Of a stretch of DNA of 64,000 nucleotides, positions 1 to 64,000 are shown piece by piece. A model generated the notes under the pieces. That model was not told where the DNA came from and did no database searches. It worked only from the letters and a program-made list of their open reading frames with translations. Position numbers and translations under genes: made by a program. This stretch comes from an uncultured Planctomycetaceae bacterium (lineage in GTDB: Bacteria; Planctomycetota; Planctomycetia; Planctomycetales; Planctomycetaceae), in the NCBI GenBank assembly GCA_937916515.1, contig CALFSX010000215.1, positions 1-64,000 of the forward strand, in the 5' to 3' direction. Every line of letters starts with the position of its first letter. Within the stretch, counting starts at the first letter, position 1.

Positions 1-848
1 TGCAGACGTTGAGTGCCGCTGTTGCATCAGCTGGCAGGCAACATCCTGCCAATCGAGTGACGCGGTTGAAGGCCGAATTATCCTATCGCAACCGGGACTG
101 GTCACAGGCCAGCCTTCTGTTTGCGGAATATCTTGAAAGTTTCCCGGACGACCTTGACTGTCAAATTCGATTGGTCCAGTCACTGGTTCATGATAGCCAG
201 TTTGATCGGGCCGTTTTACGCTGTACATCATGGCAGTTGGCAAATACCCCAAGCCTATCTCTCGAAATACTTCGGGCACACGCATACTTGAATAATGCAG
301 AAACGGAAAAGGCCAGAGAAATTCTGGAAGCTACACAGGCCGAGGGAAGTCAGGTAGGGCAGTGGCACTTCACCTACACCGTATTACTTGCCAAGTGCGG
401 CGAATTTGAAGCCGCATTGCCTCATGCTCGGCTGGCACTATCAAGTCAGTCTCCATATCCTCTTGGCGTCGGTGTTGCTGACGGCCAGGAGTTGCTGTCG
501 TCAATCAACATCAAGTTAGGTCGCTGGGATGATGCTGAACGAGCCTTGAGAAAGGCTTTCATCGCAGATCCATCACGCACCGATATGATCCGGCGGCTAT
601 GGAAGATCAATTTTCAGGAGCAAAGAGAGTTTCTGTCAGCCTACCGTATTGCTAAGGTTTGGCGGCAGGCAGTTCCCGATTCGAAACAGGCTGCGGTGAG
701 CTTGGCAAAATCAGCGGCTGCGATGAATGAATACTCTCTTGCCCAGGAGATACTGATGTCTTTGCCGCCGAATCAATTGGATGATCCAGAAACAGCCGAA
801 ACACTGCGTGCCATTCGATTTCAGCTTGCGAAGGCAAACAGAACGTAA
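1..848 (+). CDS. TPR-repeat protein, 5'-truncated by window edge
   Basis: The reading frame is open from the first bases, with no stop before a TTG at position 9, so the true start probably lies outside the window. The visible 280 or so residues are helical repeats typical of tetratricopeptide proteins: alternating small and aromatic residues in units such as ELSYRNRDWSQASLLFAEYL and LGRWDDAERALRKAFIADPS, spaced about 34 residues apart. TPRs are protein-binding scaffolds; no catalytic domain is visible in this part. It ends with TAA one base before the convergent gene at 850. The missing N-terminal part could carry a signal peptide or an effector domain, so the specific role is unknown. Confidence 0.75.
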   Translation, partial: QTLSAAVASAGRQHPANRVTRLKAELSYRNRDWSQASLLFAEYLESFPDDLDCQIRLVQSLVHDSQFDRAVLRCTSWQLANTPSLSLEILRAHAYLNNAETEKAREILEATQAEGSQVGQWHFTYTVLLAKCGEFEAALPHARLALSSQSPYPLGVGVADGQELLSSINIKLGRWDDAERALRKAFIADPSRTDMIRRLWKINFQEQREFLSAYRIAKVWRQAVPDSKQAAVSLAKSAAAMNEYSLAQEILMSLPPNQLDDPETAETLRAIRFQLAKANRT

Positions 849-849
849 A

Positions 850-1206
850 TCAATAATCAAAAATAAATTGAAACTGAGCTGAACTTGTTTTAGGGTCAGC
901 CAGGTTGATTGTTGGGGCAACAGTCGGCTTCACTTCGAAGGGACCGAGGTTAATGACCGGCAAGCCAATGTCACCGAGATCGACTTCGTCAATGTACCCT
1001 TCACTGACCCCATAGATCCCGGTCGCAATCGTGGTTCCAACCAATATAGTGGTCGTTATCGGATTTTCTTCGGCATAGTAGTTGGCTTCATCGATCAGTT
1101 GGTCCGTGAAATCGGGAGCATCAGGCAAGAATAACTCGGGAGGTACGGCCAGCTCTTCTTCCAATATTGAAGGATCCACCCAAAATTCAATTTCCGAGAA
1201 CAACAT
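850..1206 (-). CDS. Small acidic protein with one hydrophobic segment
   Basis: This 118-residue protein is not recognised. It begins with an acidic stretch (about residues 1-48), then has a moderately hydrophobic segment at about 49-68 (NPITTTILVGTTIATGIYG) and ends in a polar tail closing with SAQFQFIFDY. The alternating aromatic C-terminus would suit a beta-strand, but nothing assigns a function. It is convergent with the TPR gene, with a single base between stops. The frame stays open upstream of the chosen ATG to a TGA near 1297 without another ATG; the sequence just upstream (FGQTSPTYFDDRIPDEL) looks coding, so a non-ATG start or a frameshifted longer gene is possible. Confidence 0.45.
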   Translation of the reverse strand: MLFSEIEFWVDPSILEEELAVPPELFLPDAPDFTDQLIDEANYYAEENPITTTILVGTTIATGIYGVSEGYIDEVDLGDIGLPVINLGPFEVKPTVAPTINLADPKTSSAQFQFIFDY

Positions 1207-1657
1207 CAGTTCGTCTGGAATTCGGTCATCGAAGTAGGTGGGCGAAGTTTGTCCGAATGTCTCGCCACCAGAAAATCCAGTCGCTCTTCCGTGAGTTCAT
1301 TTCCTTGTTGACTTGGAGTGGCTTTCAATTGGTGCAATCGCCTTGCTTCCCTGCAGCTTCCTCTATGAGCGTACCTAGGTTGTGTTGTGATGGCAACTGT
1401 GGACGTACTTGTTTTAAGACGGCGAATACCCCAGTCATGCTACAGGCCTAAGATTTATTGTTGCACTATGGCTTAAATGGTTCTTGGAAAGGCTTTCACT
1501 CAATCCGAGGACGGCTTATTCAACGCCCGCATCTTCAGCGGCGAGGCCACCATGGTGGCTGGGAATGGTTTAATTGAGCGTGGGAGGACGGGTGTCTCTG
1601 ATGAAAGGGTTTGTTTTGCAGGGCTGCCCAATCCGCTGGTCCATTGTTCACTGAGCC
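1207..1657. other. Intergenic, possible decayed coding remnant
   Basis: No intact gene is supported here. On the minus strand, short coding-like stretches appear in different frames between about 1220 and 1440 (one includes NELTEERLDFLVARHSDKLR), which would fit a frameshifted remnant continuous with the small protein at 850-1206. Positive-strand frames in this region are shadows of the neighbouring genes. Confidence 0.25.
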
Positions 1658-2620
1658 TTAAACCGCTCCGCGAGAAGCCGCCGGGCCGCGGCGTTTTAGG
1701 GATTCTGCGATTTTGTTCAGGGTTTCCTGTTCCAGCTCTACGGACATCGCTTCGGCCGTTTCGCGAATTTGCCAGTCGCGTTTGGCTCCGCACAGAGCTG
1801 ACGTGATTCCTGGTTGAGCGATCGTCCAGGCGATCACAAGCTGAGCCACTGTCAGGTCTTGTTCGGCGGCGATCGTTTTTAAATCGTCGATGAAGTCCTG
1901 GTTCTTCTGCCATTCTTCGCCCTGAAACATCGGGTATTTGGCTCGACCATCTGCCGGATCGAACTTGTGGTCACGGGACAGCTTTCCGGCAAGCAGGCCT
2001 TTCATAAGCGGCCAGTACACGCACAACGAAATCTGGTTTGCTCGACACCAGGGAGCGATATCGCGTTCGATTTCCTGCTGCAGCATGTTGAAGTGAGGCT
2101 GCACGGCTGTGATGGGACACACGGCGTGGAATTCCTGCAACTGTTCCAAGTTCAGATTGGACGCACCCGCCGACAATACCTTTCCGGCAGCAATCAATTC
2201 GGCGATGGCTCCTGCGGATTCAGTGATTGAAACCTTCGGGTCGGGAGCATGCAGGTAATATAATTCGACACGGTCTGTGTTTAGTCTTTGCAGCGATTCA
2301 TCGCATTCACGACGCAGGGTTTCGGGCGTCGCATCATAGTCCTGGCCTTTGCCGACTCGGTGAATGCCGCCTTTCGTGGCGATCACAATCTTGTCGCGGC
2401 AAGCTTTGATGACTTCGCCGATCATCTGTTCACTTTCGCCTTCGATGCCGTAAGCGTAGGCCGTGTCCAGAAAGTTGATACCGTTATCGATGGCTGCTTC
2501 AATCGTCTTCACGCTTTCTTCGCGGATCGCGTCTAGAGTTGTGATGCCCGTAATTGGCCAGCAGCCCATTGCCACGGAAGACACGTGAATGTCGGTTTGC
2601 CCAAGTCGTCTAAGTTGCAT
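1658..2620 (-). CDS. Aldo/keto reductase
   Basis: A 320-residue NAD(P)H-dependent oxidoreductase of the aldo/keto reductase superfamily, predicted cytosolic TIM barrel. The catalytic tetrad is visible: Asp52 and Tyr57 in LDTAYAYG, Lys83 in IVIATKGG and His124 in YYLHAPD. The N-terminal RRLGQTDIHVSSVAMGCW and the C-terminal cofactor region (GITSALCGAKRDWQIRETAEA) are typical of the 'general stress protein / YdhF-like' branch. Length is normal. The ATG at 2620 precedes the first conserved residue by the usual distance. It stands alone, so the substrate cannot be inferred. Confidence 0.88.
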   Translation of the reverse strand: MQLRRLGQTDIHVSSVAMGCWPITGITTLDAIREESVKTIEAAIDNGINFLDTAYAYGIEGESEQMIGEVIKACRDKIVIATKGGIHRVGKGQDYDATPETLRRECDESLQRLNTDRVELYYLHAPDPKVSITESAGAIAELIAAGKVLSAGASNLNLEQLQEFHAVCPITAVQPHFNMLQQEIERDIAPWCRANQISLCVYWPLMKGLLAGKLSRDHKFDPADGRAKYPMFQGEEWQKNQDFIDDLKTIAAEQDLTVAQLVIAWTIAQPGITSALCGAKRDWQIRETAEAMSVELEQETLNKIAESLKRRGPAASRGAV

Positions 2621-2717
2621 GATGTTTGAAGTTCGTCTTTAAGTTGGAAGGATGTTTGAGTTGTTTGCCTGAAGTTTTATGTTGTTGTGGCCGGTGACTA
2701 TCCGGCGTGTTGATTTA

Positions 2718-2905
2718 GTCGCGGAGCGACGGCATATGATAGCCTCGGACTTTAGTCCGAGGTGGGTGGCCCGATAGATTAAACGAAAGTCGCGGAGCGA
2801 CGACATGTGAAATCGCAACATGTCGCCGCTCTGTGGCTTTCGATGATTGAAAGTTCATAGCCTCGGATTGAAACCCGAGGCATGACACATGCCTTCGCGC
2901 TGCGA
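2718..2905. repeat. Cluster of REP-like palindromes
   Basis: The intergenic DNA between the reductase and the aldolase is built from short inverted repeats: GTCGCGGAGCGAC at 2718-2730 and again at 2789-2801, CCTCGGACTTTAGTCCGAGG at 2743-2762 and CCTCGGATTGAAACCCGAGG at 2861-2880. The arms alternate with ACATGT-type spacers. A related unit lies at 10964-11020. The pattern resembles bacterial interspersed mosaic (REP/BIME) arrays; no transposase of the RAYT type is in the window. Confidence 0.7.
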
Positions 2906-2921
2906 CTAAATCGACCTCTGC

Positions 2922-3716
2922 TCAATACCGCACAAGGTCGTTGTTGGTTGCCAGTCCCAAAGCGGCCACGTGTTCCTGAGCTCGATCGACCATCATTTTT
3001 AGTTCACTTTGCAGTGCCATGAATTGCCAGCCTTCGTCAATTCTTTGTCTTACTTCCGCCACCGACTGAGTATGAATGCCGACAGGAGTGCCCGTCTTCT
3101 TACCTGTTGCCAGAACTTGTTGCAGCATCGCTTCGAATTCTTCAGGCGTTGGTTCGCTGACATCGGGCGACTTCATTTGCCAGAACAAATCGTTCGGCCC
3201 CACAAACGCGGCATCGATTCCCGGCAGGCTGTAGATTTCTTCCGCATTGGCCACGCCTTCTGGTGATTCCGTTTGCAGCACGACAAGAATGTTGTCGTTG
3301 GCGTGTTGATAGTATTCGCCGGCAGTTGCCTGGAAATTCAACGCAGGAATCGTACCTCCAATCGAACGAGTTCCTGTTGGTGGATACTTCGCGGCCGCAA
3401 TTGCCGCGCGAGCTTCCTCAACCGTATTCACCATGGGCACAACGACGCCCATCGCTCCTCCGTCAAGCACCCGTTTGATAAGATCGTGGTCGCCTTTGGG
3501 AACTCGAGCCAGTGGCACGCAGCCGGAATCCGCGATTGTGGCGAACATCAGCGATGCGGTTTGCCAATCGATGGGTGAATGTTCAAGGTCAACCGTTAGC
3601 CACGGAAATCCGACTCGGGCCATCAGGCGGGCGGAAAACACGTCTCCAAACGACAGCCACGTGCCTACCTGGGGAAGGCCCGCCGCTAGCGCTGCCTTTA
3701 CGGGATTTTTCTTCAT
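2922..3716 (-). CDS. HpcH/HpaI-family aldolase
   Basis: A 264-residue class II (metal-dependent) aldolase of the HpcH/HpaI family. Known members cleave 4-hydroxy-2-oxo acids such as 2,4-dihydroxyhept-2-ene-1,7-dioate or 2-keto-3-deoxy sugar acids to pyruvate and an aldehyde. Visible motifs are the catalytic-base segment [11 protein letters not shown] (His46), ARVPKGD, the metal-ligand segment [15 protein letters not shown] and [10 protein letters not shown]. The open frame extends 25 residues further upstream, but that extension is basic and unlike the family; the ATG at 3716 ([10 protein letters not shown]) gives the normal N-terminus. Its substrate cannot be told from sequence; it is divergent from the EF-hand gene. 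Confidence 0.85.
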
Positions 3717-3911
3717 CTTGGTGCACCTTTGCGGAAAAAAGGGTCTCAAACGGCATTTGCTCAGCTTCCAACGATACAAAATTGGGAGCATTCACGCACG
3801 GCACTCATTTTCGCGACACTTTTCTGTGAGTTGCGGGTTAGAAAAGGGAACGAGTGCGTTGAGCTGTTGTATTGAATCGCACGAAAAGTTTCGAAGAATG
3901 AAGGGCTTCTG

Positions 3912-4676
3912 ATGAACACAACATTGCTGCTGGCCGCCATGTTCCTTCAAACGGCAGATTCTCGGGCGATCTCTGAATTGTTTTATGTGCTGGACAAAGA
4001 CGGCAACGGGCGAATTGCAGCTTCCGAAATTTCTGAAGCTCAGCGTCCGTATTTTCAGAGAGCTTTGCGTGTTTCGGATCACAACGAAGACGGCGAACTG
4101 TCTCAGGCTGAACTTGCCGTGGCCGTCAGCGATCCGAAGCCTGTCGAAATGAGTCCCGCTTCACGATTTGGGTCTGCCGCTCAAGCGAACTTCGATCCTT
4201 CAGTATTTGATCGCAACAAAGATGGCTATCTGACAAAGGAAGAAATTCCCGAACCGCTGCAGGTTCGATTCAAACAGGCTTTGGATCGCGGTCAGGGGCG
4301 AGTTTCTTTGGAAGCGCTGAAGGCGTATCGAGGAACCGTTGTGCCAGCTTCTTCAAAGGTGTCTTCCGATCGAATGCAGAAAGACGACGACAAGTCCATG
4401 ACGCCAAAAATTCGTCCTAGCACGGGAACGACACCGTCAACGGGAAACAAGCCAGCAGGGAATAAGGCGAATGGGGCACGAGCAGCCGCTGCCGCTTCGC
4501 CCGCTTCTTTCTTTGATCGTCTGGACGCGAATAAAGATGGCAAGTTAACGGAAACTGAAATTCCTCAACGCATGCGACAGTCCGTTCGCCGCTTTGATCG
4601 CGACAACGATAAAGCCATCAACAAAACGGAATTTGCTGAAGTGATGTCGGCGATGGGTAACCGCGACAAAAAGTAG
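3912..4676 (+). CDS. Secreted EF-hand calcium-binding protein
   Basis: A 254-residue protein with a short hydrophobic N-terminus (MNTTLLLAAMFLQTADS) that could act as a signal peptide. Five EF-hand loops are visible at about residues 28-39 (DKDGNGRIAASE), 56-67 (DHNEDGELSQAE), 100-111 (DRNKDGYLTKEE), 205-216 (DANKDGKLTETE) and 229-240 (DRDNDKAINKTE); the last lacks the usual glycine at loop position 6. A low-complexity Thr/Ala/Asn-rich linker separates loops three and four. Calcium binding in the envelope is likely; the partner is unknown. It ends 4 bp from the convergent permease gene. Confidence 0.85.
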   Translation: MNTTLLLAAMFLQTADSRAISELFYVLDKDGNGRIAASEISEAQRPYFQRALRVSDHNEDGELSQAELAVAVSDPKPVEMSPASRFGSAAQANFDPSVFDRNKDGYLTKEEIPEPLQVRFKQALDRGQGRVSLEALKAYRGTVVPASSKVSSDRMQKDDDKSMTPKIRPSTGTTPSTGNKPAGNKANGARAAAAASPASFFDRLDANKDGKLTETEIPQRMRQSVRRFDRDNDKAINKTEFAEVMSAMGNRDKK

Positions 4677-4680
4677 GCGC

Positions 4681-6015
4681 TCAACCGCGTCCGCCTTTGC
4701 GTTTGATTGTATCAACCAATACGGCAACCAGAACTACGGCTCCCAGAACGATTTGCTGATCGTACGAACCGACGTCCATCAGGTTCATGCCGTTTTTGAT
4801 AACGGCGATGATGAAGGCTCCGATCAACGTCCCGAAGATTCGTCCTTCTCCACCCATCAAAGACGTGCCACCCACCACAACGGCGGCGATGACATCCAGT
4901 TCGTACATTAAGCCAAGTTTCGGGTCGCCGGTTCCCAGCTTTGACGACTGGACAATACCACCCAAGCCGGCCAACGCTCCACAAAGTGTGTAAACCGTCA
5001 GCGTTACCGGTTTGACGGCCACTCCGGAAAGTCTGGCGGCTTCGGCATTGCCTCCAACGGCATACACGTAGCGCCCGAAGATCGTTGAAGACATGACAAA
5101 GTGAGCCACCGCGTAAAGCACGATCATTAGAATGACGGGGTTCGGAAGTCCCAGCGTTGTGCCGCCGCCAATCCACTTGAACGAATCTGGCACTTCGGAA
5201 ATCGATTCGCCCACGGCAAGTCGTAGCGATAATCCTTTGGCCATCATCATCATCGCCAAAGTTGCAATAAACGGTGGGATTCCGAATCGCGTGATCATCG
5301 CTCCATTGAACAGTCCGGCCAGTCCACAAACGATAATTCCTGCGGTGCAACCTGCCAGCATCATTGCCATTGACGCATTCTCGCCGCCACCGAAGTCACG
5401 AATGGCAATAGCCGCGGTCACTGAAGCCAGAGCCACCAGCGAACCTACGCTCAAATCGATTCCGGCCGTGATGATGACCATCGTCATGCCAATGGCGATA
5501 ATTGCATAGATGGCCGTTTGATTGGCAACACTTAGCAGATTGTCCAGCTTGGCGAACGTCGGCCATGTGTAAGGAACCGGGCTGACGCATTTGTCGCTGC
5601 CGATGCCGTCGAAACGATCGTAAATTGTCCACTCGACTGTGTCACCTGTCGCAGCCACCGCGTCGATTGTCTTACCTTCTGCCAATGCTTTTTCAATCGC
5701 GACGCGAGCGTCAGTTGGCTTACCATTAACGCTGCCTGCGATTGTTGCACCAGCGGTTTCCAGAGCCGCCACTGCTCCACGAACGAAGGCTTCATCGACA
5801 GGAGTCGACTCAGCAACAACCATCACAGATACGTTTGCTCCCTGCTCAGCAATGATTCGTTCGGCGACGATCCTTCCTGCTTCTTCGCCTTCCGGGCTTT
5901 GTTCTTTCAGCGTCAGAGCACTCAGGACCACAACCAGCAGCAACAGGACGAAAACCATCCCGTAGTCGTTGAACAGGTTTTTCCCAAGTTGTGTTTTTGG
6001 TGCCGTGGCATCCAT
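4681..6015 (-). CDS. Ribose-type ABC transporter permease with extra domain
   Basis: A 444-residue inner-membrane permease of the RbsC/BPD_transp_2 family. The core from about residue 160 (TAIYAIIAIGMTMVIITAGIDLSVGSLVAL) to the end has the family motifs, including DVIAAVVVGGTSLMGGEGRIFGTLIGAFIIAVIKNGMNL. Family members are usually near 320 residues. The excess is an insertion at about 37-155, between the first membrane helix (VFVLLLLVVVLSALTL) and the second, placed on the outer face. That insertion resembles part of a sugar-binding protein lobe (FVRGAVAALETAGATIAG, then TDARVAIEKALAEGKTIDAV). It is the last gene of an operon with the ATPase and binding protein upstream. Confidence 0.9.
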   Translation of the reverse strand: MDATAPKTQLGKNLFNDYGMVFVLLLLVVVLSALTLKEQSPEGEEAGRIVAERIIAEQGANVSVMVVAESTPVDEAFVRGAVAALETAGATIAGSVNGKPTDARVAIEKALAEGKTIDAVAATGDTVEWTIYDRFDGIGSDKCVSPVPYTWPTFAKLDNLLSVANQTAIYAIIAIGMTMVIITAGIDLSVGSLVALASVTAAIAIRDFGGGENASMAMMLAGCTAGIIVCGLAGLFNGAMITRFGIPPFIATLAMMMMAKGLSLRLAVGESISEVPDSFKWIGGGTTLGLPNPVILMIVLYAVAHFVMSSTIFGRYVYAVGGNAEAARLSGVAVKPVTLTVYTLCGALAGLGGIVQSSKLGTGDPKLGLMYELDVIAAVVVGGTSLMGGEGRIFGTLIGAFIIAVIKNGMNLMDVGSYDQQIVLGAVVLVAVLVDTIKRKGGRG

Positions 6016-6089
6016 TGAATTCAGTTTCTATCGCGTTGTCGTTTTGCTGCGTGATGGGTTTTTCAAATGCGTGTGAACTTCAATAGGGG

Positions 6090-7586
6090 TCATCCAATCG
6101 CAAGTTCCATGATCTGTTCCTGAGTCACCGATGACATGTCCGTGATTTCACCCGTTACTCGGCCTTCGTGCATCACCAGAATCCGGTCGCTCATGCCAAT
6201 GACTTCGGGAAGTTCTGAACTAATCATGATGATGGCTTTACCGTTGGCCGCAAGTTGGTTGATAAGCTGGTAAATTTCGTGCTTGGCCCCGACGTCGATG
6301 CCGCGAGTTGGTTCGTCAAAAATCAGCACTTCGGCGTTTTGTTGAAGCCATTTTGCCAGAACGACTTTCTGCTGGTTTCCACCGGATAAGTTTTTCGCCA
6401 GTTGCTCCTGAAACGGAATGCGGATACTTAGAGAATCCACATAGCGACCGAAGGCTTCACGTTCTTTGGGCTTGTTCACGATGCCCGCGGTTGACAGCTC
6501 TTTCAGGTTTGGCAGGCCAAAGTTTTCTCGAACGCTGCGACACAGAACCAGGCCCTGAGTCTTGCGGTCTTCTGTGAGCAGGCAGATTCCCGCCTTGATG
6601 GCGTCCTGTGGCGACCGAATGTTCAGCGTCTTCCCATCCAGCGAAATCGTCCCCGCTTCGAGTTTATCAGCACCGAAGATCAATCGAGCGGTCTCTGTGC
6701 GACCGGCACCCATTAGTCCAGTCAGCCCCAGAACTTCGCCACGACGCACGTCAAAGCTTACGTTTCTGGCGCTTGTGCCTCGTGACAATCCGTCAACAGA
6801 CAGTCGCACGTCACCACGCTGGGTCGCTTGTTTGGGAAACTCGTTTTCGATGGAGCGACCGACCATCATTTCGATCATTTTCTGCCGAGTCATCTCAGTT
6901 GCCGGAGCGTCGCCGACATACTTTCCATCGCGAAGAACGGTGATCGTATTCGCGATTTCGAAGATTTCATCCAGTCGATGGCTGATATAGACGATGCCGA
7001 TTCCGCGTTTCTGCAGATCGCGAATAATGGCGAACAACTTTTCAACTTCCTGAGGCACAAGCGCCGCCGATGGTTCGTCCATCACCAGAATGTTCACATC
7101 CTGAGACAAAGCTTTGGCGATCTCTACCAGTTGTTGCTGAGCAACCGAAAGCTGTCGGCAGGGAACGTCTAACGGGATGTCCACACCCAGACTTCGAAAC
7201 AACTCGGCGGCCTTGCGACGTTCTTCTTTCCTGGCCACGAAGACGCCCGACTTTTCACGACCCAGAAAAATATTTTCCCAGGCGGTGAGTGCCGGAATCA
7301 GATTGAATTCCTGATAGATGACGCCGATGCCCGCTTGGATTGCTGCTGTCGGACTGGACAATTTCACCGGTTGACCATCGATACAAATGGTGCCCGCGTC
7401 GGGCTGATGAGCGCCACCCAGTGTTTTGATGAGCGTGCTTTTGCCGGCTCCGTTTTCGCCCATCAAGGCCAGCACTTCGCCCTTGTGCAGCTTCAGCGAA
7501 ACCCCAGACAGCGCTCGTACTCCGGGAAACGATTTTTCGATTCCGGACATCTGCAGCAGCGGCACGTTGGGCTGTTTGTTAGCCAT
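6090..7586 (-). CDS. Sugar ABC transporter ATP-binding protein (RbsA-like)
   Basis: A 498-residue tandem ABC ATPase that powers sugar import at the cytoplasmic face. The N-terminal half has a full Walker A (GENGAGKST), a signature-like LSVAQQQLVEIAKAL and Walker B (ILVMDEPSAAL). The C-terminal half has the degenerate Walker A normal for this family (GLMGAGRTE), signature LSGGNQQKVVLAKWL and Walker B (VLIFDEPTRGIDVG). Length and order match RbsA/MglA. It lies 74 bp upstream of the permease and 23 bp downstream of the binding-protein gene, consistent with one operon. The sugar may be ribose or another monosaccharide. Confidence 0.93.
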   Translation of the reverse strand: MANKQPNVPLLQMSGIEKSFPGVRALSGVSLKLHKGEVLALMGENGAGKSTLIKTLGGAHQPDAGTICIDGQPVKLSSPTAAIQAGIGVIYQEFNLIPALTAWENIFLGREKSGVFVARKEERRKAAELFRSLGVDIPLDVPCRQLSVAQQQLVEIAKALSQDVNILVMDEPSAALVPQEVEKLFAIIRDLQKRGIGIVYISHRLDEIFEIANTITVLRDGKYVGDAPATEMTRQKMIEMMVGRSIENEFPKQATQRGDVRLSVDGLSRGTSARNVSFDVRRGEVLGLTGLMGAGRTETARLIFGADKLEAGTISLDGKTLNIRSPQDAIKAGICLLTEDRKTQGLVLCRSVRENFGLPNLKELSTAGIVNKPKEREAFGRYVDSLSIRIPFQEQLAKNLSGGNQQKVVLAKWLQQNAEVLIFDEPTRGIDVGAKHEIYQLINQLAANGKAIIMISSELPEVIGMSDRILVMHEGRVTGEITDMSSVTQEQIMELAIG

Positions 7587-7609
7587 GACGTCTGTTCCGG
7601 TCTGGCGAA

Positions 7610-8620
7610 TTATTCGGCGGACTTTTCCTGCAACTCCGGATCCTGTTCAGCGTCTGCCTTGTAATACAGGGCGGATGGAATCAGGATTTCTTTGGGAGGT
7701 TCTTCGCCGTTGAAGTAATTGACAATCATCTGTGCAGTCTTCGCGCCCATCTGATCGGGAAACTGAATTGGGTCGCAGAGGATCTTGCCCTCAAGGATCG
7801 CCTTCTTGCCTGCAGGAGCACCGTCGAAACCGATGATCGTAACCTGGTCCTGTTTGCCGGCTTCTTCAAGAGCCGTTCTTGCTCCCAGAGCTGACGGATC
7901 GTTGATGGCAAATACAGCAGACAGATCGCCGTTACCAACGATGGCGTCTTTGGTGACAGCATAGCCAGCATCGCGCGCTCCTTTGCCGTTCAACGTTGCA
8001 ACAACTTCGATTTGTGCAGCACCGTCTTTTGCGTTGTGAGCGTCCACGATTTCGTGAAATCCTTTTGTGCGAAGCTGACATGATTCGACATCGGGATAGT
8101 CGACGATCAAGACTTTACCGCCGGACGCTCCCAGCAGCTTAACCATGGCTTCACCCGCCAGTCGCCCGCCCTGAAGATTGTCGGTGGCGATATGACATTC
8201 CACAACACCTTCGTCGCCATCGTATTTGATGTCGTTGGTGAAGACCGGGATTCCGGCATCATTGGCCTTCTTGATGGCCTGACCGATTGATCGCGAATCG
8301 CAGGGGTTCAGCACGATTGCTTTCACGCCTTTGATGATGAAGTCGTCGATTTGGTCAGACTGTTTTTTGACGTCCTGGTCGCCCGATACCACGACAACTT
8401 CGTAACCATGTTTGGCGGCTTCTTCTGTCAGGCTTTCGGCGATCGTCTTGAAGAACGGATTCGTCAGCGTCAAAGCGCTAAATCCAATCGTGCCCTTGCT
8501 GGCGGTCGCAGCTTTGGCGTCGTTTCCTGTTTCGGGCGATCCATTCTTCGATTCCGCACAACCAGCGGTGAACAAAACCAGAAGCGAACATACGCAGAAG
8601 CATGATCGGGAAAACGTCAT
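7610..8620 (-). CDS. Sugar-binding lipoprotein of ABC importer (RbsB-like)
   Basis: A 336-residue periplasmic binding protein, type 1 fold. The ATG at 8620 gives a lipoprotein signal (MTFSRSCFCVCSLLVLFTAGCAES) with the lipidated cysteine in the TAGC box; the frame is open 60 residues further upstream, but that part is not signal-like. The family signature is clear: KGTIGFSALTLTNPFFKTIAE, VVVSGDQDVKKQSDQIDDFI, AIVLNPCDSRSIGQAI, AIATD-type segment HIATDNLQGGRLAGEAM and IIGFDGAPAGKKAILEGK. It is first in the operon, so its upstream region (8621-8874) should hold the promoter; no convincing operator was seen. Confidence 0.92.
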   Translation of the reverse strand: MTFSRSCFCVCSLLVLFTAGCAESKNGSPETGNDAKAATASKGTIGFSALTLTNPFFKTIAESLTEEAAKHGYEVVVVSGDQDVKKQSDQIDDFIIKGVKAIVLNPCDSRSIGQAIKKANDAGIPVFTNDIKYDGDEGVVECHIATDNLQGGRLAGEAMVKLLGASGGKVLIVDYPDVESCQLRTKGFHEIVDAHNAKDGAAQIEVVATLNGKGARDAGYAVTKDAIVGNGDLSAVFAINDPSALGARTALEEAGKQDQVTIIGFDGAPAGKKAILEGKILCDPIQFPDQMGAKTAQMIVNYFNGEEPPKEILIPSALYYKADAEQDPELQEKSAE

Positions 8621-8874
8621 GTAGGGTACTCCGATTGGAAGGCTGTCGCCGTGAAGGCACGATGACTTGAAACGGGAAAGGCTCGCCCGATGACAGACGC
8701 TGCAAAATGTGCGACGCCTGAACCAACAGGGTATCGGGAAAGCCGTTTGTTGTCCCGGTCGTTGGATCGATCGAAGTGGGAAAACGAAAAAGTCTGCCAT
8801 TTTCGGTCGCCCCGACTGCCGTAGGCGTTGTTCGGCTGTCGCAAAGTCAGCGTCTGTTGTGAAACCAGAGCGTT

Positions 8875-9008
8875 AGTGTCTTACTCAAACTAATGCGCGC
8901 ACGGTGCGCGCATCATTTTCGAAGCGACAACGGGGCGGGGCGGCGGTTCGAATCTCTCACGGTATTCAACATGCTACGCCACTGGGGCAAGAGCGAAGCC
9001 CTTGTTAG
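8875..9008 (+). repeat. Dispersed hairpin repeat, copy A
   Basis: This is a copy of the dispersed intergenic element found at eight further places in the window. It starts with GTCTTACT, carries the palindromic TGCGCGCACGGTGCGCGCA, then the core GCGACAACGG-GCGG, a GCCACTGGG-like stretch and the terminal hairpin (here GCAAGAGCGAAGCCCTTG). Its last bases, TTA of CTTGTTAG, form the TAA stop of the minus-strand L,D-transpeptidase gene. Confidence 0.85.
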
Positions 9009-10174
9009 TTTCGAATTACGACAGTTGAGCCTTCGCCCAATAGCTGGAAGACTTCGTCAATGTCTCCGTCTGCCATGTGGATGCAACCGCGCGAGGCGGC
9101 ACGTCCGATGGTGCTGGGGTCGATCGTACCATGAATGCCGATGTGGTCGCCCAGTCCCAGCCAGTATTCGCCAAGTGGGTTGGTAGGATCATCGGCGTCG
9201 ACCATTCCTCCAGCAGGATTGTGCCAAACCGGATTTTGAAGTTTGTTCTGAACGGTGAACTCTCCAACGGGAGTTCGCTTATCCTGGCCAATGCCGATGC
9301 GATAGTGATGCACGTACCAGCCGTGAGCGTGGATCGTTAGTTCAAATCGGTTCAGGTCTACGACAGCTCCAAATGGCCCCTTCAGAACTTTCAGCTTTCG
9401 TCCGGCTTGCAGAGTCTTTGGAGTAACACTGTTCAGGTTGGCCAGATATTGCCATGGCACGTCGTATTCTTTAGCGATGCCTTGCAGAGTTTCGCCGAAT
9501 TCCACCATGCGAGGTTCTGCAAAGTGAGCCGTCGGATTTGCATAAATTTCCGCCGCTGTTAGTTGCAGGCGATCCTGAATGTACGGGCGGAACTCAGGCT
9601 TCTTCCAGTAGATACGCGATAATGCGGCATGAGCTTCCAGCGTTTCGCCGGCATCGATCCACAGATCAACTTCGCGAAGGTGGGAGGCGACGTCAGCGGG
9701 AAGGACGACGGGAGGTTTTTCGAAGTTGATTTCCGGCGGTTGAGCTTTTTCGAACGCCACTTGTTGAACTTTTTGAACGCTGGCGGTTTGCACGGTATTC
9801 ATGTTGGTGAATTCCGGGAACGCATTGTCCATCGGCTCCGATTGAGCGGCGATGGCGGACAGCAGTGGGTCATCCTGTTCAGAATCTGCAGGCGCGTTTT
9901 CTGCGATATTGGGTTCGGTGATATCAAAGCCGGATTGCAGGGTATCACTGGCTGTCGGTTCCGTTGACATGGCGGGCGACTGCAGCATGGCCATGAATTC
10001 GGCGTCGCCCATCGAAGGGTCGTTGATGTCGAAATCCAGATTGCCGGTGGCAACCGGGTCCAATGCCGGCATCAGGTCGAAGTGCCAAACAGAAAACGAC
10101 GCGATCGCCACTATCATCAGCGCCAGTTTGCGCTTGTCACGTGTTCGTGGCTTTTGATAGGCGAATGGGTCCAT
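9005..10174 (-). CDS. L,D-transpeptidase with LysM domain
   Basis: A 389-residue envelope protein. It has a short basic N-terminus, one membrane helix (LALMIVAIASFSVWHF, about residues 17-32), a long linker with a TPR-like stretch, a LysM domain at about 220-265 (VEFGETLQGIAKEYDVPWQYLANLN) and a C-terminal YkuD domain. The catalytic motif is complete: His348 in GIHGT and Cys364 in SRGCIHM. YkuD enzymes form 3-3 cross-links in peptidoglycan or attach proteins to it; LysM binds peptidoglycan. This is informative for planctomycetes, which were once thought to lack a wall. Its stop codon is contributed by a dispersed repeat. Confidence 0.9.
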   Translation of the reverse strand: MDPFAYQKPRTRDKRKLALMIVAIASFSVWHFDLMPALDPVATGNLDFDINDPSMGDAEFMAMLQSPAMSTEPTASDTLQSGFDITEPNIAENAPADSEQDDPLLSAIAAQSEPMDNAFPEFTNMNTVQTASVQKVQQVAFEKAQPPEINFEKPPVVLPADVASHLREVDLWIDAGETLEAHAALSRIYWKKPEFRPYIQDRLQLTAAEIYANPTAHFAEPRMVEFGETLQGIAKEYDVPWQYLANLNSVTPKTLQAGRKLKVLKGPFGAVVDLNRFELTIHAHGWYVHHYRIGIGQDKRTPVGEFTVQNKLQNPVWHNPAGGMVDADDPTNPLGEYWLGLGDHIGIHGTIDPSTIGRAASRGCIHMADGDIDEVFQLLGEGSTVVIRN

Positions 10175-10446
10175 TCCGTGATTCTCCGTTGCGTCAACAT
10201 CCGTGTTCGCTATTTCGCTGCACCGTCAGAGTTGCGGTAATTCGTCTGAGGTGGAAATTCGCTTGAGTAACGGGATTCTGGCAAACTCGCGGAAACAGAG
10301 CTATGCGAATCTTCCACACAGAACGATTCGCGGCTTCTGTTAAGACAAATTTGCCGTATACTCTTTGCCCGCTTCCACTTAAAGCGTGTTCCGTTAATCG
10401 AAAAACGCTGGAAAACGCATGTTTCCCGCAGATTCAGAGATCGCAA

Positions 10447-10899
10447 ATGACAAATCGAGATATTCAGGTGTCCGAAAACGTACGGAAAACGGTTGCAGAT
10501 GCCATCATTAGTGGTGTCGAAATGCTTATTGAAGAGGCTCAGCAAGCTACCAAGCCACTGGAAATTGATCCGTACCGATCGCGGCTGTTTGAATTGTTTG
10601 TGACAGCTGACGGCGCCAATCTGGTGGGCGACGAACGAACCACGCATCTGAAAACGGCCGTTGATGAAGATGACCGAACAGACTTGTCCGCTGACGGGTT
10701 GTGTCGGTCTTTAGCTCGACGCTGGGGGCTGGACATGGCCGCTCGCGATTCGGCAGCTCAGCAAACAAAGCTGCCACCGGTACAGTTGGAACGCATGCGG
10801 TTGCTATGGTCCATCATGCGAATGTGGATGGAATGGAATTACGCGTGGTGCCGTTGGGAAGAGTTCCACAAAACTGCCGACGAAGCTCCTGAAGAGTAG
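10447..10899 (+). CDS. Conserved-looking hypothetical protein
   Basis: A 150-residue soluble protein, not recognised. The frame is open upstream to 10303 but the added residues are Cys/Pro/Arg-rich and not coding-like; the ATG at 10447 (MTNRDIQVSENVRKTVADAI) gives an amphipathic helical N-terminus. The rest is helical with an acidic-basic mix and a striking C-terminal helix rich in Met, Trp and Arg (LLWSIMRMWMEWNYAWCRWEEF). No signal peptide or membrane span. It is divergent from the transpeptidase gene. Only its coding character is supported, from amino-acid composition. Confidence 0.6.
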   Translation: MTNRDIQVSENVRKTVADAIISGVEMLIEEAQQATKPLEIDPYRSRLFELFVTADGANLVGDERTTHLKTAVDEDDRTDLSADGLCRSLARRWGLDMAARDSAAQQTKLPPVQLERMRLLWSIMRMWMEWNYAWCRWEEFHKTADEAPEE

Positions 10900-10920
10900 A
10901 GTCCTGGCGCTAAGCTTGAA

Positions 10921-11033
10921 GTGGCCAATGCGGAGGAAGCCCCGCGGTTTCTCAAACAAATTCACAGCCTCGGAGCCACGACATGCGGAATGGCCACATG
11001 TCGCTGCTCCGCGACTCACCTGGTGCAACGTGT
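10921..11033. repeat. REP-like palindromic element
   Basis: Between two convergent genes lies a palindromic unit related to the 2718-2905 cluster: AGCCTCGGAGCCACGACATG at 10967-10986 followed by ACATGTCGCTGCTCCGCGAC ending near 11017. The two arms can pair imperfectly (ACATGCGG / CCACATGT core). It may act as a bidirectional mRNA 3' end for the genes on both sides. Confidence 0.5.
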
Positions 11034-11035
11034 AA

Positions 11036-13582
11036 CTACTCGTTCCCACCAACCGTTGTTTCGTAATTAACTCCTTCCGGAGTCGGTACGGGAACGGCAA
11101 CTGTGGTTCCGAAGTCGCCTTCTGTTTTCGTCATCGAGTCTACGGCGACGAACGCGGTGAAGGCACTCATCAGGTTGTGAGCCAGTGCTGTTTCGAGAAC
11201 CGTCACCTTGATTTCATCAGCCGCTTCGGGTGATCGCGTGGCGACGTTCATCATGTCCATGATTTTCAGGCGTGCCCACACCGCGGCGACTCCCGCGTGC
11301 TTTTCTGAAGCATCCGTTTCGTCCAATGCGACTGAAAACGAAGCCGGTTCCATGGCGACTCGACCGTTGATTTTCACAACGCTCGGTTCACCCTTGAATC
11401 GACCAGTGACCACAACGGGACGTCCGACAATCAAGTCTGGCAACCGCTGAGGATAAACGTCGGCGACTTCCATGTTGCCCCAATCGATCTGCAGATCGGT
11501 CATCGCAGGATGGCTTATGCGTTGGTTGAATCGTTCCATGATCTCAGTCGCGTTATCGTTAAGGCTTAGATAAGCGACAGCTCCGCGACCAAGCATTGCC
11601 ATGCGATTCATCAGCATACGGTTCGGTGAACTGCCGACTCCAAAACTGAACACTCGCGATTCGCCCAGCTTTTGATGCATGGCGGTTAGAACCTGCTGTT
11701 CGTTGCCGATGTAACCATCCGTCATGAAGGACACCAGCCGGAATCGACCTTCATCGTGAGGAAAATCTAGAGCCGCTTTGATGCCTTCAATCATCTGAGT
11801 TCCGCCAGTGCTGTTCAGCGATTCAAGGTATGACAGGCCCAGCTTGATGTTTTCGTCGGTTGCCAGCAGAGGTTCGGCTCCCAGTTGAGAAGCGTTGTTC
11901 GAAAACTGAATAATCTGAAATGAGTCTCGCGGAGTCAGCGATTGCACCGCATGTCGAATCGCGGCTTTCGCCTGCTGCATGGGCTTGCCGTTCATGCTGC
12001 CGGAACAGTCCAGAACGAATACCATTTCCATTGGGCTGCGTTGTACCTGAGCCAGGTCAGCAGGGGGATACAGCATCATCGTGAAGTATTTGCCCTGCTT
12101 GTCTTCGTGAGTCAGCAAGGCCGACTTGATGTGAGTGCCGGCCACTTTGTAACGCAGGACAAAGTCTTTGTTGGGGATTGCGTCTCGTGGTGACAAAGTG
12201 ATGCTTCGTTGTGATTCAGTAACCTGCTTTTCTTCAATGGCGTGATTCACGCAGTGAACGTCTTCAATGTCGACTCCGGCAGAAATATTCAATGTGACAG
12301 ATACATCGTGGCCGCTACGTTCGTTGGGTGCCAGGTACTGCACTTCGGTGTCCTGTCCGCTGCTGCCGTGGTCTCCGCGAGCAACCGTCCCCACGCCGTT
12401 TGTTGTGGCAGCGGGATTGAATCGAGGACCAACAACCATTGGAAACACGAACTCGTAAGAACCATCGTCGTACTGCAACGTATTGAAGTAGCGAATGTGA
12501 ATGTCGATCTGCTTGCCGGGTTCGATGTTGGCGACCTTCTGAGTGAAGATGTTAGCTCGTTCCTGAGTCATCAACGCCGCAACGTGTCCTTGAGCTTTAG
12601 CGGCCGCATAGATCTTTTCTGCCTTCTCGCGTTCTCGAATGATGCCGCGAATCTTTCGATCGCCAACAGTCATCACAAATTCATTAACCGCCGCGTTGTC
12701 GGGCAGCGGGAAGACATAGACCGCTTCGATTTTGGAACTGTACGGGTTATGAAACTGCTGGTTGACGTCGACCGTGGCGATGTATCCGTCGATGCTGCCT
12801 TCCACGGAAGTATGCTTTAGAGGAACAGGAACCTGTTTTGTTTCGTTCGGCAAGGTTGCCATCAATGCTCCGCAACCGGGAACATCGGGGTTGGCCGTTC
12901 GTGATTGTGCATCAGCGGACTTAGCGATAATCCAAAGTTCTTCGCCTGGCTGAAGGTCAAACACGACTGGTGCCGCCGCAGGTTGGTTATCAGCAATGCT
13001 CTCTTTTATTTCCAGGGAACGTCCGCCTGAGCCTGCTGGTGAAGGCGTCGCGGCTGAAGGCTGTCCGCCACCGACTCCACCGCCGAAGCCGCCTGACTTT
13101 GCTTCCATTTCCTGCCCGGGAAGTATCATCCGGCGTGAAGCGACTGCTGGGGGTTCGTCGGACGGTTTCAGTTTTTCCTGCGTTCCTTTGCCATCGAGCT
13201 CACTTTTGATTGCTGAGTCGGCCGGCATGGCCAGCGAAGGTGCTATCGGTGCGTTTGGCTCAGGCGCTGCTTCCATTTTGCGAGATTCATCTGCCGACAA
13301 TTTTGGTAGATCAAGGCTGTCAGCTTGAGGCACAGATTGTTGAGCACCGAAGCCACCACCCATGTCTGCTTCTGCGGATTCATTTTCCCTGCTGCTTTCA
13401 CTGACCGCTGCATCAGGTGCTTCCGCTGCCTGGGGCGCAGCATTCTCTGCCGTTCCTTTCTCTGCCACGGCGGAGTCTGTGGACGCTTGCTCATTGCTTG
13501 CCCCGCAGCCGAGGTTGAACAAACACGCTGTCAGTATCATCAGAGACAGATTCAAGCAGAACGCACGTTGTATTGATTTCAT
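11036..13582 (-). CDS. VIT and von Willebrand factor A domain protein
   Basis: An 848-residue exported protein. The N-terminus (MKSIQRAFCLNLSLMILTACLFNLGC) is a signal peptide, possibly a lipoprotein signal with Cys26. Residues 27-200 are a low-complexity Ala/Glu/Pro/Gly linker. A VIT (inter-alpha-trypsin) domain follows at about 250-385 (VDVNQQFHNPYSSKIEAVYVFPLPDNAAV). The vWA domain starts near 515; its metal-dependent adhesion site is intact (DCSGSM, 525-530) with FMTDG later. Such proteins bind ligands through a metal ion and are common in planctomycetes with unknown roles. It is the last gene of a minus-strand run after the cohesin-like gene (88 bp gap), so it may be part of the sigma/dockerin module. 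Confidence 0.92.
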   Translation of the reverse strand: MKSIQRAFCLNLSLMILTACLFNLGCGASNEQASTDSAVAEKGTAENAAPQAAEAPDAAVSESSRENESAEADMGGGFGAQQSVPQADSLDLPKLSADESRKMEAAPEPNAPIAPSLAMPADSAIKSELDGKGTQEKLKPSDEPPAVASRRMILPGQEMEAKSGGFGGGVGGGQPSAATPSPAGSGGRSLEIKESIADNQPAAAPVVFDLQPGEELWIIAKSADAQSRTANPDVPGCGALMATLPNETKQVPVPLKHTSVEGSIDGYIATVDVNQQFHNPYSSKIEAVYVFPLPDNAAVNEFVMTVGDRKIRGIIREREKAEKIYAAAKAQGHVAALMTQERANIFTQKVANIEPGKQIDIHIRYFNTLQYDDGSYEFVFPMVVGPRFNPAATTNGVGTVARGDHGSSGQDTEVQYLAPNERSGHDVSVTLNISAGVDIEDVHCVNHAIEEKQVTESQRSITLSPRDAIPNKDFVLRYKVAGTHIKSALLTHEDKQGKYFTMMLYPPADLAQVQRSPMEMVFVLDCSGSMNGKPMQQAKAAIRHAVQSLTPRDSFQIIQFSNNASQLGAEPLLATDENIKLGLSYLESLNSTGGTQMIEGIKAALDFPHDEGRFRLVSFMTDGYIGNEQQVLTAMHQKLGESRVFSFGVGSSPNRMLMNRMAMLGRGAVAYLSLNDNATEIMERFNQRISHPAMTDLQIDWGNMEVADVYPQRLPDLIVGRPVVVTGRFKGEPSVVKINGRVAMEPASFSVALDETDASEKHAGVAAVWARLKIMDMMNVATRSPEAADEIKVTVLETALAHNLMSAFTAFVAVDSMTKTEGDFGTTVAVPVPTPEGVNYETTVGGNE

Positions 13583-13670
13583 GTTGTCGACCTTTCGATC
13601 AGATCAGATTCGAATGGGATGTTGGTGTATGTTTGGCGATCGCTATGGGGCGAAGCGTCACGATAACGGC

Positions 13671-14228
13671 TTACGCTCCGGCTTTGGCGATTTCAATTTG
13701 AGCCTGGATTCTCTGACCGTCGGTTGTGGCAGACGCTTTCAGTTCTGTGCGATACTGTTTGGCCCCGGAGCCCTGCAGTTGCACGTGGATTCTGGCCACT
13801 CGGCTGCGTCCGGATGGCAGATTGTCGCCCGTATTGAATGCAGCCAGGATGACTCGATTGTTGTTCATCGCTTTGGGATCGTAAAACGGAGGCTCTTCAA
13901 ACGCTGCGTGCTCGCCGCCTTCGATGCCGACAATTTCGACGCCCGGTGACTCACTTGCCAGTTCAAACTGATACGCGGCCAAAGCGTTCGAACCGGAATC
14001 GACAAACACGTCGATTGCTTCAAATCGAACGGCGTCTTCGTCAGCCACGTCAGGGCCAGCCAACTGAGTGATTGCCTGCTGAGGATTCGCTGTCGCGGTT
14101 TGCGGCTGGTCCTGAGCGTACGTCAGAGCCATCAGGCAAACGTCAAATCCGATCAGCAGCAGCCAGGCAATTGGCACGATGCTTCGCCGGTATGAGTTGC
14201 GGTTGATGGTTGTCTTCGAAACATTCAT
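13671..14228 (-). CDS. Exported cohesin-like protein
   Basis: A 185-residue protein. An AAGGGA box about 8 bases upstream favours the ATG at 14228 (MNVSKTTINR) over one at 14264. A membrane or signal segment lies at about 17-38 (IVPIAWLLLIGFDVCLMALTYA, possible AQD cleavage). The remainder has the pattern of a cohesin-type beta-sandwich: DVFVDSGSNALAAYQFELASESPGVEIV, then VILAAFNTGDNLPSG and SRVARIHVQL. Cohesins bind dockerin domains, and the upstream neighbour carries a dockerin. The cohesin assignment is from pattern only and is moderate; a general carbohydrate-binding-like fold is the alternative. It lies 56 bp downstream of the dockerin gene. Confidence 0.65.
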   Translation of the reverse strand: MNVSKTTINRNSYRRSIVPIAWLLLIGFDVCLMALTYAQDQPQTATANPQQAITQLAGPDVADEDAVRFEAIDVFVDSGSNALAAYQFELASESPGVEIVGIEGGEHAAFEEPPFYDPKAMNNNRVILAAFNTGDNLPSGRSRVARIHVQLQGSGAKQYRTELKASATTDGQRIQAQIEIAKAGA

Positions 14229-14284
14229 GTTTCGTTCCCTTTCAGGGTTATCTGAGATAAGCATTTAAGCTACGTGCCTGGCCG

Positions 14285-14794
14285 TCACAGCATGACCGCG
14301 TTCATGGCGATCAGGTTGATGTCTGTCTGGTCTGTCGAGCCGTCACCGTTTTGGTCCCACCGATTTGCCTGGCTGCTTCCCGACTTAACAGACCGAGCCA
14401 GAGCAAACGCATCAAGAATGTCGACTTGCCCATCTTGATCGACGTCGCTCGACACGAACGTTTGTTCCATTTCGCCAGCCGACGACTTGTCGTTCAGCGC
14501 CATGGATTGGGGGTGTGAAGCCGGTTCCTGAATGGTCTGTGGCAGCACAGCAAACAGCAGTACTGCGGCCGCGATTGTTCCGGTTGACCACGCCACCCAT
14601 CGGAATCGCTGGCGAGCTGGTGGCTTGATGTTTGGTCTTCTAATGCCGCTTAGGTGGGCGGCCGCGTCACTTAAGATCGCGTTTTCCACTGTTTGCGACA
14701 CGTTCAGCGGTGGCCCGCTTTGTCGACGGATCGCAGCCACAACTTCATGTGGTAACTGGTCTTCCGTCGATTCTGGTGTGTTTGAATCGTTCAT
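14285..14794 (-). CDS. Single-pass membrane protein with dockerin domain
   Basis: A 169-residue protein. Residues 1-65 are cytoplasmic in type (acidic, then Arg/Pro-rich), followed by one membrane helix at about 67-86 (VAWSTGTIAAAVLLFAVLP) and an outer domain. The outer part holds two dockerin calcium loops, residues 117-128 (DVDQDGQVDILD) and 147-158 (DQNGDGSTDQTD), the duplicated F-hand of type I dockerins. The layout (small cytosolic N-terminus, helix, outer sensor) and its place divergent from an ECF sigma gene resemble an anti-sigma factor, although no zinc-binding HxxxCxxC motif is seen. An anti-sigma role is therefore inference. Confidence 0.75.
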   Translation of the reverse strand: MNDSNTPESTEDQLPHEVVAAIRRQSGPPLNVSQTVENAILSDAAAHLSGIRRPNIKPPARQRFRWVAWSTGTIAAAVLLFAVLPQTIQEPASHPQSMALNDKSSAGEMEQTFVSSDVDQDGQVDILDAFALARSVKSGSSQANRWDQNGDGSTDQTDINLIAMNAVML

Positions 14795-15097
14795 GATTGG
14801 GGGTACCTCCGCCAGATTAAGTGTGGAGCAATTCGAATTGGTTCAAGCAATCTAATAAGAATCGTTGGAATCCGCACTGCTACGCTCAGAGCCGACTTAC
14901 GGAAGGTTCCATCGAGCCGCCTGCGAGTTGCTGGCAAAGGCTGTCCGTTCAAAGCTTGTGCGGCGAAAGTGTTATCGCACGGTTTTCGCAATAGGCGTTC
15001 AACTGATACTCTTTAGTACATCTTGTATCTTCAGCGTGTTCTGTGATCCCAATCATTCAGGAACTGTCTCGAATTAACTTCCCGATCTGCGTCCAAT
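14795..15097. other. Divergent promoter region, ECF cluster
   Basis: About 400 bp separate the dockerin gene from the ECF sigma gene. Promoters for both directions should lie here. Apart from the strong hairpin at 15098-15156, no recognisable operator was found; GGGGGTACCTCC just upstream of the dockerin start reads on the minus strand as GGAGGTACCCCC, a good ribosome binding site. Confidence 0.4.
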
Positions 15098-15156
15098 GTA
15101 GGGCCGGTTCCTACCGGCCACTGTTCGCGGTGTCGGCCGGTGGGAACCGGCCCTAC
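15098..15156. repeat. Long GC-rich inverted repeat upstream of sigma gene
   Basis: Left arm at 15098-15119 (starting GTAGGGCCGGTTCC) and right arm at 15135-15156 (ending GGAACCGGCCCTAC) pair almost perfectly over 22 bases, with a loop of about 15. It ends 45 bp before the sigma ATG, so it lies in the likely leader or promoter. It may be a mobile palindromic repeat or a regulatory hairpin. Confidence 0.8.
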
Positions 15157-15201
15157 GGAGGTTGTTTCAGGACTGTTCCTAAGCTGTTTAAGCCTTCCTG
15201 A

Positions 15202-15753
15202 ATGTCTGCATCTGCTGACAATTCGACCGATCTGCAACTGGTGGCCGCAATTAACGACGGCGATCAGGAAGCATTCGCAACGCTGTACCATCGCCACAAA
15301 GATTGGGTGGTGAATCTGGCTTTTCGATTCACCGGAAACCATGACGATGCTCAGGATGTCACTCAGGAAACGTTTGCCTACCTTGTTCGAAAGTTCCCCG
15401 GCTTCGAACTGACGGCTCAGATGACCACGTTTCTGTATCCTGCCGTTCGTAACCTGTCGATTGCCGCAAGAAAGAAGCGACAGCGATCAACCAGCAGCGA
15501 TGAGAACCTCGATCTGTTTCCCGAAGTCCCTTCTGAGGAATCAGCCGATCGCAGTGAAATGGCAACTGTGCTGGGTTCGCTATCGGACGCTCATAAAGAA
15601 ATCCTGCTGATGCGATTTGTCGATGACATGACGCAACCAGAAATCGCGGCGGCCCTTGAGCTGCCTCTGGGCACTGTGAAGTCACGACTGCACCACGCCA
15701 TTCAAGCCGTAAAGAACTCACCAGCAATCGCCGCTTTTCTGTCTGGTGGATGA
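15202..15753 (+). CDS. ECF-type RNA polymerase sigma factor
   Basis: A 183-residue group IV sigma-70 factor. Region 2 is at about 24-95 (LYHRHKDWVVNLAFRFTGNHDDAQDVTQETFAYLVRKFPGF), with the DAQDVTQETF core that binds the polymerase clamp and -10 element. Region 4 is at about 125-175 (LGSLSDAHKEILLMRFVDDMTQPEIAAALELPLGTVKSRLHHAI), with an intact helix-turn-helix. No extra C-terminal domain. It is divergent from the dockerin membrane protein, its probable regulator. The 3' half is duplicated 1.75 kb downstream. Confidence 0.95.
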   Translation: MSASADNSTDLQLVAAINDGDQEAFATLYHRHKDWVVNLAFRFTGNHDDAQDVTQETFAYLVRKFPGFELTAQMTTFLYPAVRNLSIAARKKRQRSTSSDENLDLFPEVPSEESADRSEMATVLGSLSDAHKEILLMRFVDDMTQPEIAAALELPLGTVKSRLHHAIQAVKNSPAIAAFLSGG

Positions 15754-15960
15754 TCGATGTTTGAGCAATCAATCTTGTCGGTTGGCCACTTCCCTCAACT
15801 TTCTTCACCAGCGAACCCGCCGCTCGCGCGTGAAGAAAGTTGTGGCAGCGCCCAGTTACAATCCGTATGTAAACAATGTAAAACGTGGACTATCTGGTAG
15901 GCAACGACTAATGGACAGCAGCAGTGCCGTCCATCCCGGACTGGGATGCACCGTTCGCTC
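15464..15960 (+). repeat. Segmental duplication, copy 1
   Basis: From CCGCAAGAAAGAAGCGACAG to the end of the sigma gene, and in weaker form through the following intergenic DNA (AGCAGTGCCGTCCATCCCGG near 15920-15940), this stretch matches 17212-17695. The match is near-identical inside the gene and decays after its stop codon. Confidence 0.8.
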
Positions 15961-16042
15961 CGCCGAAGACTAAAGAAAGAGACCTAAACTCTTTGGGCTC
16001 GCCCAAATCGAAACGTAATTTAATAACACAGGCCGCTCAACC

Positions 16043-17200
16043 ATGAAGACCGTTCCATTGTTTCTGGCCATTCTTCTTTTGTCGCCCGGTACACACGCTC
16101 AAAACCGCGTACAGCCGGAATTGTTTGACGTGCCGGACATCCGTTCGTCGTGGGACGATCTCACACAGGGTCTCAGTTCCAAAGATGACTGGCTAAAGCG
16201 GCGAGTCGTGTTGAAGCAGCGTTATCTGGACCTGTTGCGTGATCAGCACAAGCCGGAAAAGCCAGCCCTGGATTTGATCGTCCACGAAGATGTCGTGGTG
16301 GAAAATCTGTATCGTCGACAGTTGATCAGCTACGCCGTCGAATCCAAGGAACGAGCACACGCGTATCTTGGGATCCCGCTACAACTGACTGGCAAGGCTC
16401 CTGCAATCGTTGCCCTGCATGGCACTTATCAGTACGGCAAGAAACAGGCGGCGGGACTCATCGACAATCCGGACAAGGCGTATCTCGATCATCTTTGCCG
16501 CCGGGGCTTCGTCGTGATTGCCCCCGAGCACTTCGTCTCCGGTCATCGAATCCCTGCGGAAGGTCCCTACGAAACGGGGGCTTTTTACAAGAAACATCCC
16601 GAATGGACGGCTGTCGGGAAATTCACCTACGAGCATTCCATCGCGATCGATGTCCTGCAGAGTCTTGAGCAGGTCGATGGTGAACGCATCGGCGCACTGG
16701 GGCATTCGCTGGGTGGCCATGGCACATTCTTTTTGGCGGCTTATGACGAACGCATCAAAGCGGCGGCGTGTAATTGCGCAGCGGCGTTTTTTCGGCACAA
16801 TCCCACGGTCGAAGCCTGGTCGCGAGATCGCTGGTATGTCTATTTCAAGCCGATCCGTGAGGGGCTTATGAAGGGCGAGATGCCGCCGATCGATTTTCAC
16901 GAAATCATTTCGCTGATTGCCCCTCGTGCCTTTCTGGATGTTTCGGCCCTAAACGACGGACATGGTCCCACTCAAAAGCAGCGACTGCTGATGCTGATGA
17001 AAATCATGGAAGTTTACGAACTAAACGACGCCCCACAAAACTTCGGCTTCTACGTGCACGGTCGAGGACATTCAGTCGCTCACGAGTCGCGTCAGTTAAT
17101 CTACGGCTGGATGGACACCCATTTGAAACCAGCGGAAGCCACTCAAACCCGACTTGTCGTACCTGCACCAGAGCTTCCCATTTCTTCCGAGGCGAAGTGA
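16043..17200 (+). CDS. Secreted alpha/beta hydrolase (acetyl-esterase-like)
   Basis: A 385-residue exported hydrolase with a signal peptide (MKTVPLFLAILLLSPGTHAQ, cleavage near residue 20). The nucleophile elbow is GHSLGGHG with Ser222; Asp305 in SALNDGHG and His343 in HGRGHSVAHE complete a plausible triad, and VALHGTYQYGK forms the oxyanion region. It belongs to the dienelactone hydrolase/acetyl-xylan-esterase-like group, so deacetylation of polysaccharide or ester cleavage in the envelope is likely. It lies alone between the two copies of a duplicated sigma segment and its stop is 12 bp before copy 2, which suggests it arrived or was rearranged with that duplication. Confidence 0.87.
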   Translation: MKTVPLFLAILLLSPGTHAQNRVQPELFDVPDIRSSWDDLTQGLSSKDDWLKRRVVLKQRYLDLLRDQHKPEKPALDLIVHEDVVVENLYRRQLISYAVESKERAHAYLGIPLQLTGKAPAIVALHGTYQYGKKQAAGLIDNPDKAYLDHLCRRGFVVIAPEHFVSGHRIPAEGPYETGAFYKKHPEWTAVGKFTYEHSIAIDVLQSLEQVDGERIGALGHSLGGHGTFFLAAYDERIKAAACNCAAAFFRHNPTVEAWSRDRWYVYFKPIREGLMKGEMPPIDFHEIISLIAPRAFLDVSALNDGHGPTQKQRLLMLMKIMEVYELNDAPQNFGFYVHGRGHSVAHESRQLIYGWMDTHLKPAEATQTRLVVPAPELPISSEAK

Positions 17201-17211
17201 GAAGGCCCATT

Positions 17212-17588
17212 CCGCAAGAAAGAAGCGACAGCGATTAACCTGCAGCGATGAGAACCGCGACCTGTTTCCCGAAGTCCGCTCTGAGGAATCAGCCGATCGC
17301 AATGAAATGGCAACCGTGCTGGGTTCGCTATCGCATGCTCATAAAGAAATTCTGCTGATGCGATTTGTCGATGACATGACGCAACCAGAAATCGCTGCGG
17401 CGCTTGAACTGCCTCTGCGAACCGTTAAGTCACCATTGCAGCACGCCGTTCGAGCCGTAAAGAACTCACCAGCAATCGCCACTTTCTGTCTGATGGATGA
17501 TTGTCGCCCAAGTAGTGAGTCTTGCCGGTTGGCGACTTCCGCCGATCAATTCTTGAGAAAACTGGGGTTTGCGGGTAAGCAGAGTTGA
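17212..17588 (+). pseudogene. Truncated duplicate of the ECF sigma factor
   Basis: This copy encodes only the linker and region 4 of the sigma factor at 15202; region 2 is absent, and the open frame begins inside the hydrolase gene (ATG or TTG near 17154) with about 20 unrelated residues. Substitutions hit the recognition helix: LPLGTVKSRLHHAI becomes LPLRTVKSPLQHAV, with a proline in the helix. The C-terminus differs because of a small indel, giving a longer tail. It cannot work as a normal sigma factor. It could in principle make a region-4-only protein, but no ribosome binding site or promoter supports expression. Confidence 0.8.
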
Positions 17589-17695
17589 GGCAAACGCCGA
17601 GTTGCAAACCATCCGAAACGGCGTCAAATAAGGATTTCATTTAGGAGGTGGCCAGTGGTCAAAGCAGTGCCATCCACCTCGGTCCGGAAAGCACC
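17589..17695 (+). repeat. Segmental duplication, tail of copy 2
   Basis: The intergenic tail after the sigma pseudogene keeps weak similarity to the DNA after the intact sigma gene: AAGCAGTGCCATCCACCTCGG here against AGCAGTGCCGTCCATCCCGG near 15920. This shows the duplicated unit ran past the gene end. Confidence 0.55.
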
Positions 17696-17744
17696 ACATG
17701 TTCACGCGAATGGTGACAGAATGCATCCAGACTTGTCACTCTTC

Positions 17745-17781
17745 AAAAAAAGTCCGCCGGACATTTCTGGCCGGCGGACTT
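17745..17781 (-). terminator. Intrinsic terminator of the porin gene
   Basis: A perfect 11-bp stem (AAGTCCGCCGG / CCGGCGGACTT) with a 10-base loop, followed on the minus strand by a run of seven T. It lies about 30 bp after the porin stop codon. This is a textbook factor-independent terminator. Confidence 0.93.
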
Positions 17782-17811
17782 AGCGTAAGGTTGAGTTTAG
17801 TAGAGCGTCGC

Positions 17812-19101
17812 TTAGTAAGTTAGAATCATATCGACAGCGAAGATCCCCTGCTCGTACCCACCATTCAGACTGGCTGGAAACCAATCATATCGCCATTCCG
17901 GACGGATTGTCACGTTCGGGTGCGGCTTAATATTCGCCCCAAATGTGGCTGCGTAGTAGGAATGAGATCCCGACCCCGGAAGAGACTGTCCACCGTGGTT
18001 AAACCCGGCGTCGGACTTCCACCACTCCACACGAGCCCCGAGGCCGAGTTTCTCATTGACACTGTAAAGTAGAAAGTTGTTGATACCAACTTCGTTGTTC
18101 ACTCCACCAAAAATTTTAAGCTGGACCATATCACTCTGCAGTACCCAGTTCAGCTTGTCCGTCAACGCGACGTCCACCACGTTACTGTGAGCGTATCCGT
18201 TACCACGCACGCCCATGTTGCCAAATGTGGTGATGTAGGTGTAAGTGGCTTTGTCGCCCAGTGGGATACTGAAGCCTCCAAGGAAGTTGCTTCCGCCATC
18301 GAATTGGTCAAACCCAGTATCCCATCCCAGGGTCCAGCCGCCGTAGATTGTCACGTCATTACCAGCGTCGTACGTGGCCAAGGCGCCCGTATGGGTAAAT
18401 GCCTCGCTGTTGTACATTGTCAATGAGTGGCTGTAAAAGAAATTGTCGGGAGCGGTTACAACTTCATAGCCCAACAGAGTATAGAAGTGACCGATTTTGA
18501 CCGAAAGATCGCCTGAAGCGACTTCTGCATACAACTGAGGCATTGCCCACCCGTATGTGCCGCCGAAGTCCCAGCCGTTGATGAAGTCCCACTCACCAAC
18601 ATTATTGCCGAAGGCCTGAGTGTCCCCGGAGTCTATACCGTACATTATGTCCGCACGGAAACCAACATCGAGACCCTTGCTACCGTCGGCAACTTTTTCT
18701 ACGTAGAACCACGCTTGATTTGTATTAAACTTATGCGGAATGTTGTTGAACATCCCCGTGCTTCCACTGGTGTAGCCCTGCTGCCACCAACCGCCGAAGT
18801 CAATTCCGTCTTCTTTTTTGTCCAGCTTCCAGGCATCACCAATTTGACTGCCGCACAGACCACGGTTGCCACTGTCACACCCTTCGCTGCAGCCGGACTC
18901 CCCGCAGTCAGGCGAATATAATCCCACCAGCTGAGTTGCAAGATCTGACGTTGAAGAAGCGAAGACTACATTGCAGTTTGTGCTGTGATAGACCGAATTT
19001 CTTTGCTGCTCAGAGTTGGTGTTTTCTGCCAACGCCGGGTTTAGGCCCGAACTAGTCAGCAGGGTTAGACCAGCAAGCAAAAGGCAGGTTTTTCCTGTCA
19101 T
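17812..19101 (-). CDS. Outer-membrane porin, putative beta-barrel porin-2 family
   Basis: A 429-residue outer-membrane protein. A signal peptide (MTGKTCLLLAGLTLLTSSGLNPALA) is followed by a small Cys/Gly/Ser-rich segment at about 66-88 (DCGESGCSEGCDSGNRGLCG), then a long stretch of alternating aromatic and polar residues typical of an outer-membrane barrel (DFGGWWQQGYTSGSTGMFN, WDFINGWDFGGTYGWAMPQLY), ending in DMILTY. The pattern fits the BBP2/OmpL-like porins common in planctomycetes. A strong ribosome binding site (AAGGAG, plus-strand 19109-19114) fixes the start. It stands alone with its own terminator. Confidence 0.85.
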   Translation of the reverse strand: MTGKTCLLLAGLTLLTSSGLNPALAENTNSEQQRNSVYHSTNCNVVFASSTSDLATQLVGLYSPDCGESGCSEGCDSGNRGLCGSQIGDAWKLDKKEDGIDFGGWWQQGYTSGSTGMFNNIPHKFNTNQAWFYVEKVADGSKGLDVGFRADIMYGIDSGDTQAFGNNVGEWDFINGWDFGGTYGWAMPQLYAEVASGDLSVKIGHFYTLLGYEVVTAPDNFFYSHSLTMYNSEAFTHTGALATYDAGNDVTIYGGWTLGWDTGFDQFDGGSNFLGGFSIPLGDKATYTYITTFGNMGVRGNGYAHSNVVDVALTDKLNWVLQSDMVQLKIFGGVNNEVGINNFLLYSVNEKLGLGARVEWWKSDAGFNHGGQSLPGSGSHSYYAATFGANIKPHPNVTIRPEWRYDWFPASLNGGYEQGIFAVDMILTY

Positions 19102-19872
19102 GACATACTCCTTTCGAGTTCCGTTGTCTCATGTGAATCCTTGACCCCGGCCGTCATTGGCTCATAGGGTTTTGGCATCCCATTCGATCATCACTTGATG
19201 GGAGTGCCGCGTGAAGCCAGACATAGAACGGTTCCCCATTCCGCTTATGATGACCCAATTCCTCAAATCGACTCTGTTTTGACCCAGCAGAAGTTTATTC
19301 TTACGCATCATGATTTTCCGTACGCGACTCAGACTCGCTTCCAGCGGAATTGTCTATCCATCTTTCCGAAGCGATGCTGACGCACGCACCGTTATTACTG
19401 GCAATCTCGCCCGTCGTACGATTAAGGGCAAATGAACCAGCATGGGGCTGTGGGCCATGAAAAAACTGTGTGCTCCGGCTTTTCGGAGCTCTCCTTCTTG
19501 CTTTTGAGCATAGATAGCAGAACGCAAATACACACTTCGGACTCTTGGGGCTCACGAATTGGTTGGCGCTTGCAAGCATGGGGTCGTCTGTCGTGTTGGA
19601 CTGGTGCTATCTCAGTTGGCAATCCTTGACGCTCCATCCATCTGATTTCATCAACCAGTGAACTGTTGTTTGCTGAGCGTGTGTAGGTGGCTGGCCCAAA
19701 CGGCTCTTGCATGTTTCGCGAGCTAGAATCTTACGCCCCCAATTGACCCAAATTTAGCTTTGACAAGCCATCAGGCGAAGCACGTCGAAATTGACAAGCT
19801 TTACCAGGTGATCAATGTCGAGCCATATTCACCGGGTCCTGTGGCGGTGGCCGAATAGGCCGACATCGAGAC
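19102..19872. other. Gene-poor region left of the IS element
   Basis: Roughly 770 bp without a supportable gene. The first part must hold the porin promoter. Several frames of 60-96 residues are open on either strand but have Cys/Arg/Ser-rich composition and no recognisable motifs; they look like non-coding or decayed DNA, in keeping with the dead IS and frameshifted remnant to the right. Confidence 0.4.
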
Positions 19873-21422
19873 TACACAAGTCGTCCCTGAAAAAGTGGTT
19901 TGATCAGCGTATGCTGGCCTGGTTTTGCAAAACGAGTTGACATAGATTGGAAGGAAATGTTTCTTCGACTTTCAAAACCTTGCAATTTGAGCGCGGCATG
20001 AAGCATAAGCCTCGATCGAACGCCAGCCAGCTCGACCTTTTTCAGACGCAGTTCGACCAACTATGGAACCTTCGTCACCCGCTGTGCGTTCTGAGGGGGA
20101 AGATTGACTGGAAGCGGTTTGATGTTGAGTTCGCCGGTTGTTATTGCCCGGAAATCGGCGCGCCGGGCAAGGATATTCGTTTGCTTGTGGGGCTGCATTA
20201 TCTGAAGCACACGTTCAATGAATCGGACGAATCGCTGCTTGATCGTTGGGTTGAGAATCCTTATTGGCAGTACTTTTGTGGCTTCGACACAATGCAGCAT
20301 GAAGTGCCGCTGCATTCCACTTCATTGACGAAGTGGCGACAGCTAGTTGGTGCTGACAAGCTTGTGATGCTGCTTGAGGAAACGGTGTCGATTGCAGTCA
20401 GCGATAAGCTGATCACAAAGGCTGAGTTGGCACAGGTCAACGTCGGCACGACAGTTCGGTAAAAGAACATCATGTATCCCGCTGATTCCAAGCTGTATTT
20501 GAAAGCGATTCAAAAACTGGGGGCCGCCGCAAGAAACCGCTGCATCAAGCTTCGCCAGACGTATTCGCGAGTTGCCAAGGAAGCGGCCATGATGGTGGGC
20601 CGTTACGCTCATGCAAAGCAGTTCAAGCGTATGCGAAATCGGTTGAGAAAGCTGAAGACGTGGCTGGGGAGAGTCCTGCGTGACATGCGTCGCAAAGTTC
20701 CACAGCCAGATGCGGCTCTGGAATAACTGCTGAGTCTTTGCGAACGACTGCACGCACAGGAAAAGACGGACACGAAGAAGCTGTACAGCCTTCATGAACC
20801 GGAAGTCATGTGCATCAGTAAAGGCAAGGCTCACAAGCGTTACGAATTCGGCCAGAAGGTTTCGGTGACGTCAGCGAATCGCGGTAACTGGATCGTGGGT
20901 ATCAATCTGTGTGCTGGCAATCCTTACGATGGCCACACTTTGTTGCAGGCAATCGCGACGACAGAAAGTATTACCCGCGTGAGCGTGACCGATGCTTACG
21001 TCGACAAAGGTTATCGCGGCAACCATTACAACGGTGATGCGACTGTTCATATTTCGGGCAGCAGCAGTCGGCAACTGACGCGAACTCTGAAGAAGCGCCG
21101 CAAACGTCGCAGCGCCGTCGAGCCCAAGATTGGCCACCTGAAGAGCGACAACCGGATGGGTCGCTGCTTCCTGAAAGGTCTGACAGGCGACGAAATCAAC
21201 GCGGTTCTGGCCGCCGCCGGATCAAACCGACAGAAGCAGCTGCTCGCGATTGCGCATGCGCTGGTTTTCTGGCTTGTCAGACGGCTGGAAACTCCCATTT
21301 TGCCACGTATGCACCAAACTAGGCTCGCCGCCTTGAGCATCTGACCGCGATCCCACATCGCCCAACGCACTCAAAATCCAACCGCCAACCACGCACCCAC
21401 TTTTCCAGGGACGACTACACAA
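19873..21422 (+). mobile_element. Decayed IS5-family insertion sequence
   Basis: Terminal inverted repeats are GTCGTCCCTGAAAAAGTGG at 19880-19898 and its near-perfect complement CCACTTTTCCAGGGACGAC at 21397-21415 (one mismatch in 19). They are flanked by a direct repeat TACACAA at 19873-19879 and 21416-21422, which looks like a target duplication. Element length is 1536 bp. The single transposase is broken by two in-frame stops, so it cannot move itself. Confidence 0.88.
19998..21344 (+). pseudogene. IS5-family transposase with two nonsense mutations
   Basis: One frame spans the gene but is cut by TAA at 20460-20462 and TAA at 20724-20726. The first part (MKHKPRSNASQLDLFQTQFDQ, IRLLVGLHYLKHTFNESDESLLDRWVENPYWQYFCG) and the last part (VTDAYVDKGYRGNHYNG, SAVEPKIGHLKSDNRMGRCFLKG) are typical of IS5-group DDE transposases. 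The usual VDTTVQEKNI motif reads NVGTTVR-stop-KNI, so the first catalytic Asp is Gly and the Glu codon GAA is TAA. The second Asp and the Glu motif remain. It is inactive; the intact length of about 450 codons shows decay by point mutation, not deletion. Confidence 0.92.
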
Positions 21423-21462
21423 ACAGTGGTTCGAAACAAAAAAATGTCCATCCCATGTGGTG

Positions 21463-21790
21463 TGGGTGGTTACGGAATCCGGACAGAAAATTGCGTTATA
21501 GCCTGCTTGCCGACGCGAGTGAGGTTGTTCTTGATTCGTCGCTTGCTCATGGCTTGGCGTAGGTCGTGGTTGTGCGGCAGGACTTGTGTGGATTTGTCCC
21601 AGTCTTTCGCCGCGGCAAGGTGGTCGCCCCAAAATCCAGAGAACACAAACGGAAGACGGGTAGGTGAGTGTTCCAGATATTCTCTGCGAGATCGTCAGGT
21701 GTAAACTCGTCACAGGCCAGCAGCAGTCGCTGCAGTCCTGGCGCTGCAGGTTTGTGCAGCCCACCAATTGCACGCCGCTGCAAACGCCTA
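21463..21790 (-). pseudogene. Frameshifted remnant of an unknown gene
   Basis: On the minus strand, two frames join into a plausible protein: AIGGLHKPAAPGLQRLLLAC through EFTPDDLAENIWNTHLPVF in one, then FSGFWGDHLAAAKDWDKSTQ through QAMSKRRIKNNLTRVGKQAI in the next, with the shift near 21630-21650. No start is visible upstream. The family is not recognised. It sits directly right of the dead IS, consistent with a decaying locus. Confidence 0.35.
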
Positions 21791-21861
21791 CCGAATCAGA
21801 GTTTTGCTTTCGGCACACGAAATGCAACACTCACTGATAACATCACTGCCTGGAGAAAACC

Positions 21862-22248
21862 ATGACGCCATTTCTGTTGTTTGCAATAGTGTTCGGTTTG
21901 TCTGTTGCCGTAGGTTTTCGAGGCAACCGAGTTGTTGCTTCGGTGGTTCTGCTGCCGTTGGCGGCATTCTGCGGGTTCGGTTTTCTGGCGTCTTTCGAAC
22001 CGGGAGTTCAGGTTTTCTGGAAGATTGGATACGCAATATCTGGGCTTGCGTGCTTTGTGGGAGGCGTCTACCGCTGGCTGCCTGGTTGTGGTGATGATCC
22101 CCATGACAGCTCGGGCGAAGAAGTTCAGCTGCAGCATGAGCGTTATTCTCACAGACCGCGGCTGGCAACAGATGGTGGTCCCCGAATCAAAGCGATGGGG
22201 CGCGAACAACTGGAAAAATCGAGAAGCGACGACGATGACTCAGCATGA
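21862..22248 (+). CDS. Small membrane protein, hypothetical
   Basis: A 128-residue protein with three hydrophobic stretches in the first 75 residues (MTPFLLFAIVFGLSVAVGF, VVASVVLLPLAAFCGFGFLA, WKIGYAISGLACFVGGVY), then an acidic, polar tail. An AGGAG-like GGAGAA lies just upstream of the ATG. The membrane part looks real; the tail has less coding-like composition, and another frame stays open in parallel to 22294, so the C-terminus may be altered by a frameshift. No family is recognised. Confidence 0.5.
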   Translation: MTPFLLFAIVFGLSVAVGFRGNRVVASVVLLPLAAFCGFGFLASFEPGVQVFWKIGYAISGLACFVGGVYRWLPGCGDDPHDSSGEEVQLQHERYSHRPRLATDGGPRIKAMGREQLEKSRSDDDDSA

Positions 22249-22348
22249 AGATCGCTTTAGGAAGGCGTCGCAGATTATCAAGGGCACGAAATAGAGCATC
22301 GGCGAATCCCGAGCTTTTAATCAGGCCGCCAGTGCGGAGAAGATTAAT

Positions 22349-22441
22349 CGCAGAGGACTCGGAGCAGCAGCGGTCCGCAGAGTTATTATTGAACGGCTCA
22401 TCCTGATCTCTGCGAACCGCTGCTGCTCTGCGGACTCTGCG
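22349..22441. repeat. Long imperfect inverted repeat
   Basis: Arms at 22349-22382 (CGCAGAGGACTCGGAGCAGC...) and 22408-22441 (ending GCTCTGCGGACTCTGCG) pair with a few mismatches over 34 bases around a 25-base loop. It lies between the small membrane protein and the giant cytochrome-type gene. It may be a miniature element or a strong RNA hairpin. Confidence 0.75.
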
Positions 22442-22683
22442 ATGAAAAAAGGCATGACCGCGAACCCGATTTGAATGATCGGCAAGAAGATGGCCGGGCA
22501 AGAAAATCTGTGAGAAAGTTTAAACCCGGATTTCCGGCTTAAGTCCGATAGCCTCGCAGTGATCAGAACAAGCTGTTCAACGAAGCTCAGCGAACGTCTG
22601 CTTCTGTGCGTTCCTTTCGCATTTACCATTTTGAGGTTATGCTGACAGACCCGCCGTATTGCTGCTCGCCCAGAGATCCGACC

Positions 22684-25600
22684 ATGAAGCTCACCAGACG
22701 TTCCGTTTTGCACTTGCGTTTTGTTGTTTGGATTGCCATCGCAGGTGGTATCGCGATGATTCCCACAGCCACTACATTTGCCGAAGAACAACCGTCAGAC
22801 GCGCTGCCTGCGAATACGGTTTCGTTGCTGAATCAGTTCTGCCTCAAGTGCCATTCCACTGATGAAGCTCAGGGTGAACTTGATCTGCAGCGATACTCTT
22901 CGCTGGATCACATGCGTGCCGATGTGGGGCCCTGGCTGCGTGTGGTTGAGATGCTGGATAATGGCGAGATGCCTCCGGAAGATTCGCCTCAACCCACTGC
23001 GGCTCAACGCAAACAGCTGCGAGATTGGGTGCAGGGATTTCTGAATGCCGAAGCTCTGCGCAATGCGGGAGATCCCGGGCCGGTCGTCTTGCGCCGGCTG
23101 AATAATTCAGAATATACGTACACGATTCAGGATCTGACCGGCGTGCCACTGCAGCCCGCGAAGCAGTTTCCTGTGGACAGCGCGGCGGGCGAGGGATTCA
23201 CCAACGTGGGCGATGCGTTGGTGATGTCGCCTTCCATGGTTCAAAAGTATCTTGATGCTGGCAAAGACGTTGCTGCTCATGCCGTGTTGTTGCCTGATGG
23301 AATTCGTTTTTCCGAATCAACGACTCGCCGAGATTGGAGCAACCAGATTGTAGCGCAGATTCGCCAGTTGTATGCGGATGGCACAACGGGCGCCAGTCGT
23401 ACTGATCAGCTGAACCAATGGTCGGGCGACCCGAATTCGTCGACGGCGAACGATGGTCGAGTTGACCTTGTTCCGTACCTGTCGCAACTGATTCAGCACC
23501 GCCATCAGTTGATGGATTCGCAAGCGGCAGACAAAGTCGCGCGGGAGAACAGTATCAATGCCAAATATCTGCACATTCTGGCGAACGCAATTTTTTCCGA
23601 TGCGGACTCTGCACTGCTGAACGATGTGCGTCGCCGAATTGAAGCGGCTAAGCCGGAAGACGCTGCAGCGATTGCCGACGTTGTGAAGTCATGGCAGTCA
23701 CGGCTTTGGAAGTTCAATACCGTCGGCCATTTGGGCCTGGTGATTCCGTGGCAGCAGGCAGTTTCACCCATTGAAGCGACTCTGCACCTGCAGTTTCCGT
23801 TTGCTGCACCGAAAGCTGACCGCACATCAATCGTTCTGACATCGCGGTCTGTGATCGCGGATGGCCCCAATTCCGTGGTGTGGAAGAACGCTCGTGTTGA
23901 ACGTGCCAGTGGGCTGTCTGCGATTATGCTGCGTGATGTGAAAGCGGTGTCTGTGGTCTGGCCGGAATTAAAACGAAACGTGTTCGCAAATTTTGCGAAG
24001 TATCTGGCTGCGGTTGCGGAAGTTCGAACAAGCCAGCAGGCACCCGAGCTGAGTGTGCTGGCAGCTCGTTACGAAATTCAGCCAGCGATTTTAACGTCAC
24101 TGTTGAACTGGTTGGGAATTGGTTCTTCGTCAGAGCCTGAGATTGCTGAGTACCTTAATCTGCCGTTGATTCGATCCGGTTCTGAATTCGTGAACGGTTG
24201 GGGGCTGCAGGGTGCGGACGCTTTAAGCGTTGTGGCGAATTCTTCGGACAACCAGGTGCAAATTCCAGGCGACATGCGAGCTCACCGAATTGCCACGCAT
24301 CCTATGCCCGACCGATTTTCTGCCGTGGGCTGGAAGTCGCCATTCAGCGGAACCGTATCGATTGCGCCCTACGTTCATCATGCTCACGGAGCGTGCGGTA
24401 ACGGAGTTGGCTGGAAGGTCGAACTTCGCCGAGGAGCCGAGCAACGAATTCTGTTGAGCGGCCTGCTGGACAAGTCGGCGAAAACCGATGTTGCACCTCT
24501 ATCCGAATTTGGCATTCAAAAGAACGACCTGGTTTCATTGATTATCGAACCGCGAGACAACAACCATTCGTGTGATCTCACAGAAATCGAATTGGCTGTC
24601 ACAGAACAGGGCGGTGCAGGGCGGGTTTGGTCGCTAACCAAAGACTGCGCCGACAACATTGCAGCCGGTAATCCTCACGAAGACAGCTTTGGCAATCTGG
24701 CGATCTGGCATTTCTATACAGGGCTGCTGGACGGCAAGCCAAGCGGTGATGTTGTGCCGCATGGGTCTTTGATGGCTTCATGGCTGAATGCTGCCGATTC
24801 GCAGCAGGCGGAGCAGTTCGCTCAGAAGCTGCAGGCTTTGCTGACGGAAGCTTCTGTGGGTGAGATGACCGCGGCTGATGCTGAGATTCGTCGTTTGTTG
24901 CATTCTGTAAATGGGCCTCTGTTTTCGAAGGTTGATTTTGCAGAACTTGCTGCTTCGGTTGAGGACTCGAAGCTGTCAGCGAGCGAATTTGGGATCAACA
25001 TGGCGGAGTTGTCGCCGTTCGCTGACGGAGTGCGCGATGAAGGAGGGGCATCCGAACTTGTTATGAAGGTCCCCTCAGTGGTTGAGGTGTCGTTTCCAGC
25101 GGATTTGGTGGAAGGTTGTACGTTTGCAGCAAGTGCGTTTTCAGTGGGCGCTGGCAGCGTGCAGGTTACGGCAAGTAGTTCGTCGGCACTCACAACGGCA
25201 GAGCGCGAGTCCGCTGTTGAGCTGGTATCCGGAGTTCCCGTGGTGGCGTCAACAGAAGCGGCTCGCCAGCGCGTACAGCAGGCTTTCGACGAGTTTCGAA
25301 GTGTGTTTCCTGCGGCGATGTGTCATGCTCGAATTGTGCCGGTGGACGAAGTTGTCACGTTGTTGCTGTATCATCGTGAAGACGACTATCTTTCCAGGTT
25401 GATGCTTAGCGAAGAACAGTCGTTGCAACTGGATCGACTTTGGAGTGAGCTTCGGTTTGTCAGTCAGGATGCTTTGCGGTTGGAGGTCGCATTGGAGCAG
25501 ATTCTTGAGTTTTCGACTCAGGATGCAGACCCGCGACGATTCGATCCCGTGCTGAAGCCGATCGCTGATGGCGCGGCCAGTTTTCGCAAGTGGCAAACAG

Positions 25601-26850
25601 ACACCGAACACGTTCATCTTGCTGCAGTTGTCGATTTCGCTGATCGAGCGTATCGGCGCGATCTGACTGACCTTGAAGACGCCTCGCTGAGAAGCTTATA
25701 CGCTCACTTGCGTTCAACCGAGATTGATCACGAAGACGCCATTCGATTGCTGATTGCTCGAATTCTGGCGTCTCCTACGTTTCTTTATCGAAACGAGCAA
25801 CCGGGCGATTCGTCTTTGGCAGTTCGCGTGTCGGCTGATGAACTGGCGAATCGTTTGAGTTACTTTTTGTGGGCGTCGCAACCAGACGCGACCTTGCGAG
25901 CGTTAGCGGCGGATGGAAGTCTGCTGCAGGATGATGTGTTGTTGCAGCAAACTCGTCGCATGTTGGTGGATTCCAACGCTCGTCGGATGGCGATCGAATT
26001 CGGTTGCCAGTGGCTGCACATTCGAGACTTCCACCAGCACGACGAAAAGAACGAGGCGGCGTTCCCTGAATTCGCGGCGCTGCGCGGTGACATGTATGAA
26101 GAATCAATTCGCTGCTGGGAACATCTGATCCGTAATGATGGATCAATCCTGGAATTGATCGATGCTGATCACACATTTGTGAATGCTCGACTGGCAAAGC
26201 ACTATGGAATCAATGCTGAGGTTTCTGCAGACTGGCAGTTGATTGATGGTGTTCGTGAAACCCATAGAGGCGGAATTTTGACTCAGGCCAGTTTGTTGTC
26301 CAAACAGTCCGGGGCTTCGCGAACCAGCCCAATTCTACGTGGCACCTGGATCTCAGAAACGCTGCTTGGCGAACGTCTGCCTCGACCGCCGAAGGGTGTC
26401 CCCGTTCTTCCGGAAGAAGTTCCCGATGGTTTGAGTGAACGTCAGCTGACCGAAAGGCATACGTCCGATCCGGCGTGCGTTAAATGTCACCAGCGAATTG
26501 ATCCGTACGGTTTCGCTCTGGAAGGCTTCGACGCGATTGGTCGCTATCGCACCAACGACAAAGATAACAATGTCATCAATACCGCCACCGACTTGCCGGA
26601 CGGTACCACTTTAACGGGGCTTGATGGTTTGAAGCAGTATCTGTTGACAGTTCGTCGCGAAGACTTTGTGCGGCAGTTTTGTCGCAAGTTGTTGGGGTAC
26701 TCGCTGGGGCGGTCAGCTCAATTATCTGACGAGCCGTTGATTGGTGAAATGATGGCTCAGTTAAAGAAAAACAACTATCGGTTTTCTGCTGCGGTTGAGA
26801 CAATCGTTGTCAGCCAGCAGTTTCAAATGATAAGAGGACGCGAGCAATGA
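22684..26850 (+). CDS. Giant planctomycete cytochrome-type protein (DUF1592/1588/1585)
   Basis: A 1388-residue exported protein. The ATG at 22684 gives a basic start and signal segment (FVVWIAIAGGIAMIPTATTFA). A c-type haem motif, CLKCH at about 53-57, opens the PSCyt1 domain. DUF1587 (LRRLNNSEYTYTIQDLTGV) follows near 120-160. The C-terminal third carries DUF1595/DUF1592 (ADRAYRRDLTDLEDASLRSLY, ANRLSYFLWASQPDATLRALA), DUF1588 with a second CxxCH (CVKCHQRIDPYGFALEGFD, near 1264) and DUF1585 at the end. Family members are usually 700-1000 residues; here several hundred unassigned residues separate DUF1587 from DUF1592. Its stop overlaps the start of the DUF1552 gene by 4 bp. Function of the family is unknown; electron transfer or polymer attack is suspected. 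Confidence 0.92.
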   Translation: MKLTRRSVLHLRFVVWIAIAGGIAMIPTATTFAEEQPSDALPANTVSLLNQFCLKCHSTDEAQGELDLQRYSSLDHMRADVGPWLRVVEMLDNGEMPPEDSPQPTAAQRKQLRDWVQGFLNAEALRNAGDPGPVVLRRLNNSEYTYTIQDLTGVPLQPAKQFPVDSAAGEGFTNVGDALVMSPSMVQKYLDAGKDVAAHAVLLPDGIRFSESTTRRDWSNQIVAQIRQLYADGTTGASRTDQLNQWSGDPNSSTANDGRVDLVPYLSQLIQHRHQLMDSQAADKVARENSINAKYLHILANAIFSDADSALLNDVRRRIEAAKPEDAAAIADVVKSWQSRLWKFNTVGHLGLVIPWQQAVSPIEATLHLQFPFAAPKADRTSIVLTSRSVIADGPNSVVWKNARVERASGLSAIMLRDVKAVSVVWPELKRNVFANFAKYLAAVAEVRTSQQAPELSVLAARYEIQPAILTSLLNWLGIGSSSEPEIAEYLNLPLIRSGSEFVNGWGLQGADALSVVANSSDNQVQIPGDMRAHRIATHPMPDRFSAVGWKSPFSGTVSIAPYVHHAHGACGNGVGWKVELRRGAEQRILLSGLLDKSAKTDVAPLSEFGIQKNDLVSLIIEPRDNNHSCDLTEIELAVTEQGGAGRVWSLTKDCADNIAAGNPHEDSFGNLAIWHFYTGLLDGKPSGDVVPHGSLMASWLNAADSQQAEQFAQKLQALLTEASVGEMTAADAEIRRLLHSVNGPLFSKVDFAELAASVEDSKLSASEFGINMAELSPFADGVRDEGGASELVMKVPSVVEVSFPADLVEGCTFAASAFSVGAGSVQVTASSSSALTTAERESAVELVSGVPVVASTEAARQRVQQAFDEFRSVFPAAMCHARIVPVDEVVTLLLYHREDDYLSRLMLSEEQSLQLDRLWSELRFVSQDALRLEVALEQILEFSTQDADPRRFDPVLKPIADGAASFRKWQTDTEHVHLAAVVDFADRAYRRDLTDLEDASLRSLYAHLRSTEIDHEDAIRLLIARILASPTFLYRNEQPGDSSLAVRVSADELANRLSYFLWASQPDATLRALAADGSLLQDDVLLQQTRRMLVDSNARRMAIEFGCQWLHIRDFHQHDEKNEAAFPEFAALRGDMYEESIRCWEHLIRNDGSILELIDADHTFVNARLAKHYGINAEVSADWQLIDGVRETHRGGILTQASLLSKQSGASRTSPILRGTWISETLLGERLPRPPKGVPVLPEEVPDGLSERQLTERHTSDPACVKCHQRIDPYGFALEGFDAIGRYRTNDKDNNVINTATDLPDGTTLTGLDGLKQYLLTVRREDFVRQFCRKLLGYSLGRSAQLSDEPLIGEMMAQLKKNNYRFSAAVETIVVSQQFQMIRGREQ

Positions 26851-28163
26851 TGAATTCAAATTTCGCAAGACGCACGTTTCTGTACGGCACCGGTGTATCG
26901 ATGGCGTTGCCGTGGATGGAGTCTTTGTCGTCGCGAGTTTTGGGTGGCCCCATTATTGGTGGCGCCAGGAATTCCGAAGATGGAAAAGCGCCGCTGCGGT
27001 TGGGCGTGTTGTTCGCGGGCAATGGTTTTCATAAAGATCATTGGTGGGCGAAGGGTTCCGGCAAAGACATGGAACTCGGGCGAGTTCTGGAGCCACTTTC
27101 GGCTCATCGAGAACAGCTGACGTTTATCAGAGGTCTCTACAACGAACAGGCGCTGAAGGGCAATATTCACAGTTCCATGACTGGAAATCTGCTTTCGGGA
27201 GCACCGTTGGAATCTGGTGGAGGCATTCGCAGCGGTACCAGTGTTGATCAGATGCTGGCTCAGAAGTTTGGTCACCTGACCAAAGTGCCAAGTCTTGTGT
27301 TGGGGTGCGAGAAGGCCAATCCATCCGTCCACAAAAACTATTCGATGCTTTACAGTTCGCACATTTCGTGGAACTCGCCGACCACCCCAACGCCGCTGGA
27401 AGTTTACCCTTCTTTGGCTTTCGATCGGCTGTTTAAAGATACAGTTAACAAGGGCGATCAAAGCGTATTGGACGCCGTGCTGGCTGATGCTGCCGATATT
27501 CGCGGAAAGATCAGCGGACGTGATCAGCAAAAGCTGGATGAGTATTTGAATTCCGTGCGTGAAGTTGAGCAAAGAATTGAACAAGCCGGAAAGCGTGGTG
27601 AGTTGCAGGGCTGGCGACCAACGACTATAGAACCAAACATTCCGCGACCCGCCGATGGATATCCTCAGGACATCGGCGAGCATATGAAGCTGATGTGTGA
27701 CATTCTGGTGTTGGCGTTTCAAACCGACACGACTCGGTTCTGTACTTTGAAGCTCAACAACGATCATTCGTCGTTGAGATTTTCGAACCTCGGAATCGAC
27801 TACATGATTCACCACCTGTTGTCTCATCAGGAATCCGACGACTGGCTGACCGTCAATCAGTTCTTTGCGAAACAACTGGCTTATATTGCCGACAAGCTTT
27901 CTGCCATTCAGGAAGGTGAGCGGACGGTTCTGGATAACACGATTCTGATGTTCTGCAGCAGCATGCTGACCGGCAGTCACATCGCGACTCAGTTGCCCGT
28001 CGTCTTGATCGGCGGCAAAGGCCATTTGGAAACCGGAAGAACGCTGGATTACCTGGACCAACCCAATCGAAAAATGTGCAGCCTGTATTTGTCACTGATG
28101 GACAAGTTCGGTCTGAATCTCGACAGCTTCGGTGATTCTTCAGAGCGACTTGCGGGCGTTTAG
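26847..28163 (+). CDS. DUF1552 protein with Tat-type signal
   Basis: A 438-residue exported protein. The N-terminus ARRTFLYGTGVSMALPWMESL is a twin-arginine-type signal, implying folding and perhaps a cofactor before export. The body has the DUF1552 pattern (LRLGVLFAGNGFHKDHWWAKG, SVDQMLAQKFG, TRFCTLKLNNDHSSLRF, LPVVLIGGKGHLETGRTLDY), related to the alkaline-phosphatase-like/DUF1501 group. It is translationally coupled (ATGA overlap) to the giant cytochrome-type gene, the standard pairing in planctomycetes. The two likely act together at the cell surface. Confidence 0.92.
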   Translation: MMNSNFARRTFLYGTGVSMALPWMESLSSRVLGGPIIGGARNSEDGKAPLRLGVLFAGNGFHKDHWWAKGSGKDMELGRVLEPLSAHREQLTFIRGLYNEQALKGNIHSSMTGNLLSGAPLESGGGIRSGTSVDQMLAQKFGHLTKVPSLVLGCEKANPSVHKNYSMLYSSHISWNSPTTPTPLEVYPSLAFDRLFKDTVNKGDQSVLDAVLADAADIRGKISGRDQQKLDEYLNSVREVEQRIEQAGKRGELQGWRPTTIEPNIPRPADGYPQDIGEHMKLMCDILVLAFQTDTTRFCTLKLNNDHSSLRFSNLGIDYMIHHLLSHQESDDWLTVNQFFAKQLAYIADKLSAIQEGERTVLDNTILMFCSSMLTGSHIATQLPVVLIGGKGHLETGRTLDYLDQPNRKMCSLYLSLMDKFGLNLDSFGDSSERLAGV

Positions 28164-28233
28164 ACCGTCTGCGAAAAGCTGTTGCGAAACTCGTCAAGCC
28201 GGAGCTACGCGGAGTGTGACTTCGAGGCGATAA

Positions 28234-28373
28234 TGAATTAGGGTCTTACTGAAAATGATGCGCTCACGGTGCGCGCATGTTGGTTGTAGCGACAACGGAG
28301 CGGCTCGGCGATTCGAGCGTTCCATGTCTTTCAACCAACCACGCCACTGGGTCAAGGGCGAAGCCCTTGTTAG
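28234..28373 (+). repeat. Dispersed hairpin repeat, copy B
   Basis: A full copy: GAATTAGGGTCTTACT, then a degenerate form of the TGCGCGCACGGTGCGCGCA palindrome (GCGCTCACGGTGCGCGCATG), GTAGCGACAACGGAGCGGCT, ACGCCACTGGGTCAAGGGCG and the terminal hairpin CAAGGGCGAAGCCCTTG. It lies between the two cytochrome-type operons, about 70 bp after the DUF1552 stop. Confidence 0.88.
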
Positions 28374-28492
28374 GGGCATGCTGTTTTACGGGCAACGTTC
28401 GGTTTGCAATGTTGGTGTTTGCCTTTCATCAAGGACGTGGTGTGGCTAAGCTGGTAGGCCCCGTTCAATTTTGCCTGCCTTGAGATCCTGCC

Positions 28493-31400
28493 ATGACGCC
28501 TTGCGATAAACACACTGGTGCGGTTGTGTTCGCTGAAGAACGCTTGGTATTCAGCCAGCCGCGGTGGAGTTTTCGACGATCAGTATTGCTGACATCGGTA
28601 CTGATGTTGTTGTCGGGAACCGCGTTTTCGGCAGACGATGTGGATTATATTCGCGATATCAAACCGTTGCTGAAAGCGAAGTGCTGGTCGTGTCATGGGG
28701 CTTTGAAGCAGGAAGCGAATCTTCGCCTGGATACTGTGGGCTCCCTTTTGAGAGGTGGCGATTCCGGGCCGGCGATTGTTTCCGGCGATCCTGTGCACAG
28801 TGAGCTGATTCGTCGCGTGATGGCCACCGATGAATCCGAACGCATGCCTCCGGAGGGTGAGCCTGTTTCAATAGAGCAAGTCGAGCGATTAAAGATCTGG
28901 CTGAATTTCGGCGTAGAAGTGATGGCTGATGAGAAGCCTCAGACGAATCCCACAGCTCACTGGGCCTTTCAGCCCTTGAATTCCTTAGTGGACGTTGGCG
29001 ATGAGCGTTCTGCAGGCGAACATTCCATTGATGATTACGTTGATCAAAAGTTGAAAGACGTTGGGTTGCAAAGGTGCATACCAGCTGACGCTGTGGTGCT
29101 GGTTCGACGGATGTTTCTGGATCTGCACGGGCTGCCTCCCACTGTGCAGCAGGTTGCTCACTGGCAATCCGTTTTTGCGGAAGCCACCAGGTTGGGGCCA
29201 GCCGCTGAGTTGTCCGCGAGGCGACAGCTGATTGACGAGTTGCTGGCGAGTGATCGTTATGGCGAACGCTGGGGGCAGCATTGGCTGGATGTGGTTCGCT
29301 ATGCGGACACTCATGGCTTTGAAGTGAACACGCCTCGAGCGAACGCGTGGCCGTATCGCGACTATGTGATTGAAGCTTTCAACAGCGACAAGCCCTATGA
29401 TCGATTCGTCTTTGAGCAGCTGGCGGGAGACACCGTTGAAGAAGATTCCGCGACCGGTTTTTTGGTGGCGGCCGCCGCGTTGTTGCCAGGGCAGATTGGC
29501 AAGGACGAACAATCAATTCGGCTGGCTCGTCAGGACGCGTTGGATGAAATCATCGTGGGGACTTCCGCTACGTTTCTGGGGATGACGGTTGGGTGTGCTC
29601 GCTGTCACGACCATAAGTTTGATCCCATTCCTCAGGCGGATTACTACGCTCTGCAGGCATTTTTTGCTGGCGTGGAATATGGTGAACGAGAAATCAAAGG
29701 GCCGAAATATCAAGAAAAAACAGCAGAGGCGAACGCTCTTCAACCGCAGATTGAAGCGTTGCTGCAGCAGCTTGATAAGTTTTCAGCCAGGGCGTTTACA
29801 GGGCGCACCATCATTGTTGACGACGAAGATCTTGATCGAGTGACTTTGTTGGCGAAGTCGAACGGGTATGGCGTGAATCCGGACGGTGCAGGGCAAGGCT
29901 ACAAAAACGACGTCGGTGACGAGTCGCGAATCAGCAATCTTAGCCAGGGGCGGTACACGTGGTTCGACAGCAATGCCGGACAGGACGTGTTTACCTGGAA
30001 CCCTGCAGCGGATGGCGAGTTCCGGTTGTGGATCTCATGGGGGGTGCATGGAAGCGGCGTTCATACCCGAGATGCTCGCTATATTCTTGACGTTGATGGT
30101 GACCTTGCCACCACCGTAGATCAAACAGAAATCGCAGTTGCCGACCAGTACTATTTCGCCGGGCAAACGGAGGGCGAAAGCGAGCAGCAGCCACTTTGGA
30201 GCGGGTTGCAGGATGCAGGCGTTCATCGGTTTAACGCGAATACTCGATTAATTCTACGATGCGGCAACACGGGAACGGGAATCACGGCTGACGTGGTTGT
30301 GTTGCAGCAATCTGACGCAGCTTTGCCGTTGATTCGGGGGCCAGTGAATGCTGCGAAGAACGTCGAACGGATATCGCCTGTTGAAGCGAAGTTTGTGCGG
30401 TTTACTTCGGAACAAACAATCGACAATGACAAACATGAACCCTGCATTGACGAATTGGAAGTGTTCGCGGTTGGCACCGGTTCAACAAACATCGCCGCCG
30501 CGAAAAATGGAACCGTTGTTACATCGTCAGGCAACTATTCTGAAACCGGCAAGCACCAGTTGCAGCATGTCAACGACGGTCGCTATGGAAATAGTTTCAG
30601 TTGGATTTCCAATCAACATGGAAAAGGCTGGGTGCAAGTGGAGTTTGCAAAGCCAGCCACCATTGATCGGATTGAATGGGGCCGCGATCGAGAAGGGAAA
30701 TTTCAGGATCGTCTGCCGGTCAACTATCAGATTTCCACTTCGCTGGATGGGGTAAACTGGACGCTTGTTGCGTCGTCAGCGGATCGAGCTCCACTTGGTT
30801 CGCCCTTTGACGAGATGAAATCGCTGCTGCGAAGTTCTGAGGACGTTGGCGACTTAAACCTTCCGTCGCTGGCGAAGAAGTTGCAACAGCTTGAAAAACG
30901 CCAGGCGGATCTTAGAACAAGGGATATGGTTTTTGCGGGCACGTTTCGTGAACCAGACAAGACGTTTGTTTTGCTGCGAGGCGATCCGGAACAGCCCACA
31001 ACAGAGATTGCTCCTCATGTTTTGACGTCGATCAGCGACGTAAAGCTTCCGCCCGATTCGTCGGACAGGCAGCGTCGTGAAGCGTTGGCCAACTGGATTG
31101 TTTCGCCGAAGAATCCTCTAACAGCCCGCGTGATTGTGAATCGAGTTTGGCAGTATCACTTCGGTGTGGGGTTGGTGGAAACATCCAGCGATTTCGGTTT
31201 AAACGGGGCGACGCCAAGTCATCCGAAACTGCTGGATTGGTTGGCTCAGGAATTTATTAACAGTGGCTGGTCGATCAAGCAACTGCATCGTTTGATCATG
31301 ACGTCGGAAACTTATTGTCAGGCCGCGATTCAATCAGATGCCGGGAATGCCGTTGACGCGGGCAATCGGCTGTTGTGGCATTTTCCCAATCGCAGGCTGG

Positions 31401-31903
31401 AGGCGGAATCAATTCGAGATTCCATATTGGCCATCAGTGGAAATTTGAATCTTAAACAGGGTGGGCCTGGATTTAATTTTTTCAAGACGCGAGGCGGATT
31501 GAGCGGGTTTCCGGAAGTTGAAGAATTCACCAGCAACGAACTGCGTCGTATGATCTATGCTCATAAAATTCGCATGGAGCCCGTGCCAATATTTGGAGCT
31601 TTCGATTGTCCGGACGCAGGCTTGCCGACTCCTCGCCGCAGTCAGTCGACAACAGCGATTCAGGCGTTGAATCTGTTTAATAGTTCGTTTGTGATCGACC
31701 AGGCTGAACAGCTGGCAAAGCGTTGCGAGGAAGAAGCTGGTCCGAAGGTGTTCGATCAGATTCAATTGGCGTTTCAACTTGTTGTGGGACGATCTCCGTC
31801 AGCGGTTGAAATTGATGCCATCACCGAGATTGTGCAGCAGCACGGGCTGGCAACATTGTGTCGAGCTTTGTTTAACAGCAACGAATTTCTGTTTATTCCA
31901 TAG
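28493..31903 (+). CDS. PSCyt1-DUF1549-DUF1553 protein with discoidin-like insert
   Basis: A 1136-residue exported protein. After a signal segment (SVLLTSVLMLLSGTAFSA, about 30-47) comes PSCyt1 with CWSCHG (64-69). DUF1549 follows at about 165-370 (YGERWGQHWLDVVRYADTHG) and ends in a second CxxCH (CARCHDHKFDPI, near 367). Between DUF1549 and DUF1553 lies an insert at about 600-760 resembling a coagulation factor 5/8 C (discoidin) carbohydrate-binding domain (GKGWVQVEFAKPATIDRIEW, YQISTSLDGVNWTLV). DUF1553 fills the C-terminus (ANWIVSPKNPLTARVIVNRVW, QSTTAIQALNLFNSSF). It pairs with the DUF1501 gene downstream. The stop codon TAG abuts a dispersed repeat. Confidence 0.92.
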   Translation: MTPCDKHTGAVVFAEERLVFSQPRWSFRRSVLLTSVLMLLSGTAFSADDVDYIRDIKPLLKAKCWSCHGALKQEANLRLDTVGSLLRGGDSGPAIVSGDPVHSELIRRVMATDESERMPPEGEPVSIEQVERLKIWLNFGVEVMADEKPQTNPTAHWAFQPLNSLVDVGDERSAGEHSIDDYVDQKLKDVGLQRCIPADAVVLVRRMFLDLHGLPPTVQQVAHWQSVFAEATRLGPAAELSARRQLIDELLASDRYGERWGQHWLDVVRYADTHGFEVNTPRANAWPYRDYVIEAFNSDKPYDRFVFEQLAGDTVEEDSATGFLVAAAALLPGQIGKDEQSIRLARQDALDEIIVGTSATFLGMTVGCARCHDHKFDPIPQADYYALQAFFAGVEYGEREIKGPKYQEKTAEANALQPQIEALLQQLDKFSARAFTGRTIIVDDEDLDRVTLLAKSNGYGVNPDGAGQGYKNDVGDESRISNLSQGRYTWFDSNAGQDVFTWNPAADGEFRLWISWGVHGSGVHTRDARYILDVDGDLATTVDQTEIAVADQYYFAGQTEGESEQQPLWSGLQDAGVHRFNANTRLILRCGNTGTGITADVVVLQQSDAALPLIRGPVNAAKNVERISPVEAKFVRFTSEQTIDNDKHEPCIDELEVFAVGTGSTNIAAAKNGTVVTSSGNYSETGKHQLQHVNDGRYGNSFSWISNQHGKGWVQVEFAKPATIDRIEWGRDREGKFQDRLPVNYQISTSLDGVNWTLVASSADRAPLGSPFDEMKSLLRSSEDVGDLNLPSLAKKLQQLEKRQADLRTRDMVFAGTFREPDKTFVLLRGDPEQPTTEIAPHVLTSISDVKLPPDSSDRQRREALANWIVSPKNPLTARVIVNRVWQYHFGVGLVETSSDFGLNGATPSHPKLLDWLAQEFINSGWSIKQLHRLIMTSETYCQAAIQSDAGNAVDAGNRLLWHFPNRRLEAESIRDSILAISGNLNLKQGGPGFNFFKTRGGLSGFPEVEEFTSNELRRMIYAHKIRMEPVPIFGAFDCPDAGLPTPRRSQSTTAIQALNLFNSSFVIDQAEQLAKRCEEEAGPKVFDQIQLAFQLVVGRSPSAVEIDAITEIVQQHGLATLCRALFNSNEFLFIP

Positions 31904-31999
31904 CAAGGGCTTCGCCCTTGACCGGGTGGCGTGGCGTGCGGAAGAGTATGGGAAGTCTTGAACGCCGAGCCGCTCCGTTGTCGCTACGATGACTTCAGG
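31901..31999 (-). repeat. Dispersed hairpin repeat, copy C, truncated
   Basis: A reverse copy that starts at the stop codon of the preceding gene: TAG followed at once by the hairpin CAAGGGCTTCGCCCTTG, then CCGCTCCGTTGTCGCTACGA. The outer half with the GCGCGC palindrome is missing. Bases AATGAATTAGGGT near 32026 may be a stray end sequence. Confidence 0.82.
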
Positions 32000-32126
32000 C
32001 AATGTGTATGTGGTGAATGAATTAGGGTACGATGACGTTTGTGGCGATCGGATGGCGAAGGTTCTGTTGGCAGTTTAGTGACGATGGTGCTGTCGTTTGC
32101 GGTAAAAGAAGAATCGGGTTTTAGTC

Positions 32127-33593
32127 ATGGTTTCGAACAATTCTCTTTCACATACCGGTCGCCATTTGCTGGAACGCCGTGACTTGCTGGGGCAGGCCGT
32201 CACGGGGCTGGCGGGAGTTGCATTGGCAAGCCTGCTGAAACAGGACCAGCTTCTGGCTTCTGACGCCGTTTCGTTTGATCCATCGAATCCTCACGCATCA
32301 CGCACGGCGCACCACGCTGCAAAAGCAAAGAACGTATTGGTGATTTTCTGCGCGGGCGCCTGCAGTCAGTTGGAAACTTACGACTATAAACCGGAACTGA
32401 TCAAACGTGATGGGCTGCCATTTGAAGGAGGGCCAGCAGTAACGTTTCAGGGGCCATCCGGCAATCTTGCAAGGCCGCAGTACAAGTTTCGGCCGAGAGG
32501 CGAATGCGGCAAGATGGTGTCCGATATGATTCCTCATTTGGGAGGCATCGTCGATGATATTTCGTTTGTGCATACGTTGACGAACAAGTCGAACACTCAT
32601 GGTCCTGCTGAAAACTTTCTATCGACCGGTTTCGTGTTGGATGGTTTTCCCAGCATTGGAGCGTGGGTGACCTATGCGTTGGGAACGGAGAACCAGGATC
32701 TGCCAGCGTTCGTTTCCATTCCGGATCCGCGTGGGGTTCCTCAGGCCAGCGTCAACAACTGGGGCCCGGGATTTTTGCCCGCCGTGTTTCAGGGAACTCC
32801 GTTTAACAGCAGCAAGCCGATTCGAAACCTGCAGCCGCCAAACAAAGTTGGGAAAGACCAGGACAATGCGGCTCGCCAGCTGCTGTCTCGCCTTAACAGT
32901 GAACATCTGAAACAGAATCCGTCTGATTCCAACCTTGCGGCTCGCATCGCAAGTTACGAACTGGCCGCTCGAATGCAGTTATCTGTGCCCAAAATCGCAG
33001 ATCTGTCTACCGAGTCTGCTCATACACTGAAAATGTACGGTGCTGATTCGCCCAATGAAACCAAGGCAGCCTTTGCAAAGAATGCAATTCTGGCGCGAAG
33101 GTTAATCGAAAACGGTGTGCGTTTTGTGCAGTTATTTAACGGATCGTATGCCAGTGGCGGCGCGTTGAACTGGGACGGTCATCAGAAGCTGCGTGAGCAA
33201 TACGATGTTCATGGAGAGATTCTTGATCAACCGGCCGCTGCTCTGTTTAACGATTTGAAACAGCGAGGATTGTTGAATGACACTTTGGTGGTCTGGTGTA
33301 CCGAATTCGGACGCATGCCGATGTTTCAAAAGGGAGCTCAGGGCCGCGACCACAATCCTCAAGGGTTTACCGCATGGCTGGGTGGTGCCGGAGTTAAACG
33401 CGGCGTTAGCTATGGGCAGACTGACGAATTGGGTTTTAAAGCCGTGGAAAACGTGTCTTCCATTCACGACCTGAATGCTACGATTCTGCATTTGCTGGGA
33501 ATTGACCACACACGACTAACATATCAACACAACGGAGTTGATCGCCGACTGACGGATGTTCATGGACACGTGCTGCGAGATATTCTTGTTTAG
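32127..33593 (+). CDS. DUF1501 protein with Tat-type signal
   Basis: A 488-residue exported protein. The N-terminus [23 protein letters not shown] is Tat-like. The body matches DUF1501, an alkaline-phosphatase-fold family: [63 protein letters not shown] and [21 protein letters not shown]. It follows the DUF1549/DUF1553 gene, its usual partner, but with 223 bp and a repeat between them, so the two may not share one transcript. Predicted periplasmic or surface enzyme of unknown substrate. Confidence 0.92.
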
Positions 33594-33599
33594 CCCATT

Positions 33600-33723
33600 T
33601 GAATTAGAGTCGCGCACGGTGCGCTCACGTTGGTTGTAGCGACAACGGAGCGGCCCGGTGATTATAGCGTTCCACGTCTTTCTGCGTGCCACGCCACTGG
33701 GTCAAGGGCGAAGCCCTTGTTAG
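33600..33723 (+). repeat. Dispersed hairpin repeat, copy D
   Basis: A copy slightly shortened at the left palindrome (CGCGCACGGTGCGCTCACG). It fills the entire gap between two convergent genes: it begins 7 bp after the DUF1501 stop, and its final TTAG supplies the TAA stop of the minus-strand gene at 33720. Confidence 0.88.
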
Positions 33724-34349
33724 GTAACGATCTCCACGGTTAGAAACTGCCACGGTTCTTTCTGGTAAGTCTTTGCCAGATACATCAGTGTTTCCCAGCG
33801 AACTCGATGATTGGGACTTTCGAATGTTGGTGTTTCCTGGGGCAGATTGGTCAGCAGATCTTTGCGAAGGATCTGTGCTCGAATTTTGCGAGTCTTCACT
33901 TCGCCGTCGGCTTCGTTGGTCAGGCAGATCACATACTGTGTTGACGTTGCTCCCTTACCCGCTTCTCGCGCCATTAGACCGCTGGCGAATTGTTCGGAGA
34001 TTTCGTTCAGGACGGCATTCAGGTAGAACCAGCAATCGTCCTTGGCCATTGGAATAAGCGGCAGGCCTGCTGTTGTCTTCTGAGCGGCGGCTGTAATTTC
34101 TTTGACCGCTGTTTCATTCAGGAAAACGTCGCTGCAGGTTTTTTCGGCCAACGTGCGGATTTTCAACGTGCCATCGATGATTGAATTCAGCGAAAAGTTG
34201 ACGCGATGGAAGAACTCACGCTTCTGCCATTCCCGCCGAGCTCGCCAGCGGCCAACCAGCCAGCCAAGGCCCGTAAAACCAGCGGCGACAACAAATTTGA
34301 CCCAATGATCGGTGATGAGGTCATTGATCGCTTTGACGAAATCGTCCAT
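33720..34349 (-). CDS. Single-pass membrane protein, hypothetical
   Basis: A 209-residue protein, not recognised. A membrane helix lies at about 17-34 (VKFVVAAGFTGLGWLVGRW), followed by a basic stretch (RARREWQKREF), so most of the protein should be cytoplasmic. The soluble part is mixed alpha/beta with no familiar motif (AKDDCWFYLNAVLNEISEQF, KTRKIRAQILRKDLLTNLPQ). Start ATG at 34349. It is monocistronic, convergent with the DUF1501 gene and followed by a repeat that overlaps its stop. Confidence 0.7.
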   Translation of the reverse strand: MDDFVKAINDLITDHWVKFVVAAGFTGLGWLVGRWRARREWQKREFFHRVNFSLNSIIDGTLKIRTLAEKTCSDVFLNETAVKEITAAAQKTTAGLPLIPMAKDDCWFYLNAVLNEISEQFASGLMAREAGKGATSTQYVICLTNEADGEVKTRKIRAQILRKDLLTNLPQETPTFESPNHRVRWETLMYLAKTYQKEPWQFLTVEIVT

Positions 34350-34393
34350 TTCATACCTTCATTAGAACGGCCTGATAATTTGCTTAAACGGTA

Positions 34394-34418
34394 GCGGCCC
34401 GCTGGTTTTGCGGGCCGC
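34394..34418 (-). terminator. GC-rich hairpin after PQQ-type gene
   Basis: GCGGCCCGC at 34394-34402 pairs with GCGGGCCGC at 34410-34418 around a 7-base loop, about 15 bp after the stop of the minus-strand gene at 34433. The T-run is weak (only TTT nearby), so this may end transcription inefficiently or stabilise the mRNA end. Confidence 0.5.
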
Positions 34419-34432
34419 GGCTGCCAGCATGA

Positions 34433-35728
34433 TTACTTTGCCAGATCGACACAGATAATCTCGTTGTCGTTGCGAATGTAGGCGTGCTTGTTGGCGAACG
34501 CCGGCATGCTCCACACGACATCGCGTCCGAACGCAAGGTTCGATTGTTCAATCACCTTGAAGCGATCGATTTCTGTGTAGCCTTCCGGAGCGAGTTTGGC
34601 GATGATCAATTCTCCCAGTTCGTTAAACAGCCAGAAGTGATCTTCGTGTTGTACCAGAAACGCTGTTTCTGATCCGGCAGGTCGCTTGCCGATAACGTCC
34701 TGAGTTTCCCACAGTCGCTCGCCATCCGGTAGTTGGATGGCCCGCATGACGCCTTTCTGGTCGAATCCATACAGCACGTTGCCGACAGGAAACGGCTGGA
34801 CATTGACGGGGCAGATGATGTTGCGTTTGTCGCGCCAGACTTCCGTGGCTCTTGGTTTTTCCTTGTCCAGTTTCAGCAGCAGGCTTTTATTGCTGTAACC
34901 GGCCACATAAAGGTGTTCACCCATCACAATCGGCGACATGATGATGGAACCATTGGACGCTTCGTAAGGCACGCTCCAGTATTCTTCGCCATTGTCCGGG
35001 TTGACGGATGAAACGGCATTTGGGCGATACAGAATCAGCTGGCGAACGCCCGCGAATTCAATAATCGTTGGTGGTGAGTAACCTTGTTCGGGTGATGTTG
35101 CACTACGCCATTTTTCTGCGCCGGTAAGTTTGTTCAATGCAACGATGTGAGTTCCGTTTCCGCCTGCCAGTGTCAACAGGTTGTCGCCGTCGATTAATGG
35201 ATGAGCTGCATAGCCCCAGAGTGCGGCTTTGGTTCCGTATTCTTTCTTTAGATCTTTTGACCATATCACTTTGCCTGTCGGGATGTCGAAGCAAAACAGG
35301 TGACCTTCGGAACCGAGCGTGTAGACGCGATTGTCTTCAACATTGGGCGTGCAGCGTGGGCCGGACGGATACGAAACGGTGTAGTTGACCGGATATTCGT
35401 ACTTCCAAAGTACTTCGCCCGTTGATTCGTTGAGGCATAGAACTCGTTCGGTGCCCGTAAATTCCTTGCGTTCGAAGTTTCCAACTTTCACGTTGTCGCT
35501 GGTGACGTAGTCTGTGATAAACACTTTGCCATTGGCAACGGCTGGGCCGGAATATCCACCGGCAATTGGTGTTCGCCACAGTACTTTGGGGCCGTTTTCC
35601 GGAAAATTTTCGATGATGCCGGATTCTCGCCAGATGTTGTCTCGGTTGGGCCCCATCCATTGGGGCCAATCATCCGCGTGGCACGTTACGGCTGTCAAAA
35701 GAAGCAGGGCAAATGTCGTGGTTTTCAC
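34433..35728 (-). CDS. Exported PQQ-type beta-propeller protein
   Basis: A 431-residue protein with a signal peptide (MKTTTFALLLLTAVTCHA). The mature part opens with DDWPQWMGPNRDNIWRE and repeats blades with the PQQ-like pattern: GGYSGPAVANGKVFITDYV, GTERVLCLNESTGEVLWKYEYP, IPTGKVIWSKDLKKEYG, LNKLTGAEKWRSA. Many planctomycete genomes have large families of such 'outer membrane protein assembly / PQQ-binding-like' propellers; most are probably structural or bind ligands and are not PQQ enzymes. It is monocistronic and divergent from the DMT transporter. Confidence 0.87.
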   Translation of the reverse strand: MKTTTFALLLLTAVTCHADDWPQWMGPNRDNIWRESGIIENFPENGPKVLWRTPIAGGYSGPAVANGKVFITDYVTSDNVKVGNFERKEFTGTERVLCLNESTGEVLWKYEYPVNYTVSYPSGPRCTPNVEDNRVYTLGSEGHLFCFDIPTGKVIWSKDLKKEYGTKAALWGYAAHPLIDGDNLLTLAGGNGTHIVALNKLTGAEKWRSATSPEQGYSPPTIIEFAGVRQLILYRPNAVSSVNPDNGEEYWSVPYEASNGSIIMSPIVMGEHLYVAGYSNKSLLLKLDKEKPRATEVWRDKRNIICPVNVQPFPVGNVLYGFDQKGVMRAIQLPDGERLWETQDVIGKRPAGSETAFLVQHEDHFWLFNELGELIIAKLAPEGYTEIDRFKVIEQSNLAFGRDVVWSMPAFANKHAYIRNDNEIICVDLAK

Positions 35729-36030
35729 AGAAGTCTCCTTGGGGAACAGACGTGGCTGAATTGAGGCGAGATATCAGGCCGAGTCTCAGCATTTTGCGCG
35801 AAGAGCTTCAGGTTGGGCAGTGAGCGAAGCCCTTCGCAGCTATGATTCCGGACAATCCGCAAAGAGTTGGTGTTGAAATCATTCCGGGGTTCGGGAACCA
35901 GTGCCAGCTGATGAACCGTTTTCCGGGCAATGTGTCGAGGCTAAGGTTGGCTGAGGTAAGATTAGCTCCAGCAATGCGGTGTGAGTTTTGACTTTTCGTG
36001 CAAAGGCGAGGTGCACGGTCTTTTGAATGA
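35729..36030. other. Divergent intergenic region
   Basis: About 300 bp between the propeller and exporter genes, expected to hold both promoters. A small palindrome GCGAAGCCCTTCGC at 35823-35836 resembles the end hairpin of the dispersed repeat and may be a relic. Nothing else stands out. Confidence 0.35.
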
Positions 36031-37032
36031 ATGGGATTTTTCTTGGCTTCCTCATCGTCACCCTACAGGCCATCAACTGCCGAACCGCCGCAGCAACATG
36101 CTCAAACATTTTGGCCGGACGCGTCGTTAATTGGCGTTGCTTTGATCTGGGGGATCAATATTCCAGTCATGAAGAACGGTTTGGATCAGGTTGATTCATT
36201 CGTCTTCAACGCCTTGCGATTGGCCGTTTCAGCAACGGTATTGTTAAGCCTTGCACTGCTGGAGCGACGACGGGGAATCCGCCCGAATTCGGGAGTTTCC
36301 AAAACACAAATTGTGGTCTATGCACTAATCGTGTCGGGCTTGTATCAATTGTTGTTCCTGCTGGGGGTTGCTCACACAACATCCGGCAACACGGCCTTGA
36401 TTATTGCAACAGTGCCGATGTGGACGGCCTTATTGGCTCGAATATTTCTGAACGAGCGATTGGCGAAAATCGCCTGGGGCGGCCTGTTTACGGCGTTGGC
36501 GGGAACAGTCATTGTGGCACTGCAAAAAGGTGACGTGAAGGTTGGCGATGAAAACCTGTTTGGCAATCTGTGCGTTCTGGGGGCGGCATTGGCGTGGTCG
36601 ATCGGAACGGTTTACAGCCGCCCTATGTTGAAATCAATTTCGCCAATGCAGCTGTCAGGATTTGCGGCCATCATTGGTTTGCCTTTGCATCTGATGTTCG
36701 CGATGGGCCGATATGAAGCCGGGTTGCCTGCATTTCAGTCACTTAATGTTTGGTTGATTGTGTTGTATTCAGGTGTGCTTTCAACAGGTCTGGCGTTACC
36801 AATGTGGAATTATGGAGTTCGCCATGCGGGAGCGGCTCACGCGGCGATCATTCAGAATATTGTGCCGCTTATTGCGATTGTCGCTGCCTGGCTGACTCGC
36901 GGTGAATCCGCATCGGTGCCGCAAATGTTTGGAGGTGCTTTGATTTTGGGTGGGCTGGTGATAATGCGAATCGGTCGGCACAACGAAGCCAAGGCGGCGC
37001 GGCTATTGTTGGCCGCAGCCGAAACGAAGTAA
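36031..37032 (+). CDS. EamA/DMT-family transporter
   Basis: A 333-residue inner-membrane protein with ten hydrophobic helices in two EamA halves: VALIWGINIPVMKNGLDQVDSFVFNALRL begins the first and NLCVLGAALAWSIGTVYSRPMLKS the second. The motif TSGNTALIIATVPMWTALLARIFLNERL is typical of the drug/metabolite transporter superfamily, which exports amino acids, nucleosides or toxic metabolites. The ATG at 36031 leaves a 30-residue cytosolic leader; a later start is possible but no other ATG precedes the first helix. The substrate cannot be told. Confidence 0.88.
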   Translation: MGFFLASSSSPYRPSTAEPPQQHAQTFWPDASLIGVALIWGINIPVMKNGLDQVDSFVFNALRLAVSATVLLSLALLERRRGIRPNSGVSKTQIVVYALIVSGLYQLLFLLGVAHTTSGNTALIIATVPMWTALLARIFLNERLAKIAWGGLFTALAGTVIVALQKGDVKVGDENLFGNLCVLGAALAWSIGTVYSRPMLKSISPMQLSGFAAIIGLPLHLMFAMGRYEAGLPAFQSLNVWLIVLYSGVLSTGLALPMWNYGVRHAGAAHAAIIQNIVPLIAIVAAWLTRGESASVPQMFGGALILGGLVIMRIGRHNEAKAARLLLAAAETK

Positions 37033-37170
37033 TTCGAAAGGATTGATTTGTGGCTGGGCTGCAGAATTGTTGTTAGTTCGCTGCCGGGTTTTCGGTTGAA
37101 AACAGTGCGGCTGATTGACGTAGAGGATAATCACGCTGTTGTTGGGCGAAGCTGTTGTGAGGAGAACCGT

Positions 37171-37635
37171 GTGTCAGTCTTCGATTTTCGATTTACCGTC
37201 AATGCACCTCTGGCTGCAGTTTCAGCATTTCACTTTGAACCTGGAATTCTGAAGACGCTCACGCCTCCTCTGATGATTATGCAGGTACACCGATTCGATC
37301 CGTTAGCGAATGGTTCCATTGGTGAATTCACGATGTGGATGGGCCCTGTGCCCGTCCGTTGGAAGGCTGAGCACTCCAACGTGAGCGAACGATCATTCAC
37401 TGACACTCAGGTGGCTGGCCCGATGAAGTCCTGGGTGCATACTCACACATTTTCTGCGATCGACGACAACACCACAGAAGTGCACGAACATATTGAATTC
37501 GAACACTTCGGCGGATTGAAAGGACTCTGGTCTCGCCTGTTGTTTCCCAAACCCGCTTTGTTCGCCTTGTTCAATATTCGGAAAATGATTACTCGCCGTG
37601 AAGTCGCAAGGCGTTTAGAGTCCGCCGATTCCTGA
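37171..37635 (+). CDS. SRPBCC-family protein
   Basis: A 154-residue protein of the START/polyketide-cyclase-like fold, which binds hydrophobic ligands. It reads VFDFRFTVNAPLAAVSAFHF at the start, GPVPVRWKAEHSNVSERSFTDTQVAGPMKSWVHTHTF in the middle and EHIEFEHFGGLKGLWSRLLF near the end. GTG at 37171 is chosen because GAGGAG lies about 9 bases upstream and the domain begins there; the frame is open for 41 more codons but these are not domain-like. It follows the exporter by 139 bp on the same strand. Confidence 0.8.
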   Translation: MSVFDFRFTVNAPLAAVSAFHFEPGILKTLTPPLMIMQVHRFDPLANGSIGEFTMWMGPVPVRWKAEHSNVSERSFTDTQVAGPMKSWVHTHTFSAIDDNTTEVHEHIEFEHFGGLKGLWSRLLFPKPALFALFNIRKMITRREVARRLESADS

Positions 37636-37644
37636 CGTGCGAGG

Positions 37645-38910
37645 TCAATTTGCTTTACCCAGGTCAAGAAACACAATGCTGGAAGGGTTGCCGACTGGCG
37701 TGAAGTGCCCTGTGAATTGCAGTTTGCCGCTGTTGAGATCCACATCAAACACGGTAATGTTGTCGGCACGTTGATTGCAGCTGTACAGAAATCGACCGGA
37801 CGGATCGAAGTTGAAACTGCGAGGGTAATTGCCGCGTGTTGGTTCATCGGCGACGAACGTGAGTTTCCCGTCCGTTCCGACAGAAAAGATCGCGATGCTG
37901 TCGTGTAATCGGTTTCCGGCGTACACAAACTTACCGTCGCTTGAGACCAGGATCTCTGAGCAAAAATTACTGCCTGCATATCCGGGTGGCAGAGACGAAA
38001 TTGTTTGGCGTTCGGTTAACTTGCCCGCCGCGGCATCGTAGTCGAACACTGCCACGGTCGAGCCTTCTTCCTGAATCGAGTAGAACCAGCGACCGTTCGG
38101 GTGAAAATAGAAATGTCGCGGGCCGTCTCCCGGTGGAAGAGTAACTCCCGACGGCTCATTTTTGGTGAGCGTGCCTTTTCGATCATCGAACTTCCACACG
38201 AAGATTTTGTCCAGTGCCAGGTCCACGTGCAGCACAAAACGCCCGGTCGGATCGGCCTGAATCATATGTGCGTGGGTTCGATCGTGACCACTGAACGCAA
38301 AACTGCCAGCAGGAGCATGTGGTGCTTTTGTGGGACCGATCTTGCCTTCGTCGTTTTTGACATCGGTTGCGGGGCCCAGCTGGCCATCGGGCAGAATCGG
38401 CAGGACGGCGACCGAGCCACCAAAGTAGTTCGCCACAAAAAGAAAACGCCCTGACGGATGAATGCTGACGTATGTTGGTCCATCGCCGCCGGAAGAAACG
38501 GTGTTAAGCAATGTGAGTTGCCCGCTTTTTGGGTCAACCGAAAATGCACTGACGCTGCCTTCTTTTCTGCCCTCGACTCGATCAGTCTCGTTGCTGGAAT
38601 ACAGACGAGTTCCAGCCGAGTTAACGACCAGACAACTCGGACTGGTTCCCATTTCATGAACTCCCGCAGCGATGAGCGCGCCGGTGTCGCGGTTCATTTG
38701 AAACAAATGGATGCCGCGTCCATTGCCAGGTGGCAGGTCGACTTGCGTAGGTAAGACGTCGCCCAGCGGAGAGCTGAATGTTCCGACATACGCCATCAAC
38801 GGGCCATCCGCCTGCGGCGCAGCTTCCACCTTTCCAGCCAGCGACGTCGCCCCCGCCACAGCAAGTGAAGTTTTCAGGAACGAACGTCGTGACGGAAAAG
38901 GTGAATTCAT
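37645..38910 (-). CDS. Lactonase-type seven-bladed propeller, Tat-exported
   Basis: A 421-residue protein of the YbhE/6-phosphogluconolactonase-like propeller family. The ATG at 38910 gives a Tat signal (SRRSFLKTSLAVAGATSLAGKVEA). Blade motifs include GRGIHLFQMNRDTGALIA, PSCLVVNSAGTRLYSSNE, PTYVSIHPSGRFLFVANYFG and DGPRHFYFHPNGRWFYSIQEEGSTV. The open frame runs further upstream only because a dispersed repeat is open in that frame. Predicted to hydrolyse a sugar lactone outside the cytoplasm, though many family members are uncharacterised. It is convergent with the SRPBCC gene (9 bp). Confidence 0.9.
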   Translation of the reverse strand: MNSPFPSRRSFLKTSLAVAGATSLAGKVEAAPQADGPLMAYVGTFSSPLGDVLPTQVDLPPGNGRGIHLFQMNRDTGALIAAGVHEMGTSPSCLVVNSAGTRLYSSNETDRVEGRKEGSVSAFSVDPKSGQLTLLNTVSSGGDGPTYVSIHPSGRFLFVANYFGGSVAVLPILPDGQLGPATDVKNDEGKIGPTKAPHAPAGSFAFSGHDRTHAHMIQADPTGRFVLHVDLALDKIFVWKFDDRKGTLTKNEPSGVTLPPGDGPRHFYFHPNGRWFYSIQEEGSTVAVFDYDAAAGKLTERQTISSLPPGYAGSNFCSEILVSSDGKFVYAGNRLHDSIAIFSVGTDGKLTFVADEPTRGNYPRSFNFDPSGRFLYSCNQRADNITVFDVDLNSGKLQFTGHFTPVGNPSSIVFLDLGKAN

Positions 38911-38939
38911 GGTGGGAACTTTGGCTAATTGATTTTCGA

Positions 38940-38966
38940 AAGATGAACGCAGAGTGCGTTCATCTT
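38940..38966. promoter_or_regulatory. Perfect inverted repeat upstream of lactonase gene
   Basis: AAGATGAACGCA and TGCGTTCATCTT pair perfectly over 12 bases around a 3-base loop, 30 bp upstream of the lactonase start. It could be an operator in the promoter, or a hairpin belonging to the repeat cluster to its right. Confidence 0.5.
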
Positions 38967-38984
38967 CTAAATAAGGTAAGACTC

Positions 38985-39120
38985 TAACAAGGGCTTCGCC
39001 CTTGACCCAGTGGCGTGGCACGTAGAAAGACGTGGGATGCTCGAACCGCCGAGACGCTCCGTTGTCGCTACGACCAACATGCGCGTATCGTGCGCGCATC
39101 ATTTTAAGTAAGACTCTAAC
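38985..39120 (-). repeat. Dispersed hairpin repeat, copy E
   Basis: A full reverse copy: TAACAAGGGCTTCGCCCTTG at the left, then CCGTTGTCGCTACGACCAAC, the GCGCGTATCGTGCGCGC palindrome, and AAGTAAGACTCTAAC at the right. AAGACTCTAAC also occurs just left of the copy (38979-38988), so the end sequence flanks both sides. Confidence 0.88.
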
Positions 39121-39183
39121 GAGGCCGTGCCTCAGGCCATTCGAGCTGCCGCTCGGAAACGCTCCGCTGTCGCTCTGAAAAGT
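39117..39183 (-). repeat. Degenerate repeat copy E2, tandem to copy E
   Basis: TAACGAGGCCGTGCCTCAGG followed by GAAACGCTCCGCTGTCGCTC is a decayed version of the same element, missing the outer palindrome. It sits head to tail with copy E, suggesting repeated insertion or slippage. Confidence 0.55.
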
Positions 39184-39218
39184 CGACTCAAGTGAACACG
39201 TTTCGTCAATCCAGAAGT

Positions 39219-40598
39219 CTAACCTTCGATTTCGAACCCTTTGCGATACGGCCGTGCTACAAGGGCCTGGGCCATTGCATCACCGATGATCGCTTCAGTT
39301 GCCGGATCCCATTCGATCTTGCGACCCAGCCGACCTGCAATGCCCGCCAGATGGCAGGTTGATAGCGCGCGGTGGTGACTGAAGACGTCGGAAATCGGTT
39401 CTTTGCGTTCCGCAACGGCTTCAAAGAAGTTGCGGAAATGATCCACAAGCGAACGATTTTTGTAAACGCTTTCTAGTGCTCCGTCTGGCAGAGGATTTGA
39501 TTCGAGCTCTTCCACGGCTTTGCCCGTCAGCTTTCCACGGTTCACAAAAATTCGTCCCTCCGTGCCTTCGAATAGAATGCCATTGCCCTGGTCGTGGCGA
39601 ATTTCGATTTGTTTACCATTTGCAAACGACGCGTTGATCAGGAATTCCGTCGCCGTGTTGTATCTGGAATCATCAGTTGGATAACCATCCTTGAACGGCA
39701 CGGGATGTTTTACCATCACGGGATCCACCGATGTCGGGCCAGTGTCAGTCAGGCCGAGTCCCCATGTTGCAATATCAACATGGTGAGCACCCCAGTCGGT
39801 CAACTTGCCACCGGAGTATTCGTACCACCAGCGAAATTCATAGTGTGCTCGCGACCAGCTTTGGGTTTCACCATTGTCGCCCGCCAGATAGCGGAACTTC
39901 GATTCCGGGGCTGGCCCCAGCCACAGGTTCCAGTCCAAGTTGGCAGGTACTTCAGCGACCGGAATTTCAGGACTTGTTGGGCCGCCGCCGATACTGCAGG
40001 TTGCCTTTGTGACATCGCCAATACGTCCGGCTTTGATGAGAGCGATCGCCCGAATGAAATTTTGGTTACTGCGTTGCTGAGTTCCAATCTGTACGATCCG
40101 CTTTGTTTCGCGGCAGACCTGACACATCTGCCGACCTTCGTCGATCGTTAATGTCATTGGTTTTTCGCAATAGACATCCTTGCCGGCTTTCATGGCTTCG
40201 ATGGCGATTTTCGCGTGCCAGTGGTCGGGCGTGGAAATGTGTACGATATCGATGTCGTCTCGATCAAGGATGGCTCGATAATCCTTTTCCTGTTTGGCTT
40301 CGGTTCCGGTCCATGTTTTGACCAGGCCCGCAGCCAGTTCGCGTCGTGTTGCATCGGCATCGCAGACGGCAATGTAGTCACCGTATTTTCGAAAGTCCGG
40401 AGCCGAGCCATAGTTGCCGTCGCGACCGGTTGCCTTCTGGCACCAGCGACTACCCGTGCCAATCGCTCCGACTCGCGGGCGATCGTTGGCGCTGACAAAA
40501 CCGAAGGCTCTGTCTGAGCCTGTCGACAGAATCGCGGCCCCTGTCCAGGCAAGTGAACTTTGAAGTGCTCGGCGGCGGCTGATGTGTTGTTCAGTCAT
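39219..40598 (-). CDS. Gfo/Idh/MocA-family oxidoreductase, Tat-exported
   Basis: A 459-residue NAD(P)-binding oxidoreductase with a Tat signal (SRRRALQSSLAWTGAAILSTG). The Rossmann half shows RVGAIGTGSRW and later VCDADATRRELA; the conserved CEKPMTLTIDEGRQM motif (Lys of EKP) is intact; the C-terminal half has the GGKLTDWGAHHVDIATWGLG segment with the substrate-site DWGAHH. Family members interconvert sugars and polyols or act on glycosides. Secreted forms with bound cofactor are numerous in planctomycetes. It may work with the nearby lactonase and FAD enzymes. Confidence 0.92.
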   Translation of the reverse strand: MTEQHISRRRALQSSLAWTGAAILSTGSDRAFGFVSANDRPRVGAIGTGSRWCQKATGRDGNYGSAPDFRKYGDYIAVCDADATRRELAAGLVKTWTGTEAKQEKDYRAILDRDDIDIVHISTPDHWHAKIAIEAMKAGKDVYCEKPMTLTIDEGRQMCQVCRETKRIVQIGTQQRSNQNFIRAIALIKAGRIGDVTKATCSIGGGPTSPEIPVAEVPANLDWNLWLGPAPESKFRYLAGDNGETQSWSRAHYEFRWWYEYSGGKLTDWGAHHVDIATWGLGLTDTGPTSVDPVMVKHPVPFKDGYPTDDSRYNTATEFLINASFANGKQIEIRHDQGNGILFEGTEGRIFVNRGKLTGKAVEELESNPLPDGALESVYKNRSLVDHFRNFFEAVAERKEPISDVFSHHRALSTCHLAGIAGRLGRKIEWDPATEAIIGDAMAQALVARPYRKGFEIEG

Positions 40599-40705
40599 AT
40601 TGGGAAGCTCCGGTAAAACAAGGTTGCGTCTGTTGACAGCGATGCAACATGATGCAGAAACGAATCAAAAATTGCCAGGGAAGTCGATCGCTGTTGGTTT
40701 CCCTG

Positions 40706-41566
40706 CTATTTGTTTTGATTCAACCAGTCGCGTGCTCGTTGGCGATATTCGCTGTCCCGGTGCATCCACAGATCTGTATGTGGGTGAATCACCTTGCCCT
40801 CGGGGATGTCGAAAATTGTGGCGACTGGTACGGGCAGGAATGTAAAGGTCGCAAGGCCAAGATGATCTTTAAGAAAGTCGTTTGCGCTACCACATGCTAA
40901 CACTGGTCGACCTTTCAGTCTTGCCAGTCGCTTCAGGGCAGACTCACGATCGCTTTCGGGATAGCCCCATGTTCGCTGTCCGTCGAAGTGGTCGTGAGCG
41001 AACATGCCCTTCCACAGTGCGGCGATCTCATCATCAGCCAGGCCGATGTAACTGCAACCGATGGCACCTCGCGAAAATCCGCAAATGAAGACGCTGTCTG
41101 GATCGCCGCCAAACTGCTCGCAGATGCGAGGCAGATTCGTTTTGCAGTAGTCAACGGTCGCCTGCCTGTCTCCCCACCAGGTGACGGCGTTCTGCTTTTT
41201 GCCTTCGTCAATATACGGCATCGACACCCAGATGAAGCGTTCGCCACCGCTGATTCCGTAACCCAGGTTTGCGTCTTTGACTTCTCCTGTTGAGCCGCAG
41301 GCGGGAAATTTGTTACCCGTGTATTCGACGATGACGGAATATTTTCGACCGGGCTTCCAGTCAACGGGCAGGTACAACGCATGATAGACATCAGTGCCTT
41401 CGTATTCTGTCGCAACCTGACGAACTCGACGACCCGCTGCCGGCGTTTCGTCGGTCATTTCCGGAGTCACAAGGTCATTTGCTGTCTTGTTGTCATCGGC
41501 GTGCAGACTTGTGATCAGTGACGTTGCCAGCAAGGCTGCGAACGTCAAACAGCGGAGCGTTTTCAT
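40706..41566 (-). CDS. Secreted esterase/depolymerase-like hydrolase
   Basis: A 286-residue protein with a signal peptide (MKTLRCLTFAALLATSLITSLHA; ATG at 41566). The alpha/beta-hydrolase core shows YHALYLPVDWKPGRKYSVIVEY, then the nucleophile elbow GFSRGAIG (DSVFICGFSRGAIGCSYIGLA) as in polyhydroxybutyrate-depolymerase-like and feruloyl-esterase-like proteins, and HPHTDLWMHRD near the end, where the catalytic His is expected. The catalytic Asp is less clear. It is divergent from the FAD oxidoreductase, with 136 bp between starts. Confidence 0.72.
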   Translation of the reverse strand: MKTLRCLTFAALLATSLITSLHADDNKTANDLVTPEMTDETPAAGRRVRQVATEYEGTDVYHALYLPVDWKPGRKYSVIVEYTGNKFPACGSTGEVKDANLGYGISGGERFIWVSMPYIDEGKKQNAVTWWGDRQATVDYCKTNLPRICEQFGGDPDSVFICGFSRGAIGCSYIGLADDEIAALWKGMFAHDHFDGQRTWGYPESDRESALKRLARLKGRPVLACGSANDFLKDHLGLATFTFLPVPVATIFDIPEGKVIHPHTDLWMHRDSEYRQRARDWLNQNK

Positions 41567-41702
41567 GTCTGGAACCTTTTGTGCAGATTGGCAGCAGGGG
41601 GCGCTTCTTCGCGACCGGCGAAACGGCATCTGCGGGAAAATGTTCGCAGCATTTATTCCCGACGGCTTCTTGAGTACGATTGGAGCCGAAAGGGATCGAT
41701 AT

Positions 41703-43823
41703 ATGCGAACAATCTTTACGTTGATGATAGTGGTTTTACTCGCCGCGACCAATGCGACCAATGCGAACAGTCCTGCGAAGGCTGCACCACAGGCGCCACC
41801 GGATCGCTATGATGTTGTGGTCTATGGCGGCTCTTCGGCAGGAATCGCAGCCGCTGTGCAGGTCAAACGGATGGGCGGTTCGGTGATTGTCATCGAACCG
41901 TCACGGCGAATCGGCGGACTCACGACCGGTGGATTGGGGCAAACCGATATCGGCAACAAAGCGGCCATTGGCGGAATTTCACGCGAGTTTTATCGTCGTA
42001 TTCGAAAACACTACAACGACGAAGCCAACTGGAAATGGCAGAAGAAAGACCAATATCGCAGCGGTGGCCAAAGTCGCACGGCCGCCGAAGAAGATACCAT
42101 GTGGACGTTCGAGCCGTCTGCGGCGTTGAAGGTAATGCAGGGTTTTGTTGATGAGTATCAAATTCCAGTTGTCTATGAGCAACGCCTGCTTCGAGATGGC
42201 AGTGGAGTCATCTTGAAAGCCAATGGGATTTCGGAGATCCGTACGGAAGCAGGGCTTGTTGTGCGTGGCCGCATGTTCATTGATGCGACCTATGAAGGCG
42301 ACTTGATGGCAGAAGCCGGAGTTTCTTCAATAGTGGGGCGTGAAGCTAACGCTCAGTATGGCGAAACGCTTAGCGGTGTGCAGACAAAGCGGTCGATTCA
42401 TCATCAGTTTGTAGATGGCGTTGATCCCTGGGTGAAGCCCGGCGATCCATCAAGTGGTCTGCTGCCCGGAATAGATTCTGATGGTCCGGGGGAAGAAGGA
42501 GCCGCCGATAGTCGAGTTCAGGCGTATTGTTTTCGGATGTGTCTGACGGACCATCCCGATAATCAGATACCGTTTGCGAAGCCAGACACCTACGACGAAC
42601 AGCTGTATGAATTGTTGTTCCGAAACTTCGAAGCGGGAGCCAAAGTGTTGCCGTGGTCGAACGGAGCGATGCCAAATCGGAAAACGGACGTGAACAACAA
42701 TCGCGGATTCAGTACCGACTTCATCGGACAGAACTACGATTACCCGACGGCAACGTATGCGGAACGAGAACGCATCATTGAACGCCATCGCGACTATCAG
42801 CGCGGTTTGATGTGGACTCTTGCCAACCATCCTCGGGTTCCGGAAAACTTCCGAAAAGAAGTTTCGCGGTGGGGTATGTGCAAGGATGAATTTGAACGAC
42901 CGGACGGATGGCAGCAACAATTGTACATTCGTGAAGCTCGCCGCATGATTGGGATGACAGTGATGACTCAGCACCACTGCCAGGGGCGTGAAGTGGCGGC
43001 GTCGCCCGTCGGTCTGGCGGCTTACACGATGGATTCTCACAATGTCCAGCGGCATCTGACGCCGGAAGGTTTCGTGAAGAACGAAGGCGACGTTGAGGTC
43101 GGCGGATTTTCACCGTATGCCATCGACTACGGATCGTTTGTTCCGAAGAAAAACGAATGCACAAACCTGTTTGTGCCTGTTTGCCTGAGTGCCACGCACA
43201 TGGCGTTTGGTTCGATACGCATGGAACCCGTTTTTATGGTGCTTGGCCAATCGGCTGCGACCGCGGCGATGCAGTCGATTCAGCAGGGCGCTGCGGTACA
43301 GGATGTGGACATGCCAGCTCTGCAGGCGCGACTGCTGGCGGACGGCCAGGTTCTGGAATGGACGGGTCCGAAACGCGTGTCAGCATCCGGCATTGATGTG
43401 AAGTCACTGCCCGGGATTGTTGTCGACGAAGAGTCCGCTGAGCTTGTGGGTTTCGATAGTTCGAGTGCTCAGATCAGCCCGTTTGTTGGTATTGGATATC
43501 GGCATGATTCCAATGCAGGAAAAGGTAATCAATCGGCAACCTTCAAGATATCGATTCCAGTTGCCGGTGATTACCAGGTTGGCATGGTCTATTCCACCAA
43601 TGGCAATCGAGCCACAAATGTTCCGGTGACGTTGACGCAGGGTGACCTGAAGAAGTCGTTTACCGTGAATCAGCAAATCCGGTCGAGCAAAGACACGTTC
43701 GAACCCATCGGCACGGTGCGACTGTCTGCTGGCAACGCTACCATCACCGTGTCCAACGCAGGCACCGACGGCTATGTGATTCTTGATGCCGTGCAGTTGT
43801 TGCGTGTTGAACCAGGAAAGTAG
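41703..43823 (+). CDS. FAD-dependent oxidoreductase with C-terminal sandwich domain
   Basis: A 706-residue exported flavoprotein of the FAD_oxidored family (PF12831 type). The ATG at 41703 gives a signal peptide (MRTIFTLMIVVLLAATNATN). The dinucleotide fold begins YDVVVYGGSSAGIAAAVQVKRMG with VIVIEPSRRIGGLTTGGLGQTD. A middle region (FIDATYEGDLMAEAGVSS, GREANAQYGETLSGVQ) and MTQHHCQGREVAASPVGLA-type segments follow. From about residue 580 a beta-sandwich similar to golvesin/xanthan-lyase C-termini (AGDYQVGMVYSTNGNRATNVPV to GYVILDAVQLLRV) may bind carbohydrate. The substrate is unknown. Confidence 0.9.
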   Translation: MRTIFTLMIVVLLAATNATNANSPAKAAPQAPPDRYDVVVYGGSSAGIAAAVQVKRMGGSVIVIEPSRRIGGLTTGGLGQTDIGNKAAIGGISREFYRRIRKHYNDEANWKWQKKDQYRSGGQSRTAAEEDTMWTFEPSAALKVMQGFVDEYQIPVVYEQRLLRDGSGVILKANGISEIRTEAGLVVRGRMFIDATYEGDLMAEAGVSSIVGREANAQYGETLSGVQTKRSIHHQFVDGVDPWVKPGDPSSGLLPGIDSDGPGEEGAADSRVQAYCFRMCLTDHPDNQIPFAKPDTYDEQLYELLFRNFEAGAKVLPWSNGAMPNRKTDVNNNRGFSTDFIGQNYDYPTATYAERERIIERHRDYQRGLMWTLANHPRVPENFRKEVSRWGMCKDEFERPDGWQQQLYIREARRMIGMTVMTQHHCQGREVAASPVGLAAYTMDSHNVQRHLTPEGFVKNEGDVEVGGFSPYAIDYGSFVPKKNECTNLFVPVCLSATHMAFGSIRMEPVFMVLGQSAATAAMQSIQQGAAVQDVDMPALQARLLADGQVLEWTGPKRVSASGIDVKSLPGIVVDEESAELVGFDSSSAQISPFVGIGYRHDSNAGKGNQSATFKISIPVAGDYQVGMVYSTNGNRATNVPVTLTQGDLKKSFTVNQQIRSSKDTFEPIGTVRLSAGNATITVSNAGTDGYVILDAVQLLRVEPGK

Positions 43824-44454
43824 GCATCACTCTTCACGTGATGATGGCAACAGTTGACGCTGTGCGAACTATGAACGGCGTAATCTTGAATGGAACTCAG
43901 TAGTGTTTTGGTGACGAAGGTTTGTAACTGGCGTCGCTTCTTCGGCCGCAGCACGCATCCCTGCGTTCTGAGAACATGAAATCTCACGCGGAACAACAGG
44001 GCCGCCATCATCATTGCGGCCAACGCCAGGCCGCAAAGGTCTTTGGCGTAGTCTCCAATTGCATTCATCGTCACTGACAGGCTCAAACTCCACGTTCGTT
44101 GCTGCGCTGAATCGGGAAAATCAGCCCGACTCGCGAGTCAAACCCGCACCTCAAGAGTCTTCGCCGCTCCGAAACCGCAAATTTGACACCCTGCCCAACC
44201 ACGAATTCAATTCGCCTTGCTTGTGAGGTGCATGGTACCTATCGTGCTCTTTGTCCGATAGGTGCGTGGTACCGTTCGGGTGCCGTTCATGGGTGACTCC
44301 GGGTAAGTCCAAGAGCAAAGGACGCACACTGTAAACGCGTTTCGCGCTATACTCTCGTCATAGCAAAAGGTGAGTCTTCCGTTTGCCCAGATACGCGTTT
44401 CCTGTGACTGAAACGCCCAACAATGCAAGGAAAACCCTGGCCCAGTGCAGTGCC
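43824..44454. other. Intergenic region with small repeats
   Basis: About 630 bp between convergent genes. A direct repeat GGTGCATGGTACC / GGTGCGTGGTACC occurs at 44227-44239 and 44261-44273, and between them CCTATCG (44238) pairs with CGATAGG (44256). A 104-codon minus-strand frame with a hydrophobic segment (ALAAMMMAALLF) exists at 43772-44086 but overlaps the FAD gene and lacks other coding signs. No gene is called. Confidence 0.4.
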
Positions 44455-46239
44455 TTAATCACTTTCGCGGACGTCGAGTTCCAGTTTCCAGCGACGGCCG
44501 GATTCTTTGTTGACGCACCATAGTTCCAGGATGCCCAGTTCTGTGACTCGTGATTGAAAATTCACGGGGACCCAGGAATCGTCGGTGCCGTCTTCTTTGG
44601 GCAGCTCGGTTTCCAGGTTAACGGTTTCTACCAGTTCGTCTTCGGTCCACGATTGTAGCAACACGCCAGGTTTGTCGTTGGATCGCACGGTGGATCCGAA
44701 GAAGCGGAAGCGAGCTGGCTGGCCCACTGCCAAACCGAATTCTGCAGATGGAACATCACATTCGGTGCCTTCTTCCATACCTTGTGGCACAACACAGAGT
44801 GCTCGCAGAGGCCGTGGCGCACCGGGAATGGCCAGGCCGGCGGTTTCGATACCAATATACCAACTGCGAGCCGAACCACCTCGAATGCGCAGTGCTCCGT
44901 TGGCTCGCGTCCAACCGTAAAAGGCGGCTCCCAGTGCGACGGAATTATCAAGGTCGTGAGTTCCAGCCAGCAACGCCGGCGCGGCGGCTGCGTCGTACCA
45001 GCTTCCCAATACGTCCATCAGCTGTGTTCGCAGTTTTTCAGCTCGAAACACGCCACCATTCAGCAACACGTGAGTTGGGCGGACAAGTGAGCCTTCGCCG
45101 TGTCGGTTTAGAAATTCTGCGATGTGGCGGGTGACACCGGTATCCTGTTCGTACGGAAGTCCGATCTCCTGAAACCCCGACATCATCTGGCGTTGAGGTT
45201 TGTCTGTGGCAGAAATTTTCGGGAAGAAGCCTTCCGTCAGCAACTTCTGAGCGGCGTCGCGTTCCAGTTCAACGCTGACTGTGCCGCCGATAAGTTTGCT
45301 ACCTCGACCAAGTACCGACACCGTGTGTGTTTCCGGACCTTCGTCGGCCAGCAGTGCTTCCTTGGCGGCTCGACAGGCGTGCCATAAAGAAACCGATTGC
45401 CACGGATTCAGTTTTGTTCCCTTTTGTTCGAACAGCTGAGACGCCTGAAACGCCAGAGCAAGGTCCATGTTGTCGCCGCCGACCAGCAGGTGATTGCCAA
45501 CGGCTTTACGACGCAGTTCCAGGTCGCCGCTTTCGTCTACGACATCTACCAGAGTCAGGTCCGTTGTTCCTCCACCGACATCGCACACCAGCAGAGTTTC
45601 ACCGGCAGCCAGAGATTCTCGCCAGTTGTCGCCCATTTGTTGCAGCCATGCATAAACGGCAGCCTGAGGTTCTTCGAGCAAAACCAGGCTTTCCGGCAGG
45701 CCGGCTTTTAACGCAGCTTCGCGAGTTAATTCGCGGGCGACGGGATCGAAACTGGCTGGCACCGTCAACACAACCTGTTGTTCGGCAATGGGATGTTCCG
45801 GGAAGTGAGCGTTCCAGGCTTCCACCAGATGTTGCAGATATCTTAACGATGCGTCAACGGGTGAGATCTTTGGAATTTCTTCCGGGGCTTGCCATGGCAA
45901 AATTCTGGCACGTCGATCGACTCCCGCATGCGACAGCCAGCTTTTGGCGGCTCCAATGGTGCGATCGGGGTTGTCGGCCGATTGTCGGCGAGCAAATTCG
46001 CCGACGACAAAGTTGGCACTCGGACTCCATGGCAGATCGCAGGCGCCGTTTTGGGCTTCTGAATCGGTTGCCAGGTAAGTGAATGACGGCAGAGCTTTAC
46101 GAGCTTCCACGGTGCCTCGATCGACCAGTTGAGGGATCGGCAACACTTCAGCCTGAGGCGATTTGGCATCCAACGACACGAAAGACAGAACACTGTTGGT
46201 TGTTCCGAGGTCGATTCCAACGGAATATTTGGCGACCAT
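44455..46239 (-). CDS. Hsp70-family protein
   Basis: A 594-residue Hsp70/DnaK-like ATPase. The phosphate-1 motif is YSVGIDLGTTNSVLSF, the connecting segment is LPESLVLLEEPQAAVYAWLQ, phosphate 2 is LLVCDVGGGTTDLTLVDV, and LLNGGVFRAEKLRTQL stands where adenosine binding is expected. The C-terminal part is shorter and unlike the DnaK substrate-binding domain and lid, as in the divergent Hsp70 paralogues of planctomycetes. ATG at 46239 is preferred to the TTG two codons upstream. No grpE or dnaJ is adjacent, so a specialised chaperone role is likely. Confidence 0.9.
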   Translation of the reverse strand: MVAKYSVGIDLGTTNSVLSFVSLDAKSPQAEVLPIPQLVDRGTVEARKALPSFTYLATDSEAQNGACDLPWSPSANFVVGEFARRQSADNPDRTIGAAKSWLSHAGVDRRARILPWQAPEEIPKISPVDASLRYLQHLVEAWNAHFPEHPIAEQQVVLTVPASFDPVARELTREAALKAGLPESLVLLEEPQAAVYAWLQQMGDNWRESLAAGETLLVCDVGGGTTDLTLVDVVDESGDLELRRKAVGNHLLVGGDNMDLALAFQASQLFEQKGTKLNPWQSVSLWHACRAAKEALLADEGPETHTVSVLGRGSKLIGGTVSVELERDAAQKLLTEGFFPKISATDKPQRQMMSGFQEIGLPYEQDTGVTRHIAEFLNRHGEGSLVRPTHVLLNGGVFRAEKLRTQLMDVLGSWYDAAAAPALLAGTHDLDNSVALGAAFYGWTRANGALRIRGGSARSWYIGIETAGLAIPGAPRPLRALCVVPQGMEEGTECDVPSAEFGLAVGQPARFRFFGSTVRSNDKPGVLLQSWTEDELVETVNLETELPKEDGTDDSWVPVNFQSRVTELGILELWCVNKESGRRWKLELDVRESD

Positions 46240-46578
46240 GAGCAAAGATCTCTTTTCGAAATGAACGATTTTGTTTGAACGATGATACTGAACGATAACA
46301 ACAGGATATCAGGAAATTCAGGCGTCGTCGTCGCTTGCTGCTTTTGCTGCCCGGAATTGTGAGGCAGCGTTTCCGTCGAATCTGGGGCATTTTAGGACGC
46401 TTTGTTGCGAACTGTGCGCAACTGTGGCCGCTGCGATTCGGCTGCTGTTGCGTTGATATCGCGGGGCTGGTAGCGTCGCAAATGAAGATTGGTTCCAATC
46501 CCTGAAATTATGCTTCTTATCGCTGCGGGCCAGAGTAGCCATCAAAGAAGTTTACTTGACGTGTACTAAAGAGTTTCG
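46240..46578. other. Divergent promoter region
   Basis: About 340 bp between the Hsp70-like and carrier genes, which should hold promoters for both. Frames open on the minus strand (up to 116 codons) have no motifs and look non-coding. No clear operator or CIRCE-type element (TTAGCACTC palindrome) was seen. Confidence 0.35.
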
Positions 46579-47913
46579 ATGAATTCTGACCCCAACAAAA
46601 GCCTGGAAGTCGGCGATAACGAGGCGGCTGATGCCGGATGGATCCAGACTGCTTTTCGGTTCGTGCAGGTGCGTCCGGACGAGCGAGTTCCGTTTTCGTG
46701 GGCCTGTGTCTGGTTTGCGACACTGCTGGGCGGATATTACATGGTTCGCCCCGTCCGTGACGCTTTGGGAAGTGTTGGGGGCGGCAAAGAACTGAATTGG
46801 CTGTTCTCTGCAGTCTTCATCACGATGCTGATTGTGGTGCCACTTTATTCTCAACTGGTGTCGCGATTTCGTCGGCGGATTTTTGTGCCGATCGTCTATC
46901 GATTTCTGATGTCTCATTTATTGCTGTTCGCGTTGGCTCTTAAGTTTTTGGATGCCAGCTTGCAGCTGTATGTGGCTCGCGTGTTTTTCGTGTGGGTCAG
47001 CGTGTACGTGCTGTTTGCGATGTCGTTATTTTGGAGCGTCATGGCGGACAGTTTCAGCAGCGATCAGGGCAAACGTCTGTTTGGAATCATTGCCGGGTGT
47101 GGAACTATGGGCGCCTTGCTGGGTTCGGCCTTTGCAGGTTACGTCGCCAAACCAATTGGAATTGCCAACCTGCTGCTGTTTCCGGCGCTGTTGATGGAGA
47201 TCGGGCTATGGTGCTATCGACGTTTGGAAGCCAGTCGCACGGAATCCCAGGTGGCCGCTCAGCAGTTGGCGACGGGCGGCAATCCGTTTGCTGGTTTTTT
47301 GCATGTGCTGAAGTCGCCTTATCTGCTGAGCATTTGCGGTTACATTTTGTTGACCGCGTTGTGCGGTACGTCGCTGTATCTGACTCAGGCAAATATTCTG
47401 AACGAAACCTATCCAGATCCCGATGCTCGCGTAGCCGTGTTTGCCTGGATCGACTTTTCCGTTCAGTCTCTGACGGTGGCACTTCAGCTGATTGTCGCAG
47501 GCTATCTGATGAAGTTCAGTCTGCCTCTGACATTGGCCGTGTTGCCGACGATGTATCTATTAAGCTTTGTTGCGTTGGGTTTCTATCCGACCTTCTGGGC
47601 AATTGTTCCGGCAGTTGTTGTGACTCGCGCCGTGGTTTATGGAATTACGGTGCCAGCTCAGGGCGTGCTGTTTACGGTTGTTAGTCGAGAAGACAAGTAT
47701 AAAGCCAAGAACGTCATCGATACTGTGGTGACTCGCGGTGGTGACGCTGTTGTGGGGCAACTGCGTGATCAGTTGAAGACTGCTGGAGTCGCGATGTCGG
47801 TGGTTTCCTGGGCCATGGTGCCGGTGGCCGTGATATGGGTTGGCCTGGCCTGGATGCTGGGCTGCAATGGCTTGAAAAGAGCAGGGCAGCAATCCGTTAC
47901 AAGCGCAGAATAA
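46579..47913 (+). CDS. ATP/ADP-translocase-like membrane carrier
   Basis: A 444-residue inner-membrane protein with about eleven to twelve hydrophobic helices. LFWSVMADSFSSDQGKRLFGIIAGCGTMGALLGSAFAG matches the nucleotide transporter (TLC/AAA) family known from intracellular bacteria and plastids; FWSVMAD and KRLFGII are the telling segments. In free-living bacteria these carriers are usually annotated as NTP/NDP exchange or MFS transporters of unknown substrate. The N-terminus has a 35-residue cytosolic leader. It is convergent with the MoxR gene. Confidence 0.8.
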   Translation: MNSDPNKSLEVGDNEAADAGWIQTAFRFVQVRPDERVPFSWACVWFATLLGGYYMVRPVRDALGSVGGGKELNWLFSAVFITMLIVVPLYSQLVSRFRRRIFVPIVYRFLMSHLLLFALALKFLDASLQLYVARVFFVWVSVYVLFAMSLFWSVMADSFSSDQGKRLFGIIAGCGTMGALLGSAFAGYVAKPIGIANLLLFPALLMEIGLWCYRRLEASRTESQVAAQQLATGGNPFAGFLHVLKSPYLLSICGYILLTALCGTSLYLTQANILNETYPDPDARVAVFAWIDFSVQSLTVALQLIVAGYLMKFSLPLTLAVLPTMYLLSFVALGFYPTFWAIVPAVVVTRAVVYGITVPAQGVLFTVVSREDKYKAKNVIDTVVTRGGDAVVGQLRDQLKTAGVAMSVVSWAMVPVAVIWVGLAWMLGCNGLKRAGQQSVTSAE

Positions 47914-47964
47914 TGGTTGGTTTCGAGCTGCGGGCTGTTCTGCTATTTGTGTTTTGTCAGCCGC

Positions 47965-49038
47965 TTAGCGCCCGGTGCGTTTGCGAGCTTGTTCGTGAAG
48001 TTCTACGGGTACAAACTTCAACAGTCGGTCGATGACATCGTCAGGTTTCACGCCCTGGCTGTCGGCTTGAAACGTAGTCATAATTCGGTGGCGCAGTACC
48101 GGCTTGGCCACGTACTTGATGTCGTCTGTCGTAACGTGGAAACGGCCTTCCAGCAACGCTCGCGCTCGCGCTCCCAGAATCAGATACTGTCCAGCTCTGG
48201 GGCCTGCTCCCCAGCTGACAAGTTCTTTCACAAAGGGAGGCGCTTCCGATTCGTTGGGGCGGGTTGCTCGCACAAGATCTCGAGCGTAGATGAAGATGTA
48301 TTCGGCACACGGTACTTTTCGAACAACTTCCTGCAACGCCTGAATTTGTTTGCCCGTGAGTACGGGAACCAGTTCTGGTTTTTCGCTGCCGGTGGTTTGT
48401 TTCAGAATGCGAAGTTCTTCGGCAGCCGTGGGGTATTGAACCGTGACGTTGAACATAAAGCGGTCCAGCTGCGCTTCCGGAAGCGGGTACGTGCCTTCCT
48501 GTTCAATTGGGTTTTGCGTGGCGAGCGTAAAGAACGGGTCTGGCAGGCGGAATGTGTTGGAACCGACAGTGACGTTTCGCTCCTGCATGGCTTCCAAAAG
48601 TGCGGCCTGCGTTTTGGGTGGAGTGCGGTTGATTTCATCTGCCAGCAGAACATTGGTGAACAATGGCCCCTGAATAAACTGAAACGCTTTGCGGCCGGTT
48701 TCGATGTCGTCCTGCAGAACGTCCGTGCCTGTGATGTCTGACGGCATCAGGTCGGGAGTAAACTGGATTCTTCGAAAGGCCAGTTGCAGAATCGAAGCGA
48801 TCGTACTGCACAACAGAGTCTTCGCCAGACCAGGGACTCCCACCAGCAGGCAGTGCCCCTTGCAGAACATGGCGATTAACAGCTGGTCGACGACTTCGTC
48901 CTGCCCGATGATGACTTTGCCAATTTCCTGACGCATCCGTCTGTAGGCGACCGTGAGTCCTCGGATTGCCTGTTCTTCCAGTTCGTCTGGAGCGACATGG
49001 TCGTTGGTTTTGCTTCGCTGTTCTGAATGGTCACTCAT
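47965..49038 (-). CDS. MoxR-family AAA+ ATPase
   Basis: A 357-residue chaperone-type ATPase. Walker A is GVPGLAKT, Walker B is LLADEINR, sensor-like motifs are [23 protein letters not shown], and the C-terminal lid domain ends with [14 protein letters not shown]. MoxR proteins insert cofactors or assemble complexes, usually beside a DUF58/vWA gene; no such partner lies next to it here. ATG at 49038 is chosen, giving an acidic N-terminus; the frame is open 30 codons upstream. The closest vWA protein in the window is 35 kb away and unlikely to be its partner. Confidence 0.93.
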
Positions 49039-49194
49039 TGCGGTCAATGTGGCTTCAGGGTACTGGTGATCGTTATCGGTCAGGGTTATCATTGAAACGT
49101 ACTTGTCAGGCAATTGCGAGCAGAACACGCAACTCGGTTTGACGATGAACGGAATTCCATCACAGCAAACGACTCAAAATAGTGGAACTGCAGC

Positions 49195-50172
49195 ATGAGC
49201 GATGTGCGATACCTGATCTTTGACGTAGAAGCCGTGGGCGATGGTGATCTGATTCAGCGAGTGCGCTACCCAGACGAAACGCTCACGCCACGGGAAGCCA
49301 TCGCTCTGTATCAAGCCGACCTTCTTGAACAAACGGGGCGCGATGTTTTGCCACCAACATTTGTGGTGCCCGTGTCTGTTGCGGCTGCAAAAGTATCGGC
49401 CGACTTTCGCCTAATGGACCTGACCGTGCTGGACGCTCCCCACTATCGCCCGGAACAAATTGTGCGGCGTTTTTGGCAGGGCTGGATGCACTATAACCGA
49501 CCGACACTTGTGACGTTTAACGGGCGAGGCTACGACCTGCCGGTTCTGGAACTGGGCGCGTTTCGTCATGGCATCAGTTTGCCCGCGTGGTTCAACGTAG
49601 AGTCGCGAACGTATGATCAATCTCGAAATCGTTACAACATCGATTGCCACATCGATTTGCAGGACTTCTTTTCTAACTTCAGTGCGATGCGAGTGAACGG
49701 TGGGCTGAATCTGCTTGCGAATATGATTTACAAGCCAGGCAAGTCTGGCATTGATGGGTCACAGGTTCAGAACCTGTATTTTGATGGACATGCCGAAGAG
49801 ATCAACGACTATTGCCGCTGTGATGTTTTGGACACGTACTTTGTCTTTTTGCGCAGCCGCGTTTTGACCGGCAAGCTGACACTGGAACAGGAAGACGAAC
49901 TGGTCGCGGATGCTCGACAAATGCTGGAAGCACAAGCCGAAAGTTCGCCCGCCTATCAGCACTATCTGGCGTATTGGGACAAGCGGTTAGAACAGCAGAA
50001 ACAAAATCAATTGCTGGACACCAGCAGCGCAAAACCATCCGTCACAGAGGACGCAGATAGTTCGGAATCATCTACGCAGGAAGACACGACTGCCGAGCCG
50101 ACTTCTGAATCGGCGGTCGAGCCAACTGCGGGATCCAGCTTGCCAACAACGGAAGAAAAAGCAGACAGCTAA
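49195..50172 (+). CDS. PolB-type 3'-5' exonuclease
   Basis: A 325-residue protein of the DNA_pol_B_exo2 group, DEDD nucleases related to the proofreading domain of family B polymerases. Exo I is [13 protein letters not shown] (Asp and Glu), exo II is [17 protein letters not shown] with its Asp, and exo III-like [13 protein letters not shown] supplies the final Asp. [21 protein letters not shown] is the family hallmark between them. After residue 260 a Ser/Glu/Thr-rich acidic tail follows, absent from most relatives. The stop overlaps that of the convergent kinase gene. Role in DNA repair or RNA trimming is unknown. Confidence 0.87.
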
Positions 50173-51431
50173 CCGGAAAGTTCGAAACCGCCGGTGGATG
50201 ATTCACCCACAATTCGGGTCACGTCTTCAGATCCTTCGTCCTGTTGTTTCAATTCCAGAATCTGTGTGGGAGGAGATCGCGGGGGCACAATTTTTGTTGT
50301 TCCGCCCGGAATGCTGGCATCTGGTTTGATATTGCGCTGCATGGTGTCGGTTTCCATTTCCGCAATCCAATTGCGCAGTTCGCTGGTGTATTCCTGCGAC
50401 AGTTCGCTAAGCACCAGGTCTCGCAAAAATCCAGCCGCGCCGTCGTCTGCAAGTTCTGCTTCTTCAGCTGTGGAAAATCGTTCCATCGGGTCCGGGTGCA
50501 GCAGTTTGCGCAGCAGCCGAATTAACGATTCGCTGTATGGAAACGTGTCCGTGGGCAGCATGGCGGGAAGCCGCTGCAGCATGGTATTTTTCGCTTCCAC
50601 CAGTTCGCCATAATTCATGCCGGCAAACGGCTTGGAGCCTGTCAGCATTTCCAGCAGCATATATCCCAGGCTGGCAAGGTCAGACTGTTGAGTTGCCCTG
50701 TATCCGGCCAGCACTTCCGTGGCGGCATATTCCAAAGTGCAGGGCTGGCCCTCTGGTGGTCGTCCCTGCCAATAGGACGAACCGATATCGATCAGTTTGA
50801 CCTGGCCGGTTCGCTTGACCATGACGTTGGATGGCTTCAGATCGCAGTGAATAATTCCCTGACGATGCAACGCGGCCACACCTGCCAGGCACTCGCGAAT
50901 GATGGCAATCGCCATACCAGGTTTTAGCCGACAGTCGACTTCACCCGTTGTGACGATTTCCTGATTAAGTTTCTCCCAGCGCCGTTGAGTGACAGCGTCC
51001 TGAACGATTTCCAGCGTGTCGCGGCGAAGAATGTGCAGCAGGTCGAATCCGTCGATCCATTCCATCTCCAGATAGAAGATACCGTCGTTTTCAATAAATG
51101 AATGCACGTCAACCAGATGGTCATCCTGAATTCGGGCGACCATGGATGCAACCTCTGTCAGCCGCAGCATTTCACGCTCGTACGCCGCCACTGTTTTGAA
51201 CTGGCTGGGCGAAAAGAACTTCAGAGCGACCGGCATCCGAAAGCTGCCCGCACCTTTGCGTTCTGTAAGCAGTACGGTCCCCTGGCCGCCGGTTCCTAAA
51301 GTTTTTAGAAACGGGCGTTCGGTGCGCCAGCCAACTGTCCCACGCTTTAACAGCGAATGGAAAACGGCAAGCCGTTCCTGAAGGTCGTTTGCAGTTTGAG
51401 GCTGTTCGTTGTTGTCAGCCGGGACGTCCAC
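50169..51431 (-). CDS. Serine/threonine protein kinase
   Basis: A protein kinase of about 420 residues. The glycine loop is LGTGGQGTV, the lysine is in VALKFF, the catalytic loop is [13 protein letters not shown], and the metal motif is DIG ([10 protein letters not shown]) where DFG is normal. The activation segment ([31 protein letters not shown]) is recognisable. The start is uncertain: GTG at 51431 is given because residues upstream to GTG 51554 look non-coding. There is no membrane helix or PASTA domain, so it is probably cytosolic; the C-terminal 150 residues are of unknown fold. Confidence 0.88.
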
Positions 51432-51936
51432 TTTATGTTGGTGGCCTTGTTGAGTGTTTTGCAAATACCTGCTGCCGTTCCTGGTGATCGCCAGTGAACT
51501 CGCCGACCGGCAGAAACGAAGAACTCGTTTTTGGCAGCAATACGGATCTGCCACAAGCCAGAATCGCTAACGCGAAACTGCAGCCTGCGTTCAGTATTGG
51601 AGAAGCCGCGAAGTCTATCCGATCCTGACTGTTGGTACATACGGGTTTGCATTATCAAATCGATTGGAAACAGGCAAATCCGCCAGCTATGACGGAAAGT
51701 CCTGTCGTTACCTGTGTTATGTCCTGCGAATGCCTCGTTTTTTCCTATTCACCGGACTGCATTGAAAACGTGATGGAAAAACCATCATAAACCGCTCACA
51801 ATTCCCATCTTGGCCATTTTCTGGCACATAAACACTGCAATCATGATGTCAATGGGCAACAATTTGTTGTCTGGCAAGCGCTTTGGCTTGCGACTGCCCG
51901 CCCGTAACTCACTCCATTCTGACCCTAGATGCCACT
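51432..51936. other. Divergent intergenic region
   Basis: The first part (to 51554) is open in frame with the kinase and may encode extra N-terminal residues. The rest should hold the promoters of the kinase and the coiled-coil gene. The stretch 51702-51800 is AT-richer (TTTTTTCC, AAAAACC) than its surroundings. No operator was recognised. Confidence 0.35.
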
Positions 51937-52767
51937 ATGAAGAATCACATTTTGCTGGCCCCAACCCTTGTTTTGGGGCTAACCATGGCTTTTGCAGACT
52001 ACTCCCACGGTGGTAGTCGGCAGAAGTGTCAACCAACAAACTGTTGTACTCAGCCTGCCTGCAAGAAGTGCGGCGGCACAACGGCCTGTGGAACAACGTC
52101 TTCCGGCCCAACCACAAAATGGTTCAAGGCGAAAGACGGCACAATCCGCGAAGTGATGACACATTGGGAAGCGTTGCATCGTGCAGTTGATGCCGACAAC
52201 ATGGAAATTGAACTACGAGCGACACGGTCAGAACTTGAAGCGACCACATCGGAGCTAGCTGCTTTGAAGGAAACTTCGGCTGCTCAGGTTGCCGCGTTGG
52301 AGCAACAGCTGGCAGAACTGAAAAGTCAGCTTGACGAAAAGAACAAGGCAGTTCAAAACCAGAAGAAGCGTGCCAACACTGCAGAAGCTGCTCGCAAGGC
52401 ATCAGAGCAGAAAGTTGCCAGCTTGACCGAAGCCGGTAAAAAGTCAGAAAAGATGATCGCCGAGATTCAGAAGAATCTACAACAGACGGCTTCTGAACGA
52501 GACGCTCTGAAGGCCGCCAACGATAAGTTGCAGGCGGACGTTAAAACCAGAGAAGAAGCAAACGCAAAGTTGAACGAAACTATTAACGCCGCTCAGGCGG
52601 AAATCGCCAAGATGAAGCAGGAAGCTATTGAATCGAAGAAGGCTGCTGTTGCAGCCGAGAAGAAGGCTGAAGAAGCTGAGGCCAATAAGAACAAGGAAGC
52701 CGAAGAACAAAAGCCGGTTGAAGAACCAGCGGCCGCTGCAGCACCTGCCGAAGAGCCAAAGAACTAA
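51937..52767 (+). CDS. Exported coiled-coil protein
   Basis: A 276-residue protein. The ATG at 51937 gives a signal peptide (MKNHILLAPTLVLGLTMAFA). The mature N-terminus is Cys-rich with paired cysteines (QKCQPTNCCTQPACKKCGGTTACG), followed by a globular short stretch (WFKAKDGTIREVMTHWEALHRAV) and then a coiled coil of about 170 residues with heptad Leu/Ala and strong charge (LAALKETSAAQVAALEQQLA). The tail is Glu/Ala/Pro-rich. It ends 33 bp before a strong terminator. A structural role in the envelope is likely; no enzyme motif is seen. Confidence 0.78.
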   Translation: MKNHILLAPTLVLGLTMAFADYSHGGSRQKCQPTNCCTQPACKKCGGTTACGTTSSGPTTKWFKAKDGTIREVMTHWEALHRAVDADNMEIELRATRSELEATTSELAALKETSAAQVAALEQQLAELKSQLDEKNKAVQNQKKRANTAEAARKASEQKVASLTEAGKKSEKMIAEIQKNLQQTASERDALKAANDKLQADVKTREEANAKLNETINAAQAEIAKMKQEAIESKKAAVAAEKKAEEAEANKNKEAEEQKPVEEPAAAAAPAEEPKN

Positions 52768-52800
52768 CTTCATCGCAGACCGCGACGAATTGTAAAACAG

Positions 52801-52832
52801 AAACCTCAGCTGATAAGCAGCTGAGGTTTTTT
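52801..52832 (+). terminator. Intrinsic terminator of coiled-coil gene
   Basis: AAACCTCAGCT at 52801-52811 and AGCTGAGGTTT at 52819-52829 form a perfect 11-bp stem with a 7-base loop, followed by a run of six T ending at 52832. It lies about 30 bp after the stop codon. Confidence 0.95.
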
Positions 52833-52939
52833 GTGCGCCAGGTTCTACGGAAGCGTGTCGGTATTTGCTGTAAGCCTGCGGCCTACTAAGTGATGGTGGA
52901 ACTGTGGCAATCAGCGTCAGGTCGATGATCAGTCACGCT

Positions 52940-54055
52940 TCAAACCACTGGCTGCTGCTGAGTCATGCAGTGGAACGCTCCTAATCCCCAGATGAGTTCA
53001 ATGGCGTTCACACCCACGATTGTGCGATCCGGAAATGCGTCCTGCAGTAACTGCAAGGCAACATCATCAGCGGCGTCTTCAAATGTGGGGACGATAACGC
53101 CATTGTTAACGATATAAAAATTGCAATAGCACGCGGGCAATCGATGTTCCTGCTGAAACTTTGGCTTCGGCATTCGCAGTTCAACAGGTTGTAAAGATCC
53201 GCTGGCAGAACGAAAGTCGGCGACAGCTTTAAGGTTAGCTCGCAGGTCTGCTGCTTCCGGAGCGTCGTCATCGTAAGCGGCTGCGACCAGTACTTTGGTG
53301 TCGCTGACGAATCTTGCAACCTGATCGATGTGCCCATCTGTGTCGTCACCCACGATGCCTTCACCTGGCAACCATGCAAATGATTCCACTTGAAGGAATT
53401 TGCGTAAAGCTTCCTCCATTTGTTCTTTGTTGAGATTCGGGTTGCGATTGGGGTTCAGCAGGCAGCTTTCGGTTGTCAACAAAACCCCATTGCCGTTGCC
53501 TTCGATCGCTCCACCTTCCAGAATGATTCCCGGCTTAACGGCCTGAATTTGAATTCGGTCCGAAATCTGTTTGGCAACGGCAGCATCATGATCCCATGGT
53601 GGGTATTTGCCGCCCCACGAATTGTAGTCCCAATCGATAATGACCTGTTCTGGTCCGGCAGCAACGTCTGATCGGCGGTTCAGAAAAATCGGACCATAGT
53701 CGCGACACCACGAATCATTAATGGGGATGTCAAAAAACTTAACCTCAAAAGCAGCCCCGGCTTCTTCGCAGGCCGCATCCACCAGAGGTTTCGCCAGTTT
53801 CTGCGTTTCGTCAGTCGCCAGAACGTTGACCTGTTCAAATCTCGCCATCGCGGCAATGAACTTTGCATAAGCCGGCGGGATTAGTTCAAAAATTCCCGGC
53901 CAGGTTTCGGGGCTGACGGGCCACCCAACCCATGTTGCGGTGTGAGGTTCCCATTCTGCCGGCCAGCGGTAATTGGTTAAATTCAATTCGGTCACGATTC
54001 GCTTCAAGCTGCCAGGTGATGAAATTTTAGAAGGTGCTGCTGTCAGGTGTTCCAT
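52940..54055 (-). CDS. aguA: Agmatine deiminase
   Basis: A 371-residue member of the peptidylarginine-deiminase-like family that converts agmatine to N-carbamoylputrescine. The N-terminal YRWPAEWEPHTATWVGWP motif, EGGAIEGNGNGVLLTTE, DDTDGHIDQVARFV with its catalytic His and the catalytic Cys363 in GLGAFHCMTQQQP are all present. The open frame extends 110 codons upstream, but these run antisense-like through the intergenic hairpin and into aguB; the ATG at 54055 (MEHLTAAPSK) gives the normal length. It follows aguB by 73 bp, so the two enzymes make putrescine together. Confidence 0.95.
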   Translation of the reverse strand: MEHLTAAPSKISSPGSLKRIVTELNLTNYRWPAEWEPHTATWVGWPVSPETWPGIFELIPPAYAKFIAAMARFEQVNVLATDETQKLAKPLVDAACEEAGAAFEVKFFDIPINDSWCRDYGPIFLNRRSDVAAGPEQVIIDWDYNSWGGKYPPWDHDAAVAKQISDRIQIQAVKPGIILEGGAIEGNGNGVLLTTESCLLNPNRNPNLNKEQMEEALRKFLQVESFAWLPGEGIVGDDTDGHIDQVARFVSDTKVLVAAAYDDDAPEAADLRANLKAVADFRSASGSLQPVELRMPKPKFQQEHRLPACYCNFYIVNNGVIVPTFEDAADDVALQLLQDAFPDRTIVGVNAIELIWGLGAFHCMTQQQPVV

Positions 54056-54057
54056 TG

Positions 54058-54100
54058 TGTAATCCGTTGCCGATGCATTACGCACCGGCAACGGATTACA
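54058..54100. promoter_or_regulatory. Perfect inverted repeat between aguB and aguA
   Basis: TGTAATCCGTTGCCG at 54058-54072 is exactly repeated in reverse complement as CGGCAACGGATTACA at 54086-54100, with a 13-base loop. It stands immediately upstream of the aguA ATG. It could be an operator, an attenuating or processing hairpin in the aguBA mRNA, or a mobile palindrome. Confidence 0.7.
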
Positions 54101-54128
54101 TAATGGAAGATTGGTTGAGGACGATTGC

Positions 54129-55001
54129 TTAGTCTTCGTTCCAGCGTTTCTGCAGGTCGGCAAATGCGTCGATGCGACGATCACGGAAGAAAGGCCAGTG
54201 CGTTCGAGCCGTATTGATGAGTTCCAGATCGCAGCTGACGATGATGTTTTGTTCGGTTTCGTGTGATGCTTTTTCCAGAACCTTGCCGTACGGATCAGCC
54301 ACAAACGAACCACCCCAGAATTCAATTTCGCCTTCAGGCCCGACTCGGTTGGGGGCACCCACAAACAGTCCGTTAGCGATGGCATGGCTGCGAATCATTG
54401 TTTGCCATGCGGAATACTGAGCCTCCCCGTATTCTGCCTTTTCACCTGGAATCCAGCCAATGGCCGTTGGGTAAAACAACAGCTCTGCGCCCTTCATGGC
54501 GGTCAGACGAGCTGCTTCGGGATACCACTGGTCCCAGCAGATGCACACACCGACTTTGGCGAATTTGGTTTGGAAGGCCAGAAAGCCCAGGTCGCCGGGA
54601 GTGAAATAGAACTTCTCGTAATACAACGGATCGTCTGGAATGTGCATCTTCCGATACATTCCGGCAATGGAACCGTCAGCGTCGATTACGACAGCTGTGT
54701 TGTGATACAAGCCGGGAGCACGGCGTTCAAACAAAGGTACAACAACGACAACCCCCAGTTCTTTTGCGATCTTCGAAATCGCGGTGGTGGTCGGACCGGG
54801 AATGGGTTCGGCTAATTCAAAATTGGCGTGGTCTTCTGACTGACACGGATACTGCGTGTTAAAGACTTCCTGCAGGCAGATTACCTGAGCACCGTCTTTG
54901 GCAATGTCTCGAATGGACTGGATGGCTTGTTCCAGGTTGACCGACGGATCTTCTGAACAGCTTTTCTGTAGAAGTCCAATTTGAACAGTTCTTGATTTCA
55001 T
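54129..55001 (-). CDS. aguB: N-carbamoylputrescine amidase
   Basis: A 290-residue carbon-nitrogen hydrolase of the nitrilase superfamily. The Glu-Lys-Cys triad is visible: Glu45 (CLQEVFNTQYP), Lys118 (YRKMHIPDDPLYYEKFYF) and Cys155 (GVCICWDQWYPEAAR). The DDPLYYEKFYFTPGD segment is characteristic of AguB. It converts N-carbamoylputrescine to putrescine, CO2 and ammonia. It lies upstream of aguA on the same strand. No arginine decarboxylase is in the window, so agmatine may come from elsewhere on the chromosome or from outside. Confidence 0.95.
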   Translation of the reverse strand: MKSRTVQIGLLQKSCSEDPSVNLEQAIQSIRDIAKDGAQVICLQEVFNTQYPCQSEDHANFELAEPIPGPTTTAISKIAKELGVVVVVPLFERRAPGLYHNTAVVIDADGSIAGMYRKMHIPDDPLYYEKFYFTPGDLGFLAFQTKFAKVGVCICWDQWYPEAARLTAMKGAELLFYPTAIGWIPGEKAEYGEAQYSAWQTMIRSHAIANGLFVGAPNRVGPEGEIEFWGGSFVADPYGKVLEKASHETEQNIIVSCDLELINTARTHWPFFRDRRIDAFADLQKRWNED

Positions 55002-55209
55002 AGTGTTGGGTTCGACAGGAATTTAGCGAGTGAAGACAGTCATTAGTGTTCTGTCACATTTTGATTTTCGGGTAGCCGGTGTCGCCAGACGTCGGAGTTC
55101 GACTGTCAATGGCCTGAACTCTGGCGAGTCCAGCTACGGCAACCGCCTCGATGTTTTAACTGTTAAAATCGCCAGTCAGCGATTATCGGTTTGCAGCGAG
55201 CCCCAATCT
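55002..55209. other. Intergenic, aguB promoter region
   Basis: This region holds the likely promoter of aguBA. A 60-codon plus-strand frame (55030-55212) ends in the repeat and has no motifs; it is not called. TCTGGCGAGTCCAGCTAC near 55122 resembles GCGACTCCGGCTAC near 62368. Confidence 0.3.
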
Positions 55210-55344
55210 TAGCAAGGGCTGCCCCTTCGCCCCAGTGGCGTGGCGTGCGGAAGAGGGGAGGATTTCTAATCGCCAAGCGGTTTCGTTTTTTCTAAGAGAA
55301 AGGATGCCAGCACCGTGCTTGCATGATTTGAAGCAGACTTTAAC
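55210..55344 (-). repeat. Dispersed hairpin repeat, copy F, degenerate
   Basis: A reverse copy: TAGCAAGGGCTGCCCCTTCG, CCAGTGGCGTGGCG, a diverged core (AAGCGGTTTCGTTTTTTCTA) and GCCAGCACCGTGCTTGCATG for the palindrome, ending near TTTAACG. It is the most diverged of the longer copies. Confidence 0.7.
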
Positions 55345-55355
55345 GCAGCGCGCAT

Positions 55356-55395
55356 AAAAAAACCTCGGCAAAAGCGGGGTCGCGCCGAGGTTTTT
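55356..55395 (-). terminator. Intrinsic terminator of the pilin-like gene
   Basis: AACCTCGGC at 55361-55369 pairs with GCCGAGGTT at 55384-55392. On the minus strand it is followed by seven T (plus-strand A-run 55356-55362); on the plus strand by five T. It can therefore work in both directions; on the minus strand it lies 135 bp after the pilin-like stop. Confidence 0.85.
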
Positions 55396-55528
55396 GGGGG
55401 GTGGGTTTCGATTTGTTTTCCGGTCATTGCTGACCGAGGGTGTTTTCCGGGCGATGAGACGTTTTTGGAGGTGAAAACGGGGGTTTCTCAATCTGCCCGA
55501 GAGCTATTCGCTTGGCGACGTGGCCACA

Positions 55529-55849
55529 TTAGAGTTGGTTTAAAGCACCTTCTTCTGTGCGAGCCGGTGAATCGCAGGTGATGTTGCAGCTGTTGTCGCA
55601 TTCATCAACGAAGTCCAGAAATGTACTGCCGACCACTGTTCCCTTTTTTCCGCTGGCCAGCGTGTAATAGTATGTCTGGTTGATACCGCCAATCGCCGAT
55701 CCAAGGTCTTCCAGTTCTTCGTTGATGCCGTAGGACATTTCCGTCAGGCCGACGATTACGCCAAGCACAAGGATGGTGCCAACAAGCACGATTTCTGCAG
55801 AGACAATAAATCCGTTTTCGTCGTTCTTAAGTGCAGTGAAGATGTTCAT
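55529..55849 (-). CDS. Flp/type IV pilin-like small protein
   Basis: A 106-residue protein. A short charged leader (MNIFTALKNDENG) is followed by a single hydrophobic helix with a Glu five residues after a Gly-Phe (GFIVSAEIVLVGTILVLGVIVGL), the layout of Flp and type IV pilins cleaved after Gly. The C-terminal domain has four cysteines clustered in DECDNSC and NITCDSP, which would suit a disulfide. Many planctomycetes carry such small pilin-like genes. No assembly genes are adjacent. A sigma-54-type promoter may lie upstream and a terminator downstream, so it appears monocistronic. Confidence 0.72.
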   Translation of the reverse strand: MNIFTALKNDENGFIVSAEIVLVGTILVLGVIVGLTEMSYGINEELEDLGSAIGGINQTYYYTLASGKKGTVVGSTFLDFVDECDNSCNITCDSPARTEEGALNQL

Positions 55850-55922
55850 GGTCTGGACTTTCGTCGTCGTAAGTAACCGTGTTTGATCGGTCGTTCGTTT
55901 CGTCTTGTTGTCAAAACGTTAA

Positions 55923-55937
55923 GCATGGTTGATGCCA
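55923..55937 (-). promoter_or_regulatory. Candidate sigma-54 promoter for pilin-like gene
   Basis: On the minus strand TGGCATCAACCATGC gives GG and GC elements with the exact -24/-12 spacing. The -24 side matches the consensus well (TGGCA); the -12 side is TGC without the preferred TTGC. Transcription would start about 60 bases before the ATG at 55849. Confidence 0.45.
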
Positions 55938-56160
55938 AACTCCGCAAGTTTTTGGCCGCTGTCTGCCGGGCGTTGCTAACTTGTTGCTGGTATGGAGGTT
56001 GCGAGATGGGGGTAGTTCCATTTCGCAATCGCGGTGTATTGGCAAGTGATATTCGATGTTGATATCAGGCATCATCTGGAAACATTTTGCTGCCGTTCGG
56101 CAACATTTGGGCATCATTTCAGTATGCAGCGACGACGGATGTTCAAGTTGGTTGGCGCGC

Positions 56161-56193
56161 AAAAAAAACGCTCGGCGAATCTGGCCGAGCGTT
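56161..56193 (-). terminator. Intrinsic terminator of the Gld-type operon
   Basis: AACGCTCGGC at 56167-56176 and GCCGAGCGTT at 56184-56193 form a 10-bp stem with a 7-base loop, followed on the minus strand by eight T (plus-strand A-run 56161-56168). It lies about 115 bp after the last gene of the ABC exporter operon. Confidence 0.9.
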
Positions 56194-56308
56194 TTGTGAT
56201 AAGTTCAGTCTGCGGATGTTGTCTGAGATTTGAGCCCGCGAACAAACAGGCAGAAGACCAGACTTGAAGTCAGGTCAGTCTGTGGTCTGCAGCAACAGGC
56301 AACTTCCT

Positions 56309-58192
56309 TTAGTTTTGTTCAGGTGCTTCCTGTTCCTTCAGTGCATCTTCGAGCGTGGCTTTCGTGCTGACGACGTCTTTGCGTTCAATGCGGAACTTTT
56401 CAAAACTATCGGATGATATGACGTAGTACCAGCCTGCGAATCGAGTTGAAAGTTCTTTCACTTTCTCCTGACCAGCCTTCACCTTGTCTTCGAATTTCTT
56501 CAGATCCTCTTCGTAGGCTTTCTTTTCGGTTTCGTACAGGCCCATCGCAGCGTCGTACTGTTGTTGAGCAATTTGTTTTGGATCTTCTTTGGGCTCTTCC
56601 GGCTTAGCATCCTCAGCATCAGACTTCGTTGCAGGTTGTTCGGTGTTCTTCGGGGGGGCGTCTTCGGCCTTTGCAGTGTCGCCCGACTTGACTTCTTCTG
56701 TTTTCTGCGGTGTCGCAGCAGGTTCCTGTGTAGTTGCTGGTTCAGGTTTCGCCGGTGATGTTTCTTCCTGAGTTGCAGGTTGTGCAGGCGATTCAGTTGC
56801 AGGGGTTTCCACGGTCGGCTCTGTGGTCGGTTCGTCCTGTGGATCACACGAATCTACAGGCGATTCCGTTTCGGTTGTTTCTGCTTTCGACTCGTCTTTC
56901 TTGTTAGCTCCAGGCGCGGCTTCAACCGGTGCAGATTTCTCCGGAGCAGCCTCATTCAGGATTTCTGGTTTGGTTGGTTCAATCGGGGCCACTGGTTTCT
57001 CACCCAGCAATGCTTCGTTGAAGTTAACTTTGACCAACAGATACCGACGTGGCCCGTCTTCTTCCCCAGACTCTTCATCGGCGGTCTTGTCGGATTCGTC
57101 TTTGGTGTCTTCCTTCTTCTCGTCGGCAGCTAGTCCGACTTCGATGTCCTTGCCGGAGCCTCGAGCGATTTCCCCAAAGTACAGCGTGTACTGCACACCA
57201 TTGTTGGTGCCCGCAATCAATTCGCCTTCGTTGGAGTAAAGTCGTTCTTTGCCGTCTTTGTCTCCACCGATAAAGTAGCCTTGTGCCTGCATCTGCATTT
57301 GCAGAATCTGTTTAACGGCTGGGTTAATTCGCATGTTGTCGTCAAGCCCTTGCGGCTTGGGGCGAACACCAACGATTTTCAGTTGATCAAGGTTAGTGGC
57401 GATCGACTGAATCGGGCTGGCATCGAATTCTTCTGATTCGTCCTTCAGGTTGGCCAGAGTCCACTTGCCGGAGGTTTCCAGCTTCTCCTTTTCAAATTCA
57501 AGGACTTCCTTCTTATTGACTGTCTCTTGTTGTTCGTCGATCGAGTAATTGTCCAGAACAATTTTCACCAGATCGGTCTGAGTAATTTTCAGCAGATCAG
57601 GTTCGATCCAGTCGCTGAACTTTGCCGACAGATCGACGTTCAGTTGAGCGATATACGTTGTGTTCTTTTCTGGTTCACGAACATAAAAACTTCCACTGCG
57701 ACCTTCGACTGGTTTGCCGATAATCAGGTCTACCAACGGATTGCCGCTGCCATCGCTGAGAGTCAGGCGAGTGCCACGTTCTTCACCAGTTGCAGCTCCG
57801 TCGGCGTCGGGAGCGGCGACTCCGTACAGTTTCCAGTCGTCTTTACTCCGACTTTGAACGGCCGTCTTCTTTAGCCCCAGCAGAGACGTCGCAGTTTTTG
57901 CCAGGCGATCTTCTGCTTCTGCTGGATAGTTGTGATGCGATGGGATGACCCACAGTCCGTCGTCGTTTTGCTTCACGGAAAACGTCTGAACGTCTTTCTC
58001 TGTGCTGTCGTAATCGACGACAGCAAGTGACGTTGCTTTGGTTGGGTCGTCGAAGTCTGTAAAGAACTCTGTGCCGACGTCCGCAAAACCACTGACTGAG
58101 GATGGTTGCGTGGAATACCATGCTCCAAAGGCAGCCAAAGCTGACAATCCTGCGGCTGCGACAAAGGCAAATGTCCGAGATGATGGATTCAT
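56309..58192 (-). CDS. DUF4340 protein
   Basis: A 627-residue protein anchored by one N-terminal helix (FAFVAAAGLSALAAFGAWY). DUF4340 repeats appear as KATSLAVVDYDSTEKDVQTFSVKQNDDGLWVIPSHHNYPAEAEDRLAK and GTRLTLSDGSGNPLVDLIIGKPVEGRSGSFYVRE. Residues of about 370-560 are a low-complexity Glu/Pro/Thr/Ala-rich linker, then a coiled stretch and a short C-terminal domain (WYYVISSDSFEKFRIERKDVV). DUF4340 proteins are found downstream of GldF/GldG-type ABC genes. It follows the fused permease by 130 bp on the same strand and probably forms part of that envelope complex. Confidence 0.88.
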   Translation of the reverse strand: MNPSSRTFAFVAAAGLSALAAFGAWYSTQPSSVSGFADVGTEFFTDFDDPTKATSLAVVDYDSTEKDVQTFSVKQNDDGLWVIPSHHNYPAEAEDRLAKTATSLLGLKKTAVQSRSKDDWKLYGVAAPDADGAATGEERGTRLTLSDGSGNPLVDLIIGKPVEGRSGSFYVREPEKNTTYIAQLNVDLSAKFSDWIEPDLLKITQTDLVKIVLDNYSIDEQQETVNKKEVLEFEKEKLETSGKWTLANLKDESEEFDASPIQSIATNLDQLKIVGVRPKPQGLDDNMRINPAVKQILQMQMQAQGYFIGGDKDGKERLYSNEGELIAGTNNGVQYTLYFGEIARGSGKDIEVGLAADEKKEDTKDESDKTADEESGEEDGPRRYLLVKVNFNEALLGEKPVAPIEPTKPEILNEAAPEKSAPVEAAPGANKKDESKAETTETESPVDSCDPQDEPTTEPTVETPATESPAQPATQEETSPAKPEPATTQEPAATPQKTEEVKSGDTAKAEDAPPKNTEQPATKSDAEDAKPEEPKEDPKQIAQQQYDAAMGLYETEKKAYEEDLKKFEDKVKAGQEKVKELSTRFAGWYYVISSDSFEKFRIERKDVVSTKATLEDALKEQEAPEQN

Positions 58193-58322
58193 ATCTCAAC
58201 CTGCTTATTCAAACATTGATGAGCTGTTCTTAAAGACGCTCAATGAAGTTCACGTGTATTCAAAAATCAAAAGTGGCCAGGGGTTTGGCCGCCACTGACG
58301 ACTAGCCGTCAAGCCGTTGCTG

Positions 58323-61052
58323 CTATTTGCGGCGACGAGATGGAGCGATCGATTGTTGTTCCGCATTGCGTCGCAAACCGAGGAACAACAGTCCAAAGCA
58401 AATCGGAAGGATCGCTGGAAGTACGTATGCCTTGATTTTGACAGCCGTTTCGATGCGGCGGATTTCGCGTTTCATTTCGAGACCCGCTTTGCGAATTCGA
58501 CTGTTCTTTTCGCGTTCCAGTTCCTGTTCGTCCAGATCCAGTTTGCGATTCAGCTGCTCTTCCTTTTGCTTCAATAAAGCACTTTTGCTGCGAGGGTCGA
58601 GGTCGTCTCGCTTCTGTACTTCGTCAATTTCCGCCTGAAGTTCTGTGCGAGCTTCGTTAAGGCGATCTTCCATCGTTTTGTCTGCTTCTTTTTCCTCTTC
58701 GTTCAGCTTCTTGCGAAGTTCGCGTGTTTGGTTTTCGACGTATTCCAAAGTACGAAGGCTGGCTCGGCGTGAACGCAGATCGATAAACGTTTCGTCATTC
58801 GCCAAAGCGTCGACTGAGTTCAAAATGAAGGTCACGTTGTCGAAGGCGATATCCAGGTTCCCGCGATTTCGTTCCATAAAGAACCAGTCGCTGACCATGT
58901 CGATGTCAGAACAGAAGATGACATTCAGCGGCTTGTCGCCTGTGCTCTTAATTTGAGCGGCGATTACGTGCGAGTATGCATCATTAAATCGCTTTGGGTT
59001 TGGGTTGATCTGCGCGGTCGGTGACATTGTGAATGGGCTGAACGACTGAGAAATATAGTCGTCCCAGGCTAGCAGTCCCGACTCGCCGCTGGTTTGCAGC
59101 AATGGGATAAACTCCTGATCCTTTTTGCGATCCAGTTCCTGAATTGATCCAGGATACAGGCACACTATGTCATGCAGTTCGCTGGTGATTGGGCTTTTCG
59201 CGTTGAACGCTTCGGTTGGGTTTCCTGATCGGGAAATGAAGACGTATTCAGGTGGCAAAGATGCAAACTGACTATGTGGATTGATCTTATCGTAAACCGC
59301 CTGACCGTTATCCCACTTCGCATCCAGCAGGCTCATCAGCGACCGTAGTTCGCCGTTGTCTGCTTTTTGTTCGGGTGGTTGTTGTCGACCCATCATGGCC
59401 ATCGCACCACCGGGACTTGGCTTTGGCAGTTTGGGAGCCATCGACAGACCCATTTGTCCCTGAGCGAAAATCGGGCACGGGTCATCGAAGACTAAAACCG
59501 GCTTTCCGGCTTGAACATAGTCCAGAAAGTTGTCCATTTCAGGTTGAGTCAACGACGATGGCATAATGGCCAGCAGTACGTCGAAGTCTTCCGTGGGGGC
59601 TTCGCCATCAGCGGTTTCGGCGTCATCTGCAAGAATTTTGCGAGACGGGTTTACGCCGATGACTTTGTATTGCTTGCGCAGTTCGCGAACAATTTCCCAA
59701 TCGCGACCGCCGCTGTCTGCGATAACACCGGCGTCAGTTTGCAGCACGCCGATCGTTAGGCGGTCTTCTTTTGAAACCGTTTTTACAGATCGTGTTAGTT
59801 CGTATTCGATCGGAAGTCCCTTGCCGAAGAACGGGATTTCTACGTTGTCGGTTGGGCTTTGGACGATGGCTCCTAAAAATACTTCTGCTTCTTCATACTT
59901 GCCATCCTGTTCGTACTGAATGCGAATTGGATTCACGCCCAGTGCTCGAGCTTCTTCAGCTTCTTCGCTGAATGGTTCTACGTCAACTCGGCGAACTTCC
60001 AGCTTGCTGCCGCCACGAAGGTCGAATTCTCGCAACAGGCCCAGCAATCGCCGACGAGTTTCGCTGTACTCGCGAGGAACTTCGGGGCTGACAAATGCCT
60101 GGATGGTGATTTGTTGACCATCGGGAATATCGTTGATGGTGTTGTAAGTTGCCTCAGACAGACTGAACAGCTTTTCAGAAGTCAGGTCGGCTCTTGCTGG
60201 CCACAGGCTGGCCAGTACCAGCAAGCTGACCAGCGTGATTCCCAGGCAAATTGTGCGAACGCCATATTGCAGTTCCATGCCCATAACCTTGGAAGCGTGC
60301 CAGCGTCGTTTGGAGATGACCACCAGGTTCAGATACAGCATCAGCACGATTAGGAATACGAAATAGCAGACGCTGGAAAGTGGAAGAACTCCCAGACTGA
60401 AGTCACGCAATTGTTCCTGAAGGCTTAAGCCCTGAACGGCTGTGCGGAATTCGTACCATTGACTGTTGCCGCCGAACAGCCCCAGAATCCATTCGATCAA
60501 TACTGGAAGGTGGCCAATGAATACCGGAACGCAACAAAATACAACGCCTAAAACGAAAGCGACTGTTGAGCTGCTGGTTAATGCTGACGCCAGCATGCCC
60601 ACCGACAACAAGCCCGCTCCCGCCAGCCAGTACCCAACATAGCTTGATACCAGCAAGCCAGGATCGGGGTCACCCATCATGGACAGAATCATGGCGTTCA
60701 CCAAAGAGAACACAATGGCGACGGTGTAAACGCCAAGTACCGACAGATACTTGCCCAGCAGAATTTCGATGTCATTGGCGGGCAGTGTGAACAGCAATTC
60801 ATCTGTTCCCAATTTCCGTTCGTCAGACCACGTAGTCATGGTGATGGCGGGAATCAGAAACAGCAGCAGTACCGGGAACTTCAGACTAAGCTGATCAAGG
60901 TTTGCCTGGTTTGAGGCAAAGAACTGAGCATCAAACGCCATGACGGACGCAGCTACGCAGAAGACGATGATAAACAGATAGCCCAGAATACTGGAGAAAT
61001 AGCTGCGGAAATTGCGTTTGGTAACAGCCAGAATCACGTTTGCGCGAATCAT
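58323..61052 (-). CDS. Fused GldF/GldG-type ABC permease
   Basis: A 909-residue inner-membrane protein. Residues 1-245 form an ABC-2 permease with six helices (VILAVTKRNFRSYFSSILGYLFIIVFCVAASVMAFD, LFLIPAITMTTWSDERKLGTDELLF), like GldF. Then comes a helix near 275 and a large outer GldG-like domain (LTSEKLFSLSEATYNTINDIPDGQQITIQAFVSPEVPREYSETRRRLLGLLREFD, ending in PVLVFDDPCP). A charged coiled coil at about 780-870 (LRKKLNEEEKEADKTMEDRLNEA) precedes the final helix (AYVLPAILPICFGLLFLGL). In Bacteroidetes, GldF and GldG are separate. The ATPase is encoded immediately upstream. Confidence 0.9.
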   Translation of the reverse strand: MIRANVILAVTKRNFRSYFSSILGYLFIIVFCVAASVMAFDAQFFASNQANLDQLSLKFPVLLLFLIPAITMTTWSDERKLGTDELLFTLPANDIEILLGKYLSVLGVYTVAIVFSLVNAMILSMMGDPDPGLLVSSYVGYWLAGAGLLSVGMLASALTSSSTVAFVLGVVFCCVPVFIGHLPVLIEWILGLFGGNSQWYEFRTAVQGLSLQEQLRDFSLGVLPLSSVCYFVFLIVLMLYLNLVVISKRRWHASKVMGMELQYGVRTICLGITLVSLLVLASLWPARADLTSEKLFSLSEATYNTINDIPDGQQITIQAFVSPEVPREYSETRRRLLGLLREFDLRGGSKLEVRRVDVEPFSEEAEEARALGVNPIRIQYEQDGKYEEAEVFLGAIVQSPTDNVEIPFFGKGLPIEYELTRSVKTVSKEDRLTIGVLQTDAGVIADSGGRDWEIVRELRKQYKVIGVNPSRKILADDAETADGEAPTEDFDVLLAIMPSSLTQPEMDNFLDYVQAGKPVLVFDDPCPIFAQGQMGLSMAPKLPKPSPGGAMAMMGRQQPPEQKADNGELRSLMSLLDAKWDNGQAVYDKINPHSQFASLPPEYVFISRSGNPTEAFNAKSPITSELHDIVCLYPGSIQELDRKKDQEFIPLLQTSGESGLLAWDDYISQSFSPFTMSPTAQINPNPKRFNDAYSHVIAAQIKSTGDKPLNVIFCSDIDMVSDWFFMERNRGNLDIAFDNVTFILNSVDALANDETFIDLRSRRASLRTLEYVENQTRELRKKLNEEEKEADKTMEDRLNEARTELQAEIDEVQKRDDLDPRSKSALLKQKEEQLNRKLDLDEQELEREKNSRIRKAGLEMKREIRRIETAVKIKAYVLPAILPICFGLLFLGLRRNAEQQSIAPSRRRK

Positions 61053-61148
61053 GGTGTGGCGACGCCTGTTATATTTTGGTGTAGGAAATGTCGTTAATGA
61101 ATCTCAGGAAAACTGTTTCCGGATTCAACCAATGCTGCCGACGTTTGC

Positions 61149-61925
61149 TTATTTGGCGGCGGTAAGAGATCGAAACTTTTCTTCCATCTCAACTTCGTTC
61201 GCTCCCAGCTCGCTGGTCGCTCCGTCGAACACGATTCTGCCATTGTTGATCATCACGACCCGCGGGCAGATCGCTCGCACTTCCTGCAGAATATGAGTCG
61301 ACAGCAGGATCGTTTTTGTCATGGCAAGTTCGGTAATCAGTTCGCGAACTCCATGCACCTGATTGGGGTCCAGCCCACTGGTGGGTTCGTCCAGAATCAG
61401 AACTTCCGGATCGTGCAACATGGCGTGTGCCATGCCGACTCGCTGACGAAAACCGCGAGACAACTTTGAAATCGGCTTTCGCCAGACTTCATTCAGTGAA
61501 CACTTGTCGGCAACCCAGGCAAGACGATCCGATAGAACGCTGCCTTTAACTCCTCGAACTTCGCCGATGTATTTCAGCATGCCTTCGGGAGTCATTTCTG
61601 TGTACAGCGGTCCGTTTTCCGGCAGATAGCCAAGTTTTTCGCTGGCCAGCAGGCGGTTGTCGGCCACGTTGTAGCCTGCCAAAAATGCGTCCCCACGACT
61701 TGGTGACAGAAAGCCTGTCAGCATTTTCATGGTTGTGCTTTTGCCGGCTCCGTTCGGACCCAGAAAGGCACAAACCTGACCTCGCGGAACAGTGAACGAA
61801 ACGTCCTGAGTGGCCGCAAATTCGCCGTAGAATTTGCTTAGCCCGCGAGCTTCAATCATCGCGTCGGTGGCGGACTTTGAAGCAGCACCGGCGCTCGGCT
61901 CAGAAACTTCTGAGGTGGAACTCAT
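61149..61925 (-). CDS. ABC transporter ATPase (GldA-like)
   Basis: A 258-residue single ABC ATPase. Walker A is GPNGAGKSTTMKMLTG, signature LSRGFRQRVGMAHAML, Walker B VLILDEPTSGLDPNQ and the switch His in LLSTHILQEV. A 20-residue Ser/Ala-rich leader precedes the domain. It heads the operon with the fused permease (96 bp) and the DUF4340 gene. In the Gld system of Bacteroidetes the same three functions serve gliding and secretion; in planctomycetes their role is unknown. Confidence 0.93.
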   Translation of the reverse strand: MSSTSEVSEPSAGAASKSATDAMIEARGLSKFYGEFAATQDVSFTVPRGQVCAFLGPNGAGKSTTMKMLTGFLSPSRGDAFLAGYNVADNRLLASEKLGYLPENGPLYTEMTPEGMLKYIGEVRGVKGSVLSDRLAWVADKCSLNEVWRKPISKLSRGFRQRVGMAHAMLHDPEVLILDEPTSGLDPNQVHGVRELITELAMTKTILLSTHILQEVRAICPRVVMINNGRIVFDGATSELGANEVEMEEKFRSLTAAK

Positions 61926-62247
61926 GGCGTAAATCTCGAACTATTTGGGGGTTATTGTGTCAAACAGAATGCACCAGTTGTTGGTGGCCGGTTTGGCTCA
62001 AAAGGCGGGACACCGAAACATGTATTACAAGCACAATGTCCCAATGTAGGGGTGGTCTGTCACGGCAGAATGCGGTAACAGCACTGACTGCCGATTCGGC
62101 AGAATATCTCCTACTCTACCCAGCCAGCAAACTTCATTCCAATCGCTTGCCTGCATTGGATCTGAATTCTGCAACGATTTGTGTTGCCGCAGCAGATTGG
62201 TTCCGAGCTGGAAATTTCAAAAACTGCAGAATTCAGCAAGTAGTCCC
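61926..62247. other. Promoter region of the Gld-type operon
   Basis: About 320 bp from the ATPase start to the next repeat. It should hold the operon promoter. No gene is supported; plus-strand frames here (up to 180 codons) continue through the repeat and are not coding-like. Confidence 0.35.
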
Positions 62248-62343
62248 AACAAGGGCTGCGCCCTTGACCCTGTGGCGTGGAAGGTGGGAAGACGTGGGGC
62301 GTTGGAATCGCCGAACCGCTCCGTTGTCGCTACGACTAACACG
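62248..62343 (-). repeat. Dispersed hairpin repeat, copy G
   Basis: A reverse copy: AACAAGGGCTGCGCCCTTGA, CCTGTGGCGTGG, then CCGAACCGCTCCGTTGTCGC and TACGACTAACACGC. The outer palindrome is reduced. A separate inverted repeat (GGTCGCTGGCGACTCC) follows at about 62364-62379. Confidence 0.8.
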
Positions 62344-62487
62344 CAGGCAGCTCCGGATTTCGGTCGCTGGCGACTCCGGCTACAACGACACCGCTCTTTC
62401 TGGGCGGTTTGATTTTTAATTTGAGGGGATGAGCTTAAGATTCGCGGCTATTGTTGTTGAATATTCTTGATACGGAATTCTGAAGTT

Positions 62488-63204
62488 ATGCCACTGCTTG
62501 GAGTAAACATCGATCACGTTGCCACTGTCCGTCAGGCTCGCCGAACTTACGAGCCGGATCCCGTGCATGCAGCCGTGTTGGCGGAATTGGGCGGAGCCGA
62601 CGGTATTACCGTGCATTTACGAGAAGACCGCCGTCATATTCAGGATCGCGATGTGCGAATTCTGCGTCAGACGATTCGCGTGAAGCTGAATCTTGAAATG
62701 GCGGTGGATCAATCAATTGTTGACTTTGCTCTGGATGTCATGCCCGACCAGGCAACGCTTGTTCCGGAAAAGCGAGAAGAAGTCACAACGGAAGGCGGTC
62801 TTGATGTGGTTGGCCAGCGCAGCCGAGTTCAACGCTGCGTTGATCAGTTGATGAGCCGTGATATTCCGGTGAGTCTGTTTATCGATCCCGATGTCGCTCA
62901 AGTGGAAGCGTCTGCCGAAATGGGCGTTGAAGCGATTGAAATTCACACCGGCGCGTATGCGGATGCTCGCACGCAGGCTGAAGCCGATGCGGAGTTCGAC
63001 CGAATTCTGGAAGCCAGCCAATTTGCTTTAAACCGTGGGTTGATCTTAAACATGGGCCACGGATTGACGTATCGCAACGTGCAGCCGATTGCCGCTATTA
63101 ACGGTGTTCATGAATTGAATATCGGACACAGCATTATCAGCCACGCTGTGATGGTGGGGCTGGAACGAGCTGTTCGGGAAATGAAAGAAATAGTAATGGG
63201 TTAG
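62488..63204 (+). CDS. pdxJ: Pyridoxine 5'-phosphate synthase
   Basis: A 238-residue cytosolic enzyme that condenses 1-deoxyxylulose 5-phosphate with 3-amino-2-oxopropyl phosphate in vitamin B6 synthesis. Family hallmarks are complete: [79 protein letters not shown] and [13 protein letters not shown]. Length is normal. ATG at 62488 is chosen over an upstream TTG because the domain starts at residue 3. A dispersed repeat begins right at its stop codon. Confidence 0.97.
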
Positions 63205-63345
63205 GTCCGCATCGTGCGCGCATGTTGGTCGGAGCGGCCACCCCTGCCGCTAAACTCACGTAGCGACAACGGAGCGGCTTGGCGATTAAACGTCCCCACG
63301 CCTTCCCGCCCGCCACGCCACCGGGTCAAGGGCGAAGCCCTTGGT
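63205..63345 (+). repeat. Dispersed hairpin repeat, copy H
   Basis: A forward copy that fills the whole gap between the pdxJ stop (63204) and the birA stop (63346). The palindrome reads GCATCGTGCGCGCATG; about 20 extra bases (GCGGCCACCCCTGCCGCTAA) lie before GTAGCGACAACGGAGCGGCT; the end hairpin CAAGGGCGAAGCCCTTG is intact and touches the birA stop codon. Confidence 0.88.
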
Positions 63346-64000
63346 CTACCACTTCGAAACAGTGCCAGCCAATACTCGCTGAATGCCATGATCCGTGGCC
63401 AGCACAATGGCACCGTCTTCGTCCACACCTTTGCATTCGCCCGTTTGTTCTGAACCGGAAAGGCTGATGGTGATTGTGCGGCCATTCAAAATATTGCATG
63501 CATTTAGTTGAGCAAGCAGCATCATCGGGCGGTGCCGAAGGTCTGAAACCGCTTTGTCCAGTTGGGACAACAGGCTGATTAACACCGTTGTCATGTCATG
63601 AGTGTCGCCGCTGACATCAAAGATCGATGTGGCCCTGCGGCTCATGTCTTCCGGAGCGGACGTCATAGAGTTGTTGACGTTGACTCCAATGCCGATAATC
63701 AAAGCGGCCTGGTTGGCGCTAATTCGCTGTTCGACCAGAATGCCGCACACCTTGCGTTCGTTAATCAAAACGTCGTTCGGCCATTTGATGGAAACCTGCC
63801 GCTGGGGCAACATTTCGGCGATCGTGTTTTTGACTGCCAGGCCGACTGCCAAAGAAATTAACGGCAATCGCTCCGGCGGCAGTTCCAGGTCGTTTGCGTT
63901 GACAACTAAAGAAAACGTCAACGCGCCGGATTTGGCCCACCATGCATTTGTCCCGCGTCCTCGACCAGCTGTCTGGCTGGCCGTCAGCACTAAAGCGGGG
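63346..64000 (-). CDS. birA: Biotin--[acetyl-CoA-carboxylase] ligase, 5'-truncated
   Basis: The gene runs off the right edge of the window, so its N-terminus is missing. Visible motifs are LVLTASQTAGRGRGTNAWWA (biotinyl-AMP loop, GRGRxxxxW), IKWPNDVLINERKVCGILVEQR (KWPND catalytic core) and IIGIGVNVNN. The C-terminal SH3-like domain (GECKGVDEDGAIVLATDHGIQRVLAGTVS) is present. It attaches biotin to carboxyl-carrier proteins. Whether it has an N-terminal DNA-binding domain cannot be seen; the residues before GRGRG are only a short part of the catalytic domain. Confidence 0.92.
   Translation of the reverse strand, partial: PALVLTASQTAGRGRGTNAWWAKSGALTFSLVVNANDLELPPERLPLISLAVGLAVKNTIAEMLPQRQVSIKWPNDVLINERKVCGILVEQRISANQAALIIGIGVNVNNSMTSAPEDMSRRATSIFDVSGDTHDMTTVLISLLSQLDKAVSDLRHRPMMLLAQLNACNILNGRTITISLSGSEQTGECKGVDEDGAIVLATDHGIQRVLAGTVSKW

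Follow-up and report, generated by a model that had tools for sequence, protein, structure and literature searches.

A four-gene neighbourhood in a planctomycete

Cohesin–dockerin pairs are known from cellulose-degrading machines. What might such a pair do beside the gene for an ECF sigma factor? The question is raised by a 64,000-nucleotide stretch of DNA (the window) from an uncultured Planctomycetaceae bacterium, in which an ECF sigma gene is divergent from three minus-strand genes encoding a dockerin membrane protein, a cohesin-fold protein and a VIT/vWA protein. An earlier note had proposed this set of four intact genes from the letters of the window, and all four open reading frames are confirmed, at the positions given below. 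As argued here, the module appears to relay envelope events to the ECF sigma factor through a membrane-bound inhibitor, by way of a cohesin–dockerin lock.

The sigma gene (15202..15753, plus strand) encodes a 183-aa protein that matches the Pfam profiles Sigma70_r2 (4.9e-13) and Sigma70_r4 (3.6e-13), both over cut-off, as well as TIGR02937 (2.5e-24). It is short and contains sigma regions 2 and 4 only, as is characteristic of ECF sigma factors. Its orthologues in the same module are 50–79% identical.

Conservation of the module

Using a cohesin profile, we collected 62 non-redundant loci from Planctomycetota, Verrucomicrobiota, Krumholzibacteriota and Fermentibacteria. Gene order is one and the same across the loci of the module. 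The dockerin gene adjoins the cohesin gene in 60 of the 62 loci, and the remaining two sit at contig edges; the sigma gene is adjacent in 53, and a VIT/vWA gene was detected in 54. Loss of the neighbourhood in relatives had been named beforehand as an outcome that would refute the proposal; instead, the four-gene arrangement is far beyond chance and is kept in dozens of genomes. The sigma tree agrees with both the cohesin tree (rho 0.61) and the dockerin tree (rho 0.59), with 0 of 200 permutations in each case. At one locus (L138), a single 388-codon frame encodes the anti-sigma domain, membrane helix, dockerin and cohesin in one protein, and the cohesin part has lost its signal peptide. A search for a fifth conserved gene around the module loci found none: the clusters recovered were either limited to a few relatives or made up of frames antisense to, or overlapping, the four genes. 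The module is real and widespread; no description of it was found in the literature searched.

A probable membrane anti-sigma factor bearing a dockerin

The gene facing the sigma gene (14285..14794, minus strand) encodes a 169-aa protein, described in the earlier note as a single-pass protein with a 65-residue cytoplasmic N-terminus and two calcium loops outside. This layout holds. Residues 1–65 (14600..14794, minus strand) are predicted to be cytoplasmic and, from an AlphaFold model and homologue comparison, to form two helices (residues 16–25 and 34–50). A hydrophobic stretch at residues 66–84 (14543..14599, minus strand) marks the transmembrane segment; each of 60 homologues likewise has a hydrophobic segment ahead of its dockerin. 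The dockerin domain (14288..14446, minus strand; Pfam Dockerin_1, 9.5e-8) has a conserved DILDAFALAR and AVxL end and two intact loops, D117-V-D-Q-D-G-Q-V-D-I-L-D128 and D147-Q-N-G-D-G-S-T-D-Q-T-D158. These are the two F-hand calcium loops of a type I dockerin, and PDB dockerins match the domain by profile and by fold.

That this protein is the antagonist of the module's sigma factor, as had been proposed, is well supported by homology, because the classical Hx3Cx2C motif of anti-sigma factors is present in six homologues whose loci are arranged in the same way. Moreover, zf-HC2 matches the homologue of L152 (1.7e-9), and an NCBIfam ‘anti-sigma factor’ model matches two homologues (1.4e-8 and, for NF052375 in L141, 3.2e-11). 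Twenty-one of the 34 zinc-less members match the NCBIfam anti-sigma model weakly; the window protein alone gives an E-value of 0.033.

The zf-HC2 and NF052375 matches give the protein family the homology to known anti-sigma factors that characterizes class I anti-sigma (ASDI) proteins, and zinc-bearing homologues of the module, assessed for ASDI by profile only, share with these an Hx3Cx2C motif, a helix-4-like segment and one membrane helix. The window protein differs in its dockerin, its missing zinc motif and its two cytoplasmic helices in the AlphaFold model, where ASDI domains have four (a bundle of three plus helix 4). Helix 34–50 corresponds to the ‘VP..vD.aiL..A’ segment located after Hx3Cx2C in the zinc-bearing homologues. 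The window copy is a shortened, zinc-less derivative, apparently of a class I-type domain whose zinc motif and helices 2–3 have been lost. Zinc-less class I anti-sigma domains are common (∼44%; PMC7406223). The suggestion that the absent zinc motif might define a new anti-sigma type is rejected, since homologues bear the classical motif. Inhibition of the sigma factor by so short an N-terminus is not certain, because only two helices are predicted.

The cohesin-fold protein

The adjoining gene (13671..14228, minus strand) encodes an exported protein of 185 aa with a signal peptide at about residues 1–38. Searches of Pfam, NCBIfam and PDB sequences returned no match to it; the Cohesin profile PF00963 likewise missed the window protein and matched one of 41 homologues, at 0.0095. 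The AlphaFold model is confident (pLDDT 93, pTM 0.86) and has the nine-stranded jelly-roll of cohesins. In a fold search with VIA-align, the first 47 matches are cohesins only (Z 7.1–10.3), and the first other fold follows at Z 6.6. The structural check named in advance for the supposed exported cohesin-like domain thus came out in its favour. Cohesin identity is visible here from fold alone, the PDB sequence search having given nothing.

Binding of the dockerin by this cohesin is supported indirectly by the adjacency of their genes in 60 of 62 loci and by the one fusion. One Dockerin_1 match was found in the window's genome, the module's own, and a cohesin profile search of that genome gave no match; a cellulosome-like assembly is therefore rejected for that genome.

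The VIT/vWA protein and a possible tether

The third minus-strand gene (11036..13582) encodes an 848-aa VIT/vWA protein (VIT 2e-36, vWA 6.2e-17) with a conserved C-terminal VPVPxPEGVxYxTTV tail. It had been called lipoprotein-like, with an intact DCSGSM site. The MIDAS sequence DCSGSM is indeed present, and the protein's own lipobox is atypical (..LFNLGC) whereas those of relatives are canonical. A few VIT proteins of the module are without the metal site.

At most loci it is the VIT protein that bears the lipobox, while the signal peptide of the cohesin is a plain one. Four loci, representing about two independent lineages, have no VIT gene. In these, the linker between membrane and dockerin is 116–165 aa long, versus a median of 19 aa where VIT is present (n = 52, maximum 104), and a lipidated cohesin is predicted in three of the four (canonical lipobox in L152–L154). 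The long periplasmic linkers and lipidated cohesins of the VIT-less loci suggest a trans-envelope tether. A strict complementarity of lipobox and VIT is rejected, as the cohesin of the fourth locus (L045) has no lipobox and breaks the rule.

A promoter-like motif shared by the operon

Upstream of the dockerin gene lies a promoter-like motif, TGAACC-N16-CACTTAA (14817..14845, minus strand), that is conserved in relatives with a fixed spacer. It occurs at this place in 19 of 60 loci, versus 0.02 in shuffles, essentially with spacer 16 only, and stands before the operon in two phyla. The exact motif is absent from about two thirds of loci. Six loci, from Verrucomicrobiota and their kin, carry it upstream of the sigma gene as well. 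In close relatives, a strict search returns essentially the operon itself; additional sites in one genome (G000) are chance-like, and sites in three more (G016, G017 and G020) were read briefly. The module's sigma factor may read this motif. In relatives of the window, inspection by eye shows a different, GGAACTT-N14-CGTC-like sequence before the divergent sigma genes.

A proposed envelope-sensing switch

We consider it probable (about 0.6) that the four genes work together as a single sigma switch that senses the envelope, made of a tethered anti-sigma factor, a cohesin–dockerin pair and a VIT/vWA lipoprotein. The computation shows which genes make up the module and that they are conserved, and it identifies the cohesin fold, the dockerin, the homology of the membrane protein to anti-sigma factors, the fusion and the shared promoter motif. 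The binding steps, outer-membrane location, signal direction, proteolysis and sigma–promoter pairing we infer as follows. The dockerin protein, through its short cytoplasmic N-terminus, would keep the sigma factor at the inner membrane. On the outer side of that membrane, its dockerin would bind the exported cohesin, very probably with calcium; this pair in turn would connect to the VIT/vWA lipoprotein, whose probable place is the outer membrane, giving a tether that spans the periplasm. The tethered state would protect the anti-sigma factor. If the tether were lost, through a ligand at the vWA metal site, loss of calcium or envelope damage, the anti-sigma factor would be cleaved or relaxed and the sigma factor freed. 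Free sigma would transcribe the dockerin–cohesin–VIT operon from TGAACC-N16-CACTTAA, renewing its own inhibitor; in Verrucomicrobiota, it would also transcribe itself from such promoters.

Dockerin–cohesin binding would in this way control the anti-sigma factor and therefore the sigma factor. The earlier idea that this binding governs sigma release is strengthened by the natural fusion and by the sole dockerin found in the genome. More tentatively, and with somewhat less than even confidence, we conjecture that cohesin–dockerin is the releasable link in a tether from inner-membrane anti-sigma factor to outer-membrane VIT/vWA lipoprotein, that tether integrity directly sets sigma activity, and that the module represents a signalling class in at least four phyla.

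Other readings fit parts of these data. The dockerin protein may mainly anchor a working cohesin–VIT/vWA complex, for adhesion or envelope structure, with the sigma factor setting its amount by autoregulation and sensing nothing through it. Such an assembly would suit the position of the motif, which precedes the structural genes and in close relatives is found almost nowhere else, and also the VIT/vWA protein, a well conserved envelope component and the largest of the set; however, the anchor's anti-sigma homology implies that the membrane state feeds back on sigma, and we regard this account as rather improbable. Less probable still is a switch that reports envelope dockerin load with no tether, in which cohesin keeps the anti-sigma factor active (or marks its own level) and is competed for by free secreted dockerin proteins. 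Some module genomes are indeed rich in dockerins (55 matches in a single Phycisphaerae genome and 11 in Krumholzibacteriota), but the window's genome keeps the module though no other dockerin was found, and the VIT/vWA gene and the L138 fusion of anti-sigma, dockerin and cohesin are left unexplained.

It is very unlikely that the genes are neighbours with no shared mechanism, their synteny an old operon only and the dockerin protein not a regulator of the module's sigma. The sigma gene is unlinked in at least three relatives, and covariation between sigma and the anti-sigma N-terminus is not above the extracellular dockerin control (Neff 33). Against this, the order is kept across several phyla, homologues have an anti-sigma motif and L138 carries the anti-sigma–dockerin–cohesin fusion; moreover, the three close relatives with a non-adjacent sigma gene encode a 74–80% identical orthologue elsewhere in the same genome.

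Relation to known systems

The proposed switch invites comparison with cell-surface signalling systems of the FecA–FecR–FecI type, which consist of a TonB-dependent transducer, an inner-membrane anti-sigma factor and an ECF sigma factor. There, as presumed for the module, a partner in the outer membrane signals through the periplasm to an anti-sigma factor with one membrane pass. In Pseudomonas, the transducer is reported to shield the anti-sigma factor from proteolysis when there is no signal (PMC11637429). The module differs in its contact, cohesin–dockerin, and in its presumed outer part, a VIT/vWA lipoprotein: the membrane protein has no FecR match, and no TonB-dependent transducer is among the four genes. 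SigI/RsgI systems likewise pair a sigma factor with a membrane anti-sigma factor that has an extracellular binding domain, in cellulosome-forming clostridia (PMC3413522, PMC11557425), hosts that use cohesins and dockerins. However, the ectodomains described for RsgI are polysaccharide binders (CBM, GH, PA14), with no dockerin among those listed and no paired cohesin gene, whereas the module has an ECF-type sigma factor and a dockerin ectodomain.

The folds are those of the Clostridium perfringens NagJ–NagH pair (cohesin matches 2jh2/2vo8, dockerin match 2ozn). Planctomycete cohesin and dockerin modules without a cellulose role have been noted, including a hypothetical ‘planctosome’ of freshwater Phycisphaerae (PMC6461901). 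Such pairs assemble enzymes, whereas the module's pair would act in a transcription switch. The VIT/vWA protein shares the architecture of TIGR03788, a marine proteobacterial sortase target (9.5e-156, yet under the family cut-off), but its module relatives mostly have a lipobox and its genomic partner is the sigma module.

The non-cellulosomal cohesins and dockerins of planctomycetes and their relatives, which have had no established role, would thereby gain a testable one. The module also adds an anti-sigma factor bearing a protein-docking ectodomain and a conserved candidate promoter. Being small and self-contained, it could be reconstituted, and would offer a compact model of signalling from poorly understood envelopes to transcription.

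A four-gene module kept across several phyla

All four genes are intact in the window, whose genome is that of an 8.3 Mb planctomycete, and their products are those that the earlier note had claimed. The ECF sigma factor (15202-15753, plus strand) has regions 2 and 4; the dockerin membrane protein (14285-14794, minus strand) has 65 cytoplasmic residues, a single membrane-spanning helix, and two dockerin loops, both complete; the third gene (13671-14228, minus strand) encodes an exported protein; and the fourth (11036-13582, minus strand) encodes a VIT/vWA protein whose DCSGSM site is intact.

The arrangement recurs widely, as the earlier note had proposed to check. Fifteen other genomes of the window's family carry the dockerin protein. 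In 12 of them a divergent sigma gene adjoins it, with the cohesin gene beyond and then, in most, the VIT gene; in the other three the sigma gene is not adjacent and an orthologue (74-80% identical) lies elsewhere in the genome. A profile search of public genomes with the cohesin protein returned 40 loci from Planctomycetota (Planctomycetia and Phycisphaerae), Verrucomicrobiota, Krumholzibacteriota, Fermentibacteria, and one contig labelled Acidobacteria, almost all with the full set of four genes in unchanged order. Further genomes brought the total to 62 non-redundant loci, window included, across which the dockerin gene lies beside the cohesin gene in 60, the sigma gene is adjacent in 53, and a VIT gene is detected in 54. 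No fifth conserved gene was found in these neighbourhoods. The module is unevenly distributed, being present in 25 of the 392 Planctomycetota and 3 of the 388 Verrucomicrobiota that were sampled. Its gene trees match one another better than they do when labels are permuted, which shows common inheritance, not contact between the proteins. Because the sigma gene is mostly co-directional and directly upstream outside the window's family, its divergent orientation here is probably a derived rearrangement.

The dockerin membrane protein as a probable anti-sigma factor

The dockerin protein probably acts as the membrane anti-sigma factor of its neighbour. The N-terminus of the window protein resembles anti-sigma factors weakly (E 0.033); its homologues decide the matter. 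Six of these, at the same position in the gene order (L140, L141, L152, L153, L154, and L156), carry Hx3Cx2C; in most, the shared 'VP..vD.aiL..A' segment comes next. One L152 protein matches both zf-HC2 (1.7e-9) and Dockerin_1 (7.2e-9), and L140 and L141 match an NCBIfam 'anti-sigma factor' model (1.4e-8 and 3.2e-11, both below its naming cut-off), as do 21 of 34 zinc-less members, weakly. An AlphaFold model of the window protein places fairly to well predicted cytoplasmic helices at residues 16-25 and 34-50, ahead of the membrane segment and dockerin. Descent from class I anti-sigma factors, with loss of the zinc motif and helices 2-3, is thus most likely. The zinc motif is indeed absent from the window copy; the suggestion that this defines a new type does not hold, as homologues bear zinc motifs. 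Zinc-less class I domains are, moreover, common (about 44%; PMC7406223), so the absence is not in itself novel.

A promoter-like motif upstream of the dockerin gene

Of 60 loci, 19 have the pattern TGAAC[CG]-N16-[CG][AG]CT[TGA][AC]A upstream of the dockerin gene, compared with an average of 0.02 for shuffled regions; the window's copy is at 14845-14817 (minus strand). The spacer is essentially 16 only, also for a relaxed form found in 29 of 60 loci. Genome-wide matches to the strict pattern in close relatives lie nearly all at the dockerin-cohesin-VIT operon. In six loci (five Verrucomicrobiota and L069, labelled Acidobacteria and nearly identical to L071) the motif also precedes the sigma gene, and several of these six have another copy that starts at the sigma stop codon, upstream of the dockerin gene. 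From the co-occurrence of motif and sigma factor, we infer that the sigma factor reads it.

Other features were observed nearby or in relatives. A second motif copy in L123 (G020:C467, 523-551, minus strand) precedes an unlinked lipoprotein-like frame, and L120 (G016:C73) has a similar lone site. An inverted repeat, GGGCCGGTTCCTACCGGCC / GGCCGGTGGGAACCGGCCC, lies between the divergent genes at about 15095-15165; a GGAACTT-N14-CGTC-like sequence, regularly spaced upstream of relatives' sigma genes, is absent from the window. Directly after an alpha/beta hydrolase gene (16043-17200), a degenerate relic of a second sigma copy (17190-17486, plus strand) is 80% identical to residues 81-179 of the sigma factor, with RTVKSPLQHA in place of GTVKSRLHHA in the recognition helix.

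Cohesin fold and proposed dockerin partnership

Sequence-profile searches give no match for the window's third protein. A structure model from an alignment of 41 homologues (pLDDT 93, pTM 0.86) bears out the cohesin-like assignment: cohesins are its best Foldseek matches and, on realignment, its first 47 rows (best Z 10.3, across 120 residues), the first non-cohesin fold scoring 6.6. A segment nearly invariant among homologues, VGIEGGEHxAFxxPPYYDPxAM, is a candidate functional surface.

No dockerin besides the window's was found in its genome. A partner encoded nearby is therefore expected, and the adjacent cohesin is the obvious candidate. Other module-bearing genomes have 3 to 55 dockerin matches, and the module is therefore independent of the remaining dockerin repertoire. 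In L138 (G170:C326, 2896-4059, plus strand) one frame encodes anti-sigma domain, membrane helix, dockerin, and cohesin; as the cohesin part has lost its signal peptide, it looks like a true fusion, not read-through.

A putative tether across the periplasm

The VIT proteins of 37 loci bear a lipobox-like site whose +2 residue is not aspartate. In E. coli such lipoproteins go to the outer membrane, a rule that may not hold in planctomycetes but that indicates this location for the VIT protein. Cohesins beside lipobox-bearing VIT proteins have a plain signal peptide. In L152-L154 the VIT gene is absent beside the cohesin gene and the cohesin itself carries a canonical LAGC or FAGC lipobox. The linker from membrane helix to dockerin spans 116-165 residues in VIT-less loci; where VIT is present, its median is 19 (n=52, maximum 104). 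The difference has p about 0.01 when the VIT-less loci are collapsed to their roughly two independent lineages. VIT/vWA paralogues are encoded elsewhere in the genomes of L152, L153, and L154 and might supply the partner there. VIT-less L045 has a 139-residue linker and no lipobox on its cohesin, and no close VIT/vWA paralogue was found in its genome (G098).

The L152 zinc anti-sigma protein (2029-3108, plus strand), encoded beside a lipidated cohesin with no adjacent VIT gene, has a predicted periplasmic coiled-coil of about 130 residues before its dockerin. The short VIT/vWA C-terminal tail VAVPVPVPEGVRYETTV (11036-11110, minus strand) is kept from Planctomycetota to Krumholzibacteriota (C-termini of L048-L087) and is possibly a docking peptide.

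Planctomycete cohesin/dockerin modules without a cellulose role have been reported, and a protease assembly was proposed (PMC6461901). The literature searched, mostly outside subscription journals, contains no report linking such modules to sigma factors; an earlier description may exist. Among systems with a cohesin/dockerin context, SigI/RsgI, whose described ectodomains bind sugars (PMC3413522, PMC11557425), comes closest; the nearest working analogy is cell-surface signalling. The module belongs to neither. In cell-surface signalling, a transducer in the outer membrane is reported to touch the anti-sigma factor and to shield it against proteolysis until the signal arrives (PMC11637429). 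In the module, the VIT protein would serve as a distal anchor or a spacer that can be exchanged within a periplasm-spanning tether.
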